64,000 bases of DNA from Candidatus Peribacteria bacterium. GTDB taxonomy: Bacteria; Patescibacteriota; Gracilibacteria; UBA1369; UBA12463. Made by a program: the position numbers and the translations under genes. Below the pieces are notes generated by a model, which searched no databases, was not told the origin of the DNA, and was given only the letters and a program-made list of their open reading frames with translations. The stretch spans positions 1 through 64,000 of the forward strand of contig CALREA010000004.1 of the NCBI GenBank assembly GCA_943355055.1, in the 5' to 3' direction. Shown here piece by piece: positions 1 through 64,000 of the stretch (positions are counted from its first letter, which is position 1; each line of letters opens with the position of its first letter).

Positions 1-333
1 CGAAACCCCCAACATACCATCATATACCCCGGCAGAACTCACGCCTCCGACACTTCCCGAAATTCTCATCGCCGGCCGAATCGTCGTCATATGACCCGCC
101 GACCCTACGAGACTCCACCCCGGACTCCCCCCTCGATCATCACTCACCGTCATCAATCCCAACGATCCGTTAAAACTACTCACCACCCCAATCGTCCCAC
201 TCCCCATATCCAAACTCGAATTCGCCACATTCAACGCTAAGCCGGCGAACGCCGTCCCCCACAACCCAAACTCAAGGACCAAAACAACCATCACCACCGA
301 TCGCCATCTCAACCTCCCAAAAGAATAATTCAT
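1..333 (-). CDS. Secreted/surface protein, partial (runs off window start)
   Basis: Minus frame open from ATG at 333 to window edge: MNYSFGRLRWRSVVMVVLVLEFGLWGTAFAGLALNVANSSLDMGSGTIGVVSSFNGSLGLMTVSDDRGGSPGWSLVGSAGHM...; signal peptide-like N-terminus. Confidence 0.6.
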   Translation of the reverse strand, partial: MNYSFGRLRWRSVVMVVLVLEFGLWGTAFAGLALNVANSSLDMGSGTIGVVSSFNGSLGLMTVSDDRGGSPGWSLVGSAGHMTTIRPAMRISGSVGGVSSAGVYDGMLGVS

Positions 334-362
334 ATCAAAATCTATTAAAGCACAAAACATCC

Positions 363-1802
363 CTAGGCCAAAAGGAAAATCCTCAAGGGAATTTTCACCG
401 CCTCAAATTCTTCTGCATATTCCAAGTTTTCCTCAGATATGATCAAGCTGTAATTCGGCTTAAATTTCTTGGCCGTCGCAATTACTTGGCGATAGTCTTT
501 TTTGCCTGCGCCAACCTCAATAATAATTCTTTGATTGCCCATCCCTAGAATAAAATCGGCACCACCCTGTGCGGCATCATAGGTTAAAGATTTCCCGGGA
601 TTCTTATTCAAAATCCTATGTAAATACATAGCGACCAAATCCTCAAGCAACTTACCCTTAGCATTCTCCGGAGAAATAATATTGCCAATCATCTTGTAAT
701 ACATGGCACGAAATGCCGGCGAGGAAAAAAGAAATTTTGATGGTTTTCTGCTACTTCCAACCTGATTGAGATGAGAACCGTGAGCGTATATTCTATGCAA
801 CACTTCTGTATGCTCCAATGAATCAAATATTTCCATTACTTTCGGGCGACTAATGCCAAAATTATCGGAAATTGTTTTAAAATTGAACGCATCCATGTCT
901 GCTACCGCATACAAAATACCCGGAATTTTCGAAATAATATCAGAAGAAAATTTCCCTGTACTCACAATATCGCCGCTTACTACCCGATCCAACGTTTTAT
1001 TAATTTGATCATAAACAATCGCTTCATTATTGGAAGCCACCATAAAAGGCAAAGAGCCGTAATTCAGATATTTATCAAATTCATGTCTGGTTATACCTAA
1101 ATAATACTCATTAATTTTCTTTTCCAAGCCCCGAAGCTTCTCATAAACCTCACTTCCGGTATTACTTGAAAATAACGCATCTCGTATTTCCTGTCCTAAG
1201 CCTTTTATCTCATACCTCCGCATCTTAATCTTCAAATACTCAGTAAAACTCAGGGGGAATAGCTTCTCAAAAACAGCTCTGCGAGCCACATCAGTGTTGA
1301 TATTCATCAATAAAGCCGCGGAACCGGTGGCAAATATAAAAACTTTATGAGATCGATCAAAAATGGTTTTCAAAACGACCGCCCACTTAGAATCATACTG
1401 AACCTCATCAAGAAACAATAAAAGAGGCTTATCAAGGCTTTCAAGAGACCTTCCTATCAGGTCTTCATAGGTAGCAATTATCTCATGCAGGGGCGCACCC
1501 AGGATTTGGCTTGTTTGATCAAGTGAAAGGCAAAGACGATATACGTCTTTGCCTTTTGTATCGCTAAACAACTGCGACAATACGGTAGTTTTTCCGGCAC
1601 CGCGAAGCCCTGTAAGAATAATCCAACGATGAGCGACATCACCCTCTAAAAAATTATCAAGATATGCCTTTACCTTGACAAAAACACTTCTTTGAGGTCT
1701 TCTTTTATTCACTTCATCCAAAACGTACGCTTGAGCACGAAAATCAGCCTGAGCGATCTGCTCATTCAAGAAACTTACTATTTTTTCTTTATTTAAAGCC
1801 AT
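363..1802 (-). CDS. AAA+ ATPase with C-terminal DUF4143-like domain (AAA_14 family)
   Basis: Walker A GLRGAGKTT, Walker B LLLFLDEVQ, C-terminal nuclease-like ADFILGMGNQRIIIEV; ATG at 1802 preferred over TTG at 1808. Confidence 0.85.
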   Translation of the reverse strand: MALNKEKIVSFLNEQIAQADFRAQAYVLDEVNKRRPQRSVFVKVKAYLDNFLEGDVAHRWIILTGLRGAGKTTVLSQLFSDTKGKDVYRLCLSLDQTSQILGAPLHEIIATYEDLIGRSLESLDKPLLLFLDEVQYDSKWAVVLKTIFDRSHKVFIFATGSAALLMNINTDVARRAVFEKLFPLSFTEYLKIKMRRYEIKGLGQEIRDALFSSNTGSEVYEKLRGLEKKINEYYLGITRHEFDKYLNYGSLPFMVASNNEAIVYDQINKTLDRVVSGDIVSTGKFSSDIISKIPGILYAVADMDAFNFKTISDNFGISRPKVMEIFDSLEHTEVLHRIYAHGSHLNQVGSSRKPSKFLFSSPAFRAMYYKMIGNIISPENAKGKLLEDLVAMYLHRILNKNPGKSLTYDAAQGGADFILGMGNQRIIIEVGAGKKDYRQVIATAKKFKPNYSLIISEENLEYAEEFEAVKIPLRIFLLA

Positions 1803-1821
1803 ATTCAAAGGTTAAATAACC

Positions 1822-1879
1822 CAGTGTCAATTCAAGTTTACACTAAATGCCTATTCAGTGTCAATTACAATTGACACTG
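1822..1879 (-). promoter_or_regulatory. Promoter with two overlapping operator-like palindromes upstream of the AAA ATPase
   Basis: CAGTGTCAATT-AC-AATTGACACTG perfect inverted repeat (1856-1879) and imperfect copy (1822-1844); minus-strand TTGACA (1859-1864), 18-bp spacer, TAAACT (1835-1840). Confidence 0.65.
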
Positions 1880-2425
1880 AGCAACATGCTTGTACTATTC
1901 TATAAATAATCGGTAATGCGAATCTCTGGACGTCCATGTCTTTTATTCGGGAATAGGGTCATTTTTCCCACCCCCCAGCCTATTCAAAAGGAATGGATTT
2001 TTCCTTAATAATGATGATGTATATCTAGTATGCTAGCATAGGGATCTAACAAAAATCTGACACCGTTTCATCAATGAGTAAGCTGAATTTGGAAGATAGA
2101 TATGCGAATAGTCTTTGATGATTGCCGTAATCTGGAGCGCATAACTCCATAAAACAGTGTATTATGGAGTTTTCAAGGGGAAAATACGGAACATTCATCC
2201 ACTCCTCCTCATTTCAAAGCTGAAATGTCTTCACGTGAAGACTCTATATTTTGTTGAACGTATGACCAGTATCATGTTAATTATATCACACCAAATTAAC
2301 ATGGCTCATATAAGCAGTTTTAGACAAGGGGGACCACCACTACACTACTAGCATCCATTATGCTTCCTCAAGCATCACTATCCCTTTTTTTTGCCTAAAT
2401 GTAACATCAAATTTGTCGAAAAATC

Positions 2426-3097
2426 CTATTCTTCCAAGCACGCGCTCGTTTTCATATAACAATGCTGTGCCCCGCCCGTGACGAAGGAAGATAAGAAGTA
2501 ACTCGCCGGCTGATCCAAAGCGCCGGGAGAAATATACTGATTATTCGTACAGGTGCCCAAGGTAAAACTCTCACCGGCCATATCGACAATCTTCACCATC
2601 GGATTGGGAATACTGCCAAAATTCGTGTACGGAATCGCAACCACGGCGGCACTGCTTAATTTGACAGGCACACCCTCCATGCCTCCGAAATCAACAGAGA
2701 CAACCTTCGCGGAAGTGATTCCTGTGACAGTCGGAGGAATCGTAGTTGTATACGAAACATCCACCTTTCCGGTCCATTTTGCAGCCGTAATGGTAAGACC
2801 CGCAGGCATCTCAAGCTTGGAACCGACCCCGGCTCCACCCACGGCAATAGTGGCTTTACTCACGATGGTCGAAGAGAAGAACTCAGCCGCCGTAGTGGCT
2901 ACGGTAGTACTGGGAGGAGGAATCGTCGGAGCCGTAGCGCTGGTGGCAGGGAGAATATCCGCCTCTCGAATAATCGCCGTCACCTGCACCTGCGCGGCAT
3001 AGGCTTGGAGTGGTAGAGATAAGATCAATATCAGCAATAGCGCAACGAGACGTGTAGTGCGCGCGCAAGAGGTAGAATGAGTGGAGGAGGATTTCAC
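2426..3097 (-). CDS. Hypothetical secreted protein
   Basis: 223-aa ORF with hydrophobic signal peptide LVALLLILILSLPLQAYA. Confidence 0.6.
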   Translation of the reverse strand: MKSSSTHSTSCARTTRLVALLLILILSLPLQAYAAQVQVTAIIREADILPATSATAPTIPPPSTTVATTAAEFFSSTIVSKATIAVGGAGVGSKLEMPAGLTITAAKWTGKVDVSYTTTIPPTVTGITSAKVVSVDFGGMEGVPVKLSSAAVVAIPYTNFGSIPNPMVKIVDMAGESFTLGTCTNNQYISPGALDQPASYFLSSFVTGGAQHCYMKTSACLEE

Positions 3098-3228
3098 GGG
3101 GAAATAATACTACAGAGAGAGCATAAATGAAACTTGAGATGATATTGAATAATTCTTGCTATTTTTCTGACACCGCGCAATGAGGGAAATCTTGACTCAA
3201 AAAAATAATCTCGATACAATAAACACCC

Positions 3229-3396
3229 ATGATGAAATTTGAAGTAAAACATGCAGGAAAGTGGGTGGCAACTCACAACGAGAAAGTGATTGAGAGTGCA
3301 AAAACGCTCAATGCTCTATTGGAAAAAACAAGAAACAAGAGAGCAAAGGAGAATTTTCTTTACACACGCCTACCAAAAGGTCTTATTGCGGGCTAA
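3229..3396 (+). CDS. Small protein (55 aa), DUF5678-like, partner of downstream aspartic protease
   Basis: MMKFEVKHAGKWVATHNEKVIESAKTLNALLEKTRNKRAKENFLYTRLPKGLIAG*; stop overlaps next start (TAATG). Confidence 0.6.
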   Translation: MMKFEVKHAGKWVATHNEKVIESAKTLNALLEKTRNKRAKENFLYTRLPKGLIAG

Positions 3397-3707
3397 TGAA
3401 TTTTTCTTACGTAGAGTTCGTAGGAGTAGTGCAGGAAAGAATTTTTCGTCCTATGATTCCGGTATCGTTTGGTGTTGATAATAACAATTTCAATTCATAT
3501 TGCCTGATCGATTCGGGGGCTGATTATACAATTCTTCCCATCGAAGCAGCAAAAAAATTGAACATTAAACTAACGCATGAAAATAGCTATCGCATGCAAG
3601 GAGCAGGTGGTAATGAATTTTCCATATTAGGATATAAAGGGTTTTTAGAATTTTTTGATATACATTTACAGGCAAGTAAACAGGAAATATCTATCGCTTT
3701 GAAATAG
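3396..3707 (+). CDS. Retropepsin-like aspartic protease domain protein
   Basis: YCLIDSGADYTILPIEAAKKLNI matches the retropepsin DSGA/DTGA motif. Confidence 0.7.
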   Translation: MNFSYVEFVGVVQERIFRPMIPVSFGVDNNNFNSYCLIDSGADYTILPIEAAKKLNIKLTHENSYRMQGAGGNEFSILGYKGFLEFFDIHLQASKQEISIALK

Positions 3708-3728
3708 CAGTTCACTTACACTACGACC

Positions 3729-4184
3729 ATGTCCACCGACACAACCATCAGCTACTCCAAGAACAAAAAAGCCTACGCTTTTTATGAAATTCTCGACAAA
3801 ATTGAAGCTGGAATTCAGCTAACAGGTGGTGAGGTAAAATCGGTAAAAGCTGCTCACGTTAATCTGAAAGGCAGCTATATCGACATCGGCAATCACGCCG
3901 CTTGGCTGCGCAACGCCAATATTTCCAAGTACCCCTATGATAACAACCCGCTGGAACCGACACGAGTGCGCAAACTGCTCCTTCACACGGTGCAGCTTTT
4001 GAAGCTGGAGCAGCAACAGGAACAGAAAGGCATCACGCTCATTCCGCTCGAAATTTATGGAAAGAAAAATCTCATAAAAGTGCTCATTGGCATCTGCCGC
4101 GGGAAGAAAACACATGATCGCCGGGATGATCTAAAGAAAAAAGCCCAGGATATGGACATCAAGCGCGCCTTGAAAAAATATTAA
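3729..4184 (+). CDS. smpB: SsrA-binding protein SmpB
   Basis: NKKAYAFYEILDKIEAGIQLTGGEVKSVKAAHVNLKGSYI ... GKKTHDRRDDLKKKAQDMDIKRALK. Confidence 0.95.
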   Translation: MSTDTTISYSKNKKAYAFYEILDKIEAGIQLTGGEVKSVKAAHVNLKGSYIDIGNHAAWLRNANISKYPYDNNPLEPTRVRKLLLHTVQLLKLEQQQEQKGITLIPLEIYGKKNLIKVLIGICRGKKTHDRRDDLKKKAQDMDIKRALKKY

Positions 4185-4203
4185 TAATCAGTAGGATGCG
4201 GGT

Positions 4204-5001
4204 ATGGACAACAATAACACTTCACTTCTTCCGATGGATCAGACCCAAATAGCCCAAATGTACGAAGAACTCGTCAGTGGTCTGCAGGAGTTTTTCAAGA
4301 AAAACAGCTTTAGTAGAGCTGTTCTCGGCGTCTCCGGCGGCATAGACTCCGCCCTTACTCTGAAAATCGCCGTCGACGCCCTCGGCGCAAACAACATCAC
4401 CGCGCTCATGCTCCCGGAAAAGGGCATTACCAGTGAGCAGAGCGTCTATCACGCTCGCACCCTCTGCGACTTCCTCGGGGTAAAAAATCACATGATTCAG
4501 ATTAATAAATTTGTCATGGACTTCAACACTCTCCCCTGGAAGGGCAACGCCATGGCTAACATGAACATCAAGCCCCGTGTCCGCATGATGCTCCTGTATC
4601 ACTTTGCCAACACGCACGGCGCCCTGGTGCTGGGAACCTCCAACAAAAGCGAATTGTTGCTCGGCTATGGGACAAAATTCGGTGACTTCGCTGCCGACAT
4701 CGAGGTGATCGCCGAACTCTACAAAGAAGATGTGTACACGCTTGCGAAATACATCGGCCTCCCCGATGAATTAATTCTCAAAAAACCATCCGCCGAACTC
4801 GCCATCAATCAAACTGACGAAAGTGAATTAGGCGCTTCGTACACCGAACTCGACCCGATTCTCAAACAACACGAACTTGGCTTCGATAAGCTCCTGGAGA
4901 AGGGTCTCAATCCTGGACTACTGAATCGAACCTTCCGCCGGATCGAGGACAACAAGCACAAGACTTCGTTGATTCCGACATTGAAAATTACGAGACCGTA
5001 G
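4204..5001 (+). CDS. nadE: NAD+ synthase (ammonia-dependent, no glutaminase domain)
   Basis: GVSGGIDSALTLKIAVDALG, LGTSNKSELLLGYGTKFGD. Confidence 0.93.
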   Translation: MDNNNTSLLPMDQTQIAQMYEELVSGLQEFFKKNSFSRAVLGVSGGIDSALTLKIAVDALGANNITALMLPEKGITSEQSVYHARTLCDFLGVKNHMIQINKFVMDFNTLPWKGNAMANMNIKPRVRMMLLYHFANTHGALVLGTSNKSELLLGYGTKFGDFAADIEVIAELYKEDVYTLAKYIGLPDELILKKPSAELAINQTDESELGASYTELDPILKQHELGFDKLLEKGLNPGLLNRTFRRIEDNKHKTSLIPTLKITRP

Positions 5002-5068
5002 TCCATCACGCTCACTGCCGCTTCGTATAGGCACGCGCATGCTCTTCGTATCATTTTCGACCGCTCAA

Positions 5069-5581
5069 ATGCCCCTCCCCGCCCTCTACATCGGCCGCTT
5101 CCAGCCATTTCATCTGGGACATCTGGATGCGGTGAAACAGATTTTTACACACGAATCAGTAGACGTCCCGGCAAGAATGCAACCTTCCCTGATTATAGCC
5201 ATCGGCAGCGCGCAATATAGTGGTACCGATTTGAATCCCTATCCATTCGAATTACGCAAAAAAATCATCGAGTCTTCACTCGTAGAAGCGGGGATTTCCA
5301 AAAAAAAATTCATCATTCTTCCCTTGGATGACATTCATGATGACGCGAAATGGTGCGACTACAGTGACAAAACTCTCCCTCCGTACGGAAACGTGTACAC
5401 CGGCTCCCCTCTGGTAAAAAAATTATTTGAAATACAGAAAAAACATCCTGTCATCGATCTCGAACTGCATCTGAATATCTCTTCAACAGAGGTTCGAGAA
5501 AAAATAAAATCCGGAGGAGAGTGGAGCGTGCTAGTTCCACGAGCGTGTTATAGAATAATCACGGAGTATAGCCACCACTGA
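5069..5581 (+). CDS. Nicotinamide-nucleotide adenylyltransferase, archaeal NadM-like
   Basis: LYIGRFQPFHLGHLDAV (HxGH) and C-terminal ISSTEVREKIKSGGEWSVLVP. Confidence 0.8.
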   Translation: MPLPALYIGRFQPFHLGHLDAVKQIFTHESVDVPARMQPSLIIAIGSAQYSGTDLNPYPFELRKKIIESSLVEAGISKKKFIILPLDDIHDDAKWCDYSDKTLPPYGNVYTGSPLVKKLFEIQKKHPVIDLELHLNISSTEVREKIKSGGEWSVLVPRACYRIITEYSHH

Positions 5582-5680
5582 TCCCGCGAAATAGATAACC
5601 GATAGCGATCAAAGACGATCACTGCGTTTCCCCATCGCGGACTTTTCATCTCCCCCGTACGTTGATCGGTCGAGTATCAC

Positions 5681-6520
5681 TCACCTTCTCCTCATCTCCT
5701 GGACTTTGACATCAATTGAGTGCGCAATCTGATGATGTTCTTTGCATAGTGGTGCGATGAGGTTCGGATCGTGAGATGGATCCAATGCCCATCTTCTACG
5801 ATGATGTAACTCCTGTGACGGTCTGGTGCATCCCGTTTTCGCACACTTCGTTCCGTATTCTTGGGTGATGATGTTTCTGACACGTACGGGAATGTATCTC
5901 GTGCTTTCTTCCGGCAGCGATGTCGCCACCTCCTCTTTTGCGCGAGTCAGTTCTTCTTCTCGATGATCCAGAAATGCCGTGAGAGCTTCGTTGATATCAA
6001 TCCCTTTTTGATTCAACTCTTTCAGTCGCTCAACTACCTCCTCGTTAAACCCAAACGCATTCGCCTCTTGCGCAAATAACGTCTTACATTCTGCCTTCTT
6101 CACGTGAAGACCGTATTCAGCTTCATTTCTGACATCACGGCTAAATGTTTCCAGTGTACGAGTCGACATGATTTGCACTTTTTCCGCCAACTCGCTCTCA
6201 TTTTCCACGGTCGCAATGGACATGATCTTGGTAATCTTGTTGACACTAACCTCACCCGATTCCAACAACCTCTTCAACACCGGTTTATCTTCCAATCTCC
6301 CTGCGATGTTCAATGACTCACTCACTTGCTCTTCACTGAGCCCGGCAAGGATTTTCCCGAAGACATAGATAGAAGGCCATCCTTTCTTGAGATACAACTT
6401 TCTCCTCTCCACCTCCGGTAGTAACGCCCTAAACCTATTCCTCCATACCAGTGCCTCCCTGCCGAACCTCTCACACTGTTCCAGCAACACCCTATCTGAC
6501 AAACTTCTGACATCGTTCAT
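5681..6520 (-). CDS. HNH endonuclease domain protein (N-terminal helical region)
   Basis: CAKTGCTRPSQELHHRRRWALDPSHDPNLIAPLCKEHHQIAH; start at MNDVRSL. Confidence 0.8.
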   Translation of the reverse strand: MNDVRSLSDRVLLEQCERFGREALVWRNRFRALLPEVERRKLYLKKGWPSIYVFGKILAGLSEEQVSESLNIAGRLEDKPVLKRLLESGEVSVNKITKIMSIATVENESELAEKVQIMSTRTLETFSRDVRNEAEYGLHVKKAECKTLFAQEANAFGFNEEVVERLKELNQKGIDINEALTAFLDHREEELTRAKEEVATSLPEESTRYIPVRVRNIITQEYGTKCAKTGCTRPSQELHHRRRWALDPSHDPNLIAPLCKEHHQIAHSIDVKVQEMRRR

Positions 6521-6840
6521 GAGAATGAAGATTAAAAAAATACAAAAAACAACGGAAGGAATCATCCTGAGGACCGCTCTCCCGAGAGCCTCTATTCGTG
6601 TAGGACTTTTCCTAACCGCTATGTAGATACATTATAGCAAATTATCCGCAGAGAATAAACAAAAACAACCAATTACAACGTGACAATTTTAACAAAAAAT
6701 GATGAGATATATTTCTCATAAAAACGCCCGAACGTAGGGCACACCCCGCACGAATTGAAACAACGAGATACGTATGTCGGAATCGTAATCGAATTAACAC
6801 AAAAAACCGCACAAATAAGCCACAAAACACAATAAACATA

Positions 6841-6902
6841 TTGCAAATGCGCAACAATCATGCTACAAGAATAGGGACGTGAAAATCACGTCCATCACGT
6901 CC
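6841..6902 (+). promoter_or_regulatory. Promoter with start-proximal palindrome upstream of phosphomannomutase
   Basis: TTGCAA (6841-6846), 17-bp spacer, TACAAG (6864-6869); GGACGTGA-AAA-TCACGTCC (6875-6893) plus half site CACGTCC (6896-6902). Confidence 0.5.
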
Positions 6903-6925
6903 AACCGGTTAATTAACACACCCCT

Positions 6926-8488
6926 ATGTCCCCTATCAAGCCTCACATTTTTCGCGCCTATGATATTCGCGGCATAGCTATGCCAAAAAACGACACACCC
7001 ACAGGCAGCACGGGCTCAAACTCAGCCACAACTCACGACATCGACCTCACCCCCCTCTCCTCCTACATCATTGGCATCGCCACGGGCGAATATCTCACAG
7101 AAAATTTCGGCCCACATCAGAAAATAATCGTCGGTCGTGACAACCGTCTCACGGGGGAATCACTCCAGAAAGCCTTCATTCACGGACTCGAAGAATCAAA
7201 ATGTATCGTAACAAACATCGGACTCGCTACCTCGCCCATGGTCTATTGGGGAACCTGCGCGCTCCCGTTCGATGCAGGAATAAACATTACGGCAAGCCAT
7301 AATCCAAAAGAATACAACGGCATAAAAATCGTAGGAAAAGGTGCGCACTCGATCTGTGGCGACGAACTTCAAAAAATTCTCGCCATGTCGCAAGCAATCT
7401 ACGAAGAAAAAACCGCGGCAATAGCAATAGCAACCGCCGACTCAGCATCTACGAATCAACAAAACATCTACGCCGAGCCAACAAACACGCTACCGGAACA
7501 ATCAATCGCGCAAGAATATCTCGAAGATCTTCTCCACCGCGCACACCCTAGCAAGGGCGCCCCTTGGGGGACACTACAACGACCCCTAAAAATCGTCATC
7601 GACGCCGGCAATGCAACCGCAGGAGCATTCGCTCCAACACTTTTCAGAAAATTTGGCTGCGAAGTAATCGAACTCTATTGCGACCTCGATGGAAATTATC
7701 CGCACCACGAAGCCAATCCTGAGGAAGCGAAAAACATGCAGGACCTGGGAAATAAGGTACGGGAAACGGGAGCTGCCTGCGGCATAGCCTTCGATGGCGA
7801 TGGCGACCGAACAGGAATTGTCGATGAAAAAGGTCGTCATCACTCGGCCGATTACCTCCTGCTCCTCCTTGCAAAAGACCTCCTCAAGCGGATGCCCGAG
7901 TCGCAAATCGTCTTTGACGTGAAAGTTTCCCAACTCTTAATCAGTGGCATTAGAGAGGCAAATGGCGTACCGGTAATGAGTAAAACCGGTCACTCATTTA
8001 TCGAATCAAAGATGAAAGAAATCAAATCGCCGCTCGGCGGAGAAATATCCGGACACTTCTTTTTCGGAGAAAATTACTACGGATTCGACGATGCATTTCT
8101 CGCAGCACTCAGGCTCCTATCAATATTTTCCCAATCAGATAAACCCGTTTCGCAACACTTCGACGAACTTCCGAAAATGTCAACAACTCCCGAATTCAAA
8201 CTCCGCTGCCCCGACGACAAGAAATTCGAAATTGTCCAAAAAATCACGGATCATTTCACGAAACTCTATCCATGTATCACGCTCGACGGCGTACGTGTGA
8301 ACTTCGACACAAGTTCATGGGGAGCCATACGATGCTCTAACACAAGCCCTAATCTCACAGCACGACTCGAAGCCCCCACCAACGAACGACTCGCCGCCAT
8401 CACAAAAATATTCATAGAAGAGTTAAAAAAATATCCGGAAATAGACACACGGAGCCTTGGCGAAGTGTTGTCGGATCCCGTTCTCTAG
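6926..8488 (+). CDS. Phosphomannomutase/phosphoglucomutase
   Basis: FRAYDIRGIA, TASHNPKEYNGIK, FDGDGDRTGIVDEKG, GGEISGHFFF. Confidence 0.93.
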   Translation: MSPIKPHIFRAYDIRGIAMPKNDTPTGSTGSNSATTHDIDLTPLSSYIIGIATGEYLTENFGPHQKIIVGRDNRLTGESLQKAFIHGLEESKCIVTNIGLATSPMVYWGTCALPFDAGINITASHNPKEYNGIKIVGKGAHSICGDELQKILAMSQAIYEEKTAAIAIATADSASTNQQNIYAEPTNTLPEQSIAQEYLEDLLHRAHPSKGAPWGTLQRPLKIVIDAGNATAGAFAPTLFRKFGCEVIELYCDLDGNYPHHEANPEEAKNMQDLGNKVRETGAACGIAFDGDGDRTGIVDEKGRHHSADYLLLLLAKDLLKRMPESQIVFDVKVSQLLISGIREANGVPVMSKTGHSFIESKMKEIKSPLGGEISGHFFFGENYYGFDDAFLAALRLLSIFSQSDKPVSQHFDELPKMSTTPEFKLRCPDDKKFEIVQKITDHFTKLYPCITLDGVRVNFDTSSWGAIRCSNTSPNLTARLEAPTNERLAAITKIFIEELKKYPEIDTRSLGEVLSDPVL

Positions 8489-8516
8489 ACACGAAGTGTC
8501 CTGCCCCAAAAATCCT

Positions 8517-10130
8517 ATGAAACTCATCAAATCCCACAAATACTGGCGCCTGCTGGAGATCCTTCCCGGGGCCATCACCTGGTCAGCACTTCTCCTCCCC
8601 GTCGTTCTCTCTATTTACCGACCTGAGTTCGTCTCGGTCTTCGTGATCGTCTACACCACATTCTGGCTTTTCCGATCTTTTCGATTATCCATTGATCTGA
8701 TTAGGGGCTACAGAAAGACAAAAATAGCCATGGCAACAGATTGGCATGAACTTCTGGACTATGTAGAAAATCCTCAACATCTCGATACCGCGATTCAAAA
8801 TCTTGGAACCAGGAGGACGGTAGAAAATCGCAAACTCGAAAACGTATACCGCAACGTCGCCCAAGAAATTAACCACCTCAAAACCATCAATCAATACAAA
8901 AAACCGTCGGAAATCATCCATGCCATCCTCTTCGTCACCTACAAAGAACCACTCGCCATCGTAAAACAATCTATCCGATCCTATGCGCAAAGCGTCTACT
9001 CCTCACAAAACATGATCCTCGTTTTTTCCGGAGAAGAAAGCGACAAAACCAATGCACAGCACTACGCAAACGAAATCACCAAAGAGTTCAAACATCACTT
9101 CAAAAAAATAATTACAACCATTCATCCAAAAAACCAACCCGGAGAAATTCCCGGAAAATCCGCCAACGCGACATGGGCTGCAAAAACACTATTGACCTAT
9201 ATTGATGCACAAGAAATCCCATACGAAAATGTAATCCTCTCGAACTTTGACGCCGATACGGTTGTAGACAGGCAATACTTTTCGGAACTCACCTTTCGCT
9301 ACCTCCTCGAAGAAAACCGCAGTATAAAAACCTACCAACCAACTCATTTTTATCACAACAATATTTGGGAAGTACCCATGATTATTCGCATGCTCTCACT
9401 CTCTTCAACATTTGTACGACTCGCCGAATCCATGGACACCGCTCATTACAAAAGCTTCTCTTCTCGATCTATGGGCCTCCAAAGTGCCGTCGATTCCGAT
9501 TTCTGGGATCCGGGAATCATCCCGGAAGACTCACGGCAGTACTGGACCTCCTACGTTCGCTATAACGGCCACAACGAACTCGTTCAGGTCTACACACCCA
9601 TTTACATGGATGCCGTCCAATCTGAGACCTTCTGGTCAACCTGCAAGGATCAGTACAAACAACTTCGCCGTTGGTCATGGGGCGTCACTGATTTTCCTTT
9701 TGTCGTGCTGAACCTCAACAATAATAAAAATATTCCGTGGTTCAAACGTTGGCATGCCATATGTTCCCTTCTTTTGGATCATTTTTATTGGGCCACCACA
9801 CCGATTCTCCTGACCTTCACCGGTTGGCTTCCACAAATCCTCAACAGTAATTATCAAGATTCCGTTCTCTCATATAATGTCCCCCGTCTCGCGGCCGGAA
9901 TGCTCAACATCGCCGCCGTTGGTATTCTCGTCTCGGCTATCATCACCATCCACATTCTCCCAAAACGCACCGACATCAACCTCTGGAAACGTTTCTCCCT
10001 CATCCTCCAATGGATCTTTGTCCCACTCACCAGCATCTTCCTCGTCTCCATCCCCGCCATCGAATCCCAAACCCGTCTCATCCTCAACAAACGCCTCGAC
10101 TATCAAGTTACGCCGAAAGTTAGAACATAA
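8517..10130 (+). CDS. Processive family 2 glycosyltransferase, membrane-bound
   Basis: DADTVVDRQYF, QYKQLRRW (QxxRW), N- and C-terminal TM segments. Confidence 0.85.
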   Translation: MKLIKSHKYWRLLEILPGAITWSALLLPVVLSIYRPEFVSVFVIVYTTFWLFRSFRLSIDLIRGYRKTKIAMATDWHELLDYVENPQHLDTAIQNLGTRRTVENRKLENVYRNVAQEINHLKTINQYKKPSEIIHAILFVTYKEPLAIVKQSIRSYAQSVYSSQNMILVFSGEESDKTNAQHYANEITKEFKHHFKKIITTIHPKNQPGEIPGKSANATWAAKTLLTYIDAQEIPYENVILSNFDADTVVDRQYFSELTFRYLLEENRSIKTYQPTHFYHNNIWEVPMIIRMLSLSSTFVRLAESMDTAHYKSFSSRSMGLQSAVDSDFWDPGIIPEDSRQYWTSYVRYNGHNELVQVYTPIYMDAVQSETFWSTCKDQYKQLRRWSWGVTDFPFVVLNLNNNKNIPWFKRWHAICSLLLDHFYWATTPILLTFTGWLPQILNSNYQDSVLSYNVPRLAAGMLNIAAVGILVSAIITIHILPKRTDINLWKRFSLILQWIFVPLTSIFLVSIPAIESQTRLILNKRLDYQVTPKVRT

Positions 10131-10214
10131 GGTATAATATAGCAACTCTATCTATTTCAAAAACCGATCCAAGACAGGATACGATAAAATCTTATAATTT
10201 TATCTTTTTTATAA

Positions 10215-11543
10215 ATGTCCAACAAACCTACAAACTACAGCGAAGTAAATTTCGACGGTCTCATCGGCCCATCTCATAACTTCTCCGGATTATCACCTGG
10301 AAATATCGCAAGTGCTACGAACAAAAATACAGAATCTAACCCACTGGAAGCCTGTTTACAAGGACTCAATAAAGCCCGTAAACTCGCACAATTCGGGGTT
10401 CCCCAAGCAGTATTACCCATACAAGAAAGGCCATCACTTCAATATCTTCATGCGCTCGGATACAGGGGAAAAGTAGAAGACATTCTCCGAGAAGTAGATG
10501 ATGCGACACTCCCAAATATCTATGCCGTATCAAGCATGTGGACGGCAAATGCAGCCACGGTAGCACCAAGTACCGATACGAGAGACGGGCGAATGCATAT
10601 CGTCCCGGCAAATCTCGCCTACCAATTTCACCGCTCAACAGAAGCGCAATCAACCATGGCAACATTAGAAAAAATACTTGGAGATATGGCGATAGTACAT
10701 AATCCACTCCCGAGTCATGCTCGATTTGGGGATGAAGGAGCCGCAAACCACATGAGATTTAGCACGGGACCAGGAGAGCCAGGAGTCCATGTATTCGCCT
10801 ATGGTACTGATGGAATAACAAACAAAGATGGAAAATTAGTGAATGGACCACAGATAAATCCCGCACGCCAAACCCGTGTAGCATCAGAAGCGCTCGCTCG
10901 CCTTCTAGACCTTCCATTCGAGCGTGTCGTCTTCGCCCAAACAGCTCCACAAGCAATCGACGCTGGCGTGTTCCATAACGACGTTATATCCACAAACAAT
11001 GAACATGCATGGCTTTTGCATGAACAAGCCTACCAGGACACTCCACGTGTCATTAGCGACGTACAACGTGCCCTGGGGAGAGATTTATTCGTATCAATAG
11101 CGAAAACCGAGGACCTATCACTAACAAACGCAGTAGAAAGCTATGTATTTAACTCTCAGATTGTCACGCTCCCAAACGGCGAAATGATAATGATCTCCCC
11201 TATGGAAGCACAGCAAAATCCTCACGCTCGCGCCTTCATCGAAAAGACTCTCTCTGACCCAAAATGCCCAATATCGAGAGTAGAATATGTGGATCTAAAG
11301 GGAAGTATGAATAACGGCGGAGGACCTGCCTGTTTGCGCCTTCGCGTGAATATGTCCGACATAGAAAAACAACAAGTCCGAGGAAGAGTCTTCCTGGACG
11401 ACGCCCTTTACGGCGAACTAACGCAGTGGGCAAAAAGAAACTATCGAGAAACCATGCTTCCAAAAGACCTGCGCGACCCAAATCTCGTGACGGAATCATT
11501 ACGAGCATTCAGCGAATTGCAGAAAATTCTCCGACTCTCATAA
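10215..11543 (+). CDS. astB: N-succinylarginine dihydrolase (AstB)
   Basis: EVNFDGLIGPSHNFSGLSPGNIAS, MWTANAATVAPSTDT, GDEGAANHMRF, VFHNDVISTNNEH, SMNNGGGPACLRLRV. Confidence 0.93.
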   Translation: MSNKPTNYSEVNFDGLIGPSHNFSGLSPGNIASATNKNTESNPLEACLQGLNKARKLAQFGVPQAVLPIQERPSLQYLHALGYRGKVEDILREVDDATLPNIYAVSSMWTANAATVAPSTDTRDGRMHIVPANLAYQFHRSTEAQSTMATLEKILGDMAIVHNPLPSHARFGDEGAANHMRFSTGPGEPGVHVFAYGTDGITNKDGKLVNGPQINPARQTRVASEALARLLDLPFERVVFAQTAPQAIDAGVFHNDVISTNNEHAWLLHEQAYQDTPRVISDVQRALGRDLFVSIAKTEDLSLTNAVESYVFNSQIVTLPNGEMIMISPMEAQQNPHARAFIEKTLSDPKCPISRVEYVDLKGSMNNGGGPACLRLRVNMSDIEKQQVRGRVFLDDALYGELTQWAKRNYRETMLPKDLRDPNLVTESLRAFSELQKILRLS

Positions 11544-11560
11544 ATTTTTGCATAAATTCC

Positions 11561-12811
11561 CTACTTCGTCGGAGACTTCGACGGCAATGTGCGATAGGTA
11601 ATTTCTGAAGGCATTTTGCCCAAAACCTCCCCCCGTTGAGGGAAATCATTTACCAATAGTCGCAAAGAATCTCTCGGGATACGAGCAAGCCGTTCAGAAA
11701 AAACACCAGGAGTCACTACGGCTCGCAAATTTTGCAAAGCCCGTCGCGTACAGTCTATAGGAAGAAGTATGAGTGCTGACTGCGAAGAAGGATTGCGATA
11801 AACATCTTCCGCCTCTCCATCATCCAAGATATCCACCGTAACCGTGCGATCACCCACAGCCCCCAAGTGAGTACTTCCAGCCCAATTTTGCCCAGCGTCA
11901 ACAGGATTGTATCCTATGCGATTCAAGTCTGGATATGCATGTGCTACATTCACCTGTGCACCTTTTGTTGAGTCACCAAAATTATCAAAAACCGCACGCA
12001 TACGTCCGTGCATTTCAGTAGAAATTTTTAATTCCTTCGGGAAAAAGGCTGAAAAAATATAATTTAAATCCTGGGGTTTAAGTTGCACCAATAACTGATA
12101 ATACAAATGCTCTCGTGTTTGGGCATATACGCCACCAAGGGCACGCGCACAATATTCAGAAATAGGACCAATAGACCCTTGCGCCTGCAAAGCCGGATGG
12201 ACAACTTCATACCAAAAATCATTTCCAAGAGGTACTTTGATTTTCCCTATTTCTGGAATATCTCCCTTGTACAAGGGAGGTAAAAAATCCGCATACACAC
12301 GATGAGGACCAATAATACCTCCAAATTTTCTCGCCATGAGCGCCCGAAGCATCGTCATCGCAACTCCAATTTCACGTTTATCAACCCCGCGATGTCCTTC
12401 AGCAACATACATGCCACCTAGCTCCATCGCATCCTCTCTCAGTGACTCCAGACTCAAGCCATCAGCCGTTTCGGCATAATAATGCTGAGTCCCTTCAGGG
12501 GTACTATGATCGTGATAGATCACAGAGCCAATGGCAGCCCGTACTAATTTCGGCACAGCGCCGTCAAAGTCTTCAAGATTTTTCCCTATCAAGGTAAACC
12601 TCTCCTTCCCCTCACGAAAACTATGCAAAGATTCATTAATAAGATCTTTAGCATGCATTGGGTCACCATTATGTGTTCCTAACCCTTTCCAAAGCTCAGA
12701 AGCATCCTCGAGATCCCTCTCGGCGACCGGATCTATTCGATAAACGCGATGATAGGGATTTACAAACGGTTCATCGGGTGCATTCGCTGGCAAAGAGTCG
12801 TGAGGTGCCAT
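11561..12811 (-). CDS. Arginine N-succinyltransferase-like (AstA family, divergent)
   Basis: GNAT-like region ELGGMYVAEGHRGVDKREIGVAMTMLRALMARKFGGIIGPHRVYADFLPP..., C-terminal YNPVDAG; adjacent and convergent to astB. Confidence 0.6.
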   Translation of the reverse strand: MAPHDSLPANAPDEPFVNPYHRVYRIDPVAERDLEDASELWKGLGTHNGDPMHAKDLINESLHSFREGKERFTLIGKNLEDFDGAVPKLVRAAIGSVIYHDHSTPEGTQHYYAETADGLSLESLREDAMELGGMYVAEGHRGVDKREIGVAMTMLRALMARKFGGIIGPHRVYADFLPPLYKGDIPEIGKIKVPLGNDFWYEVVHPALQAQGSIGPISEYCARALGGVYAQTREHLYYQLLVQLKPQDLNYIFSAFFPKELKISTEMHGRMRAVFDNFGDSTKGAQVNVAHAYPDLNRIGYNPVDAGQNWAGSTHLGAVGDRTVTVDILDDGEAEDVYRNPSSQSALILLPIDCTRRALQNLRAVVTPGVFSERLARIPRDSLRLLVNDFPQRGEVLGKMPSEITYRTLPSKSPTK

Positions 12812-12844
12812 AATGAGAATGGTTATGATATAGGTGAAATTTGC

Positions 12845-13690
12845 TTACCGAGGAAAATCCTTCCCGCGCGCAGCCAACGTAACAGTCGACTCGTCAACAT
12901 CTAAACCTTTTTCTCTGGCCAATTGTAAAAAAGCATCGGTATCAAATGCCTTGCAGCTAAAAATATCAAAATAGAACCCACCATCAGGTCTCGCGTGAAT
13001 TGCGATATGTGATTCAGCGATAATAGCTAATCCATCCCATTGTCGCTGCCCATCTTCACCTTTCGGTTTCAAAACAGTCGGAGTGGAAATAGGCGTCATA
13101 CCAATTTCGAGAGGAATAGCCTCAAGAAATCCATAAATCCAATCAAGATTCCTCTGGGAAGGATTCAGCCGACCATTAAACGTTAAATGTGGACCAAAGG
13201 CTGTCGGAATGACATCCGGATGTTCCACGGGATTACTTCCTCTCAAAAAAGATTCATCACGAGCAACTCCAAACGCGGCTCTCATCGAAACGCGAACAAT
13301 ATCCACCGCAAAATCTCCTCTATAATTCATCATTGCCACATCTACAAACACCGATTTTTTCTTATCAAACGTATGGATCGTCAAATGTCCTCCAGGGAAA
13401 AGCCAACAAGCACTCACGCCACTGTCTTCGGGAATTTTCCCATCAAAATAAGGAATCGTATACGGTCGGTCGAGACTCTCGATACCAAGCTTTTTTGCTA
13501 GAGCATAAGCCGTTTCATAGACACGCGCCATATCCGCCATCTTGTCGGTATCACCATCATAGCCATCGTACATCACATGGGTCACCTGCAAGGAAACACT
13601 CCGTGACACATTATCAATATCCACATTAAAACCAAAATCATCATTGATACCTTCTTCTTGCGCATTCGATATTTCCGGAGAATTCACCAT
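12845..13690 (-). CDS. S-adenosylmethionine decarboxylase (SpeD) family protein, tandem domain
   Basis: GLAIIAESHIAIHARPDGGFYFDIFSCKAFD matches the SpeD ESH self-cleavage site and catalytic Cys; N-terminal half carries a degenerate copy SACWLFPGGHLTIHTFDKKKSVFVDVAM. ATG at 13690 preferred over TTG at 13744. Confidence 0.78.
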   Translation of the reverse strand: MVNSPEISNAQEEGINDDFGFNVDIDNVSRSVSLQVTHVMYDGYDGDTDKMADMARVYETAYALAKKLGIESLDRPYTIPYFDGKIPEDSGVSACWLFPGGHLTIHTFDKKKSVFVDVAMMNYRGDFAVDIVRVSMRAAFGVARDESFLRGSNPVEHPDVIPTAFGPHLTFNGRLNPSQRNLDWIYGFLEAIPLEIGMTPISTPTVLKPKGEDGQRQWDGLAIIAESHIAIHARPDGGFYFDIFSCKAFDTDAFLQLAREKGLDVDESTVTLAARGKDFPR

Positions 13691-13803
13691 GAAGAATAAT
13701 AAAAATATAACAGAACTATAAACACCCCCTAGAATTTTAGTCAAACATTGACATGATAAAAATTTCTATGATACGTTAACACCTCAATAGTTAATTAAAA
13801 AAT

Positions 13804-15801
13804 ATGGAACAACCAATCTATAGCATTACGGATGTACTTTCTTCTGCTGTCGAACGCGCGACCGGCAAGCGACCAAATATCGTACGTGCCAATATAAATA
13901 AAAATGATGCGAATGCTCTTGAGGCGGACTATGGATTCAACGCCTTCCAATTAAAAGAAAATCCAACTCAGGATATACAATCCATAATTGCCAATGCGCG
14001 GGGGGAAATAGAAGTACAGCTTCCGGAGGGAATCACGACTTCAACCGTGGGAAATTTCATCAACTTTAGCGTTTCCAGTGAGCTTCTCGCAGAAACAGCA
14101 GGGAATATCGCTGCGCAACCAAATGGCGGAATCACACCATCGAACCAAAGAACCATGGTAGAATATTTCTCACCAAATACCAATAAACCGGCTCACCTTG
14201 GCCATCTTCGCAATTTAGCTCTTGGAAAAAGTCTTTCATCGACCCTCTCATTTCTCGGACATGAGGTAGTAACCGCGAATCTCACGAACGATCGTGGAGC
14301 CCACATCTGCAAATCTATGTTGGCCTACGAGATGTTTGGGGAAGGACGCACACCTGAATCAACGGGAATCAAAGGTGACCATTTCGTCGGAGATTATTAT
14401 GTGCAATATGAAAAAGCGCTACAAAAAGAAATTGCTCCAATAGTAGCGCGGCTCAGAACCGAACCGGAGAATATAGCCAAGCTACAACGAAAAACCGAGA
14501 TAGAACAAGAACTTGCAACTCTACCGCCAACAGAAAAAGACAAGATAAAACTTCTCAAAAAAGAATTGGAGAAATTAAGCAAACTGGATGAAGAAATCAA
14601 GGACGCGGCAAAAAAAGAATCATCCCTAGAAAAAAAAGTAGGAGAAATGCTCATAAAATGGGAAGCCGGCGATCCGGAAATTCGCGCAACATGGAGACTG
14701 ATGAATGACTGGGTATTAAAGGGGTTCCAAGAAACACTCGACAGAATGAATGTTCATTTCGACGTGGAATATTTCGAATCGGAAATATATAACATGGGAA
14801 GAGATATTGTTATGGAGGGACTGGAAAGAGGCATTTTTGAACGCGATCCAAGTGGCGCCATCATCGCCGATCTTGCAAAATTAGGGATAAAAAAAGAAGG
14901 GAAAAAAGTACTCCTCCGCGCAGACGGCACGAGCGTTTACACCACGCAGGATATCGCCATCGCAAAACTGAAAATAGAAGAACACAAATTGGATAGCAGC
15001 CTCTATATCGTCGCCGGGGAACAAGATGATCACTTTCGCGCACTCTTTGGAATTTTGAAAGCAATAGGCTATGAATGGGTAGATAAGCTCAAGCACTTGT
15101 CCTACGGGATGGTAGAACTCCCGGAAGGCCGTATGAAATCACGTGAAGGAACAGTGGTCGATGTTGATGATTTACTCAACGATCTTCGCGACCGCGTCAA
15201 AGTAATCGCCGCGGAAAAAGGGAATGAAATCATGAGCGATGAAGACGCCGACAAGATTGGAAAAGCCGCAGCGCAATACTATCTCCTCTCCGCACGACCG
15301 GAATCAACAATGAAATTTGACCCCGAAGAGTCTGTAAATTTCGAAGGAAAAACAGGCCCATATATTTTATATCAATACGTCCGAACAGGAAAAATACTGA
15401 AGCAGGCAGTACAGCAGTATAGTCCCTTGGGGGCGGGTCAACAGACCTGTCCCTTGGGGGCGGCCCATCAGAGTTGTCCCTCGGGGGCGGGTGAAGCGAA
15501 AAATCCGGTAGACTTCAGCCTCCTTCAAGAACCCATAGAACACGAACTTCTCCTGAAACTCGTCGAATTCACAGAAAAAATTCGTTCCGTTCAGAAAACC
15601 ATGGATCAAACATTGATCGCCACCTACGTTTTCGAACTCGCGCAAACCTTCTCTAACTTCTACTCGAAGTGTCCGGTTCTCAAGGGTGACAAAACCTCTC
15701 CGGCACTCTCCCAAGCCCGCCTGAAGCTCGTAGAATACACCCATACACTACTCAAGCAATCTCTCGACCTCCTCGCGATTGAAACAGTAGATAGAATGTA
15801 A
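13804..15801 (+). CDS. argS: Arginyl-tRNA synthetase
   Basis: FSPNTNKPAHLGHLRN (HIGH region), GMVELPEGRMKSREGTVV (KMSKS region), C-terminal anticodon-binding domain. Confidence 0.95.
   Translation: MEQPIYSITDVLSSAVERATGKRPNIVRANINKNDANALEADYGFNAFQLKENPTQDIQSIIANARGEIEVQLPEGITTSTVGNFINFSVSSELLAETAGNIAAQPNGGITPSNQRTMVEYFSPNTNKPAHLGHLRNLALGKSLSSTLSFLGHEVVTANLTNDRGAHICKSMLAYEMFGEGRTPESTGIKGDHFVGDYYVQYEKALQKEIAPIVARLRTEPENIAKLQRKTEIEQELATLPPTEKDKIKLLKKELEKLSKLDEEIKDAAKKESSLEKKVGEMLIKWEAGDPEIRATWRLMNDWVLKGFQETLDRMNVHFDVEYFESEIYNMGRDIVMEGLERGIFERDPSGAIIADLAKLGIKKEGKKVLLRADGTSVYTTQDIAIAKLKIEEHKLDSSLYIVAGEQDDHFRALFGILKAIGYEWVDKLKHLSYGMVELPEGRMKSREGTVVDVDDLLNDLRDRVKVIAAEKGNEIMSDEDADKIGKAAAQYYLLSARPESTMKFDPEESVNFEGKTGPYILYQYVRTGKILKQAVQQYSPLGAGQQTCPLGAAHQSCPSGAGEAKNPVDFSLLQEPIEHELLLKLVEFTEKIRSVQKTMDQTLIATYVFELAQTFSNFYSKCPVLKGDKTSPALSQARLKLVEYTHTLLKQSLDLLAIETVDRM
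15422..15494 (+). repeat. In-frame 27-bp tandem repeat (3 units) inside argS
   Basis: GTCCC(T/C)(T/C)GGGGGCGG units starting at 15422, 15449, 15476, encoding YSPLGAGQQ/TCPLGAAHQ/SCPSGAGEA. Confidence 0.85.
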
Positions 15802-15805
15802 ATTT

Positions 15806-16981
15806 TTATCTACCAATTTCCTCTCCCTCAATCAATTCACGGTGGAGAGCAACAACAGCAGACTCATAATCAGCATTCTGGACAACAAGTGTGAAGTTTC
15901 GATCTGCGGAAGTTGTGATTTCCTCGACATTAATACCGGCTCTATCCAAGACACCTGTAATGCTTCGAGAAAGACCGCGCTGCTGCTTCATTCCATTACC
16001 GATACAGGAAACAAGAGCTACTCCTAACTGAGAAACCGTTGTGCCTATGCGATCAAGACGACTTTCTAATTCCTCTCTTTTTGGATGATCGGCATCTATG
16101 GTAAAGGGGAAAGATGATCCACCACCAAACGTAGCCGTCACGGAAATATCCAAATCCTCACACGCCTTCAATACAAGACTCGCAATACCACTTGAATGAG
16201 CCATGCGCGCAGAACTTACCGTATAGAGTACCTGATTATTTTTTCCACTAATGAATTGAACTCCATGAGATTCAATTTCTTCTGAAACACGAGTGCCCTT
16301 ATCTCGAAGATCATAAATACTACGAACCTGAAGCTGAATACCGCGCTGATCAAGACCCACGAGACCACCGGAAGTAAAAGCCCGAGGACCATTGAGCGTA
16401 GACAATTCCAGCGCCTCGCGGAAACTCATTTTCTTTTGTCGTCGTACATGCTGAAAACCATCACGCATTTTCGGAGTATATCCCGGCTCGACTATGGAAG
16501 GATCCGCCGAAAATACTCCAGGCAACTCTCCAAAAACTTTGATGCGAATATCGGAAGAATTAGCTCCAATACGAGTCAGTGCTGCCGCTAGAATACCGGC
16601 ATGTGCATCCAATCCATCAAAACCAAATGTATGACCATGAACACCGGGAAGTCGGCCGAGAATTGGAGTTCCCTCATCATCATCCAGCATTTTGCGGAGA
16701 TTCGAATCTCTAACTTGCTCAACCGCGAGCTCAAAAGCCTCTTCGCTCGTCATATCGCGCACGTCAGACGCGTCATATCGTTCTGAAAAATCCCGTACAT
16801 TCACCAAGCCAAACTCATGATTTATATCAGCAAGAGCTCCGGTCGAACTCGCTACCACAATAGGAAAACGCATCTTACCCTCGCGAGTAAGTATCTGCTT
16901 AACACGATCCGGATGAGCTCTTATAATTTCGTCAGACAAAGGAAGAATAGTATAATTAGCCGTCGAAATGCGATCACCCAT
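15806..16981 (-). CDS. Aspartokinase-like protein with C-terminal ACT domains
   Basis: GRLPGVHGHTFGFDGLDAHAGILAAAL, KVFGELPGVFSADPSIV, ACT-like SSGIASLVLKACEDLDISVTATFGGG; canonical N-terminal KFGGTS not seen. Confidence 0.7.
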   Translation of the reverse strand: MGDRISTANYTILPLSDEIIRAHPDRVKQILTREGKMRFPIVVASSTGALADINHEFGLVNVRDFSERYDASDVRDMTSEEAFELAVEQVRDSNLRKMLDDDEGTPILGRLPGVHGHTFGFDGLDAHAGILAAALTRIGANSSDIRIKVFGELPGVFSADPSIVEPGYTPKMRDGFQHVRRQKKMSFREALELSTLNGPRAFTSGGLVGLDQRGIQLQVRSIYDLRDKGTRVSEEIESHGVQFISGKNNQVLYTVSSARMAHSSGIASLVLKACEDLDISVTATFGGGSSFPFTIDADHPKREELESRLDRIGTTVSQLGVALVSCIGNGMKQQRGLSRSITGVLDRAGINVEEITTSADRNFTLVVQNADYESAVVALHRELIEGEEIGR

Positions 16982-17075
16982 AAAATGTAGGAAAGAAATA
17001 AAAACAGGCCAGCACTATAATACAAGTACGACAAACAGTCAACAGCCACCCGTCTGGAAGCTAAAATACAAGAAC

Positions 17076-19373
17076 CTACTCCCCGCCCGTCTCGACAGGA
17101 ATCTCCTTTGGCGTTACCTCACCGGTGACATCAGCACAACCACTGCATATGAATTTCACATCACCATCCTTTGAGGTTTTTTCCGTAATAAGCATGCCAC
17201 ATTTCTTGCACAACTCCCCTGTCGGCTTATCCCAAACCGCGTTTTTGCAATCAGGATATTTATTACATCCGTAGAAAGCCTTTCGTGTTTTCTTGGAGAA
17301 TCGCTTAATCATCGAACCCTTGCCGCATTTCGGACATTTAATCGCATTTGGGTCATCAATAGACACAATATTTTTGCACTTCGGATAGTTCGTACAGCCA
17401 AGGAACGAGCCGAAACGACTCGTCTTCACCGCCATATCACTGCCGCACTTTTCACACTTCGTGCCTTTTAATTTCTCCTCAAGATCTTTCTGCTCCTGTG
17501 TTTTCTCTTTCACCACAAGGGGTCTCTTGAACTTACATTCCGGATAATTGGTACAAGCATAGAACTTTCCAAACCGGCCAAATTTAATTTGAAGAGCATT
17601 GGAACATTCAGGACACTTCTCCTCCGACGCTTCGGTAGTAATATCATCTTTTTTAATCGTCTCATTTTTCTCAACAATCAACTTATGAAACGGCTCATAG
17701 AAGTCACGAATCAGTGGTACCCATGCCTGTTTACCCTCAGCAACCTTATCCAAACCTTCTTCCATTTCCGCCGTAAATTTGTAATCAACAATTTTTGGGA
17801 AGTGTTCAACCAAGAGATCGGTTACGAGCATTCCTAAATCCGTAGGTTTCAAAACTTTTCCATCCTTCTCAACATACAAGCGCGCAATAATCGTAGAAAT
17901 GGTCGGAGCATACGTACTCGGACGACCGATTCCCTCAGACTCAAGCTTCTTCACCAACGCCGCTTCAGTATATCGCGCAGGCGGTTTGGTGAAATGTTGT
18001 TCCGGCAAAAGTTCCTTCAAATCAACAGATTCATCTTTCTTCAAAAGGGGCAGAAGTTTTTCTCCATCCTTCTCCTCATCCTCTTCCTGATCATTTCCTT
18101 CCATATATGCCTTCATGAATCCAGGAAAAACGACCGTCTGACCCGTAGCACGGAAATTATACTGTTTGTGATTATCAGGGGTAATATCCGCACCAACTTG
18201 CTTCAAAATAGCCTCTGCCATCTGGCAAGCAACGGTACGCTTCCATACCAATTCATAGAGATTGAACTGATCTTTGCTCAAATCTGACTTCACCTTGAAC
18301 GGCTCAATTGACATATCTACCGGACGAATAGCTTCATGCGCCTCCTGCGCGCCTTTTTTTGATTTAAATTTACGAGCGGTCGGGAGGAGATATTCTTTTC
18401 CATACAATTCTGCAATAACCGCATTGGCCTGCTCAATAGCCACATCGGAAAGATTTGTAGAATCAGTACGCATATAGGTAATAAGTGCTGTTGGTTTACC
18501 ATCAACATCAACACCTTCGTACATTTGCTGAGCAACCATCATTGTTTTCTTCACGGAGAAACCAAGTTTACGAGAACACTCTTGCTGGAGAGTAGAAGTT
18601 GTAAAAGGCGCAGCAGGACTTCGTTTCACATCTTTTTCTTCAACGCTTGTAACGGTGAATGTATCTTTTTTAATCTCATCATGAATCACATTCGCGTCTT
18701 TTCCATTCGTGACTTTTGCCTCCTTACCGTTAATTTTTGTCAGGGCGGCACGGAACTTTTCATTTCTCTCCGTCAAAAAATCTGCCGTCAAACTCCAGTA
18801 CTCATTCGGAACGAAAGCCATAATTTCGCGCTCCCTATCAACAACCAAACGAGTCGCGACACTCTGTACACGGCCAGCCGAGAGACCATAACGAACCTTC
18901 TTCCATAAAAGCGGAGAAAGTTCATAACCCACCAATCTATCCAAAACACGCCGAGCTTGCTGAGCATCAATCAGATCCTGAAAAAGCTGGCGTGGGTGCT
19001 TGATCGCCTCCAAAATCGCCTTCTCCGTAATTTCATGAAAAACGATTCTTTCTACTTTATTTTTCTTTGGATTAATTTTGAGCGCCTCCAATAAATGCCA
19101 TCCAATCGCTTCCCCTTCTCGATCCTCATCAGTTGCCACCCAAATATTCGTATCTTTGTCGATGAACGATTTGAGCTCTGTGATAGTTTTTTTCTTATCC
19201 GGTGAGATTAAATATTCAGGTGCAAAATCATGTTCAATATCAACACCCATCTTCGATTTAGGAAGATCACGGACATGTCCCATCGATGCACGAACCACGA
19301 AATTCTTGCTTAAAAAGCGCGAAATCGTCTTCGCTTTTGCGGGGGACTCTACGATAACAAGGTCTTTTGCCAT
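17076..19373 (-). CDS. topA: DNA topoisomerase I with C-terminal zinc ribbons
   Basis: MAKDLVIVESPAKAKTISRFL, YMRTDSTNLS, several CxxC zinc-finger repeats. Confidence 0.96.
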   Translation of the reverse strand: MAKDLVIVESPAKAKTISRFLSKNFVVRASMGHVRDLPKSKMGVDIEHDFAPEYLISPDKKKTITELKSFIDKDTNIWVATDEDREGEAIGWHLLEALKINPKKNKVERIVFHEITEKAILEAIKHPRQLFQDLIDAQQARRVLDRLVGYELSPLLWKKVRYGLSAGRVQSVATRLVVDREREIMAFVPNEYWSLTADFLTERNEKFRAALTKINGKEAKVTNGKDANVIHDEIKKDTFTVTSVEEKDVKRSPAAPFTTSTLQQECSRKLGFSVKKTMMVAQQMYEGVDVDGKPTALITYMRTDSTNLSDVAIEQANAVIAELYGKEYLLPTARKFKSKKGAQEAHEAIRPVDMSIEPFKVKSDLSKDQFNLYELVWKRTVACQMAEAILKQVGADITPDNHKQYNFRATGQTVVFPGFMKAYMEGNDQEEDEEKDGEKLLPLLKKDESVDLKELLPEQHFTKPPARYTEAALVKKLESEGIGRPSTYAPTISTIIARLYVEKDGKVLKPTDLGMLVTDLLVEHFPKIVDYKFTAEMEEGLDKVAEGKQAWVPLIRDFYEPFHKLIVEKNETIKKDDITTEASEEKCPECSNALQIKFGRFGKFYACTNYPECKFKRPLVVKEKTQEQKDLEEKLKGTKCEKCGSDMAVKTSRFGSFLGCTNYPKCKNIVSIDDPNAIKCPKCGKGSMIKRFSKKTRKAFYGCNKYPDCKNAVWDKPTGELCKKCGMLITEKTSKDGDVKFICSGCADVTGEVTPKEIPVETGGE

Positions 19374-19381
19374 ACCACATG

Positions 19382-19409
19382 ATTGTATTGAGAATTCGCT
19401 CGCTGTCAA
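19382..19409 (-). promoter_or_regulatory. topA promoter
   Basis: TTGACA (19404-19409), 16-bp spacer, TACAAT (19382-19387), 8 nt to ATG. Confidence 0.65.
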
Positions 19410-19665
19410 ATGCGGAGTGTAATTTTGGCTTTAAAAAAGGGAAATTTAGGGTCTCCATCTCTCAAAATTATGCATTTCTGAGTTGAATTTACGAAAGCGA
19501 AGCATCCATCATGGAGAGATTTCAGCTTCAAAAGTCTCCAGCATCCTGTAGGCAAATATGATGTATCCAAATGTACAGCAAAAAGACATCAAAACGGATA
19601 TAGGGCACGAAGCATAGTAAGAACCAAGACCTCTCTCTAATTATAGCTTCAAAAATGGCATTTAT

Positions 19666-19695
19666 TTGACATCTAAGCGCCTTAGCCCGTAAACT
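19666..19695 (+). promoter_or_regulatory. Promoter of aromatic operon leader
   Basis: TTGACA (19666-19671), 18-bp spacer, TAAACT (19690-19695). Confidence 0.7.
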
Positions 19696-19706
19696 ATGCG
19701 CAGTAT

Positions 19707-19772
19707 ATGAACAATATCGCAAAAGCACAGAACTGGTTTTATTTTTACAACTTCTCTCATGTGAAGGCGTAG
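19707..19772 (+). CDS. Aromatic-residue leader peptide MNNIAKAQNWFYFYNFSHVKA
   Basis: 21-codon ORF, six of seven consecutive codons aromatic (WFYFYNF); stop codon lies inside antiterminator 5' arm. Confidence 0.8.
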   Translation: MNNIAKAQNWFYFYNFSHVKA

Positions 19773-19823
19773 AGCTGTGTTCGAGTTTTTCCCTCTATGC
19801 CTTCACACAAGAAGGCTTTTTTT
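19761..19823 (+). promoter_or_regulatory. Transcription attenuator: antiterminator 19761-19806 versus intrinsic terminator 19799-19823
   Basis: GTGAAGGCGTAGAG...CTCTATGCCTTCAC pairs; overlapping GCCTTC-ACACAA-GAAGGC-TTTTTTT is an intrinsic terminator. Confidence 0.82.
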
Positions 19824-19834
19824 ATGCTTCTATT

Positions 19835-21676
19835 ATGAAACTTGTTATCGAACCAACAGTACGAATTGAGGGTGAGGTCACTCCCCCATCATCCAAATCA
19901 CACAGCGTGAGAGCGCTTCTATTAGCCACGCTAGCAAATGGCACATCCGCTCTAAAAAATATTCTCGATGCTTCCGATACGCGTGCCGCTATCGATGTTT
20001 GTAGAAAACTTGGAGCAAAAATTACCTGCGTAAAGAATATAAATGGCGGACTGGATTGCACGGTTGAGAGCAACGGAATCCCACTTCAAACAGACGAAAC
20101 AGAACTCTTTTCAGCAAATTCAGGAATCACGACAACATTCATCATACCGATCTTAGGTCTACGGAAAGAGACAAAACGGCCGATGATACTTGCATGCGGA
20201 GAGCAGATGATGCAACGACCAATCGACACAATTATCAATGTATCAAAAAAACTTGGATTAAAAATTGAAGACACAAATGGACACTGTCCGCTAAAAATAT
20301 CAGGAGAAATTATTGGCAACGAAGTAGAAATTGACGGAACAAACTCGCAAAACGTATCAGCACTTTTACTCGCACTTCCACTCGCTCCAAAAACATCAAT
20401 TGTAAACGTAAAAAATCTGCAGGAACGTCCATATGTTGAAATGACGTTGCGATGTTTGGATGAGCAACATATTACATACACGCATACGCGCAGTAATAAT
20501 ATTGATCAATTTGTGATACCCGGGAACCAAATCTACAAGCCATTTGAAAAGACTATACCAGGTGATTTTTCATCAGCATCCTACATCATTGCCGCCGCAG
20601 TTTTACTCCCGGGGCATGTGATTATCGACATGATGGACATGACAGATTCACAAGGAGACAAGCGGCTAATCACGATTCTGCAAGAGATGGGAGCGCACAT
20701 AAAAATTGAAGGAAAAACTATTGTGATTGATGGTGGACATCCACTTACAGGCCAAGAAATCGATTGTAGCGATATCCCAGATATGGTGCCAACACTCGCG
20801 GTTATTGCCACGCAGGCCGAAGGGAAAACAACACTCACGAATATCGGTCACGCCCGAATCAAAGAAACGGATAGATTAAAATCCATGGCTACCGAACTCA
20901 AGAAAATGGGTGCAAATATAGAGGAACACGCCACTTCACTCGTCATATACCACAGCCGGCTCTTCGGTGCATCACTCGACGGATATAGCGATCACAGAAC
21001 CATAATGGCACTCGCCATAGCCAGCCTTCTGCCAACTGACGGAGCAAGCGAAATCACAACAGCAGAGGGAATGGACAAGACATTTCCTAACTTCGCAACT
21101 CACATGAACACTCTCGGCGCAAAAATGCGTATATCAACCAAAAAACATCTCGTCCTCATCGGCTTCAAAAATGCCGGGAAGACGACTATAGGTCAGGAGC
21201 TAGCCAAAAGACTCGGGTTACCTTTCGTCGACCTGGATGAAAAAATCATCGCCCATCATGAGAATATTTCAGGAAAAAAACAGAGCTGTAGAGAGATAAT
21301 GCGCGATCACGGTGAAGCATTTTTCAGAAATATAGAGCATATCGTTCTCGAAAAAATTACAGCATCACCAGATGTCAGTGTCATTGCCCTCGGCGGTGGA
21401 ACGCCTATCGTAGAAGAAAATCATGCACTCCTTACGCCACATCACATCATTCACATTTCCGCTCCAAAGAGTATTGTGTTCGAGCGGATTATGATTAATG
21501 GCCGACCAGCATTCTTCTCACAGGACCAAGACGCCTTTATCAGCTTCCAGGAACTATGGAATACCAGAGAGCCAATATTTGAAAAACTTGCTACAATGAC
21601 TATCCAGAATAACGGCTCCATCAAAGAATCTGTGGAAAATATTTTACGGCAACTCGTTACCAAAACTACCATATGA
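19835..21676 (+). CDS. aroA: EPSP synthase - shikimate kinase fusion (AroA-AroK)
   Basis: N-terminal PPSSKSHSVRALLLATLA, YSDHRTIMALAIA; C-terminal HLVLIGFKNAGKTTIGQELAKRLGLPFVDLDEKI. Confidence 0.93.
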   Translation: MKLVIEPTVRIEGEVTPPSSKSHSVRALLLATLANGTSALKNILDASDTRAAIDVCRKLGAKITCVKNINGGLDCTVESNGIPLQTDETELFSANSGITTTFIIPILGLRKETKRPMILACGEQMMQRPIDTIINVSKKLGLKIEDTNGHCPLKISGEIIGNEVEIDGTNSQNVSALLLALPLAPKTSIVNVKNLQERPYVEMTLRCLDEQHITYTHTRSNNIDQFVIPGNQIYKPFEKTIPGDFSSASYIIAAAVLLPGHVIIDMMDMTDSQGDKRLITILQEMGAHIKIEGKTIVIDGGHPLTGQEIDCSDIPDMVPTLAVIATQAEGKTTLTNIGHARIKETDRLKSMATELKKMGANIEEHATSLVIYHSRLFGASLDGYSDHRTIMALAIASLLPTDGASEITTAEGMDKTFPNFATHMNTLGAKMRISTKKHLVLIGFKNAGKTTIGQELAKRLGLPFVDLDEKIIAHHENISGKKQSCREIMRDHGEAFFRNIEHIVLEKITASPDVSVIALGGGTPIVEENHALLTPHHIIHISAPKSIVFERIMINGRPAFFSQDQDAFISFQELWNTREPIFEKLATMTIQNNGSIKESVENILRQLVTKTTI

Positions 21677-22119
21677 AAACAATTCTTCTCATTCACGGGC
21701 CAAATTTAAATCTATTAGGAAAACGCAACGCCACTCACTACGGCTCACTCACATTGAAAAAATTAGAAGAAATCGTGAAGGCGGAAGCAAAAGTTTTGGG
21801 CTATCGAATCCTGTCATTTCAATCAAATCACGAAGGAGAACTTATTGATGTTATCCAAAAGAATTCAGAAAAAGCAGAAGGAATACTCATCAATCCGGGA
21901 GCACTCACGCACTACAGTTATGCGCTCCACGATGCCATTATCGACGCACAGATTCCGACAGTAGAAGTTCACCTCTCGGATATAAACAAACGAGAATCCT
22001 GGAGAAAAATATCAGTAACCGCCGCAGCCTGCATCGGACAAAAATTCGGAAAAAAAGAAAAAAGTTATCTGGAAGCGCTCGCGTTATTACATAAAACACT
22101 GACCACCAAAAAATCATGA
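21673..22119 (+). CDS. aroQ: 3-dehydroquinate dehydratase, type II
   Basis: ILLIHGPNLNLLGKRNATHYGSLTL, FQSNHEGELID, INPGALTHYSYAL. Confidence 0.95.
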   Translation: MKTILLIHGPNLNLLGKRNATHYGSLTLKKLEEIVKAEAKVLGYRILSFQSNHEGELIDVIQKNSEKAEGILINPGALTHYSYALHDAIIDAQIPTVEVHLSDINKRESWRKISVTAAACIGQKFGKKEKSYLEALALLHKTLTTKKS

Positions 22120-23162
22120 ACGTTACTATTATCAAACAACTTCCCACGGCGGAAGAAATCATACAGGCATTTCCTCTCTCGGAAACCGCGCACATGCAAG
22201 TTGCGCGCGATCAGCAGGAAGTAAAAGATATTATTTCCGGAAAAGATAAGCGCATGATCGTCATTGTCGGGCCATGCTCAGCATGGCCATTTGAGGCAAC
22301 GCTTGTCTATGCAAAAAAGTTAAAGACACTCGAAGAAAAGCTCAAGGACAAGCTGAAAATCATCATGCGGGTATACATCCAAAAACCACGAACCAGCAAG
22401 GGTTGGACCGGCCCAATCAACCAGCCAAATCCATTCACCGAACCGGACATCGCAGAAGGTATCCGATACAGTCGTGACATCATGGTGAGAATTATTGAAA
22501 TGGGATTACCTATTTCCGACGAATCAGTTTTTACCCATAATGCAAAGGGTTTCAATGAACTTCTTGCATGGGTAGCGATTGGCGCACGTAGCACCGAAGA
22601 TCAAGAACATCGCGTATTCGCATCTTGTATCGATGCTCCCGTTGGCATGAAAAACCCAACAAGTGGCAATCTGGAAATTGGCGTAAACAGTATTATCGCC
22701 GCTCAGGCACAGCACACCGCCGTGTTCCATGGAGCACAAGTCCAAACCCATGGAAATCCGTATGCACATCTCGTTTTGCGAGGTGGACTCGATCAACCAA
22801 ATTACCACGTCGAAGACCTCTACTCGGCAAAAAAGCATTTGGAAACGGCAAAAGTAAGTAACCCTGCGGTCATCATTGACGCAAGTCATGACAACTGCAA
22901 AGTAAACGGATCCAAAGATCCGGTTCAACAAATGAACGTCATCCGCGAGGTACTCACCACACTAAAAGAACACCCCGATCTACAGCCGCTCGTAAAAGGG
23001 TTCATGATAGAAAGCTTCATCAAGGGAGGCTGTCAAAAAGTAGAAAAACTTACTTCGGAAACAATAGATCTCGACGGACTTTCCATCACCGATCCATGCC
23101 TCAGCTGGGAACAAACGGAAGAAATCTTAAACACTATTACCGATGAACACATTATCAATTAG
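22116..23162 (+). CDS. DAHP synthase, class I
   Basis: VGPCSAWP, MRVYIQKPRTSKGWTG, KNPTSGN, IIDASHDNCKVNGSK. Confidence 0.94.
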   Translation: MNVTIIKQLPTAEEIIQAFPLSETAHMQVARDQQEVKDIISGKDKRMIVIVGPCSAWPFEATLVYAKKLKTLEEKLKDKLKIIMRVYIQKPRTSKGWTGPINQPNPFTEPDIAEGIRYSRDIMVRIIEMGLPISDESVFTHNAKGFNELLAWVAIGARSTEDQEHRVFASCIDAPVGMKNPTSGNLEIGVNSIIAAQAQHTAVFHGAQVQTHGNPYAHLVLRGGLDQPNYHVEDLYSAKKHLETAKVSNPAVIIDASHDNCKVNGSKDPVQQMNVIREVLTTLKEHPDLQPLVKGFMIESFIKGGCQKVEKLTSETIDLDGLSITDPCLSWEQTEEILNTITDEHIIN

Positions 23163-24270
23163 CTCAAAATTACCGCAGCAGAAAGCTATCGAATACCAAG
23201 CACGCATTGGCACGGGACAGCTAAAGCAAATTCCAAATCTCTTAAAAAAACTCTCCCCTGTTTCAAGATATGTAATTATTACCGACTCCACTATAAAAGA
23301 TATATTCGGAGCACAGCTCGTGAAAGAACTAAAAAAAGCCGATATAAAAGCGGATATAATCACCTTCCCCGCAGGAGAAAAAAATAAGACCGAGGAAACG
23401 CACAGCAAACTCACGCATAAAATGTTACAGAAAAAATGCGGGCGGGATACGATGATTATCGCACTCGGCGGAGGTGTCGTTGGAGATACAGCCGGATACG
23501 TCGCAGCAACCTACATGCGAGGTATACCATACGTCAATATTCCAACATCATTTCTCGCAATGGTAGACAGCTCTATCGGCGGAAAAGTTGGTGTAGACAC
23601 GCCATACGGGAAAAACCTCATCGGTGCATTTTGGCATCCTGAAGCGGTAATAATTGATATAGATTGTATAAAGAAACTTCCACAAACTCAACTGGTAAAC
23701 GGCCTCATGGAATCTATAAAAATATTTCTCACCTACGATAAAGGCATGTTTGAAATGGTAGAAAATAATTGGAAAAAAGTGGTGAAAAAAGATTTGGGAC
23801 TTCTTCAAAAAATCATTGCACGCTCAATCGAACTTAAAATCGGTGTCGTCACAAGAGATGAGCACGAAGCCAACGAACGCATGGTAGTAAACTGGGGACA
23901 TACGATCGGACACGCTATAGAGCATCTCAGCAACTTCTCATTCGGACATGGATATTGTGTAGGATATGGCATCCTCGTCGAAAGTAAAATTGCAGAACTC
24001 ATGGGCATACTATCAACAGAAGACTTCGAGAAAGTATGTGAAGCGATGAATCAATTTGGAATTACAAAAAAAGCGCTCAAAGACATACTCAAAAAATTCA
24101 GCACACAAGCCATTATCAAGCAGACACTTATCGACAAAAAAGCGCGAAATGGAAAAGTAAAATACGTACTATTAGAAAAAATTGGCTCGGTGAAAACAAC
24201 GAAAGGAATGTTCGGACACGAAGTGGACAAAAGCACCGTTGCAAAAGCACTTACCTATTTCACAAAATAA
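23143..24270 (+). CDS. aroB: 3-dehydroquinate synthase
   Basis: [57 protein letters not shown]. Confidence 0.95.
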
Positions 24271-24274
24271 TATC

Positions 24275-25360
24275 ATGGCAGGAAATACATTCGGAAAATT
24301 ATTTCAAATTACTACATTTGGAGAATCACATGGAAATGGAATCGGTGTCGTCATTGATGGATGCCCCGCAGGACTCGAGATAACCCGTGAAGAAATTCAA
24401 AAAGAACTCGATCGTCGCAGGCCTGGCACAAGCCATTTAACAACACCTCGTCAAGAAAAAGATCAAGTAGAAATTCTATCAGGAATATTCGAAGGGAAGA
24501 CAATGGGCACTCCAATTGCACTATTGGTCAGAAACCAAGATCAGATTCCCGCAGTCTACGAGCCAATAAAAGACCTCTACAGACCGGGACATGCAGACGC
24601 AACATACGATGCAAAATATGGCATGCGGGATTGGAGAGGTGGTGGACGAGCTTCTGCTCGAGAAACGATCGGCCGTGTAGCGGCCGGCGCAATCGCCAAA
24701 AAACTGCTTGCACACGCCGGAATACAGATCACAGGATACGTGACACAAATTGGAACGGTGAAAATCACAAAAGTAGATGAGAACACTATCGCAACCAATC
24801 CACTCAACTGTCCAGATCCAACCGTACTCGAAGCGATGATTAAGGAGATCGAAACCGCGCGCGCGAACCTAGATTCCGTTGGCGGAATAATCGAGATCGT
24901 CGCGCGTGGGGTCCCCGCAGGCCTCGGCGAACCCGTTTTCGACAAACTCTCCGCCGACCTCGCCCGTGGCATCATGAGCATCCCTGCCGTAAAAGGCATT
25001 GAAATTGGCGACGGTTTTGCCTGTGCATCAAAACACGGCAGCGAAAATAACGACGAGTGGGCACTCAAGCACGACAGCGCGAAAAACTCTCACATCGGCA
25101 CGATCACCAATCACGCTGGCGGCATCATTGGCGGAATCTCAAACGGCGAAAATATTATCCTCCGCTTCGCCCTTAAACCCACCTCAAGCATAGCGAAAAA
25201 ACAGCAAACCGTAGACCGAAACGGCACATCAGCCGAAATCGAAGTCCACGGCCGCCACGACCCATGCGTCGCCCCACGTGCCGTCCCAATCGGCGAAGCC
25301 ATGGTTGCCCTCGTCCTCGCTGATCATCATCTCCGCAACAAGACTAGTCGAGTAGAATAG
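24275..25360 (+). CDS. aroC: Chorismate synthase
   Basis: [55 protein letters not shown]. Confidence 0.96.
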
Positions 25361-25363
25361 GTG

Positions 25364-25407
25364 ATATACAATATGTATACAAAACATATACGAAACGTAT
25401 ACAAAAT
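25364..25407 (+). repeat. Four contiguous 11-bp direct repeats (RTATACAAAAY-like)
   Basis: ATATACAATAT/GTATACAAAAC/ATATACGAAAC/GTATACAAAAT in the aroC-pheA intergenic gap. Confidence 0.85.
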
Positions 25408-25428
25408 GAACATGACCTCAACCAAACA

Positions 25429-26046
25429 ATGAAAAAAACTCCACCCAACACGCCCAAATCATCACGGGCGCACCAGTCAACTCACACCACGCGCATCTCC
25501 GTCTCAGGAGCCCCCGGATCTTTCTCGGAAGAAGCCGCTCTTCTCTACGTGCAACGCCATGCCATCACAAATTCGGAAATAATCTTCTCAATCGATATGG
25601 AGGGAGTCCTCGCATCTCTCGACAAAAAACAATCAGACATTGGAATTTTCCCAGTAGTTAACGGGCGCGGCGGTCTCGTACAAACCGCATTTAAGGCCAT
25701 GGGAAAGCATATTTTCACATACACAGACGAGCTCTGGCTCGAGGTATACCAGTGTCTCATGACGCAACCTAGCGTCACCAAAAAGCAGATCAAGAAAATC
25801 GCCAGCCATCCGCAAGCCCTATCACAATGTGAACGATACATCAGAAAAGAATTTCCAAATGCTAAACTTATCGAGTGGGAAGATACCGCAAAAGCAGCTC
25901 AGGATCTGAGCAAAGGAAAACTTTCAAAAGACACAGCCGTCATTGCACCAGCACGATCTGCACAAATTTATAATCTCAAACTTATAGAAAAAGGAATTCA
26001 AGACAATCACCCCAACCTCACAACCTTTATTGTCGTCACGAAATAA
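25429..26046 (+). CDS. Prephenate dehydratase-like protein without ACT domain
   Basis: SVSGAPGSFSEEAALLY, DIGIFPVVNGRGGLV, SHPQALSQCERYI, NLTTFIVV. Confidence 0.78.
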   Translation: MKKTPPNTPKSSRAHQSTHTTRISVSGAPGSFSEEAALLYVQRHAITNSEIIFSIDMEGVLASLDKKQSDIGIFPVVNGRGGLVQTAFKAMGKHIFTYTDELWLEVYQCLMTQPSVTKKQIKKIASHPQALSQCERYIRKEFPNAKLIEWEDTAKAAQDLSKGKLSKDTAVIAPARSAQIYNLKLIEKGIQDNHPNLTTFIVVTK

Positions 26047-26047
26047 T

Positions 26048-27034
26048 ATGAACAACAAGCCAATATTCGGCATAATCGGTTTCGGACGCTTCGGGAAATT
26101 ATGGGCTCAGGCCATAGAACCATTTGGCGAAGTGAAAATTTTTGACAAGAAAAATAAAAAAAACTCACTCCTCGATACGCTCAACTGCGACATTCTTTTT
26201 CTTCTCGTTCCCATATCGGAAATCGAATCTATCTGCAAAAAAATCGCACCGCACCTCAAGCCGAGCACCATCGTCATCGATGCCTGTTCCGTCAAAACCT
26301 ATCCGGTAAAAATGATGAAAAAATGGCTTCCATCCAAACAGCCAATCATCGCCACTCATCCCCTCTTCGGCCCGGATTCTATTCAAACAAATGGCTTAGC
26401 CAAGCAAAAAATCGTTATCAGCACTATTCGCACCACAGGCAAAGAATTGGAAATATTCAAAAGTCTTCTCAAAAAACTTCATCTCGAAATTCTCAAAACA
26501 ACACCTCGAGAACACGACAAGCAGATGGCAAAATCACAGGCACTTGTACACCTCCTCGGACGTGCCCTCGCAAAACTTCATCTCAAGCCGCAGGAAATTT
26601 CAACACCCGATTATCACGCACTCATGCAGATCAATAACATGGTAAATAACGACACGTGGGAGCTGTTTTATGATATGCAGAAGAAAAACCCATACGCAAA
26701 AAATATTAGAAAATTACTCATAGTCGCCCTACAAAAACTTGAAAACACCATTCAAGAAGGACCAAAAAAATCTAAACATACTATCAATTCCCTCAGAAAA
26801 AAAATAAACATCCTGGACAAGGAAATAATCGAAACTATCAGCAAAAGATTAGCAATAGTGGAGGAAATAGGGGCCATCAAAAAACAGCAGCAATTAAAGA
26901 TAAAAGACTCTACGCGCGAACAAAAACTTCACAATCTTCACGAAACTCTGGCAAAAAAGAAACACATCGACCCAAAAACAATTCACCACATATTCACCCT
27001 CCTCATGAAGGAGTCACGACGCGCACAATTATGA
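26048..27034 (+). CDS. Prephenate dehydrogenase with C-terminal chorismate mutase
   Basis: GIIGFGRFGKLWAQ Rossmann motif; ATHPLFGPDS; C-terminal SLRKKINILDKEIIETISKRLAIVEEIGAIK. Confidence 0.9.
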   Translation: MNNKPIFGIIGFGRFGKLWAQAIEPFGEVKIFDKKNKKNSLLDTLNCDILFLLVPISEIESICKKIAPHLKPSTIVIDACSVKTYPVKMMKKWLPSKQPIIATHPLFGPDSIQTNGLAKQKIVISTIRTTGKELEIFKSLLKKLHLEILKTTPREHDKQMAKSQALVHLLGRALAKLHLKPQEISTPDYHALMQINNMVNNDTWELFYDMQKKNPYAKNIRKLLIVALQKLENTIQEGPKKSKHTINSLRKKINILDKEIIETISKRLAIVEEIGAIKKQQQLKIKDSTREQKLHNLHETLAKKKHIDPKTIHHIFTLLMKESRRAQL

Positions 27035-28200
27035 AATTCTCCACAAAAGTACAAATTCCACCATCTGCAACCGTCACTATTAACTCAATAGCACAGCAAA
27101 AAAAGCTGGCAGGAGAGCGCATATTCAACCTCAGTGCTGGCGAACCCATGATGAACACGGCGCAATATTTAGAAAAAGCAGTCCAAGACGCCATGCAAAA
27201 TGGCCGAACGCTCTACCCGCCCGTCGCGGGACTTCTCGAACTTCGAGAAAAAGCTGCACAATGGATGAACTCCAACTGCAAAACAAACTACACCGCAAAA
27301 AATACGCTCATCACCTGTGGCGGTAAATTCGGCATATATCTGTCACTTCAAGCACTTCTCAATGACGACGATGAAGTGATTATTATCTCTCCATACTGGG
27401 TATCCTACCCATCCATGGTCAGTCTCTTCGGCGGAAAACCGATTATCATCCAAACCCAAGAAAGCAATCAGTGGAAAGTAAAACCTGAGGATATTCAACA
27501 AGCCTGCACCGAAAAAACAAAGATGCTCATTCTCAACAACGCCTCGAATCCTACCGGTACACTCTATACAAAAGAAGAATTGATGTTGATACTCAAGGTA
27601 GCAAAAGAAAAAAACATCATCATTCTTTCCGATGAAGTTTACAGTGGGCTCACCTACGACGAAAGAACCTACACATCCTGCGCCTCACTCGAAAAAGACA
27701 ATAACAATCTCATTGTTATCCAAAGTTGTTCGAAAAACTTCGGCATGACCGGCTGGCGCGTTGGATTTGTATTTGGATCAGAAAGTCTCATAAAAATGCT
27801 CACAAAAATCCAAGGACAAAGCATCACCGGAACAAGTATTATAAGCCAATATGCCGCTATAGCCGCCATCGAACAGTCAGAAAAAATCACCAATGAAATT
27901 CGCAAAGAAATGCAGTCACGCCGCAACGTATTCACCTCAGCCTTCAATAAATTATTCCGCACAAATATTCCAAACCCACATTCATCACTCTACCATTTCA
28001 TCCCCCTCACCGCATTCGGAATAAAAAATAACGATGACGTTACATTCTGCGAACAAGTATTAGCAAATGCCAACATCGCGCTTGTACCAGGATCCGCATT
28101 TGGCTGCGCAGGATACATAAGAACTTCCTTCGGTGCAAATAAAAATGAATTAATAGATAGTATCGAAGCACTCGCCTCTCATCTCGGGTTTTCAGCTTAG
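27031..28200 (+). CDS. Class I aminotransferase (aspartate/aromatic type)
   Basis: NASNPTGTLYTKEEL, SDEVYSGLTYD, SCSKNFGMTGWRVGF. Confidence 0.93.
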   Translation: MKFSTKVQIPPSATVTINSIAQQKKLAGERIFNLSAGEPMMNTAQYLEKAVQDAMQNGRTLYPPVAGLLELREKAAQWMNSNCKTNYTAKNTLITCGGKFGIYLSLQALLNDDDEVIIISPYWVSYPSMVSLFGGKPIIIQTQESNQWKVKPEDIQQACTEKTKMLILNNASNPTGTLYTKEELMLILKVAKEKNIIILSDEVYSGLTYDERTYTSCASLEKDNNNLIVIQSCSKNFGMTGWRVGFVFGSESLIKMLTKIQGQSITGTSIISQYAAIAAIEQSEKITNEIRKEMQSRRNVFTSAFNKLFRTNIPNPHSSLYHFIPLTAFGIKNNDDVTFCEQVLANANIALVPGSAFGCAGYIRTSFGANKNELIDSIEALASHLGFSA

Positions 28201-28278
28201 ACAAGCCAAAATTGAATTTACATATTTTCATAAATATGTCGCAGCAGCACCTTTTTGGCACAAACTACACAAATTCTC

Positions 28279-28306
28279 TTGCAAAAGATTTTTGCAAAAT
28301 TATAAT
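28279..28306 (+). promoter_or_regulatory. Promoter upstream of HU gene
   Basis: TTGCAA (28279-28284), 16-bp spacer, TATAAT (28301-28306); 5' UTR about 85 nt. Confidence 0.55.
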
Positions 28307-28396
28307 GCTGGTGAATTAAGCGATGTGTACGGTGTTTTAAACACTCTATATATCTCAACATTCAAAAATATTATTTCTTTTTAACCCAATCATCCT

Positions 28397-28672
28397 ATGA
28401 CAAAACAGGATTTGGTAAACTCCGCTTCTAACGTCGCAAGCGTTACGAAGAAAGCAGCTGCAGAGGTTCTCGATGCAGTTCTCGCTCACATCACTAAGTC
28501 ACTCAAACGTGGCGAAAGTGTAACGATCACAGGTTTTGGAACATTCCGTGTTTCAAAGAGACAGGCACGAACAGGCGTAAACCCACGCAACCCAACACAG
28601 AAGATCAAGATCCCAGCCATGAAGCTTCCAGCTTTCAAGGCCGGCAAATCTCTTAAGGATGCAGTTCGGTAA
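28397..28672 (+). CDS. HU family DNA-binding protein
   Basis: GESVTITGFGTFRVSKRQARTGVNPRNPTQKIKIPAMKLPAFKAGKSLKDAV. Confidence 0.95.
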   Translation: MTKQDLVNSASNVASVTKKAAAEVLDAVLAHITKSLKRGESVTITGFGTFRVSKRQARTGVNPRNPTQKIKIPAMKLPAFKAGKSLKDAVR

Positions 28673-28761
28673 TTTTTTCTCACGGAAAAATTTGCTCCCG
28701 TTCCCGTTTGCGATTTCACTTTTGATTTCGCACTCAGGATTCGGATAACGCAACACTTCAA

Positions 28762-28790
28762 ACCCGCCCCTCTAAAGGGCGGGTTTTTTG
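28762..28790 (+). terminator. Intrinsic terminator after HU
   Basis: AACCCGCCC-ctctaaa-GGGCGGGTTTTTT. Confidence 0.9.
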
Positions 28791-28821
28791 TAGCATCCAA
28801 GAAAAGAAACAAATAAATAAA

Positions 28822-29121
28822 ATGCCATTTAGCAAAATACCAAACGTAGAATTACAATTCTACGGAAGCCTACCAGTCTTAATTCCAGTCACGGTCATGT
28901 TATTTATAAGCATTCAGCCAATACTTGCGTTAATCGTCATACCGATTTACGCATACGCATGGATCACATGGGAAAAACTTAAACCCGTCAACGCAACCAT
29001 AAATCAAGAAAATACAATCGAATTAAAAAAATCATACGAAAGAAGCTTATTCCAAGTATTCATTATTGTGGCAATATTCATGTATGCAATTACAGCCTGG
29101 ATGGAGCCAATACACTTTTAA
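28822..29121 (+). CDS. Small membrane protein, hypothetical
   Basis: 99-aa ORF with hydrophobic segments. Confidence 0.5.
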   Translation: MPFSKIPNVELQFYGSLPVLIPVTVMLFISIQPILALIVIPIYAYAWITWEKLKPVNATINQENTIELKKSYERSLFQVFIIVAIFMYAITAWMEPIHF

Positions 29122-29338
29122 GCACCCTTCAAGGGTATAATCCAAAAAAGCTTGCCACCCCTGCCAACGTGGATTAATAATATAGACGCTGGCCATGGCC
29201 CAACCCTAAACAGCACTATATCCATTTTGCTGTCTTTTTGCTGTACATTTGAACAGTGCTCCACAAAAACACCCCTAACACATGACAGCCGACTAGAAAG
29301 AAGCTAAAATAGGACAGATATAAAAACATAATGAGCTT

Positions 29339-29614
29339 ATGCTAAGTACATTAAAATACATAATACTCCTTACGATACTCGCAGTAGCCGAGCTGGCAGG
29401 AATACTATATATAAAACAAGAAGTAACAGCCCCCGGCGTTCTATGGATAACATTAATAGGCATTTTGTTAATCATTACGGTAAAAAATCTAATAGGAGAA
29501 GCAAGAAAAAAATCACCTGAACACAAAACAACATATACACTCATCCCGATATGCATAGCGGGGATACTGATATTCCTTATACTGGTACGCTTATTTTTCG
29601 GCAATATTCGATAA
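29339..29614 (+). CDS. Small membrane protein, hypothetical
   Basis: 91-aa ORF with three hydrophobic segments. Confidence 0.5.
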   Translation: MLSTLKYIILLTILAVAELAGILYIKQEVTAPGVLWITLIGILLIITVKNLIGEARKKSPEHKTTYTLIPICIAGILIFLILVRLFFGNIR

Positions 29615-29634
29615 AAGTCATTAAAAAATACCCC

Positions 29635-29745
29635 ATGAAAAATTCTACAAATAAGCGCAAAGATCACATGCTAGGGATATACTTTGGAACACTGTATCTG
29701 GCGCTAATCGGGCTAAGTTTACACAGCATAACAGATCTTAGTTGA
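29635..29745 (+). CDS. Possible 36-aa membrane peptide
   Basis: MKNSTNKRKDHMLGIYFGTLYLALIGLSLHSITDLS*. Confidence 0.3.
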   Translation: MKNSTNKRKDHMLGIYFGTLYLALIGLSLHSITDLS

Positions 29746-29754
29746 GACGGAACG

Positions 29755-30078
29755 ATGAGCCAAGTGCTGAAAACGGGATTATATCTACTCACAACATGCA
29801 TTCCGTTGCCCTATTTTCTCGGAACTATCATATATCTGAAGATGATTCAAAAAAACCAAGAAGGGCATGAGACAAAAGCATGGTACATTCGCAAAGCATT
29901 TACCCCAACAATATTACCATTAGCCACACTGCTGATACTGCTTTTCGCTGGAATCATGACAGGATCGGGCATCCAATTACTCGGAGTTTTCTTTGCAACA
30001 TTCACATATGGAACATCGTTACTCATCTCAACAATTCTTGGGGGCATAGCGTTTGCGTTTCTTAAGGACGCAAAATAA
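29755..30078 (+). CDS. Small membrane protein, hypothetical
   Basis: 107-aa ORF with hydrophobic segments. Confidence 0.5.
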   Translation: MSQVLKTGLYLLTTCIPLPYFLGTIIYLKMIQKNQEGHETKAWYIRKAFTPTILPLATLLILLFAGIMTGSGIQLLGVFFATFTYGTSLLISTILGGIAFAFLKDAK

Positions 30079-30176
30079 ACGATGAGTAGTGCCAAATATA
30101 TTCTCTATCCATTTTACTGTATTTTTTTCTATATATTTGGATAGCGATACAGATATACGTCCACCCGAACCATCTT

Positions 30177-30512
30177 CTACAAAAACTTCCATGCGCCATC
30201 AGTATATCGCGCAACGTTTGTACCACCAACAGGCATATCATCTTCATAATAAGCAACATGAATTTCTGGAGCTTTGGGTGCAGGAAATCTTCGGTATGCA
30301 TATTCGGTCATTTCACTTTCTAATACGCCAGGAAGCTGAATTTCAAGTTCATAGAGGCCTTTTTCATCTACGACTCTTTTTGTCTCCTTAGGCACAGCGT
30401 CCTTTGCCACCAATAAAGTATTCTTCCCGGTTTCAATTAGTGCCCCGAATATTACATGAACTTCTTCGGGAGTAGGAACATATTCCGAGGTTACTTCAGG
30501 AGAGACTACCAT
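30177..30512 (-). CDS. Hypothetical protein
   Basis: 111-aa ORF with soluble-protein composition. Confidence 0.45.
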   Translation of the reverse strand: MVVSPEVTSEYVPTPEEVHVIFGALIETGKNTLLVAKDAVPKETKRVVDEKGLYELEIQLPGVLESEMTEYAYRRFPAPKAPEIHVAYYEDDMPVGGTNVARYTDGAWKFL

Positions 30513-30668
30513 TGGTTTAATAGGAGGTCATGTCGAGCTTGTGTCGAGCGTCTGATCATCCCCGCCATCTTGTATGATATTTGGCATATGAATTAATAGT
30601 ATGAAATATAGTGCAATTATACCATTATTCTCATAATATTGCAACGTGCGAGGAGCCGTATTTCCCCT

Positions 30669-30697
30669 ATGACATCAAAGCCGAAACGCGCTACAAT
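30669..30697 (+). promoter_or_regulatory. pheS promoter
   Basis: ATGACA (30669-30674), 17-bp spacer, TACAAT (30692-30697), 8 nt to ATG. Confidence 0.6.
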
Positions 30698-30705
30698 GAA
30701 CCAGC

Positions 30706-31749
30706 ATGAAAGACCTAATTCAAAAACTCATTAACGAAGCTGAAAACGAAATCAAAAGCTCGCTAACGCTCGCTTCGCTCGAGGAGCTCAGAATTAAATA
30801 TTTGGGACGCAAAGGGTCGTTTACGAATATAATGCAAAATCTCAAGAGTGTTCGCAGTGAAGAAAAGCCGGCCATCGGACAAGCGCTGAACGCAGCCAAA
30901 AATGAACTTGAGCAGCATCTCACCACGAAACAAAAAACACTCGAAGAAGAAGTTCTCAAGCAGCAACTCTCCGACGACTCCTTCGACACCACGCGCCCAG
31001 GAACACATTACGAAACCGGGCATATTCACCCCCTTTCTCAAGTACAAAAAGAGGTGGAAGAAATTTTCAGCCAGATGGGATTCGCCATTCAGGATGGACC
31101 GGAAATTGAATCAGAATACTACAACTTCGAGGCATTAAACGTGCCAAAAGATCACCCTGCTCGTGACATGCAGGACACGTTCTTCTTGGCAGATAAATCA
31201 CATGATCACCATGGAAGAATGGTTTTGCGCACGCAAACATCACCCGTACAAATCCGAACCATGGAGAAATTTGGCGCGCCACTACGCGTGATCGTTCCGG
31301 GAAGAGTATTCCGCTACGAAGCCACTGACGCCTCACATGACTCGACCTTTTATCAGGTGGAGGGACTCCTCATTGATAAAAACATCTCACTCGCAAATCT
31401 GAAAGGAGTGATGACGGAATTTCTCACAAGACTTTTCAAAAAAGAAACAAAAGTGCGATTCCGACCGGGATATTTTCCCTTCGTAGAACCGGGAATCGAA
31501 CTCGATATGTGGTGCCTCCTCTGTAGCGGCATGGGCTGTCGAGTATGCAAACACACGGGCTGGATGGAGTTCATGGGCGCGGGAATGGTGCACGCCAACG
31601 TTCTAAAAGCCGGCGGCATCGACCCCGAAGTATATCAGGGCTGGGCATTCGGATTCGGACTCACCCGTCTCGTAATGATGAAATATGGCATTGATGATAT
31701 TCGCTTACTGATGGGCGGCGACCTTAGATTCTTAGAACAATTTTCATGA
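30706..31749 (+). CDS. pheS: Phenylalanyl-tRNA synthetase alpha subunit
   Basis: GHIHPLSQVQKEVEEIFSQMGF, GWMEFMGAGMVH, GWAFGFGLTRLVMMKYGIDDIR. Confidence 0.97.
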   Translation: MKDLIQKLINEAENEIKSSLTLASLEELRIKYLGRKGSFTNIMQNLKSVRSEEKPAIGQALNAAKNELEQHLTTKQKTLEEEVLKQQLSDDSFDTTRPGTHYETGHIHPLSQVQKEVEEIFSQMGFAIQDGPEIESEYYNFEALNVPKDHPARDMQDTFFLADKSHDHHGRMVLRTQTSPVQIRTMEKFGAPLRVIVPGRVFRYEATDASHDSTFYQVEGLLIDKNISLANLKGVMTEFLTRLFKKETKVRFRPGYFPFVEPGIELDMWCLLCSGMGCRVCKHTGWMEFMGAGMVHANVLKAGGIDPEVYQGWAFGFGLTRLVMMKYGIDDIRLLMGGDLRFLEQFS

Positions 31750-34241
31750 AAATCTCCCTCAACTGGCTCAAAAAATTCGTAGAAATTCCTGAAAATGTAA
31801 CAGCACAAGAGCTGGCACATCTCTTTACGATTAGAGCAGCAGAGGTGGAAGGAGTGCTCAGTGAGAGCGAGCTGCTGCGCAATATTGTGGTAGGACAAAT
31901 CGCCTCACTCGCTCAACATCCAAACGCCGACAAACTAAGAGTTACCCAAACCAATGTCGGAAAAGAAACATTGCAAATTGTTTGTGGCGCAAAAAATATT
32001 AAAGAAGGTATGTTTGTAGTCGTCGCCTTGCCGGGAAGTCAGGTTCGTTGGCATGGCGAGGGAGACTTAATCACATTAGAAAAAACACAACTTCGCGGCA
32101 TAGATAGCCACGGAATGATATGTGGTGCCGACGAGGTTGGACTACCACCACCATCAAATCCATCCGATGACGTTCCGGATTTGGCAACGTATGAACTCAC
32201 AAAAGACTACGTATTTGGACAAGATGAAAAATCCATAAAACCAGGAACGCCGTTGGCGTTCGTGCTCAATAAAAATGATGTCATTCTCGAAATTGATAAC
32301 AAATCCCTCACACATCGACCGGATCTCTGGGGACACTATGGCATCGCCCGTGAAATGGCCGCCATCTATAATGCAAAACTAAAACCATACGAAAAAGCGG
32401 TTCCATTAGCCAAAGAAAAGGATATTCCAACTACAAAATCCCCTCTCGCAATTACGATTGTCGACAAGGAAATCTGTCCTCGATTCACCTCATGTATTAT
32501 TAAAAACATAAAAGTAAAAGAATCTCCGGAATGGTTGAAACAGGATTTAATAAAAGTCGGAGTACGTCCCGTAAATAACATTGTCGACATCACCAATCAC
32601 ATCATGCTCGGGCTCGGGCAGCCGATGCATGCCTATGATAGAAAGATGGTAGAAACCGATACGCTCGAAGTAAGATATGCCAAAAAGGGGGAGTTCATCG
32701 AGACTATTGACCATAAACATCATGACCTTTCAGAAGAAGATCCGATTATTACGAATGGGAAACACGTGCTCACCATTGCGGGAGTCATGGGTGGGGCCTA
32801 TTCGGAAATATCCGAACACACGACGGAAATTATTCTCGAGAGTGCCAACTGGCAACCGGCTATCGTCAGAAAAGCATCGCAACGCAACGGCCTACGAACC
32901 GAAGCCGTGCAACGTTTCGAAAAATCCATCGATTCGGAGATGGCCATCACAGGACTCCTCCGGGCAATCGCACTGATCAAAAAGCTCTGCCCAAAGGCCG
33001 AAATGGAGGGTGGACTGATCGACGACTACTCGGAAAAAGTAGCAACCAAGGTGATCATAATTCGACCAGAGCGCATTCAGCAAAAGATTGGAGCGATCGT
33101 GACGACCAATGAGATGAAAGATATTCTCAAGCGCCTCGGTTTCGGTGTAGCCTCAGCTCCAAACAAATCGCTCTCAATTACCGTTCCTTCCTGGCGCGCG
33201 ACCAAAGACATCGCCACGGAAGACGACATCGTCGAAGAGGTCGCGCGCATGCACGGCTACGAAAACATCCCATCACCCCTCCCGACCCTTCCCACCAGAC
33301 TCCCCGAAGAAAATATTCTTCGCAAACTCGAGCACAAATCTCGCTTCATTCTCTCAGGCCTGCTCAACATGAGCGAGGTCTACAACTACTCTTTCTACGG
33401 CGCCTCCGATCTAAAAAACGCCCTCCTTCCAGAGGAGCTTCATCTCAAGCCTCAAAACTTCCTCTCCACCGACCAAACACACCTGCGGATATCACTCGTT
33501 CCAAATCTTCTCAAAAATATTCACGATAATCTTCGCTTCAAAAAGAGCTTTAACATCTACGAAATCGGCCACACCTATACCGAAGAACATGAGTTCTTTC
33601 CGCGCGAAGACGTCTGGATCACGGGTGCAATCGTCAGCGACAACACCAAATCAAACACGAACCAAACAACTCAAAATCCTCTTCTCGACGCAAAAGGCAT
33701 CGTCGAAACCTATATGCAAAATATCGTCGCGCCCACCCAAGACTGGAAAAAAGACGGCCTAACCATGCAACTTTCTCACCCACACCGATCCATCACATTA
33801 CTTTCCCCCTCAGAAGAAGTTTTAGCCCGCACCTACGAACTCAATCCCATCGTAGCCAAAAACTTCGACCTCTCTGGACAGCAAACTATAGCCATTTTCG
33901 AGATAAATCTCTCCAAGCTTTCTCGAGAAAAACTCTTCGAAAGAAAATACCGACCAATCCCTCGCCACCCTGGTATCGAGTTCGATCTCGCGATCCTCAT
34001 CGACAAGAAAACCGCATCCATTCAACTCAAACAGGCCATCGAGAACGCCATGCCCGAACTCATCCAGTCGGCAACCCTCTTCGACCAGTACGAAGGTCCG
34101 AACGTCGACCCCACCAAAAAATCCCTCGCCTACCGCATCCTCCTCCAATCCCCCGACCGTACCCTCACCGACGATGACCTCACAAAGGCACAAAAAGCCA
34201 TCATGGAAAACATCACCGCCATCGGTGGAACCATTCGTTAA
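31746..34241 (+). CDS. pheT: Phenylalanyl-tRNA synthetase beta subunit
   Basis: MKISLNWLKKFVEIPENVT, EMAB domain, FDX-ACB C-terminus. Confidence 0.97.
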   Translation: MKISLNWLKKFVEIPENVTAQELAHLFTIRAAEVEGVLSESELLRNIVVGQIASLAQHPNADKLRVTQTNVGKETLQIVCGAKNIKEGMFVVVALPGSQVRWHGEGDLITLEKTQLRGIDSHGMICGADEVGLPPPSNPSDDVPDLATYELTKDYVFGQDEKSIKPGTPLAFVLNKNDVILEIDNKSLTHRPDLWGHYGIAREMAAIYNAKLKPYEKAVPLAKEKDIPTTKSPLAITIVDKEICPRFTSCIIKNIKVKESPEWLKQDLIKVGVRPVNNIVDITNHIMLGLGQPMHAYDRKMVETDTLEVRYAKKGEFIETIDHKHHDLSEEDPIITNGKHVLTIAGVMGGAYSEISEHTTEIILESANWQPAIVRKASQRNGLRTEAVQRFEKSIDSEMAITGLLRAIALIKKLCPKAEMEGGLIDDYSEKVATKVIIIRPERIQQKIGAIVTTNEMKDILKRLGFGVASAPNKSLSITVPSWRATKDIATEDDIVEEVARMHGYENIPSPLPTLPTRLPEENILRKLEHKSRFILSGLLNMSEVYNYSFYGASDLKNALLPEELHLKPQNFLSTDQTHLRISLVPNLLKNIHDNLRFKKSFNIYEIGHTYTEEHEFFPREDVWITGAIVSDNTKSNTNQTTQNPLLDAKGIVETYMQNIVAPTQDWKKDGLTMQLSHPHRSITLLSPSEEVLARTYELNPIVAKNFDLSGQQTIAIFEINLSKLSREKLFERKYRPIPRHPGIEFDLAILIDKKTASIQLKQAIENAMPELIQSATLFDQYEGPNVDPTKKSLAYRILLQSPDRTLTDDDLTKAQKAIMENITAIGGTIR

Positions 34242-34389
34242 ACATAAACAACTTTCGTACGTACGCAGCCCGCACCAATCCACGGCGCACTCATCCGCCA
34301 CCTCCGCAGCTCACCCTCGACAAAGCTGACGCCTCAAGGTACAATCTGACAGGTAATCAAGCGCGACATCGCGCGGTATTCAACCTCGC

Positions 34390-37335
34390 ATGGACCTCCA
34401 CAAAAAAATTCACGACCGATACGAAAGCGTCATAGAAAAACGAGGAAGTGACGCGTACAAAACACACGAAAGCCCATGGCAACGATCCAAGCAACCTTGG
34501 AGCATCAAACGAGTGATAGCATGGTTCTTCACTCTCATCGTTGCCACTACAGCAACAGGCATTTTTTTCGTGTTTGCAGCCATAGCCGTGCTTTCCATAG
34601 GACTCCCGTCTATTGACAATATCAGTGCGCAGGCCGCGCAAGCGACAGAAATTTACGATCGCAACGGAACACTCCTCTATACCATTTCCGGAGAAGAAAA
34701 TAGAAAATATGTTCCGTATGATCAGATAAACCAAAATCTCATCAACGCCACCATTGCAGTAGAAGATGATCAGTTCTGGGAACACAAAGGCTTTGATATG
34801 ACGGGTATCGCCGCTGCGGGATTATATGAAGTCCTCGGCATAGGCAAGAAGCGAGGAGGCTCAACCATTACACAACAGTACGTAAAAAATGCCTTTCTCA
34901 CGTCAGAAAGAAGTGTCACCCGCAAACTTCGTGAACTGATCATGGCCATCCGCCTGGAACAAAAATATGACAAGAAAAAAATCCTCGAGCTCTACCTGAA
35001 TCAAATCCCCTACGGCAACAACGCCTATGGTATTCAACGCGCGGCGGAAATTTATTTTGGTAAAAATGCCATCGATCTCAACCTGGCAGAGAGCGCAATT
35101 CTCGCAGGAATTCCGCAGGCACCAAGTTATTACAACCCCTACAGTACACATCGTGACAGCATTATTACGAAAACATTTTCACCTGACGAACTCCAGTCCA
35201 GGCAGCTCAAATCAGCGGAAGATATTAACAAAAACGAATACGTCTACGGACTACTCGGAAAAATGAATACGATAGACGAGCAACACAAAATCTATATGCC
35301 GGGCCGCGCCGATGTCGTCCTCAAACGCATGCTCGAACTGGGATACATCAAGCAACCACAAAAAGAAGAAGCATGGCAAGGCACGCAGGTAATCGCCTTT
35401 CTTCCATTTAAATATTCCATCAAAGCACCTCACTTCATCTTCTATGTACGCGATATTCTTGAACAAAAATATGGCAAAGAAATTCTCGAGCGCGGCGGTC
35501 TAAAAGTCTACACCACTCTCGACTGGACACTGCAGCAAGTAGCGGAAAATGCCATCTCAAGTCGCGCCGAATCCAACGAAAAAAACTACAAAGCCACCAA
35601 CGCTGCCGCTCTCTTTGCCGATCCAAAAACAGGACAAATTCTCACCATGGTCGGCTCACGTGATTATTTCAACAAAGACATCGACGGAAACGTAAACGTC
35701 ACTACCCGCACGCGTCAACCGGGATCAACATTCAAACCGTTTGTCTACGCTCAAGCCTTCTTACGACGCTACACGCCAGCCACAATCCTCTACGATACTC
35801 CAACGAAAATAGGTCCGGACACACCACAAAACTACGAAGGAACATTCCAGGGACCCATGTCGATGCGCCGCGCGCTTGGTCAGTCTCGCAATATTCCAGC
35901 GATCAAAACCTACTTCCTCGGAGGGGAGCAGGGAGCCATTATCGACCTTGCAGAAAAAATGGGAATTACCACGCTCAACAGAGAACACGACTACGGCTAT
36001 CCTCTCGCCATCGGTGCCGCCGAAGTGAAAATGATTGATATGATTACCGCCTTCGGAACGTTTGCCAATATGGGCAAGCGACCCGAGCTAACAGCGATTC
36101 TCAAAGTTGAAGACCACAACAGCAACGTCATCGACGAGTGGAATCCGGACACCGTAAAAGACTGGCAGGAAGCCCTTGATCCCGAAGTCTCTTATCTCAT
36201 CGACAGCATTCTTTCCGACACAGCCATCAAATTAAGCCAAAACCTCACCATCCCCAATCACACGGTAGCCACCAAAACCGGCACATCCACCAATAAATCA
36301 AAATCAAAAGGAACGGCCTATCCCATGGATCTCTGGGTAATCGGTTTCACCCCGAGCATTGTCGGATCGGTCTGGGTTGGCAATAATCGTGGTGATCCAC
36401 TTGGAGGAAACGCCGACGGCTCGAATGTGTCGGCGCCAATCTGGAAAGAAATTATGACGGCATATCTAAAAGACAAACCAGACGAACCATTTCCACGTCC
36501 CGATGGCATCAAAGAAATAACCGTCTCATCAGCAACAGGACTTCTTCCGAACGAAAACACACCGGAAGAAAATCTTCGCACGGAAATTTTCGCCAGTTTC
36601 GCCATTCCGACCGAGATAGAAAAGGCCTTTTCTAGGGCAAAAGTAGACAAGCGCAACGATCTCCTCGCGAACGAATTCTGCCCTCCTGAAATGGTTGATG
36701 AACGCACCTTCCAATCCCACAGCGACCCAATTGACAAAAAAGAATGGCAAGACGGAATCAACCAATACTACGGTAATATGCAAAAAAAATCTGCTGACAA
36801 ATCCGATACCACCTCGGACATTAAAACCATCGAATCGGTGATGAATTCTGCAGGATCGCCCCCTAGGGAAATCTCACCTCTCTGTACCTCGGAATCTCAA
36901 GCCCAGGCGCCAACCGTGAGCATTACCTCCCCAGGTTCTTTCTATATCGCTCAATCCAACACCATTGATGTCGCCATCACCTATACTGCTCCCGCTGGCG
37001 TTCAAGATGTCACGTACATTTTCGACAAACTCCCTCGAGCCGTAAAAAATTCCAAACCGTTCGACACCGCAACCATCAAAATTCCTAAATATGCCAAACC
37101 CGGATCAACATACGATCTCAAAGTAAAAATCACCGACAAAAATCAGTACAGTGGATTCGCTACCATTCAGGTAAAAATCGCCGACCCGTCCAATCCCACA
37201 GACTTCGCTCCAAGCATTATCGAATCAAGTAACTCAATCGGAACTTGGCCGATTCCTCCAACTCCAAAAACGCCCATGATCCCCTCCAGCCCAGCCGATC
37301 TCCCCCTTTTCCTGCCAATCAAAACAGAGCCATAA
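34390..37335 (+). CDS. Penicillin-binding protein 1A (bifunctional)
   Basis: VEDDQFWEHKGFD, GGSTITQQYVKN, RQPGSTFKPFVYAQA, KTGTSTNKS. Confidence 0.95.
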   Translation: MDLHKKIHDRYESVIEKRGSDAYKTHESPWQRSKQPWSIKRVIAWFFTLIVATTATGIFFVFAAIAVLSIGLPSIDNISAQAAQATEIYDRNGTLLYTISGEENRKYVPYDQINQNLINATIAVEDDQFWEHKGFDMTGIAAAGLYEVLGIGKKRGGSTITQQYVKNAFLTSERSVTRKLRELIMAIRLEQKYDKKKILELYLNQIPYGNNAYGIQRAAEIYFGKNAIDLNLAESAILAGIPQAPSYYNPYSTHRDSIITKTFSPDELQSRQLKSAEDINKNEYVYGLLGKMNTIDEQHKIYMPGRADVVLKRMLELGYIKQPQKEEAWQGTQVIAFLPFKYSIKAPHFIFYVRDILEQKYGKEILERGGLKVYTTLDWTLQQVAENAISSRAESNEKNYKATNAAALFADPKTGQILTMVGSRDYFNKDIDGNVNVTTRTRQPGSTFKPFVYAQAFLRRYTPATILYDTPTKIGPDTPQNYEGTFQGPMSMRRALGQSRNIPAIKTYFLGGEQGAIIDLAEKMGITTLNREHDYGYPLAIGAAEVKMIDMITAFGTFANMGKRPELTAILKVEDHNSNVIDEWNPDTVKDWQEALDPEVSYLIDSILSDTAIKLSQNLTIPNHTVATKTGTSTNKSKSKGTAYPMDLWVIGFTPSIVGSVWVGNNRGDPLGGNADGSNVSAPIWKEIMTAYLKDKPDEPFPRPDGIKEITVSSATGLLPNENTPEENLRTEIFASFAIPTEIEKAFSRAKVDKRNDLLANEFCPPEMVDERTFQSHSDPIDKKEWQDGINQYYGNMQKKSADKSDTTSDIKTIESVMNSAGSPPREISPLCTSESQAQAPTVSITSPGSFYIAQSNTIDVAITYTAPAGVQDVTYIFDKLPRAVKNSKPFDTATIKIPKYAKPGSTYDLKVKITDKNQYSGFATIQVKIADPSNPTDFAPSIIESSNSIGTWPIPPTPKTPMIPSSPADLPLFLPIKTEP

Positions 37336-37336
37336 A

Positions 37337-37873
37337 TCAGGATTTCAAAATCCTCCCCACCGCATCCAAAAAACTTTCCACCTCGTAAACTTCCGGGTCA
37401 TTTTTCAATTCCTCGCCCAACTCAAACCTTTCATTTTTCAAAAACACCGACCTCACCCCAATATTTTTCCCAAACTCCACGTCCGTCGAACGATCTCCTA
37501 CCATCCATGAATGTTCCGGCTCCATTTCGCAATCCCACATCAAATCTTTTACCAAACCTATCTCCGGCTTACGACACTCGCACCCATCTTCCGGCATATG
37601 CGGACAAATACACACATCAAAAAATCGAATCCCTTGCTCTTCCATTTTTTGAAGTAAAGCATCCTGCACTCGATCAAAATTTTCCCACGGAAACTCCTCA
37701 CTTCCGATTCCATTTTGATTCGTCACCATCACTAATTCATATCCAGCCTCACGTAAGCTGCGCAATCCTTCGAACACGCCGGGCTTGTAAGCTAACTTCG
37801 CCAACGTATCGATTTTCCCATCATCCACCTCCTCTATAAGGGCCCCGTCCCGATCTAAAAAGACTATTTTCAT
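37337..37873 (-). CDS. HAD-superfamily histidinol/heptose-bisphosphate phosphatase-like (GmhB-like)
   Basis: FLDRDGALIEE, VTNQNGIG, CPHMPEDGCECRKPEIGL, VGDRSTDVEFGKNIG. Confidence 0.88.
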   Translation of the reverse strand: MKIVFLDRDGALIEEVDDGKIDTLAKLAYKPGVFEGLRSLREAGYELVMVTNQNGIGSEEFPWENFDRVQDALLQKMEEQGIRFFDVCICPHMPEDGCECRKPEIGLVKDLMWDCEMEPEHSWMVGDRSTDVEFGKNIGVRSVFLKNERFELGEELKNDPEVYEVESFLDAVGRILKS

Positions 37874-37994
37874 AGCCTTATTCTAAGCTGAATTTGACAA
37901 AAGAGGCAAACTTTTTCCATCCAAAGCTAGACAAAGCTAAAGAAAAATGATATAATGGAACCAATCGTAAAAAGTATCTCTTAATTTTCCTCCC

Positions 37995-38165
37995 ATGATT
38001 GCTTTCTGTCCAAAATGCTGGAAGAACTCACACGGTGCCGAGAGCATGCGTGAAATGAAGGATGCGGAGTTTGTCACCATGAAAAATGGTCGACGAGCGG
38101 CAAAGGGTACGTGCACTGTCTGCGGACGAGGCATGTATAAGATCGTGAAATCCACGGAAGCCTAA
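37995..38165 (+). CDS. Small zinc-ribbon protein (DUF5679-like)
   Basis: MIAFCPKCWKNSHGAESMREMKDAEFVTMKNGRRAAKGTCTVCGRGMYKIVKSTEA*; two CxxC pairs. Confidence 0.7.
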   Translation: MIAFCPKCWKNSHGAESMREMKDAEFVTMKNGRRAAKGTCTVCGRGMYKIVKSTEA

Positions 38166-38258
38166 AGCATCCAAAAGTTCATTACGAACTTCACACTCAG
38201 TATAAAAAAGCCTTCACAAAAACATGAGGGTTTTTTTATGTGTGGTATAATCGGCCCG

Positions 38259-40106
38259 ATGAAAAAACTACTTCTCTTGCTGCCCTCCATTCTTTTCTTC
38301 GGACTCTTAATCATCTCGCTGCTTCACCGAGGAGGTATTTCATTTCAAGCACATATTTTGTGGATGATCATGATGCTACCGATCGCCGTATGTGTATTTT
38401 TTGCACAAAAAAATCAAGACTCGAGCAAAACTCCATCAATACTTCTAGGTCTAATACTGCTACTCCTCCTCACCATTGCCGCCGGATGGACGTATTCGCA
38501 GATGCGCGACTTCGGGCTCATTTCAATCACTACCTTACTGGGCGGACTAGCGACGCTCATAATCGTCATAGAAATGGACATGGCAGAAACCACCATAGAG
38601 AGACTCCTCAATATCCTCTGCGTCATCGCCTCGCTCCTTTGCATGTTTGGATTAGGACTCTACTTTTTCACGACGATCGACCGTCTTTCTTCAACATTTG
38701 TCCACCTCCCCTACCTCACTACCTCATACCCGAACGCCTTCGCTCTTTTCCTCCTCAGCGTAATGCCACACGCACTCCTACAGCTGAACAAATTTCGCAA
38801 TAGGCCTTGGCTCATCATCAACGCTCTTGTTATTTCGTCACTTCTCCTCACCTTCTCACGAGGATCGCTCATTATGGGCATCGGAATAGTTGCCACCCTC
38901 TTCATCTTGAAAAAAATCACATTCGATAAAAAAGTCGCCCTGACGCTCGTCGGGATTATCGCGCTTACCGCTACGTTCCAACTCATTCGACCGGATAGTC
39001 TGGGACAAAATTCATTTGAAGAAAAATACACATTCAATGCAGGAGAAAAAACTTCATCCGTAAACGAGCGAATGGACTTCTGGAAAGGCGCACTGAGCAT
39101 GATCAAAGCTCATCCGCTTTTCGGAACCGGTCCGGACACATTCAAATACACATTCCCTCAATATCAAACATCGCTTCTCGCCAACTCCGATCATCCGCAT
39201 AATATGTTTCTCAAGCAAGCAAGTGAGTTTGGAATACCATCGGCGCTTCTCCTCATTGCTATTATTATCTACGGACTCTACGGCCTGCGTCGCACGTATC
39301 GCGCGAACCATACCCATCTCGCTCTCGGACTCGCTATTCTGGCAATGCTCGGTCACAACCTTCTCGATTATAATCTGAATTTCACCAGCAACGCGCTCAT
39401 CTTCTACGCCTTCCTGGGGCTCATCATCGGAGCAACTCGACACGATGACCATCAAGTACCTAAACGTGCACTGTGGACCATCCTCCTCCTATTCACGGGC
39501 ATGATGTTTGTTGGTGGCACCTACGAAGCTTATCAACGTATGCTTATTACCCAAGCAAGAGGGCTCACCGCATCGTCCGAGATAGCAAAAATAAAAGAAG
39601 CCGAATCATTATTCTCAAAAATTCATCCAATTTTCTACGAGGATGCGATTCTCTTGCGCGCGCAAAACGCCATCGAGATGAAAAATCTTCCGCTCGCCAA
39701 ATCCCTTCTCAAAAATATCGTCACTCGAGATCGCGACTATGCTGAAGGCTATAATCTCCTCTCAGAAACGTATATAAACAGTACCGTGCTAGCAAAAGGA
39801 GCAAATACCAAAGCTATGGAGCTCGACTCATGGAACAACCTCCGCTATTATTTTCAGAAATTACAACTCATGTCCAAGGATGAAAAAATAATCAATAAAG
39901 GCGCCTATCAGATACTTCTCTCAGACTATCTCATCCTCCTCCAAAATAACGCCCACGAAACCATTCGCAGCGGCAACCCGCAGTACGCCATCAAAATCGC
40001 ACAGCTGCTCGGACTAACCGACCTGCAAAAAAAACTCTCCGACACGGCCATACTCGAACGTAAAAAATTCACCGACCGCTATTATATAACACTTTCACCA
40101 CTCTAG
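38259..40106 (+). CDS. O-antigen ligase/polymerase-like membrane protein with C-terminal TPR-like region
   Basis: Multiple TM segments; GTGPDTFKYTFPQY, SDHPHNMFLKQASEFGI. Confidence 0.82.
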   Translation: MKKLLLLLPSILFFGLLIISLLHRGGISFQAHILWMIMMLPIAVCVFFAQKNQDSSKTPSILLGLILLLLLTIAAGWTYSQMRDFGLISITTLLGGLATLIIVIEMDMAETTIERLLNILCVIASLLCMFGLGLYFFTTIDRLSSTFVHLPYLTTSYPNAFALFLLSVMPHALLQLNKFRNRPWLIINALVISSLLLTFSRGSLIMGIGIVATLFILKKITFDKKVALTLVGIIALTATFQLIRPDSLGQNSFEEKYTFNAGEKTSSVNERMDFWKGALSMIKAHPLFGTGPDTFKYTFPQYQTSLLANSDHPHNMFLKQASEFGIPSALLLIAIIIYGLYGLRRTYRANHTHLALGLAILAMLGHNLLDYNLNFTSNALIFYAFLGLIIGATRHDDHQVPKRALWTILLLFTGMMFVGGTYEAYQRMLITQARGLTASSEIAKIKEAESLFSKIHPIFYEDAILLRAQNAIEMKNLPLAKSLLKNIVTRDRDYAEGYNLLSETYINSTVLAKGANTKAMELDSWNNLRYYFQKLQLMSKDEKIINKGAYQILLSDYLILLQNNAHETIRSGNPQYAIKIAQLLGLTDLQKKLSDTAILERKKFTDRYYITLSPL

Positions 40107-40108
40107 AC

Positions 40109-40723
40109 ATGATATCTCAACTTCTCATCGGCACGACCAACAAAGGAAAATTAAAAGAAATCAGCGAGGTTTTGAACACGCTTCCTATCGAACTCGTAAC
40201 GCCCGACGGTCTGCGAATGGTGGGACAACCGGAAGAAACAGGGAACAGTTACGAAGAAAACGCGATCATCAAATGTAATTTTTACTACGATCAATCTCAT
40301 AGCCTCCCCACCCTCGCCGAGGACTCCGGTATAGAGGTTGCCGCTTTCCCGGGAGAACTCGGCCTCACCACACGACGATGGGGCGCAGGCGCCAATGCCA
40401 CCGACGAGGAGTGGCTCCGGCACTTCCTCACCGAACTCTCCAAGCACCCACAAGAACTTCACCGCGCGACCTTCGTCTGCACCGCCGCCCTTCAGCTTCC
40501 AGGCGAACCTGTGCCGCATATTTTCCGTGGAACCTGCCCAGGCAGACTCCTCCTCGAGCCACAAACCGCGATTCCCCACGGCATTCCGCTCTCCGCCTGT
40601 TTCATCGCCGACGGCCAAACGCACGTCTACGCCGCCATGAACCCCACCGAAAAAAACAAAATATCCCACCGTGGCAGCGCGATCCATCAGGTGAAAAATT
40701 ACCTGGAGAAACTAAACCGCTAG
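40109..40723 (+). CDS. XTP/dITP pyrophosphatase (RdgB/HAM1)
   Basis: IGTTNKGKLKEISEVL, EENAIIKCNFYYD, LAEDSGIEVAAFPGELG. Confidence 0.93.
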   Translation: MISQLLIGTTNKGKLKEISEVLNTLPIELVTPDGLRMVGQPEETGNSYEENAIIKCNFYYDQSHSLPTLAEDSGIEVAAFPGELGLTTRRWGAGANATDEEWLRHFLTELSKHPQELHRATFVCTAALQLPGEPVPHIFRGTCPGRLLLEPQTAIPHGIPLSACFIADGQTHVYAAMNPTEKNKISHRGSAIHQVKNYLEKLNR

Positions 40724-41965
40724 CACATGCCTATACTCCTTCGGCTGCCAAACAAACTCGTAATCAAACGCCTGCTCCTGGCGATAGAGCATGAATAACT
40801 CACGACCATTACCCTCAGCCAGGAAAGAAACTTCTACATACTGCTTATTCTTACGCTCAACCTTTAACGAGGAGTAATCACGATCCTTAGCCAAATAAAC
40901 AAGAGCCTCCTTGGCAAAACTTTCCTTTTGAGCCTGATTGAAATCCGCACTAAATTCAACGCGTTTATCAGCGAGTAGTCGTTCCACTCTGGCATTTTCA
41001 CTAAAAAATTTAAAGTACCCCGTTGTTCCAACGACAAGAATCAAAACAACAACAGCGACACCCTGAAGCTTCCTCAAAAGAATGCGTCCCAACGACTCAT
41101 CATCATCATAAAATTCTTGATCAATATCCTCAACGTTTTTCTGTTCTTGCGCGATCACTCGAGCCCGTGGTGGTGTCTGTTGCGTAGTAGGCAACACAAA
41201 ATCCGGTTCACGCTGCATTGGTTGAGGTGAAGCAACGGCCGAATCCTGAGCAGGCTCCTGTGGCTTGTAAAAATTCTGAGCTGAGGCACGGGCGAATTGT
41301 TCCATAAAAAGTTCACGTAAAGAAGTAAGTATCTCCTGATCCACGACAATATTTTCATGTTCTCTCGCCTTCTTCAAGAGCGATGCCGTACTACCAAAAT
41401 ACGAAGTAATGTGCGATAATGAAAATCCTTTCTGCTGCGAAGTAGCAGCGCTCACCACATCTTTGGCTTTCTTCAGCGCGTCATAATGCAGTGTCGTGCA
41501 CTCTTCTTCTCTCATTCCCATGACAATGGCACGATCTACCACGCTCAGCTCCTCAAAAAACGTGAGCCACAAAACTTCTCTTTCTTTGTACGCGAGCTCA
41601 CGATAGAAGCTTTTCAGAATCTCCTCTCTCCTGATAGAGCGACTACCCGAATCGGTTTTAATGTCATATACATCATGCAAATCGCCAATCCTTTTCGCGG
41701 AATCTCCAGCAGCCGCGGAACCACTCGAAGTAGGCTGTGACTGAATAGAAAAAAACTCATACGCCCACTTATACAAATCCAAGAGTGTAATAGTCTCATC
41801 ACGCTTCATCTCGTCAAACGCATTTTCATACAACGATTTCATAATAAACGCGATCACCGGCTTGGTCGAAGCACGTCTCGCGCAATACAAATACAGCGGC
41901 GAAAAAGTCTGCCCATACAGCCCCCAAAACTTCTCTACGTACTGATCTTGGCTAAGAATTCCCAT
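40712..41965 (-). CDS. Sigma-70-like/ECF helix-turn-helix protein with C-terminal TM anchor and external domain
   Basis: YKEREVLWLTFFEELSVVDRAIVMGMREEECTTLHYDALKKAK resembles sigma region 4; TM GVAVVVLILVVGTTGYF near residue 290. Confidence 0.55.
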   Translation of the reverse strand: MGILSQDQYVEKFWGLYGQTFSPLYLYCARRASTKPVIAFIMKSLYENAFDEMKRDETITLLDLYKWAYEFFSIQSQPTSSGSAAAGDSAKRIGDLHDVYDIKTDSGSRSIRREEILKSFYRELAYKEREVLWLTFFEELSVVDRAIVMGMREEECTTLHYDALKKAKDVVSAATSQQKGFSLSHITSYFGSTASLLKKAREHENIVVDQEILTSLRELFMEQFARASAQNFYKPQEPAQDSAVASPQPMQREPDFVLPTTQQTPPRARVIAQEQKNVEDIDQEFYDDDESLGRILLRKLQGVAVVVLILVVGTTGYFKFFSENARVERLLADKRVEFSADFNQAQKESFAKEALVYLAKDRDYSSLKVERKNKQYVEVSFLAEGNGRELFMLYRQEQAFDYEFVWQPKEYRHVLAV

Positions 41966-42059
41966 GGAGATAAAATAAGGAGGCTATTATTCCACAATTG
42001 GCACTCAGGCGCAAGCTAAAACCCAAAACGCTAATTTGGTCAAATTTCAGCTTTGCGAA

Positions 42060-42980
42060 CTACACCCCCATCTCCACCTCCCGATGCAGCGCCGCAAGCT
42101 CTCTGGCTCTCATGGTTTTATCTCCATATCGATACACCATTTTGGCATTATTTTTCCATTTATGCATCGTGAGTAAAGCGTGGGAAAGCTTCGGATATTT
42201 GGTAATCAAATTTCCAAACTTCGCGACAGAAGCGGAAGCACGTCCAAATTTCGCTGACTTAGCGAGTAAATTCGCGACCTTGCCCACCTTCGCAGTCAGC
42301 ATAGCAACCTCCGTGGCTTTCGCCGCACCCTTCGCCACTCTTCCGGCCTCGGAAGCAGCCGTCGTAGCGCCAGCCGTACCCAATCCGGCAACATCCAGCG
42401 CGAGAAACGCGACACCCGTCAGCGCATGCCACGCCCTCTTCCCACCTTCGAGTTTCTGCCCCGAGGCCGTCTTGCCCAGCGCGGCTTCTCCGGTGATTTT
42501 TGCCGAACCGACCACCGGAATCATATCAATCGCCGACGAAACAACATCCGCCTTTGCATATTTTTTCAAATCGTCAGAGAGTTGCTTGAAATTTACCGCA
42601 TCTCCCATAATAGAAAGAACCTGTGCGCGTAGCGCCTCATCCGGTACGGATTCAAGCTTTTTCATCTCTTCCTCCATGAAAGTCACTAACACTTCCACCG
42701 ACCCCCGTTCATCTCCTCCTGTCTTTTTCTCAGCGGATGTGCGCAAAACTTCATCAAGTCTTGGCGACAACTCCTCAAGATAACTGGCAAGTTCCGGACT
42801 ATCCTCGCGAACCATTTCCGGAATCGCATCTTTCAAATCCTGAAAATCCTTTTCCTCCATCTCAATACCCTCATCCTTCAAAATAGCATTCAGCTCGTCA
42901 TCCGACGGAATATCAATTTGGTCAACGTCGCCATCGACAGCATTATCGGCCGGAACAATATCATCAGGATTCTCATTCAT
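42060..42980 (-). CDS. Hypothetical protein with pretoxin (PT-TG)-like segment
   Basis: DMIPVVGSAKITGEAALGKTASGQKLEGGKRAWHALTGVA. Confidence 0.55.
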   Translation of the reverse strand: MNENPDDIVPADNAVDGDVDQIDIPSDDELNAILKDEGIEMEEKDFQDLKDAIPEMVREDSPELASYLEELSPRLDEVLRTSAEKKTGGDERGSVEVLVTFMEEEMKKLESVPDEALRAQVLSIMGDAVNFKQLSDDLKKYAKADVVSSAIDMIPVVGSAKITGEAALGKTASGQKLEGGKRAWHALTGVAFLALDVAGLGTAGATTAASEAGRVAKGAAKATEVAMLTAKVGKVANLLAKSAKFGRASASVAKFGNLITKYPKLSHALLTMHKWKNNAKMVYRYGDKTMRARELAALHREVEMGV

Positions 42981-43029
42981 AAAAAAATCGTTAAGGAATA
43001 TACAAAACGATTATAAAGATTAATACACG

Positions 43030-44025
43030 TTACGCAACAGCTACCAACCTCTCCGCAAGGACAGCCTCCATTTCATCAAATATGCACTCAACGTCTACGA
43101 GCGTATCGCATTTCATAATTTTCTCCACATACATTTTCGCCCCTTCGAATCCCTTGATATACGATGCCAAGTGCTTACGCAGCTCACGAATCGCCTTTAC
43201 CTCATTTGACCCTTCTACCGCAAATCGAACATGCTGACGAATTAACGGCAACTTCTCAAGCATCCCGGCAGGCCGCACGTATATCTCGCTCCTGAACGCC
43301 GCAGCAACCTCCGCGATTAACCATGGATCACCCAACGTAGCACGACCAATCATCACTCCATCCAGATTTCCTAATCGCCCATGCGCATCAGCAACCGATT
43401 TGATATCACCATTCCCGATGACGTTTATTCCCAACTCCCTCTTCGCCAAATAAATCGGCTCCCAGTCCGCCACTCCGGAGAAAGCCTGAGTGCGAGTGCG
43501 TCCGTGCAGTGATAATAATTTTGCGCCTGCATCCACAACTCCCTTACAAAAGCCCATAAACCGCTTCTCGTCATAGCAGTCATACCCAAGTCGCGTCTTC
43601 ACAGAAACAGGAACCGAAACCGCTCGACTCAAACTATGAACGATTTCCGCGGCCAATTGTGGATTTTTCAGTAACGCCGATCCGCACTCATTTGAAGTAA
43701 TTTTACAGGTCGGACAACCCATATTAATATCAATCCCTGCGATCCCCATATCTTCCAAAATCTTCCCCGCCTCCGCGAAAAACTCTGTCTCCTTACCAAA
43801 TAATTGCATAATAAGCGGAAACTCATCGGGATGCCAATCCAACATCCGATACGACTCACGACTCTTGTGATGGATAGCCGCCACGCTCGTCAGCTCAGAA
43901 AAACAAACCACATTCTCCGTCCCGCTCAACATCTTCACGGAGCGACGATACGCAGAATCCGTATACCCCGCCAGTGGAGCCAGCGCGACAATCGGTCTCG
44001 GCAATGTATCCCAGGAAAATTTCAT
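43030..44025 (-). CDS. tRNA-dihydrouridine synthase
   Basis: PLAGYTDSAYRR, IDINMGCPTCKITSNECGSALLKNP, VKTRLGYD, LHGRTRTQAFSG. Confidence 0.93.
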   Translation of the reverse strand: MKFSWDTLPRPIVALAPLAGYTDSAYRRSVKMLSGTENVVCFSELTSVAAIHHKSRESYRMLDWHPDEFPLIMQLFGKETEFFAEAGKILEDMGIAGIDINMGCPTCKITSNECGSALLKNPQLAAEIVHSLSRAVSVPVSVKTRLGYDCYDEKRFMGFCKGVVDAGAKLLSLHGRTRTQAFSGVADWEPIYLAKRELGINVIGNGDIKSVADAHGRLGNLDGVMIGRATLGDPWLIAEVAAAFRSEIYVRPAGMLEKLPLIRQHVRFAVEGSNEVKAIRELRKHLASYIKGFEGAKMYVEKIMKCDTLVDVECIFDEMEAVLAERLVAVA

Positions 44026-44053
44026 AGCGCGACCAATGTACACGCATCATGGC

Positions 44054-44593
44054 TTACGGCCAAGGCTTTCCGTCAATATAAAGTTGCTTTAGCACGGACG
44101 ATCCATCGCTATCCACGGCAACTTTGATAAAAGCCTGCCGATCAGGAGCCCACGTATTGAATATCTGCCCCTTCCCCTCCGGAATGAAATACTGCTCGAT
44201 GCCATATTCCAGACGATACGTAGGGGTTTTGTGGGAACCCTGCGCGGGAATATCAACACTCATAATCCTGCCTTTCAAGAAAATTCCATCAGCAGGTTTT
44301 GTACGACGAAGCTCTCCCGGAAAAGCAAATCCGGCGGACTCAACAACCGGCACATAGACTGTTTCACCTTCACGAAACTGCTCCTCGTCACGATAGTAGT
44401 ATCCGGAAACCGTCGATAAATCATGTCGATACGTGACATAATCTCCCCTCAGTGGATCGCGCGGATCAACAGGCAAGAGATGAATCAAAATCTCCCCGCC
44501 ATCAGCAAGCGTGATTAATTTTACAATAATCATACCGGCGATAATAATCACCTGCAATACTACGGCAAGCCCGATTTTCATATTTTTATTCAT
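44054..44593 (-). CDS. GDYXXLXY domain protein
   Basis: PVDPRDPLRGDYVTYRHDLS; N-terminal TM; overlaps upstream DUF2157 gene. Confidence 0.82.
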   Translation of the reverse strand: MNKNMKIGLAVVLQVIIIAGMIIVKLITLADGGEILIHLLPVDPRDPLRGDYVTYRHDLSTVSGYYYRDEEQFREGETVYVPVVESAGFAFPGELRRTKPADGIFLKGRIMSVDIPAQGSHKTPTYRLEYGIEQYFIPEGKGQIFNTWAPDRQAFIKVAVDSDGSSVLKQLYIDGKPWP

Positions 44594-46199
44594 GCTTTAT
44601 ATCGGGGTCAATATCTGCGATCATACGACGACGCGTCCGCTCCATCAACCAGCCGACTCCGAAGAGCAACAAGCCCGCTCCGATAAAAAACAAACTCTTG
44701 TCCAAAAAAGTGAAGAACCAGTCGGAGTATTTAACAAGAACAAACAAGAACATGCCGCCAACCCCCAGATTAATCATCCACGGCTCGCGTCGATGATAAC
44801 CAAGGGCGATAACTCCGATGAGCTGAGCGATTGTAAGTAAATTAAACATAATTGCCATCAAAAAACCTGATGGAGAAAGAATGCTATAGCTAGCAAATAA
44901 GGAGAATGAAGGAAGAATAAGGAGAATGAGGAAGAGAGCCACATGCACCACCAGCGTCAAACTTTCGTAGAGAGGCAATCTTGCTCGTATCAAACTCACC
45001 CCAAGCCCTGCGAGAAGCACGGCATACGCGATAACCATGTGCCAAGACGTAGCTACGGAGCCTCCTTCACTCATGAAAACAAGACTCTGAAGACCACCCT
45101 GCATGGAAAAGAAGAATAAATTGCCAACCAGAAACACTGTGCCAAACAGAGAAAATATACGACCGAAACGCTGATACAGACGGCCCGATACCACAAACAG
45201 CGCGGCGATAACCACATATCCGACATATACGGAAAAGGGTTCAATGCTAAGCGGAGAAACCCACGCTGACGCCTGTGCACCCCACCATACCAGAAGAGTA
45301 ACGACCGAAAGAATAAACGAAAAAACCGTAGTGAAATAATACGCCACAATCGCACCAACAAGAGACATGAATAAAGCAATCGTTCTCCACGAAAACGGAT
45401 CACCGATATCGGCATTAATACCAAGAAGTGTCACGCCACAGAAAAATACAAAAAGTAACAGGTAAAACTCATGCAACGTATTCCCTTCCCTCGCCGGCTC
45501 TTCCGTCGATCTCTTGGACAAAAAATAACCTGCCCCCCACAAGGCGATGGTCGTAAGTACTAATAAAAAAGTAGAAGTCGTGAAAAAAACGCGATATCCG
45601 AACATGCCGGTAAAAAGCTCTAGCGCGTGCCCGAAAGCCGCAGAAAAGCCTAAAACAAGCGCAAGCGCAAAGTGCGTACCGGACCGTAATGCGAACGCCA
45701 TCGCTAAAGAACCAAACATCCAAAGAAGTAATCCATCCGGCCAATTCGCGCGAACATGAAACATCTGGGCGATGAGGAAAATTCCGGCGCCATAGATCAA
45801 TGTGCCAAGGAGATAAAAGGCGTTCGCAACCTTCTCGAGCTGTCTCTTCTCCTGAAGATACCAACCCAAGCCATATGACATCAACATTGATAAAACGATA
45901 ATTCCAATCTTCATAACCTTCGTCATTTCAACCCAATTCGCAGCAACAAAGGAAAAAATTCCCGCCCCAATCAATATGGCCCCGAAAATAACAATCGTAT
46001 GAACACTCCGTTTGCCAGAATCCTCCTTGCTACCATGCGCCTTAGCTTCAGAAAAAGCCTTCTGTATCATCTCAACCGTCTCATTTTCCTTAAGCAATGA
46101 AAGATATATTGTTTCAACTGAATCACCCTTAGAAAGACTAGTATAAATATATTCAACCAGCTGGTGATGACTACGCTTAGCGAAATTAAAGTGCGCCAT
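44586..46199 (-). CDS. DUF2157 domain multi-TM membrane protein
   Basis: Long polytopic membrane protein next to a GDYXXLXY gene; start MAHFNFAKR. Confidence 0.8.
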   Translation of the reverse strand: MAHFNFAKRSHHQLVEYIYTSLSKGDSVETIYLSLLKENETVEMIQKAFSEAKAHGSKEDSGKRSVHTIVIFGAILIGAGIFSFVAANWVEMTKVMKIGIIVLSMLMSYGLGWYLQEKRQLEKVANAFYLLGTLIYGAGIFLIAQMFHVRANWPDGLLLWMFGSLAMAFALRSGTHFALALVLGFSAAFGHALELFTGMFGYRVFFTTSTFLLVLTTIALWGAGYFLSKRSTEEPAREGNTLHEFYLLLFVFFCGVTLLGINADIGDPFSWRTIALFMSLVGAIVAYYFTTVFSFILSVVTLLVWWGAQASAWVSPLSIEPFSVYVGYVVIAALFVVSGRLYQRFGRIFSLFGTVFLVGNLFFFSMQGGLQSLVFMSEGGSVATSWHMVIAYAVLLAGLGVSLIRARLPLYESLTLVVHVALFLILLILPSFSLFASYSILSPSGFLMAIMFNLLTIAQLIGVIALGYHRREPWMINLGVGGMFLFVLVKYSDWFFTFLDKSLFFIGAGLLLFGVGWLMERTRRRMIADIDPDIKHE

Positions 46200-46236
46200 G
46201 TCCGAAGCATACAGCAGAAACTTTACATTTGAAAAC

Positions 46237-48015
46237 ATGAATGTAAAATACCCCGGCCACATCATCCCAGATCTCATGCACAACCCACTGAAAAAACACA
46301 AACTCGGAGAAGTCGCCGCTACCTCGATATGCGGAAATGACATCATGAGCTCGGTATTATACGTATCAGGAATCGCCATTGGAACCTCCGGTATGTACGC
46401 GCCAATAATACTGCTCGCCATTGGAGGAGTTTTACTGCTCTATAGGGGTGTATATCGCGAAGTCGTAGAATCACTTCCCGTAAATGGAGGAACCTACAAT
46501 GCCCTGCTCAACGGCACATCAAAAAATATTGCCGCCACAGCGGGAGTTCTCACGATACTTTCATATGTAGCCACGTGTGTAATCTCCGGAAAAACAGCTG
46601 TAGAGTATCTTGGAACCATCGTAAACATTCCCATCATTCCGGTAACCATCGCCGTTCTGATATTTTTTGCCGCACTGGTAATCTCGGGAGTGAAAGACTC
46701 GGCAAAAATCGCTATCGGCATTTTCTTTCTCCACCTCACCACTCTCGTGGCTTTTGTGATTCTGGGAGCCTATTATCTCTATCACAATCCGAATCAGTTC
46801 CACATAAATCTCGAGCACACCAAAATCCTCACCCAAGATTACTCTCTAGCCATCCTCCTTTTCCTCGGCTTCGCCTCATCATTACTCGGCGTATCCGGCT
46901 TCGAGAGTTCCGCAGACTTCGTCGAGGAACAAGATAAGGGAGTCTTCAAAAAAACACTCACCAACATGCTGCTCGGAGTCGTCATCTTCAACCCGCTGGT
47001 AGCGCTCCTCTGTCTAGGGATTTCCGACATGTCGGAAATAGCAAAATTCTCTAACTTTCTCCTCGCGGGAGAGGCAAAGATAGTAGGTGGAACCATATTC
47101 CAATATATCGTAGTTATCGATGCATTCCTCGTCCTTTGCGGAGGTGTTCTCACGGGATTTATCGGTGTCTCGGGTCTCATCAACCGCATGTCCCAAGACG
47201 AAGCTCTCCCTATTTGGTTTGCCAAGAGAAATATAAAACGATCCTATCCTCGCATCGTGATAACCTTTCTCATACTTTGCATATCTATCCTCCTGTCTAC
47301 CGGAGGCAATCTCAAAGCTCTTGCCGGCGTATACGCCATCAGCTTCCTCTCAGTAATGAGCATGTTCGCTATCGGCAATATCATTCTAAAAATCACACGT
47401 CCTGATTTGCGCAGGCTCTACACCTTTCCCATGGTACTCGTCATTCTCGCCTTTACCACCACTTTCACGGGGCTGATTGGAAACATCATGATGGACGTGA
47501 ACAATTTAATATTCTTCGTGTTCTATTTTTTCCCGGTAATGTTGATCGTTCGCGCCTACATTTACCGCGATTATATCGTCGCATTTTTCTACAATCACAC
47601 GGCTCCGAATACTCTTCTTCACAAATTATTCCGAGTTGTTTTCCGCAACGTAGTACGAGGAACGTATATTCTCTTCATCCATCGAGCAGACAGACTCTTC
47701 AACACGCTGAAATATATCAACGCTAACGAAGCGGGTCGCCATGTAATAATTCTTCACTGCAAAGACGACACGGACGAGGTAAATACCGCAGTATGGCACG
47801 ACCTCAAAACGCTTGTACCGCTCATACCAAAAGCCGGAGTATTCCAGCATCTTCGTCTCGACCTTCACCAGATAGAGGGCGAGTTCGGCCCGGAAACAAT
47901 CCACAAAGCATCGGTAAAATACGACATTCCCAAAAACCGCATCTTCATCGGCACCATTCACCACAACCACAAGTTCATGTATGAAGATCTGGGCGGAGTG
48001 AGAATTATCGTCTAA
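46237..48015 (+). CDS. Amino acid permease (APC superfamily)
   Basis: ATSICGNDIMSSVLYVSGIA, polytopic, FASSLLGVSGFESSADFVEEQ. Confidence 0.85.
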   Translation: MNVKYPGHIIPDLMHNPLKKHKLGEVAATSICGNDIMSSVLYVSGIAIGTSGMYAPIILLAIGGVLLLYRGVYREVVESLPVNGGTYNALLNGTSKNIAATAGVLTILSYVATCVISGKTAVEYLGTIVNIPIIPVTIAVLIFFAALVISGVKDSAKIAIGIFFLHLTTLVAFVILGAYYLYHNPNQFHINLEHTKILTQDYSLAILLFLGFASSLLGVSGFESSADFVEEQDKGVFKKTLTNMLLGVVIFNPLVALLCLGISDMSEIAKFSNFLLAGEAKIVGGTIFQYIVVIDAFLVLCGGVLTGFIGVSGLINRMSQDEALPIWFAKRNIKRSYPRIVITFLILCISILLSTGGNLKALAGVYAISFLSVMSMFAIGNIILKITRPDLRRLYTFPMVLVILAFTTTFTGLIGNIMMDVNNLIFFVFYFFPVMLIVRAYIYRDYIVAFFYNHTAPNTLLHKLFRVVFRNVVRGTYILFIHRADRLFNTLKYINANEAGRHVIILHCKDDTDEVNTAVWHDLKTLVPLIPKAGVFQHLRLDLHQIEGEFGPETIHKASVKYDIPKNRIFIGTIHHNHKFMYEDLGGVRIIV

Positions 48016-48020
48016 TGAAA

Positions 48021-48070
48021 AATCGGGAACAAAATCGCAATCGGGATCGGGATCGCAATCGGGATCAAAT
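48021..48070. repeat. 18-bp tandem repeat
   Basis: AATCGGGAACAAAATCGC/AATCGGGATCGGGATCGC/AATCGGGATCAAAT. Confidence 0.85.
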
Positions 48071-48089
48071 TTTTGTTACACAAAAATTC

Positions 48090-48528
48090 TGGTGGAGATG
48101 CCGGGAGTTGAACCCGGGTGCAAAAGAAGAATGGGCATACGTCTACAAATCATAGTCCGCTCTTATTTACTTCGCATGTGATAGAGAGTGGACCAAAAGC
48201 CACGCGCGAAGGGCTATAGGTTTTTGTGCATGTATCGTAACTCCTCAATACACACCTTAGTTTAGAAGTATTACGCCCGATAGAACCGCCTAAACATCAG
48301 TTCTATAAGACGCCCTCCGAAAAAATTCAGAGAGAACAATAAGACGAGAATTAAACAAGAGCTGGAGTCCTCGAAAAAGATCGAAGAAGAGCAATTGTCC
48401 TAGACTCGCCGTTATCGGCAGTTGTATCTGCAATTAGTTTGCGCCAGACGTTGATAACGGTCGGACTGGCGCAACGGCCGGATCGCAGTATACCTACCCG
48501 TTTCTTCTGTCGAATGCCGGACATCCCC
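48090..48528 (-). ncRNA. ssrA: Transfer-messenger RNA (tmRNA)
   Basis: 5' GGGGATGTCCGGCATTCGACAG..., 3' GGGTTCAACTCCCGGCATCTCCACCA; 7-bp acceptor stem GGGGATG/CATCTCC. Confidence 0.93.
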
Positions 48529-48618
48529 ACGTGTAAAAGAACCAATACGCTCAATATTTTACAAAGAGCATAGGTGAATATACCATATTGGATTTTGGCC
48601 GTAAAGAGCCGAAAAACA

Positions 48619-49095
48619 CTAAAAACCGACCGCAAGGTGAGCAGTAGCGGCCGGCTGGATATTACCCCTTGTCGCAAAGACACTCGGACCAACGGAAACC
48701 CCCAATACATCATTAACTTGAACACCGACAAGTCCGGTAATCTTGATAATCGGATCAATACTGGAGCCAACGAGCTCAGCACCGGCACCAACCTCCCCGA
48801 CGACAAAAAATGGCTTGGAAATAGTTTTATGAAATGTACCAATCGCCTCCACTCCTCCTGCAAATTTACCATGATAATCAGCACCTAGCCCAATAGCAGC
48901 GCCAACAGACCAGTGGTGCATCACTTCACGAGTATAGAGAATCGACGACAAGGTCTTATGTGCATCCGCATCAACACCAAAAGCCAGATGGTGATGATGT
49001 GCATGTGGGGCAGAATGATCTTCCGCTTGAGCCTGAGAGGGTAACAAGGCGCTTCCGGCGAGAATCAAGCCTGCGGCAGTATTTTTAATATTCAT
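48619..49095 (-). CDS. Secreted His-rich hypothetical protein, beta-barrel-like
   Basis: Signal peptide MNIKNTAAGLILAGSALLPSQAQA; HAHHHH; Gly-rich alternating strands ending in F. Confidence 0.6.
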   Translation of the reverse strand: MNIKNTAAGLILAGSALLPSQAQAEDHSAPHAHHHHLAFGVDADAHKTLSSILYTREVMHHWSVGAAIGLGADYHGKFAGGVEAIGTFHKTISKPFFVVGEVGAGAELVGSSIDPIIKITGLVGVQVNDVLGVSVGPSVFATRGNIQPAATAHLAVGF

Positions 49096-49191
49096 AGAAA
49101 GATATTATAGCAATAATTTATACTTTTGTCAAGAACACTTGATATAAGTATTATATCTGACAAATAGAAAATATTAAAGCCTAATTGAAGA

Positions 49192-52100
49192 CTATTTCTT
49201 CTTTTCCCCCACTATCCCCACAACCTTCCCCGCCAGCTTCACAAGGCACTCCTGAAGTTCCTCAACCCAATTCATTCCAAGTTCGGAAATCACAATCTGA
49301 AGCTTATTTCCTACAATTTGCCACTTCGGACTATAAACTAACAAATTCATAATATTCTCCGGCTTCACCTTTTTAGAAAGCTGCATGATAATCACCTGTT
49401 TATCTTTTGCCAAATGCACATTATCAGCCTTCACCTTCACTACGCCGGCTTTTTTCGCGTACAATTTCAGCTCAATAACCTTAAATAAATTCAACACCTC
49501 CTTCGGCATTTTTCCATAATCTTCAACCACATCATCTTTCAGCTCTGTTAAATACTCAAACGTATCCGCGCCGGCCATTTTTTGATACAAGCTAATTTTA
49601 TCCTTCGAACTCACAATATACGAATCCGGAACATAACAAGTCAAAGGAAGCTCTACCGACACATCCTCTTCAGCCGGCGACTTATCATCTGACTTCCCGG
49701 AATTCAAATCTTCAACCGCCTTATTCAGCATGCGTATAAAATGACTCACGCCCACGACGTTAATCACACCGCTTTGTTTCGCACCTAATATCTCGCCCGC
49801 ACCACGAATCTCTAAATCCTTCATAGCAATCTGGAATCCGCTTCCTAGCTCAGACGCCTCCACAATAGCCTTTAAACGTCGTTTCGCGTCCAATTTGAGT
49901 CTCTGCCCATGGTACAAGAAATACGCGTACGCCTGCACCTTTCCGCGACCCACGCGACCACGCAGCTGATACAGCTGTGCTAGTCCGAATCGCTCCGCAT
50001 TATTAACTAACAACGTATTTGCATTTGGAAGATCAATGCCGTTTTCAATAATCGTCGAACTTACCAGCACATCAAATTTATGTTCAGTAAATTGCAAAAT
50101 CTTCTCTTCTAGTTGTGTCGATCCCATTTGCCCATGAGCAACTCCCACGCGCGCCTCCGGAATCAACTGTCGTAATTTCTCCGCCATCGTATCGATCGTT
50201 TGCACCTTGTTATGTAAAAAATATACCTGCCCGCCACGCTGCACCTCACGCAAAATCGCATCACGAATTAACGTCATCCCAAAGCGCCTAACCTCGGTAA
50301 TGATCGGTAGACGACCCGGCGGTGGCGTCGTAATCGTCGTCACGTCCCGTAGTTTATTCAGTGCGATATTTAATGTTCGAGGGATAGGAGTCGCTGTCAA
50401 CGTCAACACATCCACACCGGTCTTAATCTTCTTAAGAGATTCCTTTTGAGAAACACCAAATCGCTGTTCCTCATCCACAATAATCAGCCCAAGATTCTTG
50501 AATTTGATATCCGGCTGTAATAATCGATGAGTACCAATAACAATATCCACTTCTCCTTTTTCCAAACGTTGTAAAACTAATTTCTGCTCCTTCGCCGGAA
50601 CAAAACGGCTCATCATTGCGATTCGTACATCAAACTGACCCATACGTTTCGTGAAGGTTTGATAGTGTTGATCTGTCAAAATCGTAATCGGAGAAATAAA
50701 CGCCACCTGTTTCCCCGCTCTCACAGCCTTGAAAGCGGCACGTACCGCCACCTCTGTCTTCCCAAAACCAACATCTCCACACACCAATCGATCCATCGGT
50801 GAAGCTTTCTCCATATCTGATTTTACATCCAAAATAGCCTTAATTTGTCCGGGTGTTTCTTCGTACGGGAACGACTCCGCGAGGAGAACCTCATCTTTAT
50901 TATCCGGAGGAAAAGCATATCCAACCGCACGTTTACGCTCGGCATATAGTTGTAATAATTCTTTGGCGATAATTTCCGTCTCTTTCTTTATCTTACTTGT
51001 AATAGAGCTCCATTCAGTAGACCCAAGTCGTGTTAATTTCGGCATGGAATCCTCGGAACCGATATATTTTCCAACCTTGTCAGCCTGATCAATCGGCACA
51101 AAAAGTTTATCATTTTCCGCGTATCCTAACTTTAAATATTCACGAGTTACATCACTAATTGTTCGCTGTTCCAAGCCAAGAAACAAAGCAATACCATGAT
51201 CCGCGTGTACCACGAAATCCCCAATCTTCAACCCGGACATTAAATCAGAAAATACTCTCTGATTATTATTCGCTGATTTTTTCTTATCATCACGGAGAAT
51301 AGAAATCTCTTTGTCAGTCAAAATTGATAATTTAATTTCCGGATTCTGAAAAGCATAAGGAAACGTATCATCCCTCCCCTCTTCAATCAGATAAATTCTA
51401 CCACCATCAGGGTGTATATCCTCAAAAACATCAGTAAAAGGAATAGTATGAGTATGAAAAATCTCTGTGAGTTGTTTCTTATTTTTTGTAAAAATCAATA
51501 CATTCCACCCGGCGGCTTTTTTACTCAGTAAATCATTTGTAAAATCAAAAAGATCTACATAGCGCAAGCTCGTGAGAAAATGAAGGTGTTGATGATTATC
51601 CCCATCCTCATTAAATAATGTAAAAGTAATACTCTTACATATCTCATAGACGTGAGAAATAAGGGAATTCCATGTGTCATATATATCATCAGTGATATCT
51701 AATTCGTCCTCAATAAATAAATAATTCTTTTGAATATAATCTGTTAATTTTCCACTCCAATTGTTATATAAAATAGAATAAAGTGTGACGCTCTTTATCT
51801 CTCTGTAAAATCCTGACTCCAGGAGAGTAATTTTCTCAATCTTATCAAAACCAATCTCTATTTGAACCGGATAAGTTAAATTAACGGGCCATACTATTAA
51901 TGTATCTCCTGTGCGGTAATATTCCCCTATTCCAACAGATTGATTATCGGAAGCAATACTATAACCACGGTCTATAAAAAGCTCAAACAAATGAACTGGA
52001 TCAATAAAATCACCCTGTGATAACATAACAGCCCTCTCGGAAAATTCCTTCACGTCAGGATACTGAAGGTAAAAATACGACGCGGGAATAACAAGAGAAC

Positions 52101-52482
52101 TAACAGTGTTAGATAAAAATCGGGATAAAAAAGACGATATTTGTATGTGATTATATCTCTTATCTTCACGACTACCCTTCTGTATATCAATACTTCCCCA
52201 ATCGTCACCCCCTCTAATATCAAGACTATAAGCCGATAAACCGATCCATCTCGGTATATCCTGAATAAAGACATCCCTTTCGGATTTATTATTCACCACC
52301 CATACTGCTTTAGTAAATTTCTCCTTGGAATTCTGGAGAATATCAGCAACCGTAAAAACCCGGGAAGAATAACCAGTAGAACCAGATAAAGTAATTGAAT
52401 TATTCTTATGGAACACATCTAAAACCCTATGATAAATAGGATAATCAAAGTGACTCATTATTGACACATACATCTTACTCAC
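49192..52482 (-). CDS. mfd: Transcription-repair coupling factor
   Basis: LVCGDVGFGKTEVAVRAAF, IVDEEQRFGVSQKE, LTATPIPRTLNIAL, RGRVGRG. Confidence 0.97.
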   Translation of the reverse strand: MSKMYVSIMSHFDYPIYHRVLDVFHKNNSITLSGSTGYSSRVFTVADILQNSKEKFTKAVWVVNNKSERDVFIQDIPRWIGLSAYSLDIRGGDDWGSIDIQKGSREDKRYNHIQISSFLSRFLSNTVSSLVIPASYFYLQYPDVKEFSERAVMLSQGDFIDPVHLFELFIDRGYSIASDNQSVGIGEYYRTGDTLIVWPVNLTYPVQIEIGFDKIEKITLLESGFYREIKSVTLYSILYNNWSGKLTDYIQKNYLFIEDELDITDDIYDTWNSLISHVYEICKSITFTLFNEDGDNHQHLHFLTSLRYVDLFDFTNDLLSKKAAGWNVLIFTKNKKQLTEIFHTHTIPFTDVFEDIHPDGGRIYLIEEGRDDTFPYAFQNPEIKLSILTDKEISILRDDKKKSANNNQRVFSDLMSGLKIGDFVVHADHGIALFLGLEQRTISDVTREYLKLGYAENDKLFVPIDQADKVGKYIGSEDSMPKLTRLGSTEWSSITSKIKKETEIIAKELLQLYAERKRAVGYAFPPDNKDEVLLAESFPYEETPGQIKAILDVKSDMEKASPMDRLVCGDVGFGKTEVAVRAAFKAVRAGKQVAFISPITILTDQHYQTFTKRMGQFDVRIAMMSRFVPAKEQKLVLQRLEKGEVDIVIGTHRLLQPDIKFKNLGLIIVDEEQRFGVSQKESLKKIKTGVDVLTLTATPIPRTLNIALNKLRDVTTITTPPPGRLPIITEVRRFGMTLIRDAILREVQRGGQVYFLHNKVQTIDTMAEKLRQLIPEARVGVAHGQMGSTQLEEKILQFTEHKFDVLVSSTIIENGIDLPNANTLLVNNAERFGLAQLYQLRGRVGRGKVQAYAYFLYHGQRLKLDAKRRLKAIVEASELGSGFQIAMKDLEIRGAGEILGAKQSGVINVVGVSHFIRMLNKAVEDLNSGKSDDKSPAEEDVSVELPLTCYVPDSYIVSSKDKISLYQKMAGADTFEYLTELKDDVVEDYGKMPKEVLNLFKVIELKLYAKKAGVVKVKADNVHLAKDKQVIIMQLSKKVKPENIMNLLVYSPKWQIVGNKLQIVISELGMNWVEELQECLVKLAGKVVGIVGEKKK

Positions 52483-52502
52483 AAATCTTTCCTTGTTTGA
52501 AT

Positions 52503-53609
52503 TTATACTTTGAGTGGCATGATAATATAGACATAATTATCACTATTGCAAGGCTTAATCACAACAGGTGACAATTTATCATTCATTTCAATAAAAATCC
52601 TAGGGGTCCCGATAGCCGCCAATACATCAAGAAGATATTCCGAATTTAAAGCTGTTTTATTATTCTCTCCCGTTAAGGTAATACCAACCTCAGCCCTATC
52701 CTCACCAACCTTCGTCTCATCGGTGGAAATAGTTAATATACCATCATTTGTAACAGAAACTTTTACACTATTATTACTTTCTCGAGCAAAAAGACTTACT
52801 CTCCTCATATTTAATTGTAGCTCCTGAGTATCAACCTCAGCTTTAGACTTACTATCTTTTGGAATAATTCGCTCATAATCAGGAAATCGACCTTCGATAA
52901 GTCGTGAAGTAAACTCAATATCCCCTATCTTAAATAAAATTTGATTTTTAGTAATATCCACAAAAACTTCCTGTGCGGTAGTTTTTGAAAGTAACTTACT
53001 CAACTCTTGAACCGTTTTTACAGGAATAATACACTCAACCACATCTTCCCTCCCTTTCATAAGCTCAATTTTCCTCTCTGCTAAACGGTAACTATCAGTA
53101 GCTACCATTTTTAACGTATTTTTATTAACCACCATAAATACCCCGGAAAGCACCGGTCTAGAGGAGTTCTGTGAAGCCGCGAACGCAACCTGTTGAATAG
53201 CGAGATTTAAATCCTTCACAGGTAACGTCAACTCACTTCCCTTCTCAACCTGCGGAACACCTGGAAACTCATCCGCATGAATACCTTTCATTTTTGTCTG
53301 TGATTTATTAGCTTTAACAGTAAAATTAAGACCCTCCGTAGCGCTAATTTCAAGTTTTTCGTTTGGTAATAGCCCAACGTAACTCATAAGAAGTTTTGCT
53401 GGAACAGTAATAGACCCTTCATTACGAACCTCACACTCAAAAAAATAACGGACAGCTATTTCTAAATTAGTAGCTGAGAAAAATAAATTCTTCCCCTCCG
53501 CCTTAATAAGAATATTATTCAACACCGGTAATGTATTACTTGAGCTTACCGCTCTACCGACAATATCTAAAGCATCAAGAAATTTTTTCTGTTCACATAG
53601 GACTTTCAT
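52503..53609 (-). CDS. dnaN: DNA polymerase III beta subunit (sliding clamp)
   Basis: Full-length beta clamp: ALDIVGRAVSSSNTLPVLNNILIKAEG..., TDSYRLAERK, C-terminal YVYIIMPLKV. Confidence 0.97.
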   Translation of the reverse strand: MKVLCEQKKFLDALDIVGRAVSSSNTLPVLNNILIKAEGKNLFFSATNLEIAVRYFFECEVRNEGSITVPAKLLMSYVGLLPNEKLEISATEGLNFTVKANKSQTKMKGIHADEFPGVPQVEKGSELTLPVKDLNLAIQQVAFAASQNSSRPVLSGVFMVVNKNTLKMVATDSYRLAERKIELMKGREDVVECIIPVKTVQELSKLLSKTTAQEVFVDITKNQILFKIGDIEFTSRLIEGRFPDYERIIPKDSKSKAEVDTQELQLNMRRVSLFARESNNSVKVSVTNDGILTISTDETKVGEDRAEVGITLTGENNKTALNSEYLLDVLAAIGTPRIFIEMNDKLSPVVIKPCNSDNYVYIIMPLKV

Positions 53610-53725
53610 GAACGTATTATATCCACCTACCTTCAGAAAACAACCTAATATCCATATTTCTTTTCTCTATCTGTTTCTCTGTTATTTTATGAATATAAAA
53701 ATAGTAGTAGATAGTGATCTATGAG

Positions 53726-53872
53726 TTTTACACAAAAAGTGGGTATAAGTTGTGTATAAGGTAGTAAATAGGTGAGGTGTAAGGCTGATACCGTTTTGCA
53801 CACCCGGATAATATAGTAAAAAATTAAAGTGCATATGTGTATAAGTAGAGAAGGAAAACGGCCGTTTACACA
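53726..53872. other. Candidate replication origin region (DnaA-box-like cluster)
   Basis: TTATACACA (complement) at 53751-53759 and 53836-53844; one-mismatch TTTTACACA 53726-53734 and TTTTGCACA 53794-53802; weaker GTTTACACA 53864-53872; AT-rich, next to dnaN. Confidence 0.45.
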
Positions 53873-54081
53873 AATGTTGCAAAAGTATAAAAATAAAGTA
53901 AAGATATATTTCCCGGTAAGTATGTGGTGGGGTATATAGTGGGTAAAAGTCATAAAAATAGCTTTAATAGGGGTAAAATTAGGGAGGATGGTAATAGATG
54001 GTGTATAAAAAGATGATAACTTGGGTATATCTCACTATTTTTCTGTACTTTAAAGCTAAAGTTCGGTAAACTACGATGGCT

Positions 54082-55620
54082 ATGACTATTATATTTTTCA
54101 TTATCGGCGCTGTAACGATCGTATTTATTTCCCAAAAGAAAGGAATGGAGAAAGGGGAGGTAGAGAAGATTATTGACGAGAAAAAGCAAAAGGTGATGTA
54201 TGAAGTTGAGGTTTTGAAAAAAAACACACTTCAAAAAATAACCGAAATTAAAAATAGTACCGTGGAGTCGGAAAAGAGTTTTAATAAATTTCTTGAAAAA
54301 ATTGAAGAGTCTATCGCGTCCAAAGAAGAGGTGGCTACGAAACGTGAGACGAAAAACGAGGAAATGAGATTGATTATTGCCAGGGAAAATGAAGAAAAAT
54401 CAAGAATAGAAATGGAATTGAAGAAAATAGAGGGTGAGCGTATGGGGTTACTTGAGAAGAGAGCCCATAAAAACGCGGCCGATGTGAAACAGGAATTAAT
54501 ACAGACACTTGAAAATGAACTTACGGAAGATAATGAGCGTAAATTAAAAAAACTGGAGGATTATTACAAAGAGAATGCCGACAGAGAGGCAAGAAATACG
54601 GTATTAAGCGCGCTGCAAAGGCTTTCCACAGCCACCTCAAATGAGAAGAAAGGATCACAGTTAAAAGTATTGAACGATATAAATAAGCCAAATGTGGTCG
54701 GGCTAAATGCGGAAAATATTATTTTTCTTGAAGAGCAACTGGATAATGTAGATATTATTTTTAATGATTTTCCGGGAATAGTGACGATTTCACATTATAA
54801 TCTCATCACAAGACATCTTACGAAAAAAACCCTTGATAAGCTTTTTGCCTACCGTGGGCCTATTTCTAAAGCTACGGTCACAGCGAAGATAGAGGAGGCG
54901 AGAAAAGATGTTGATAGAGAATTGCTCGCGATAGGACGGGAAGCGCTCAAGAGAATGAACATCAAGCGAACGCTTCCGGATGAGTGTCTCCAGGTGATCG
55001 GCCGTCTACAATTCCGTACGAGTTATGGTCAGAATATTATGCGCCACTCATATGAGGTGGGGATATTCGCCCTTATGATGGCGTATGAATTAGGATTAGA
55101 TATTGAGACGGCAAAAATCAGTGGCTTTCTCCATGATCTCGGGAAGGCAATTGATCAGAATCCGGATATCATTGGAGCGCACGACTTCCTGACAAAAGAG
55201 CTTATGGAGAAGTATGCCTGCTTCCAGGAGTGCGAAATTCACGCGGCGTGGACGCATCATGACTCAGAGCCACCCAAGACTCCAGAGGCCTGGCTCGTGA
55301 AGGGCGCGGATGCTATCTCGGCGGGTCGTCCCGGCGCGCGCGCGGAATCACTCGATCGATATGTGGAACGTCTGAACGCGCTACAAGACATCGCTATGTC
55401 ATACGAGGGAGTTGATAAGGTATCGGCCATGTCTGCCGGAAGAGAGTTGCGGGTATTGGTAAGTCCCGGAGCGGTTCATGATAAAGAAATGCAGCCGCTA
55501 GCGGACGTTATTGCCGGCGAGATCAAAGAAAAAGTAGCCTACCCGGGATACGTTCGCGTGAATATTATTCGAACCACAAAATCAGCCGATATCGCCAGAC
55601 CACGGGCTATATCTCCATAA
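54082..55620 (+). CDS. rny: Ribonuclease Y
   Basis: N-terminal TM and coiled coil, KH domain, HD motif SGFLHDLGKAID; second ATG 54082 preferred. Confidence 0.95.
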   Translation: MTIIFFIIGAVTIVFISQKKGMEKGEVEKIIDEKKQKVMYEVEVLKKNTLQKITEIKNSTVESEKSFNKFLEKIEESIASKEEVATKRETKNEEMRLIIARENEEKSRIEMELKKIEGERMGLLEKRAHKNAADVKQELIQTLENELTEDNERKLKKLEDYYKENADREARNTVLSALQRLSTATSNEKKGSQLKVLNDINKPNVVGLNAENIIFLEEQLDNVDIIFNDFPGIVTISHYNLITRHLTKKTLDKLFAYRGPISKATVTAKIEEARKDVDRELLAIGREALKRMNIKRTLPDECLQVIGRLQFRTSYGQNIMRHSYEVGIFALMMAYELGLDIETAKISGFLHDLGKAIDQNPDIIGAHDFLTKELMEKYACFQECEIHAAWTHHDSEPPKTPEAWLVKGADAISAGRPGARAESLDRYVERLNALQDIAMSYEGVDKVSAMSAGRELRVLVSPGAVHDKEMQPLADVIAGEIKEKVAYPGYVRVNIIRTTKSADIARPRAISP

Positions 55621-55645
55621 TCACTATTCCTAACCCTCCCTCACT

Positions 55646-55933
55646 ATGTCAGACGAGAAAAAAATTACCAAAGCCGTTGATAAGCTCGTTATGGGGCTCA
55701 TTATTGGTGGTGCCGTTGGTTCAGTCCTCGGCATGGCGTTTTCACCAAAATCAGGAAAAGAAAATAGAGATGTAGTGAAGAATAAGGTAGAGAGCCTGAA
55801 GGAGGTAGCGAGTGAGGTGAAACATGATTTCATGAAAGAGCATAAGAAAGAGATACATTCAGCGAAGAAGGGGTTATTTTCTATTATAAAAAGAACATTT
55901 CATTCAAAAAAGAAGAAAATCCCTCATGAATAA
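55646..55933 (+). CDS. YtxH-like protein
   Basis: KLVMGLIIGGAVGSVLGMAFSPKSGKENRDVVKNK. Confidence 0.8.
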   Translation: MSDEKKITKAVDKLVMGLIIGGAVGSVLGMAFSPKSGKENRDVVKNKVESLKEVASEVKHDFMKEHKKEIHSAKKGLFSIIKRTFHSKKKKIPHE

Positions 55934-57536
55934 AATGAAAATAGCGGGATGGATTATGAAGGGTGTTTTTGCGGCACTTCTTATTTTAATCCTGAGTTTT
56001 TCGATCGCGTTCGCTGTATATACCAAGTCGATCCAGCGGCAGTACGAAGCGAAAAAGGCAGAATTTATGCGAACAGGAATAGCCGTTCATTTTGCGGACA
56101 AAAGCATAAGAGTAAGCCCGATCGATGTAGTAACATTCAACGACAGAGTGCAGGAATCATTAACTATCCCCTCTCTTGAGAAAAAATCCGCCACACTGCA
56201 GCGGATAAAAGGACAGTTCAAAATAGAACCGGAAATTATAGGCTATCGGCTCGATAGAGAGGCGCTCATGAATGATCTGCAGGGCAGAATACGAACATTC
56301 TCACCTGCTCCGATCATTGTAAAATTAACCAACGAATCTCCGGAAATTCTACAATCGGATTTTCAATTACATCTTCCTGTTATTCAGAAAAAACTCAATA
56401 CGCCCATACTCGCTACATCAAAAGATTTCAATTTTACGCTACGCCTCAGGGATCATATGGATTTTATCGAGTTTCGCAAAAGTGCCGACAAGGGCGTCGA
56501 TATGGAAATAACATTGGTAAAAGATCTATTCTCGCAATTCGTTACGCGAGAGTGGTCGAGAATAATTGATCAACCTGCGGTACCGGTTAAAATATCAAAA
56601 AAAGATGATAAGCGGTTGCATTTCGAGGGAAAAGGAAAAAACGGAAGGACGGTAAATGTCGAGGAGCTGCGGAGCATCATGAATATAGCTCTCCTTAGCG
56701 ATATTACGAAAATTGAGTTACCAATTGATGAGAAGCCATTTGATGTCGTCACTTCTCCCGAGGTGGCGGCTATGGGGATCAAAGAAGTCTTGAGTATCGG
56801 CCATACGACCTATTACAGCTCCCCCGCTAATCGTATGTATAATATCGGCGTGGGGATGAAGAAGTTTGATGGGGTGATTATTCCGCAAGGGGGGATTTTT
56901 TCTTTCAATGAAAATTTAGGGAAAGTCGATGGAAGTAGCGGATTTTTGAAGGAGCTTGTGATCAAGCCGGAAGGCACGATTCCTGAGTTTGGAGGTGGTC
57001 TGTGTCAGGTTTCCACGACGGCCTATCGGGCGGCCCTGTACGCGGGCCTGACCGTCACCGAGCGCACGCCCCACTCCTATGCCGTGGGCTATTATTCCCA
57101 GGTGGGCGGACATGGTATCGACGCGACGATTTATCCGGGATCGCGTGATTTGAAATTCAAGAACGACACACCGGGCGCTATCAGCATGCAGGCGTATTCA
57201 GAAGGGCCTGAGGCGTATTTTATTCTCTATGGAATAAATGATGGCCGTACCGTAACAATGGAGGGCCCTACGATCACCAATCGCCATAGCGATGGCAGCA
57301 CCGAGACCACCAAGACCACTACTCTGCCAGTAGGAACAACACAGCAGATAGAGAAGGCTCACCAGGGCTTCGATACGATATGGTATCGCTATGTCACGCT
57401 TCCCGGAGGATTGGCCACAAAGGAAGAAATCACCAGTAAGTATAGGGCCACAAAAAACAGATTCCTCGTCGGCGCCACCGCGGAAGAAATAGTCGCACAG
57501 CCGACAAACAAGTCTGCGCCCGGGTTTAAAGACTAA
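55926..57536 (+). CDS. VanW family protein
   Basis: GVIIPQGGIFSFNENLGKVDGSSGFLKELVIKPEGTIPEFGGGLCQVSTTAYRAALYAGL. Confidence 0.92.
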   Translation: MNKMKIAGWIMKGVFAALLILILSFSIAFAVYTKSIQRQYEAKKAEFMRTGIAVHFADKSIRVSPIDVVTFNDRVQESLTIPSLEKKSATLQRIKGQFKIEPEIIGYRLDREALMNDLQGRIRTFSPAPIIVKLTNESPEILQSDFQLHLPVIQKKLNTPILATSKDFNFTLRLRDHMDFIEFRKSADKGVDMEITLVKDLFSQFVTREWSRIIDQPAVPVKISKKDDKRLHFEGKGKNGRTVNVEELRSIMNIALLSDITKIELPIDEKPFDVVTSPEVAAMGIKEVLSIGHTTYYSSPANRMYNIGVGMKKFDGVIIPQGGIFSFNENLGKVDGSSGFLKELVIKPEGTIPEFGGGLCQVSTTAYRAALYAGLTVTERTPHSYAVGYYSQVGGHGIDATIYPGSRDLKFKNDTPGAISMQAYSEGPEAYFILYGINDGRTVTMEGPTITNRHSDGSTETTKTTTLPVGTTQQIEKAHQGFDTIWYRYVTLPGGLATKEEITSKYRATKNRFLVGATAEEIVAQPTNKSAPGFKD

Positions 57537-57538
57537 CA

Positions 57539-57600
57539 GACACGAACGGAGTGACACCCTAGCAGGGGCGTCCCTTGGGGAGTGTTCGGATCCCGTCCCC
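57539..57600. repeat. Dispersed palindromic GC-rich element
   Basis: GACACGAACGGAGTGACACCCTAGCAGGGGCGTCCCTTGGGGAGTGTTCGGATCCCGTCCCC; shares blocks with 7544-7575, 8471-8500, 15422-15494. Confidence 0.7.
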
Positions 57601-57603
57601 TTT

Positions 57604-58410
57604 TTATATTAACGATGTATTCTCCGATTCGGTCTCCTCAACCCCGCTCTTATTATCAATACGCTTCAGGAGTACCCGCGCGGTTTTGCGGAGTGGACTC
57701 TTCGCTCCTTCATGTTTCAAAATATTTTGAACGATAGTTCGCGCCGGGACGAGATCTCCCATATCGCAATACGTTTCCGCCAATAGAAGCCGATAGTCAT
57801 TGTGCTGGGGGTCGAGGTGAAACGCGTTCTGTATCGCATTAACGGCGGATGGATAATCTTCCAATTCTCGATACACGTGAGCCAAGCTGATATGCCTCGC
57901 CGCGCGATGTGGGTCGAGAGCGATCGCCTCTTTGTACACGTTTTTTGCCTCTTCGAAATTTCGCTGCATGTAGAGTGCCATCCCCAGGTTGGACAAAGCG
58001 AGAGGATCCTGTTGAGAAATAGTAAGTACTTTTCGGAATATCGCTTCGGCTTTTTTCGCCAGCTGTTTTTTGAGATAAATTAACCCGAGTCGCATGTTCG
58101 TTTCGACGTGTTCATCATCAAGCGAAAGCACCTGAATATAAAATCGTTCCGCCTCATCCAGATCGCCATTTTCGAAGTACGCCTCCGCGCTCATAAAATT
58201 GTCTTTCAGTGTTTTTTGCTGATCAGGGGTAAGGAGAAGCATCTCAACTTGCTGTTCTTTTTCCTCCTGTTTTTCGGTAACTCTCTTCACGTGAAGACGC
58301 TGGAGCATTTCTTTCGCCCAAGAACCCTTTTGCTGTAACTCAAGGTGTTTTTTCCAATATATGAGAGCCAATCCGATGGCGGATCCGAAACCGAGTAAAA
58401 AATAGATCAT
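57604..58410 (-). CDS. TPR-repeat protein with N-terminal TM
   Basis: Repeated TPR units: AEAYFENGDLDEAERFYIQVLSLDDEHVETNMRLGLIYLKK... Confidence 0.88.
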   Translation of the reverse strand: MIYFLLGFGSAIGLALIYWKKHLELQQKGSWAKEMLQRLHVKRVTEKQEEKEQQVEMLLLTPDQQKTLKDNFMSAEAYFENGDLDEAERFYIQVLSLDDEHVETNMRLGLIYLKKQLAKKAEAIFRKVLTISQQDPLALSNLGMALYMQRNFEEAKNVYKEAIALDPHRAARHISLAHVYRELEDYPSAVNAIQNAFHLDPQHNDYRLLLAETYCDMGDLVPARTIVQNILKHEGAKSPLRKTARVLLKRIDNKSGVEETESENTSLI

Positions 58411-58434
58411 AGCGGGGTGCAGTATACCTCCAAT

Positions 58435-59376
58435 TTAGAAGGAAAGCATTATATTTTCCAGAAGCAGTCGTGGATTTACATGTTGGCGCAAGGCGGTTTT
58501 TGAGGCGACGATTTTATCCAGCAACGCGAGGTAACGAGCGTCTGTTCCCGTTCCTAGACACGAAGTGTCGGATTGCGTTCCCGATCCCCCCTCGATCATT
58601 TTCTTCCTCGCCAAATGGGTAAAAATATCCAGAAAAATACCGATTTTATGGGAATCTTCAACCAGGTCCTGGAGATAGGCGAAGCGTTCAAAGATGTTGT
58701 TAAAGGCAAAAAAACGGTTTATATCGCGATAGAGCATCGTATAAAACTCCATCATATCAGGATCCTCGAGTATCTTGAAAGCGACTCCCGGTCGCCCCAG
58801 TGACAGTTCGCAGGCCAGTTCCAGCGTCCTGGGCTCGCGATCCATATATTCCAAACTCAAGAAATCCAGAAGCTCAGTATTCGAACAGGTCTGGAAATGG
58901 AGCGTTCTTGACCTCGAAATTACTGTTGGAAGAAGTTCGCGAATATTATCGGTCGTAAGGATGAAAAGTGTCTGTGGCGGTGGCTCCTCGAGCATTTTCA
59001 GAAGACAGTTCGCCGCAGCGGTTGTCATGCGCTCCGCCCGTTCAATAATAACTATTTTATATCGCGCGCTCGGCGTGAGGTAGAGACGATTCAGTAGATC
59101 TCTAATGGCATCAATTCCGAGCTCCTCTCCGTCATCCCGGAACTCAATCGTCTCACTATGAATCCCCTTGCTGATTTGCGAACAAGTCGTGCAGTCATAG
59201 CAGTAGCCCTGCTCGCACTGAAGAATATGCGCCAACGTCAAGGCGACGGAATGTTTTCCAATCTGCGGAGGCCCCGCAAAAATATACGAGTGCGACAAGC
59301 CATCCGTCTCTATATCTTTTTCCAGTCGCTCCAGGAGCGGAAGATGCCCAACGATATGCCAACGATAACGAGTCAT
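58435..59376 (-). CDS. holB: DNA polymerase III delta' subunit-like
   Basis: HSYIFAGPPQIGKHSVALTLAHILQC, CxxC zinc module, LLKMLEEPPPQTLFILTTDN. Confidence 0.9.
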   Translation of the reverse strand: MTRYRWHIVGHLPLLERLEKDIETDGLSHSYIFAGPPQIGKHSVALTLAHILQCEQGYCYDCTTCSQISKGIHSETIEFRDDGEELGIDAIRDLLNRLYLTPSARYKIVIIERAERMTTAAANCLLKMLEEPPPQTLFILTTDNIRELLPTVISRSRTLHFQTCSNTELLDFLSLEYMDREPRTLELACELSLGRPGVAFKILEDPDMMEFYTMLYRDINRFFAFNNIFERFAYLQDLVEDSHKIGIFLDIFTHLARKKMIEGGSGTQSDTSCLGTGTDARYLALLDKIVASKTALRQHVNPRLLLENIMLSF

Positions 59377-59424
59377 AGAGTTTTTTAGTACAAAAATCTT
59401 GATCTTCTGCGCATTTCTCGCGCC

Positions 59425-60831
59425 CTATGCATCCGCCCAATCCTGTCGCGCCAGCAGACGCTTCGCCTGCGAAGGGTCTTTCATAATCACCTTCACGAGC
59501 CTCTCCAACCGTACCTTATTTTGTGATCCTTTTACAAGAACGATATCCCCTTTCTGTAGCTTTGGTTTCAGGTATTCCGCCGCTTCCAGCGCATCGTCGA
59601 ACGAGGCAACCTCCACCCCATTTGCTTCCCCCGCCGCCAGCCTCGCCATATCCCCCACCGTTATAAGCACATCAATTTTTCCTTTTATGTAAGCTCCAAT
59701 CTCACGATGTTCTTTTTCGGAAACCGCTCCAAGCTCGTTCATATTACCTAGCACAAAAATTTTTCTGCAGGAAAATTTTTTGCCTCCCGCTCCCGCTTGA
59801 CTTTCTGTTTCCTCCGCCAGCTCCCCCACCGTATTCACGGCCGCCCGCACCGCATCAGGCGAGGCGTTATAGGAACTATCAATAATCCGCGATCCATTAA
59901 CTCCCTCAATGTACGACAACCTCCCCGGCGGCAACACAAATGTTCGCATCTGCTCAACGATATCACTCATATACATGCCCATCATCAGCCCGCACCCAAT
60001 AGCCGGCAGCAACGAGCCGATATGTTGCTTCCCCAAAATCGGCACATGGAACGCTCCCCTCACCTCGCCATAGGTAACCACAAAATCCAACCCATCCCAT
60101 CCACTTCGCACCTCGCTCACTCGAAACTTCGCCCCCTCGCTCGCGCCATACACAATAACATTCGGCGCATTACTTCGACGTTTCACCGCATCAGCCAACC
60201 TTCTCCCCCGTTCATCATCACCATTGATCAGCGCAACACCACCTTCACTTCCACCTCGAACCACACCCATAATCTTCCCCTTCTCCTCCGCGATCGCATT
60301 CATATCAGCAAACTGCCCATCCGCCATATGCACCGGATGCACACCCGTGAACACCGCGCAGTCTAAAGGCGCCTCAGCACCCGCTCCCGATTTTCTGCGC
60401 AAAACACCAATAAGTTGATCCATATCCCCCGGCTTATCTACGCCCATTTCCAAAATCAAAAAATCATACTCCGTCCGCGCGAACATTCCCCTCCACACCG
60501 CCAACCCCAGATTTTTCACCCATCCCACCACCGAAGAAAACTCACTCTTCAGTTCTAAAATCGTCAAAGGCAAACCAAACTCCGTATTATAACTTTTCTC
60601 ACTATTCAAGACACGGCGTGAGCCGTGTCGTCCCTCGCCTCCACTCTCCCCGGCTTCACTCCCTCGCAACACATGGGCCACCGCCTCCTTGCACGTCGTC
60701 TTCCCAATCGACCCTGTTATCCCAATAACCTTCACGTCCCCACGCCTCATCCGCGCCAGTCGTACCCGCGCAAACGCCGTCAAAATCCAGAGCACCATAC
60801 TTCGCAATAATAGTTTCATACGTAGGCGCAA
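59425..60831 (-). CDS. murF: UDP-MurNAc-tripeptide--D-Ala-D-Ala ligase-like (MurF)
   Basis: GITGSIGKTTCKEAVAHVL, YNTEFGLPLTILEL, LEMGVDKPGDMDQL, DSSYNASPDAVRAAV. Confidence 0.92.
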   Translation of the reverse strand: MRLRMKLLLRSMVLWILTAFARVRLARMRRGDVKVIGITGSIGKTTCKEAVAHVLRGSEAGESGGEGRHGSRRVLNSEKSYNTEFGLPLTILELKSEFSSVVGWVKNLGLAVWRGMFARTEYDFLILEMGVDKPGDMDQLIGVLRRKSGAGAEAPLDCAVFTGVHPVHMADGQFADMNAIAEEKGKIMGVVRGGSEGGVALINGDDERGRRLADAVKRRSNAPNVIVYGASEGAKFRVSEVRSGWDGLDFVVTYGEVRGAFHVPILGKQHIGSLLPAIGCGLMMGMYMSDIVEQMRTFVLPPGRLSYIEGVNGSRIIDSSYNASPDAVRAAVNTVGELAEETESQAGAGGKKFSCRKIFVLGNMNELGAVSEKEHREIGAYIKGKIDVLITVGDMARLAAGEANGVEVASFDDALEAAEYLKPKLQKGDIVLVKGSQNKVRLERLVKVIMKDPSQAKRLLARQDWADA

Positions 60832-60878
60832 TATAGCACATCCGTGACGAAATTACGTGAGAAGTTTGAGCCAAGATT

Positions 60879-61859
60879 TTACTTCGGCTTTCGATATTTC
60901 ATCACCAGATGATCAACGCTTGATTTTGGATGTCTCTGATCGGTAAAGGCAACAATCTTCCACTCTCCGGCCGGCAACAGTTCATTCTCAATAAGCCCGT
61001 GATGTACCATCCTCTCATGAGAGAAGCATAGCGCGACAATACGGTCCGGATCATGCGCCGGTTCTAATGCAAATCGTTGGGTGTGGTGGAGTATATAATA
61101 TGGCTTAATACAGCGCGAAAACTCACACGTTCCTCCGCTTCGTCGTAATACATACCTCTCGATCTTCGCAGGAATATGCCGAGAGGTCGCCTCAACGGCC
61201 ACCGGCTTACTCCTGACAATCTCACGCTCATAACTCTCTACCAATGCACCCATCAAAACTTCCCACTCGCTCACTCCCTTTAATTTTCTCAACTTTTCCA
61301 CCAGCTCTTTCGGCAATTTCATAACAATTTCCCCTTTATCGCAAGCAATATTTTTAGCTTCAGAAAAAGGCGCGTGCCTTTTCTCAGCTTCATTTTCAAA
61401 AGATTTTTTCACATATGCGCCCACGTCGCGCTCACCCACCACTTCACCTCCCACTATCAATCCTTGCTCTTTCGCCGCTCGCACATACGCCTCCAGGGCA
61501 TGTGTACTCATCTCGCCGGCCTTCTCCGCCCAAAACCCGGCACTCGCCGAATGCACCACTCCAAGTATCGGCCGCACCGCACCAACGCCATGCGCCTCGA
61601 CCACTGGCCGCAACTCGGGAAATTGCTCCACCTTCCTGACAACCCTCAAAGCCTGCTCAACTCGATACCGACTCATCCCCGCCAGCGCAGCCGCATACAC
61701 AAATACATTCTCATATCCTCTCTTCTTCCAAATCTTCCTCCGATCGATTTCCGGCAGCAGCAACTCGCACTTTCTCATCCACTCCTTCGCGTTCGCACCA
61801 TACGAACAGAACTTCCGGTGCAACTCCTTATCATCTAATTTTTCAAAATTTTCACTCAT
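60879..61859 (-). CDS. HNH endonuclease domain protein, paralogue of 5681-6520
   Basis: CEFSRCIKPYYILHHTQRFALEPAHDPDRIVALCFSHERMVHH; similar N-terminal helical region. Confidence 0.78.
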   Translation of the reverse strand: MSENFEKLDDKELHRKFCSYGANAKEWMRKCELLLPEIDRRKIWKKRGYENVFVYAAALAGMSRYRVEQALRVVRKVEQFPELRPVVEAHGVGAVRPILGVVHSASAGFWAEKAGEMSTHALEAYVRAAKEQGLIVGGEVVGERDVGAYVKKSFENEAEKRHAPFSEAKNIACDKGEIVMKLPKELVEKLRKLKGVSEWEVLMGALVESYEREIVRSKPVAVEATSRHIPAKIERYVLRRSGGTCEFSRCIKPYYILHHTQRFALEPAHDPDRIVALCFSHERMVHHGLIENELLPAGEWKIVAFTDQRHPKSSVDHLVMKYRKPK

Positions 61860-62016
61860 ATATACTTTATAAAAAATTCTTTGTATCTAAAATTATCCCC
61901 TCCCGGCATGACAAAATCCAGCGAACATACCAACTTCGACGTGACAACAACCACGGGTGAGTATATATTCACCTAATCCTGACAAAAAGATGACAAAGTG
62001 GCATAGAGCAGAGCAC

Positions 62017-62048
62017 TTGCATAATAATAATAATAATAATGGTATAAT
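62017..62048 (+). promoter_or_regulatory. Promoter with trinucleotide repeat in spacer
   Basis: TTGCAT (62017-62022), ATA-repeat spacer of 20 bp, TATAAT (62043-62048). Confidence 0.5.
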
Positions 62049-62077
62049 AAAACATAATATTCATAACAAAAATAAAC

Positions 62078-63058
62078 ATGGAGAGATCATCGTCAAGCGC
62101 GGAGTCGCCAAGGAAAATTCCTGAAATTCAACTCAATTTACGCGATGTTCCTGTAAATTCTCCACAGGCTTTTAGCGACGGTCTTATAGGAAATATCAAA
62201 ACAACACAAGAAACACTTGTAGCACATATAAAATCGCACTATGAGTCTGCAATAAGACAGCATAAATATGACGATCCTGATACAAGGAAAAGAGATGAAA
62301 ATTTAATGAGAAAATTCATAGATTTTACGAACGATCATTCAGCGAAGCTAGTCGCAGAGTTAAGAAAAAATAGAAATCTAGCCATAGGGGAGCAGGGTAA
62401 GGTTGCATCCCCATTATTTGAGGAATTAATGGATGATTACGCTCCCGGATCAAGCGCTTACCTTGTGCTTATGCCACTGTGGGGGCAAAAATCCTTCCTG
62501 AAAGAAATCGATCAAAAAATAAGAAAACCGATAGAGGGTGACAAAAGCCCTCCGGAAAAATTAAAAATGGCCTTTGCCCCTATGGGGTTATTGGCTAACA
62601 AGATAGCCAAAAAAGGAAAAGTCCAAGAGGATATAGATAGAGAAGTAACGGACATGTTTAAAGAAATATACCCACTCTTTCGTGATATAGCAGTGCGATA
62701 TATGCAAAGCAAATTTCCCGATAAGTCGATACAAAAGGATGCAATAATTGATAGATTAACGAGATTAGAATCATCGCACAATTTGACACAAACGCAAATT
62801 ATGAGTGAATTATTTGAAGGCATATTTGAAGCCTACGAGATTAGTAACATACAGGGCACAAAAGGTGGAGTCAGTCAGAGATTGGTTGATATATTCGCAG
62901 ACTTCGATAAATTCCTCGAAAAAGAATCTTCTAATTATTCAGGGGAAAATTTTATTCAACTCAAGAAAATGGCGGTGTATTTAAAAAACCTAAAGCAAGG
63001 AGAGGTTTCCAATAAGCTACGAAAGCTCAAGGAAGGATCGGAACGATATATGGAGTAG
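62078..63058 (+). CDS. Hypothetical helical protein
   Basis: 326-aa ORF; no recognised motif. Confidence 0.6.
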   Translation: MERSSSSAESPRKIPEIQLNLRDVPVNSPQAFSDGLIGNIKTTQETLVAHIKSHYESAIRQHKYDDPDTRKRDENLMRKFIDFTNDHSAKLVAELRKNRNLAIGEQGKVASPLFEELMDDYAPGSSAYLVLMPLWGQKSFLKEIDQKIRKPIEGDKSPPEKLKMAFAPMGLLANKIAKKGKVQEDIDREVTDMFKEIYPLFRDIAVRYMQSKFPDKSIQKDAIIDRLTRLESSHNLTQTQIMSELFEGIFEAYEISNIQGTKGGVSQRLVDIFADFDKFLEKESSNYSGENFIQLKKMAVYLKNLKQGEVSNKLRKLKEGSERYME

Positions 63059-63078
63059 TGGACGATAGGGTAAGGACT

Positions 63079-63112
63079 AAAAAAGAGCCGTATTTAGAGT
63101 ATCGGCTCCTTT
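63079..63112 (-). terminator. Intrinsic terminator of the infC-rpmI-rplT operon
   Basis: Minus strand GGAGCCGATAC-TCTAA-ATACGGCTCTTTTTT. Confidence 0.8.
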
Positions 63113-63135
63113 TAAAATTCAACATATCGTTATTA

Positions 63136-63567
63136 TTACTTCGTTGCAGCAACCTTCTTCGCTCCAGCAGGAGTGCCCTTTGAGGACGCCCTTACAGCCT
63201 TGAATACCGGTCCGGTGACCCCAGTCTTGGCTACCTCAACGATTTTGGCGAATACCTCAGGCTCAGTTCGAGCGATCTCGGCCATGACCTTTCGGTCGAT
63301 CAAGATAGCTTTCTTGGTGAGACCTTCGATCAGGCGGCTGTATGAAATTCCGAGAGCTCGGCAAGCGCCGTTCAATCGAGTAATCCATAACGCACGCATA
63401 AGTCTCTTTTTGACCTTTCGATCGACATATGAATGTTCGCCGGCCTTCATCCAAGCCGTTTTGGCTTGCTTAAAGGTACGACTTCGAAGTCCTCGGTAGC
63501 CTTTTGTGGCTTTGAGAAGTTTCTTGTGACGGGCTTTGGTGGTGACACCTCGTTTTACGCGTGGCAT
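63136..63567 (-). CDS. rplT: Ribosomal protein L20
   Basis: MPRVKRGVTTKARHKKLLKATKGYRGLRSRTFKQAK. Confidence 0.97.
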   Translation of the reverse strand: MPRVKRGVTTKARHKKLLKATKGYRGLRSRTFKQAKTAWMKAGEHSYVDRKVKKRLMRALWITRLNGACRALGISYSRLIEGLTKKAILIDRKVMAEIARTEPEVFAKIVEVAKTGVTGPVFKAVRASSKGTPAGAKKVAATK

Positions 63568-63586
63568 ATATAAAGATTAGTAATAA

Positions 63587-63784
63587 TTAATTCATACGTA
63601 ACATCCCCTTGATTCGGTGAATTTCTCCAGTGTGCTCCTGGACTACACCCTTTCGGAAGCTTCGCTTCTGTCTTTTGGACTTATTGACGAGTAAGTGACG
63701 GTGTGCGGCCTTAGCGAACTTGATCTTGCCGTTGGCAGTAACCTTGAATCGCTTCTTGGCTCCACTGTGTGTTTTTGACTTCAT
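63587..63784 (-). CDS. rpmI: Ribosomal protein L35
   Basis: MKSKTHSGAKKRFKVTANGKIKFAKAAHRHLLVNKSKRQKR. Confidence 0.96.
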   Translation of the reverse strand: MKSKTHSGAKKRFKVTANGKIKFAKAAHRHLLVNKSKRQKRSFRKGVVQEHTGEIHRIKGMLRMN

Positions 63785-63795
63785 AAAAAAGAGAA

Positions 63796-64000
63796 TTACG
63801 ATGTTACATTGTCCGCATCAGCTTTACCGGTCGTCCCGGAAGTGATGGGACTCGATTGTGCCACAGAAGTGGCTGCGGGCGCAAGCATCATTATCAACTG
63901 ATTTCCCTGTCGCTTGGCACTATCCTCGATTTTGGCGACACCCTCGAGCATTTTATAAAGCTCATTCAGCTTCTCGTGTCCCAAATGCAAATGAGCCGCC
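63796..64000 (-). CDS. infC: Translation initiation factor IF-3, C-terminal part (runs off window)
   Basis: AAHLHLGHEKLNELYKMLEGVAKIEDSAKRQGNQLIMMLAP. Confidence 0.9.
   Translation of the reverse strand, partial: AAHLHLGHEKLNELYKMLEGVAKIEDSAKRQGNQLIMMLAPAATSVAQSSPITSGTTGKADADNVTS

Follow-up and report, generated by a model that had tools for sequence, protein, structure and literature searches.

A single gene of an uncultured Candidatus Peribacteria bacterium was confirmed, by sequence comparison, to encode two SpeD domains in one chain, of which the first has lost the residues predicted to be needed for self-cleavage and catalysis and the second has kept them. We consider it fairly probable that the product is an amino-acid decarboxylase with the SpeD fold, pseudo-dimeric and pyruvoyl-dependent, whose most likely substrate is L-arginine (SpeDA-type). 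The gene is located on the minus strand of the window (the stretch of 64,000 nucleotides that was analyzed) in a genome of 1.14 Mb that, among named genomes, is most closely related to Ca. Peribacteria/Peregrinibacteria MAGs. Translation from the ATG start codon yields 281 amino acids, and translation from an in-frame TTG at 13744 yields 299 amino acids; residue numbers given for the window protein (S111, G119, H124, M139, Asp237, S245, H250 and C264) follow the TTG numbering. The gene and its two halves are located as follows:

12845..13690 (to 13744 with the TTG option), minus strand: tandem SpeD protein, defined by the open reading frame and PF02675
13295..13597, minus strand: N-terminal SpeD half, degenerate (PF02675, 41.3 bits; profile against single-domain relatives, E 1.6e-16)
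12848..13207, minus strand: C-terminal SpeD half, predicted to be catalytic (PF02675, 32.8 bits; profile against single-domain relatives, E 1.3e-33)

Each half separately exceeds the curated PF02675 cut-off of 25 bits, with whole-genome E-values of 1.5e-10 for the N-half and 6.9e-8 for the C-half, while the whole protein scores 70 bits (E 2.5e-19), far past chance. No other SpeD matches are present in the window genome. Direct comparison of the N-half with the C-half produced BLASTP E-values of about 0.02-1 and 6.9% in hhalign. Since the halves have diverged too far for a direct match, their homology was established through the common single-domain family, which the profiles of both halves match end to end.

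The AlphaFold2 model of the tandem protein (mean pLDDT 85, pTM 0.82) contains the order of strands and helices E-H-E-E-E-E-H-E twice. The best PDB match found by Foldseek is Thermotoga maritima AdoMetDC (TMt 0.78, E 5.7e-6); chains of the eukaryotic class 2 AdoMetDC aligned poorly with the full model (TMq 0.29-0.32). An unrelated N-terminal domain, named in the earlier note as the finding that would speak against a tandem protein, was not seen, as PF02675 is matched in both halves and the predicted order of strands and helices is repeated.

The tandem form is not peculiar to the window genome. It belongs to a family of at least 22 proteins, those found here coming from four Peribacteria and 18 Bacilli MAGs. 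Four out of 59 relatives (the window genome counted) carry it: the window genome (G000) and two others of the same genus (G001 and G003), and one genome of another family (G057). A genome scan retrieved a distant full-length match (28%) in an uncultured Bacilli MAG, and 18 full-length tandem proteins of about 220-295 amino acids were detected among 395 genomes of the class to which this MAG (L013) belongs. In a sample of 380 Patescibacteria genomes, all matches besides the Peribacteria tandems were single-domain. Only single-domain ORFs and no tandems were detected in 115 viral loci, and there was no match on plasmids. One viral contig (L211:2301-3072) carries two neighboring SpeD-like genes that are separate; TSN and FSC are intact in the first, and the Ser and Cys positions are changed in the second. 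Judged by these residues, they are possibly an unfused pair of a live and a dead protein.

In a maximum-likelihood tree, the 18 N-halves included, which represent both phyla, formed one group (100/97), making one old fusion the likely source of the tandem proteins. Monophyly of the C-halves was not rejected (p-AU 0.285), and the same three subgroups were observed among N-halves and C-halves in these short alignments. Both halves fall among prokaryotic and phage sequences of the class 1b-like type.

Within the Peribacteria genus, the tandem protein is only 50-54% identical, compared with 74-97% for flanking genes, the C-half evolving more slowly than the N-half. Such fast evolution could be expected of a decaying gene, with an N-half that is heading for loss and a product that plays no enzymatic role. 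We regard decay as highly improbable, given that none of the four Peribacteria has an interrupted frame, that the catalytic residues are invariant in 22 out of 22 proteins from two phyla and that, in Bacilli, the gene is closely linked to agmatinase.

The C-half motif AESHIAIHARPDGGFYFDIFSC aligns with T. maritima AdoMetDC such that S245, H250 and C264 fall on S63, H68 and C83, the last two of which correspond to a processing and a catalytic residue, respectively. The N-half of the window protein retains the loop IPYFDGKIPEDSGVSA and the sequence GGHLTIHTF; S111 is found at the Ser55 position and H124 at the position of His68, which we take to be equivalent to human His243, while G119 and M139 occupy the Ser63 and Cys83 positions. 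T. maritima Ser55 corresponds to human Ser229 (PMC3975893). The individual sites are:

13412..13414, minus strand: N-half Ser, equivalent of T. maritima Ser55/human Ser229 (22 of 22 tandem proteins)
13388..13390, minus strand: N-half Gly at the pyruvoyl-Ser63 position, no self-cleavage site (translation)
13373..13375, minus strand: N-half His, equivalent of T. maritima His68 (22 of 22 tandem proteins)
13328..13330, minus strand: N-half Met at the Cys83 position, no catalytic Cys (alignment)
13010..13012, minus strand: predicted pyruvoyl-forming Ser of AESHI in the C-half, cleavage expected just before it (alignment with T. maritima Ser63; 22 of 22)
12953..12955, minus strand: predicted catalytic Cys of IFSCK in the C-half (alignment with T. 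maritima Cys83; 22 of 22)

The same distribution is observed throughout the family. Ser at the Ser63 position and Cys at the Cys83 position are each present in all 22 C-halves and in none of the 22 N-halves, and His68 is kept in all 44 halves. Judged by these residues, all 22 proteins have the same polarity, a dead N-half followed by a live C-half. The Ser55 position is Ser in every N-half; in the C-halves, it is Ser or Thr in 16 proteins and Asp in six, including the window protein (Asp237). Thus, the key residues agree with the proposal of the earlier note that the protein is a tandem SpeD fold with one degenerate half, which has lost its Ser and Cys, and one catalytic half, which carries ESH and a Cys.

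Residues common to 18 single-domain relatives are split between the halves: Y..G...ED.G and HTFP are found in N-halves and IAxSHI and FSC in C-halves. This split suggests one composite active site. In a rough tally, the anti-correlation of losses between the halves did not exceed the counts expected from independence, and we therefore call the halves complementary only with respect to catalytic and loop residues. In eukaryotic AdoMetDC, two SpeD halves share an active site to which one contributes the pyruvoyl Ser and the other the processing His, and the prokaryotic enzymes carry the union of the catalytic residue sets of both halves (PMC1282579). The tandem protein shows this split with the halves exchanged, Ser and Cys being kept in one and Ser and His in the other, and we consider a single cleavage with a single composite site most likely.

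The main mechanistic rival is that only the C-half is active and that the N-half is a pseudoenzyme (a fused "prozyme") with a regulatory or structural role and contributes no residues to the active site. A precedent exists in Trypanosoma brucei, where a dead AdoMetDC paralogue allosterically activates the live one (PMC5201418), and the C-half does have its own His68 in all 22 proteins and Ser or Thr at the Ser55 position in most of them. We nevertheless consider a purely regulatory N-half rather unlikely: the active site is common to the two halves in eukaryotic AdoMetDC (PMC1282579), the residues that all 22 N-halves keep are exactly Ser55 and His68, and the C-half of the window protein has Asp237 at the Ser55 position.

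According to the composite-site mechanism that we favor, the tandem chain would fold on itself like a dimer of single-domain SpeD. Self-cleavage would occur once, at the C-half Ser, and leave two fragments: an N-terminal one of about 226 residues (ATG numbering) with the whole N-half and the first part of the C-half, and a C-terminal one of about 55 residues that carries the pyruvoyl group. Being unable to cleave, the N-half would provide the processing Ser and His and residues of the substrate pocket, so that one composite active site rather than two would be formed. Arginine would then be bound to the pyruvoyl group as a Schiff base, give off CO2 and receive a proton from the Cys, whereupon agmatine would be released. 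In Bacilli, agmatinase or agmatine deiminase would carry agmatine on towards putrescine; in the lineage of the window, AstB or ADI/DDAH-like neighbors are candidates for the next enzyme.

The earlier note had set the protein beside the bacterial class 1b SpeD. The label of class 1b AdoMetDC probably names the wrong activity, as gene context points to arginine decarboxylation. No match to spermidine synthase (SpeE, PF01564) was found in the window genome or in G001 and G003, the two genomes of its genus that also carry the tandem gene. The window protein scores 45.9 bits with TIGR03330, the AdoMetDC equivalog, which is below the cut-off of 75.65; a control Bacilli SpeD adjoining speE (L106) scores 143.6. 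A conserved Pro separates AdoMetDC from ADC (PMC10407285). This Pro is present in six out of six class 1b sequences but in only one of 22 tandem C-halves, that of the window protein (position 71). Of the six typical class 1b SpeDs that the searches for tandem genes also returned, five adjoin speE, whereas no speE adjoins a tandem gene in the loci read. The missing spermidine synthase, the score below the TIGR03330 cut-off and the lack of conservation of the Pro make S-adenosylmethionine an unlikely substrate, and we conclude that tandem SpeD is probably not an AdoMetDC. The shared ESH motif, the Pro of the window protein and a spermidine synthase in one Bacilli genome (G539) would fit a true S-adenosylmethionine decarboxylase that is functionally convergent with the eukaryotic class 2 enzyme, but against the genomic evidence and the variable Pro we judge this to be quite improbable. 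Two single-domain phage SpeD genes in viral loci (L068:6231-7064 and L076:2765-3583) are located near a spermidine-synthase-like gene and therefore probably encode true AdoMetDCs.

The substrate is indicated most clearly by gene context in Bacilli. An agmatinase gene is located directly upstream of the tandem gene in 14 of the 18 Bacilli, mostly overlapping it or separated by a few bases. Each of the seven neighbors tested had its best NCBIfam score with agmatinase and was far below the arginase cut-off. The remaining four genomes encode agmatine deiminase, in one case about 4 kb upstream of the tandem gene. Agmatinase or agmatine deiminase is hence encoded by 18 out of 18 Bacilli tandem genomes and by none of the four Peribacteria. 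The same logic, from agmatine genes to SpeDA, was used by Li et al. and confirmed biochemically for other SpeDAs (PMC10407285). From the adjoining agmatinase genes and the agmatine deiminases of the other four Bacilli, we infer a pyruvoyl arginine decarboxylase. Next to agmatinase, such an enzyme would constitute a putrescine route, which the automatic label of S-adenosylmethionine decarboxylase would conceal in uncultured Bacilli.

The Peribacteria differ in this respect. Neither agmatinase (PF00491) nor agmatine deiminase (PF04371) was found in the four tandem genomes, which makes the substrate less sure and the SpeDA argument weaker in the lineage of the window. By the rule of Li et al., a genome with neither enzyme points to ornithine decarboxylase (PMC10407285). 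A family search of the window genome revealed no HSS/CASDH above cut-off. The neighbors of the tandem gene in the window are:

10215..11543, plus strand: AstB, N-succinylarginine dihydrolase family, convergent neighbor and possible functional partner (PF04996, 517 bits)
11561..12811, minus strand: 416-amino-acid protein, next gene downstream and possible functional partner (the sister genome G001 has a 90% identical protein in the corresponding position)
13804..15801, plus strand: argS, arginine-tRNA ligase, divergent neighbor, context only (TIGR00456 above cut-off)

The AstB of the window is 42% identical to E. coli AstB and is present in only two of 59 relatives, each time beside tandem SpeD. 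The 416-amino-acid protein, which has no match in Pfam, NCBIfam or the PDB, occurs only where AstB is also present. The idea, formed by eye, that it is AstA found no support (BLASTP against E. coli AstA, E 2.1; pLDDT 28 for AlphaFold2 with a two-row alignment). The argS gene adjoins the tandem gene in the three other Peribacteria loci too. Elsewhere, the tandem gene has as neighbors an ADI/DDAH-like protein (G003) or a group of DDAH/CtlX-like proteins (G057). The Peribacteria neighbors fit arginine chemistry and are compatible with either arginine or ornithine as a substrate.

Several further loci were noted. Near a tandem SpeD, L012:867-4157 (MFXB01000045.1) encodes a DDAH-like protein, a 412-amino-acid protein and a CtlX-type hydrolase, and this cluster adjoins part of argininosuccinate lyase. 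An aspartokinase-like ORF is located at 15806-16981 on the minus strand of the window; Pfam finds only its ACT domain and does not recognize the N-terminal kinase part. At G000:C19:13582-14160 (L086), a LysA-like PLP decarboxylase that scores below the LysA cut-off is divergent from an ATP-grasp-like ORF, and G001 and G003 have retained this pair.

With the same tandem architecture, the substrate could instead be L-ornithine (SpeDC-type), the neighboring guanidine-modifying enzyme making ornithine or a precursor that is then converted to putrescine. Beyond the missing agmatine enzymes, this would agree with neighbors of the AstB and ADI/DDAH/ArgZ-like types, which act on arginine-type substrates, and a single-domain Peribacteria SpeD has proved to be an ornithine decarboxylase (PMC10407285). 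Four SpeDC residues, Gln, Thr, Phe and Tyr, were judged by comparison with L039 and L041. Many C-halves have the Tyr, which lies just ahead of the FSC core, but Gln and Thr, which this comparison marks as SpeDC-specific, are absent from the C-halves. Since members of the same clade in Bacilli adjoin agmatinase and not arginase, we regard ornithine as an unlikely substrate and keep arginine as the preferred one. The most extended version of the arginine reading is put forward tentatively. Tandem SpeD may form an old SpeD class of its own, obligately pseudo-dimeric, with a dead N-half and a live C-half that share a composite site. It would go back to a single fusion of reverse polarity, independent of the eukaryotic one, and act on arginine, and in Peribacteria the agmatine would pass to a guanidine-modifying enzyme for which no such role is known (AstB together with the 416-amino-acid protein, or an ADI/DDAH-like protein). 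If this were true, Peribacteria would possess a new route to putrescine or to an acylated product.

The earlier note had likened the protein to the duplicated eukaryotic enzyme and had considered a fused form unusual for bacteria. The likeness holds for the design. As in the eukaryotic class 2 AdoMetDC (human, potato), there is an internal duplication with one self-cleavage site (predicted for the tandem protein) and catalytic residues divided between the halves. In the class 2 enzyme, however, the pyruvoyl Ser and the Cys are in the N-half, whereas they are in the C-half of the tandem protein, and the inferred substrate differs. Since the halves are in opposite order and both are class 1b-like, the fusion is most simply explained as independent of the eukaryotic one. 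Bacteria thus seem to have built the design of one dead and one live half separately from the human enzyme and in reverse order.

Fusion as such is already known, and bacterial SpeD fusions with a live N-half have been published: SpeD-SpeDC fusions occur in Desulfotignum phosphitoxidans and Omnitrophica OLB16, and Victivallis vadensis has one with a degraded C-half (PMC10407285). Like the tandem protein, they are chains of 270-320 amino acids made up of two SpeD homologues, and one half may be dead; unlike it, they have a live AdoMetDC N-half and an ODC or degraded C-half and are located upstream of speE (PMC10407285). The tandem protein has a dead N-half and a live C-half, and its gene adjoins no speE and occurs in the vicinity of genes for agmatine or guanidine enzymes. 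The main text of PMC10407285 does not mention Bacillota or a degraded N-half, and in the open-licence literature we found no account of a SpeD fusion with the reversed order or of an arginine decarboxylase in fused form. We therefore rate as new the reversed polarity, the separate clade and the probable fused arginine decarboxylase, bacterial SpeD fusions being already known.

Single-domain SpeDA proteins share with the tandem protein the fold, the predicted cofactor, the link to agmatinase or agmatine deiminase and the loss of the AdoMetDC-specific Pro, but are single short domains mostly clustered with speY (PMC10407285, PMC9992855); speY is absent from the Peribacteria genomes examined. In the T. 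brucei AdoMetDC/prozyme pair, a dead paralogue likewise partners a live one, but the genes are separate, the effect is allosteric and both partners are themselves fused class 2 proteins (PMC5201418). For eukaryotic AdoMetDC, which is a drug target, the question is how a symmetric homodimer turned into a fused enzyme with an active half and a pseudo half. The published fusion model was built on fusions with a dead C-half, and the tandem family looks like a second, independent solution in the reverse order. As the tandem halves are still close in sequence to their single-domain relatives, the division of labor between them can be tested by mutating either half.
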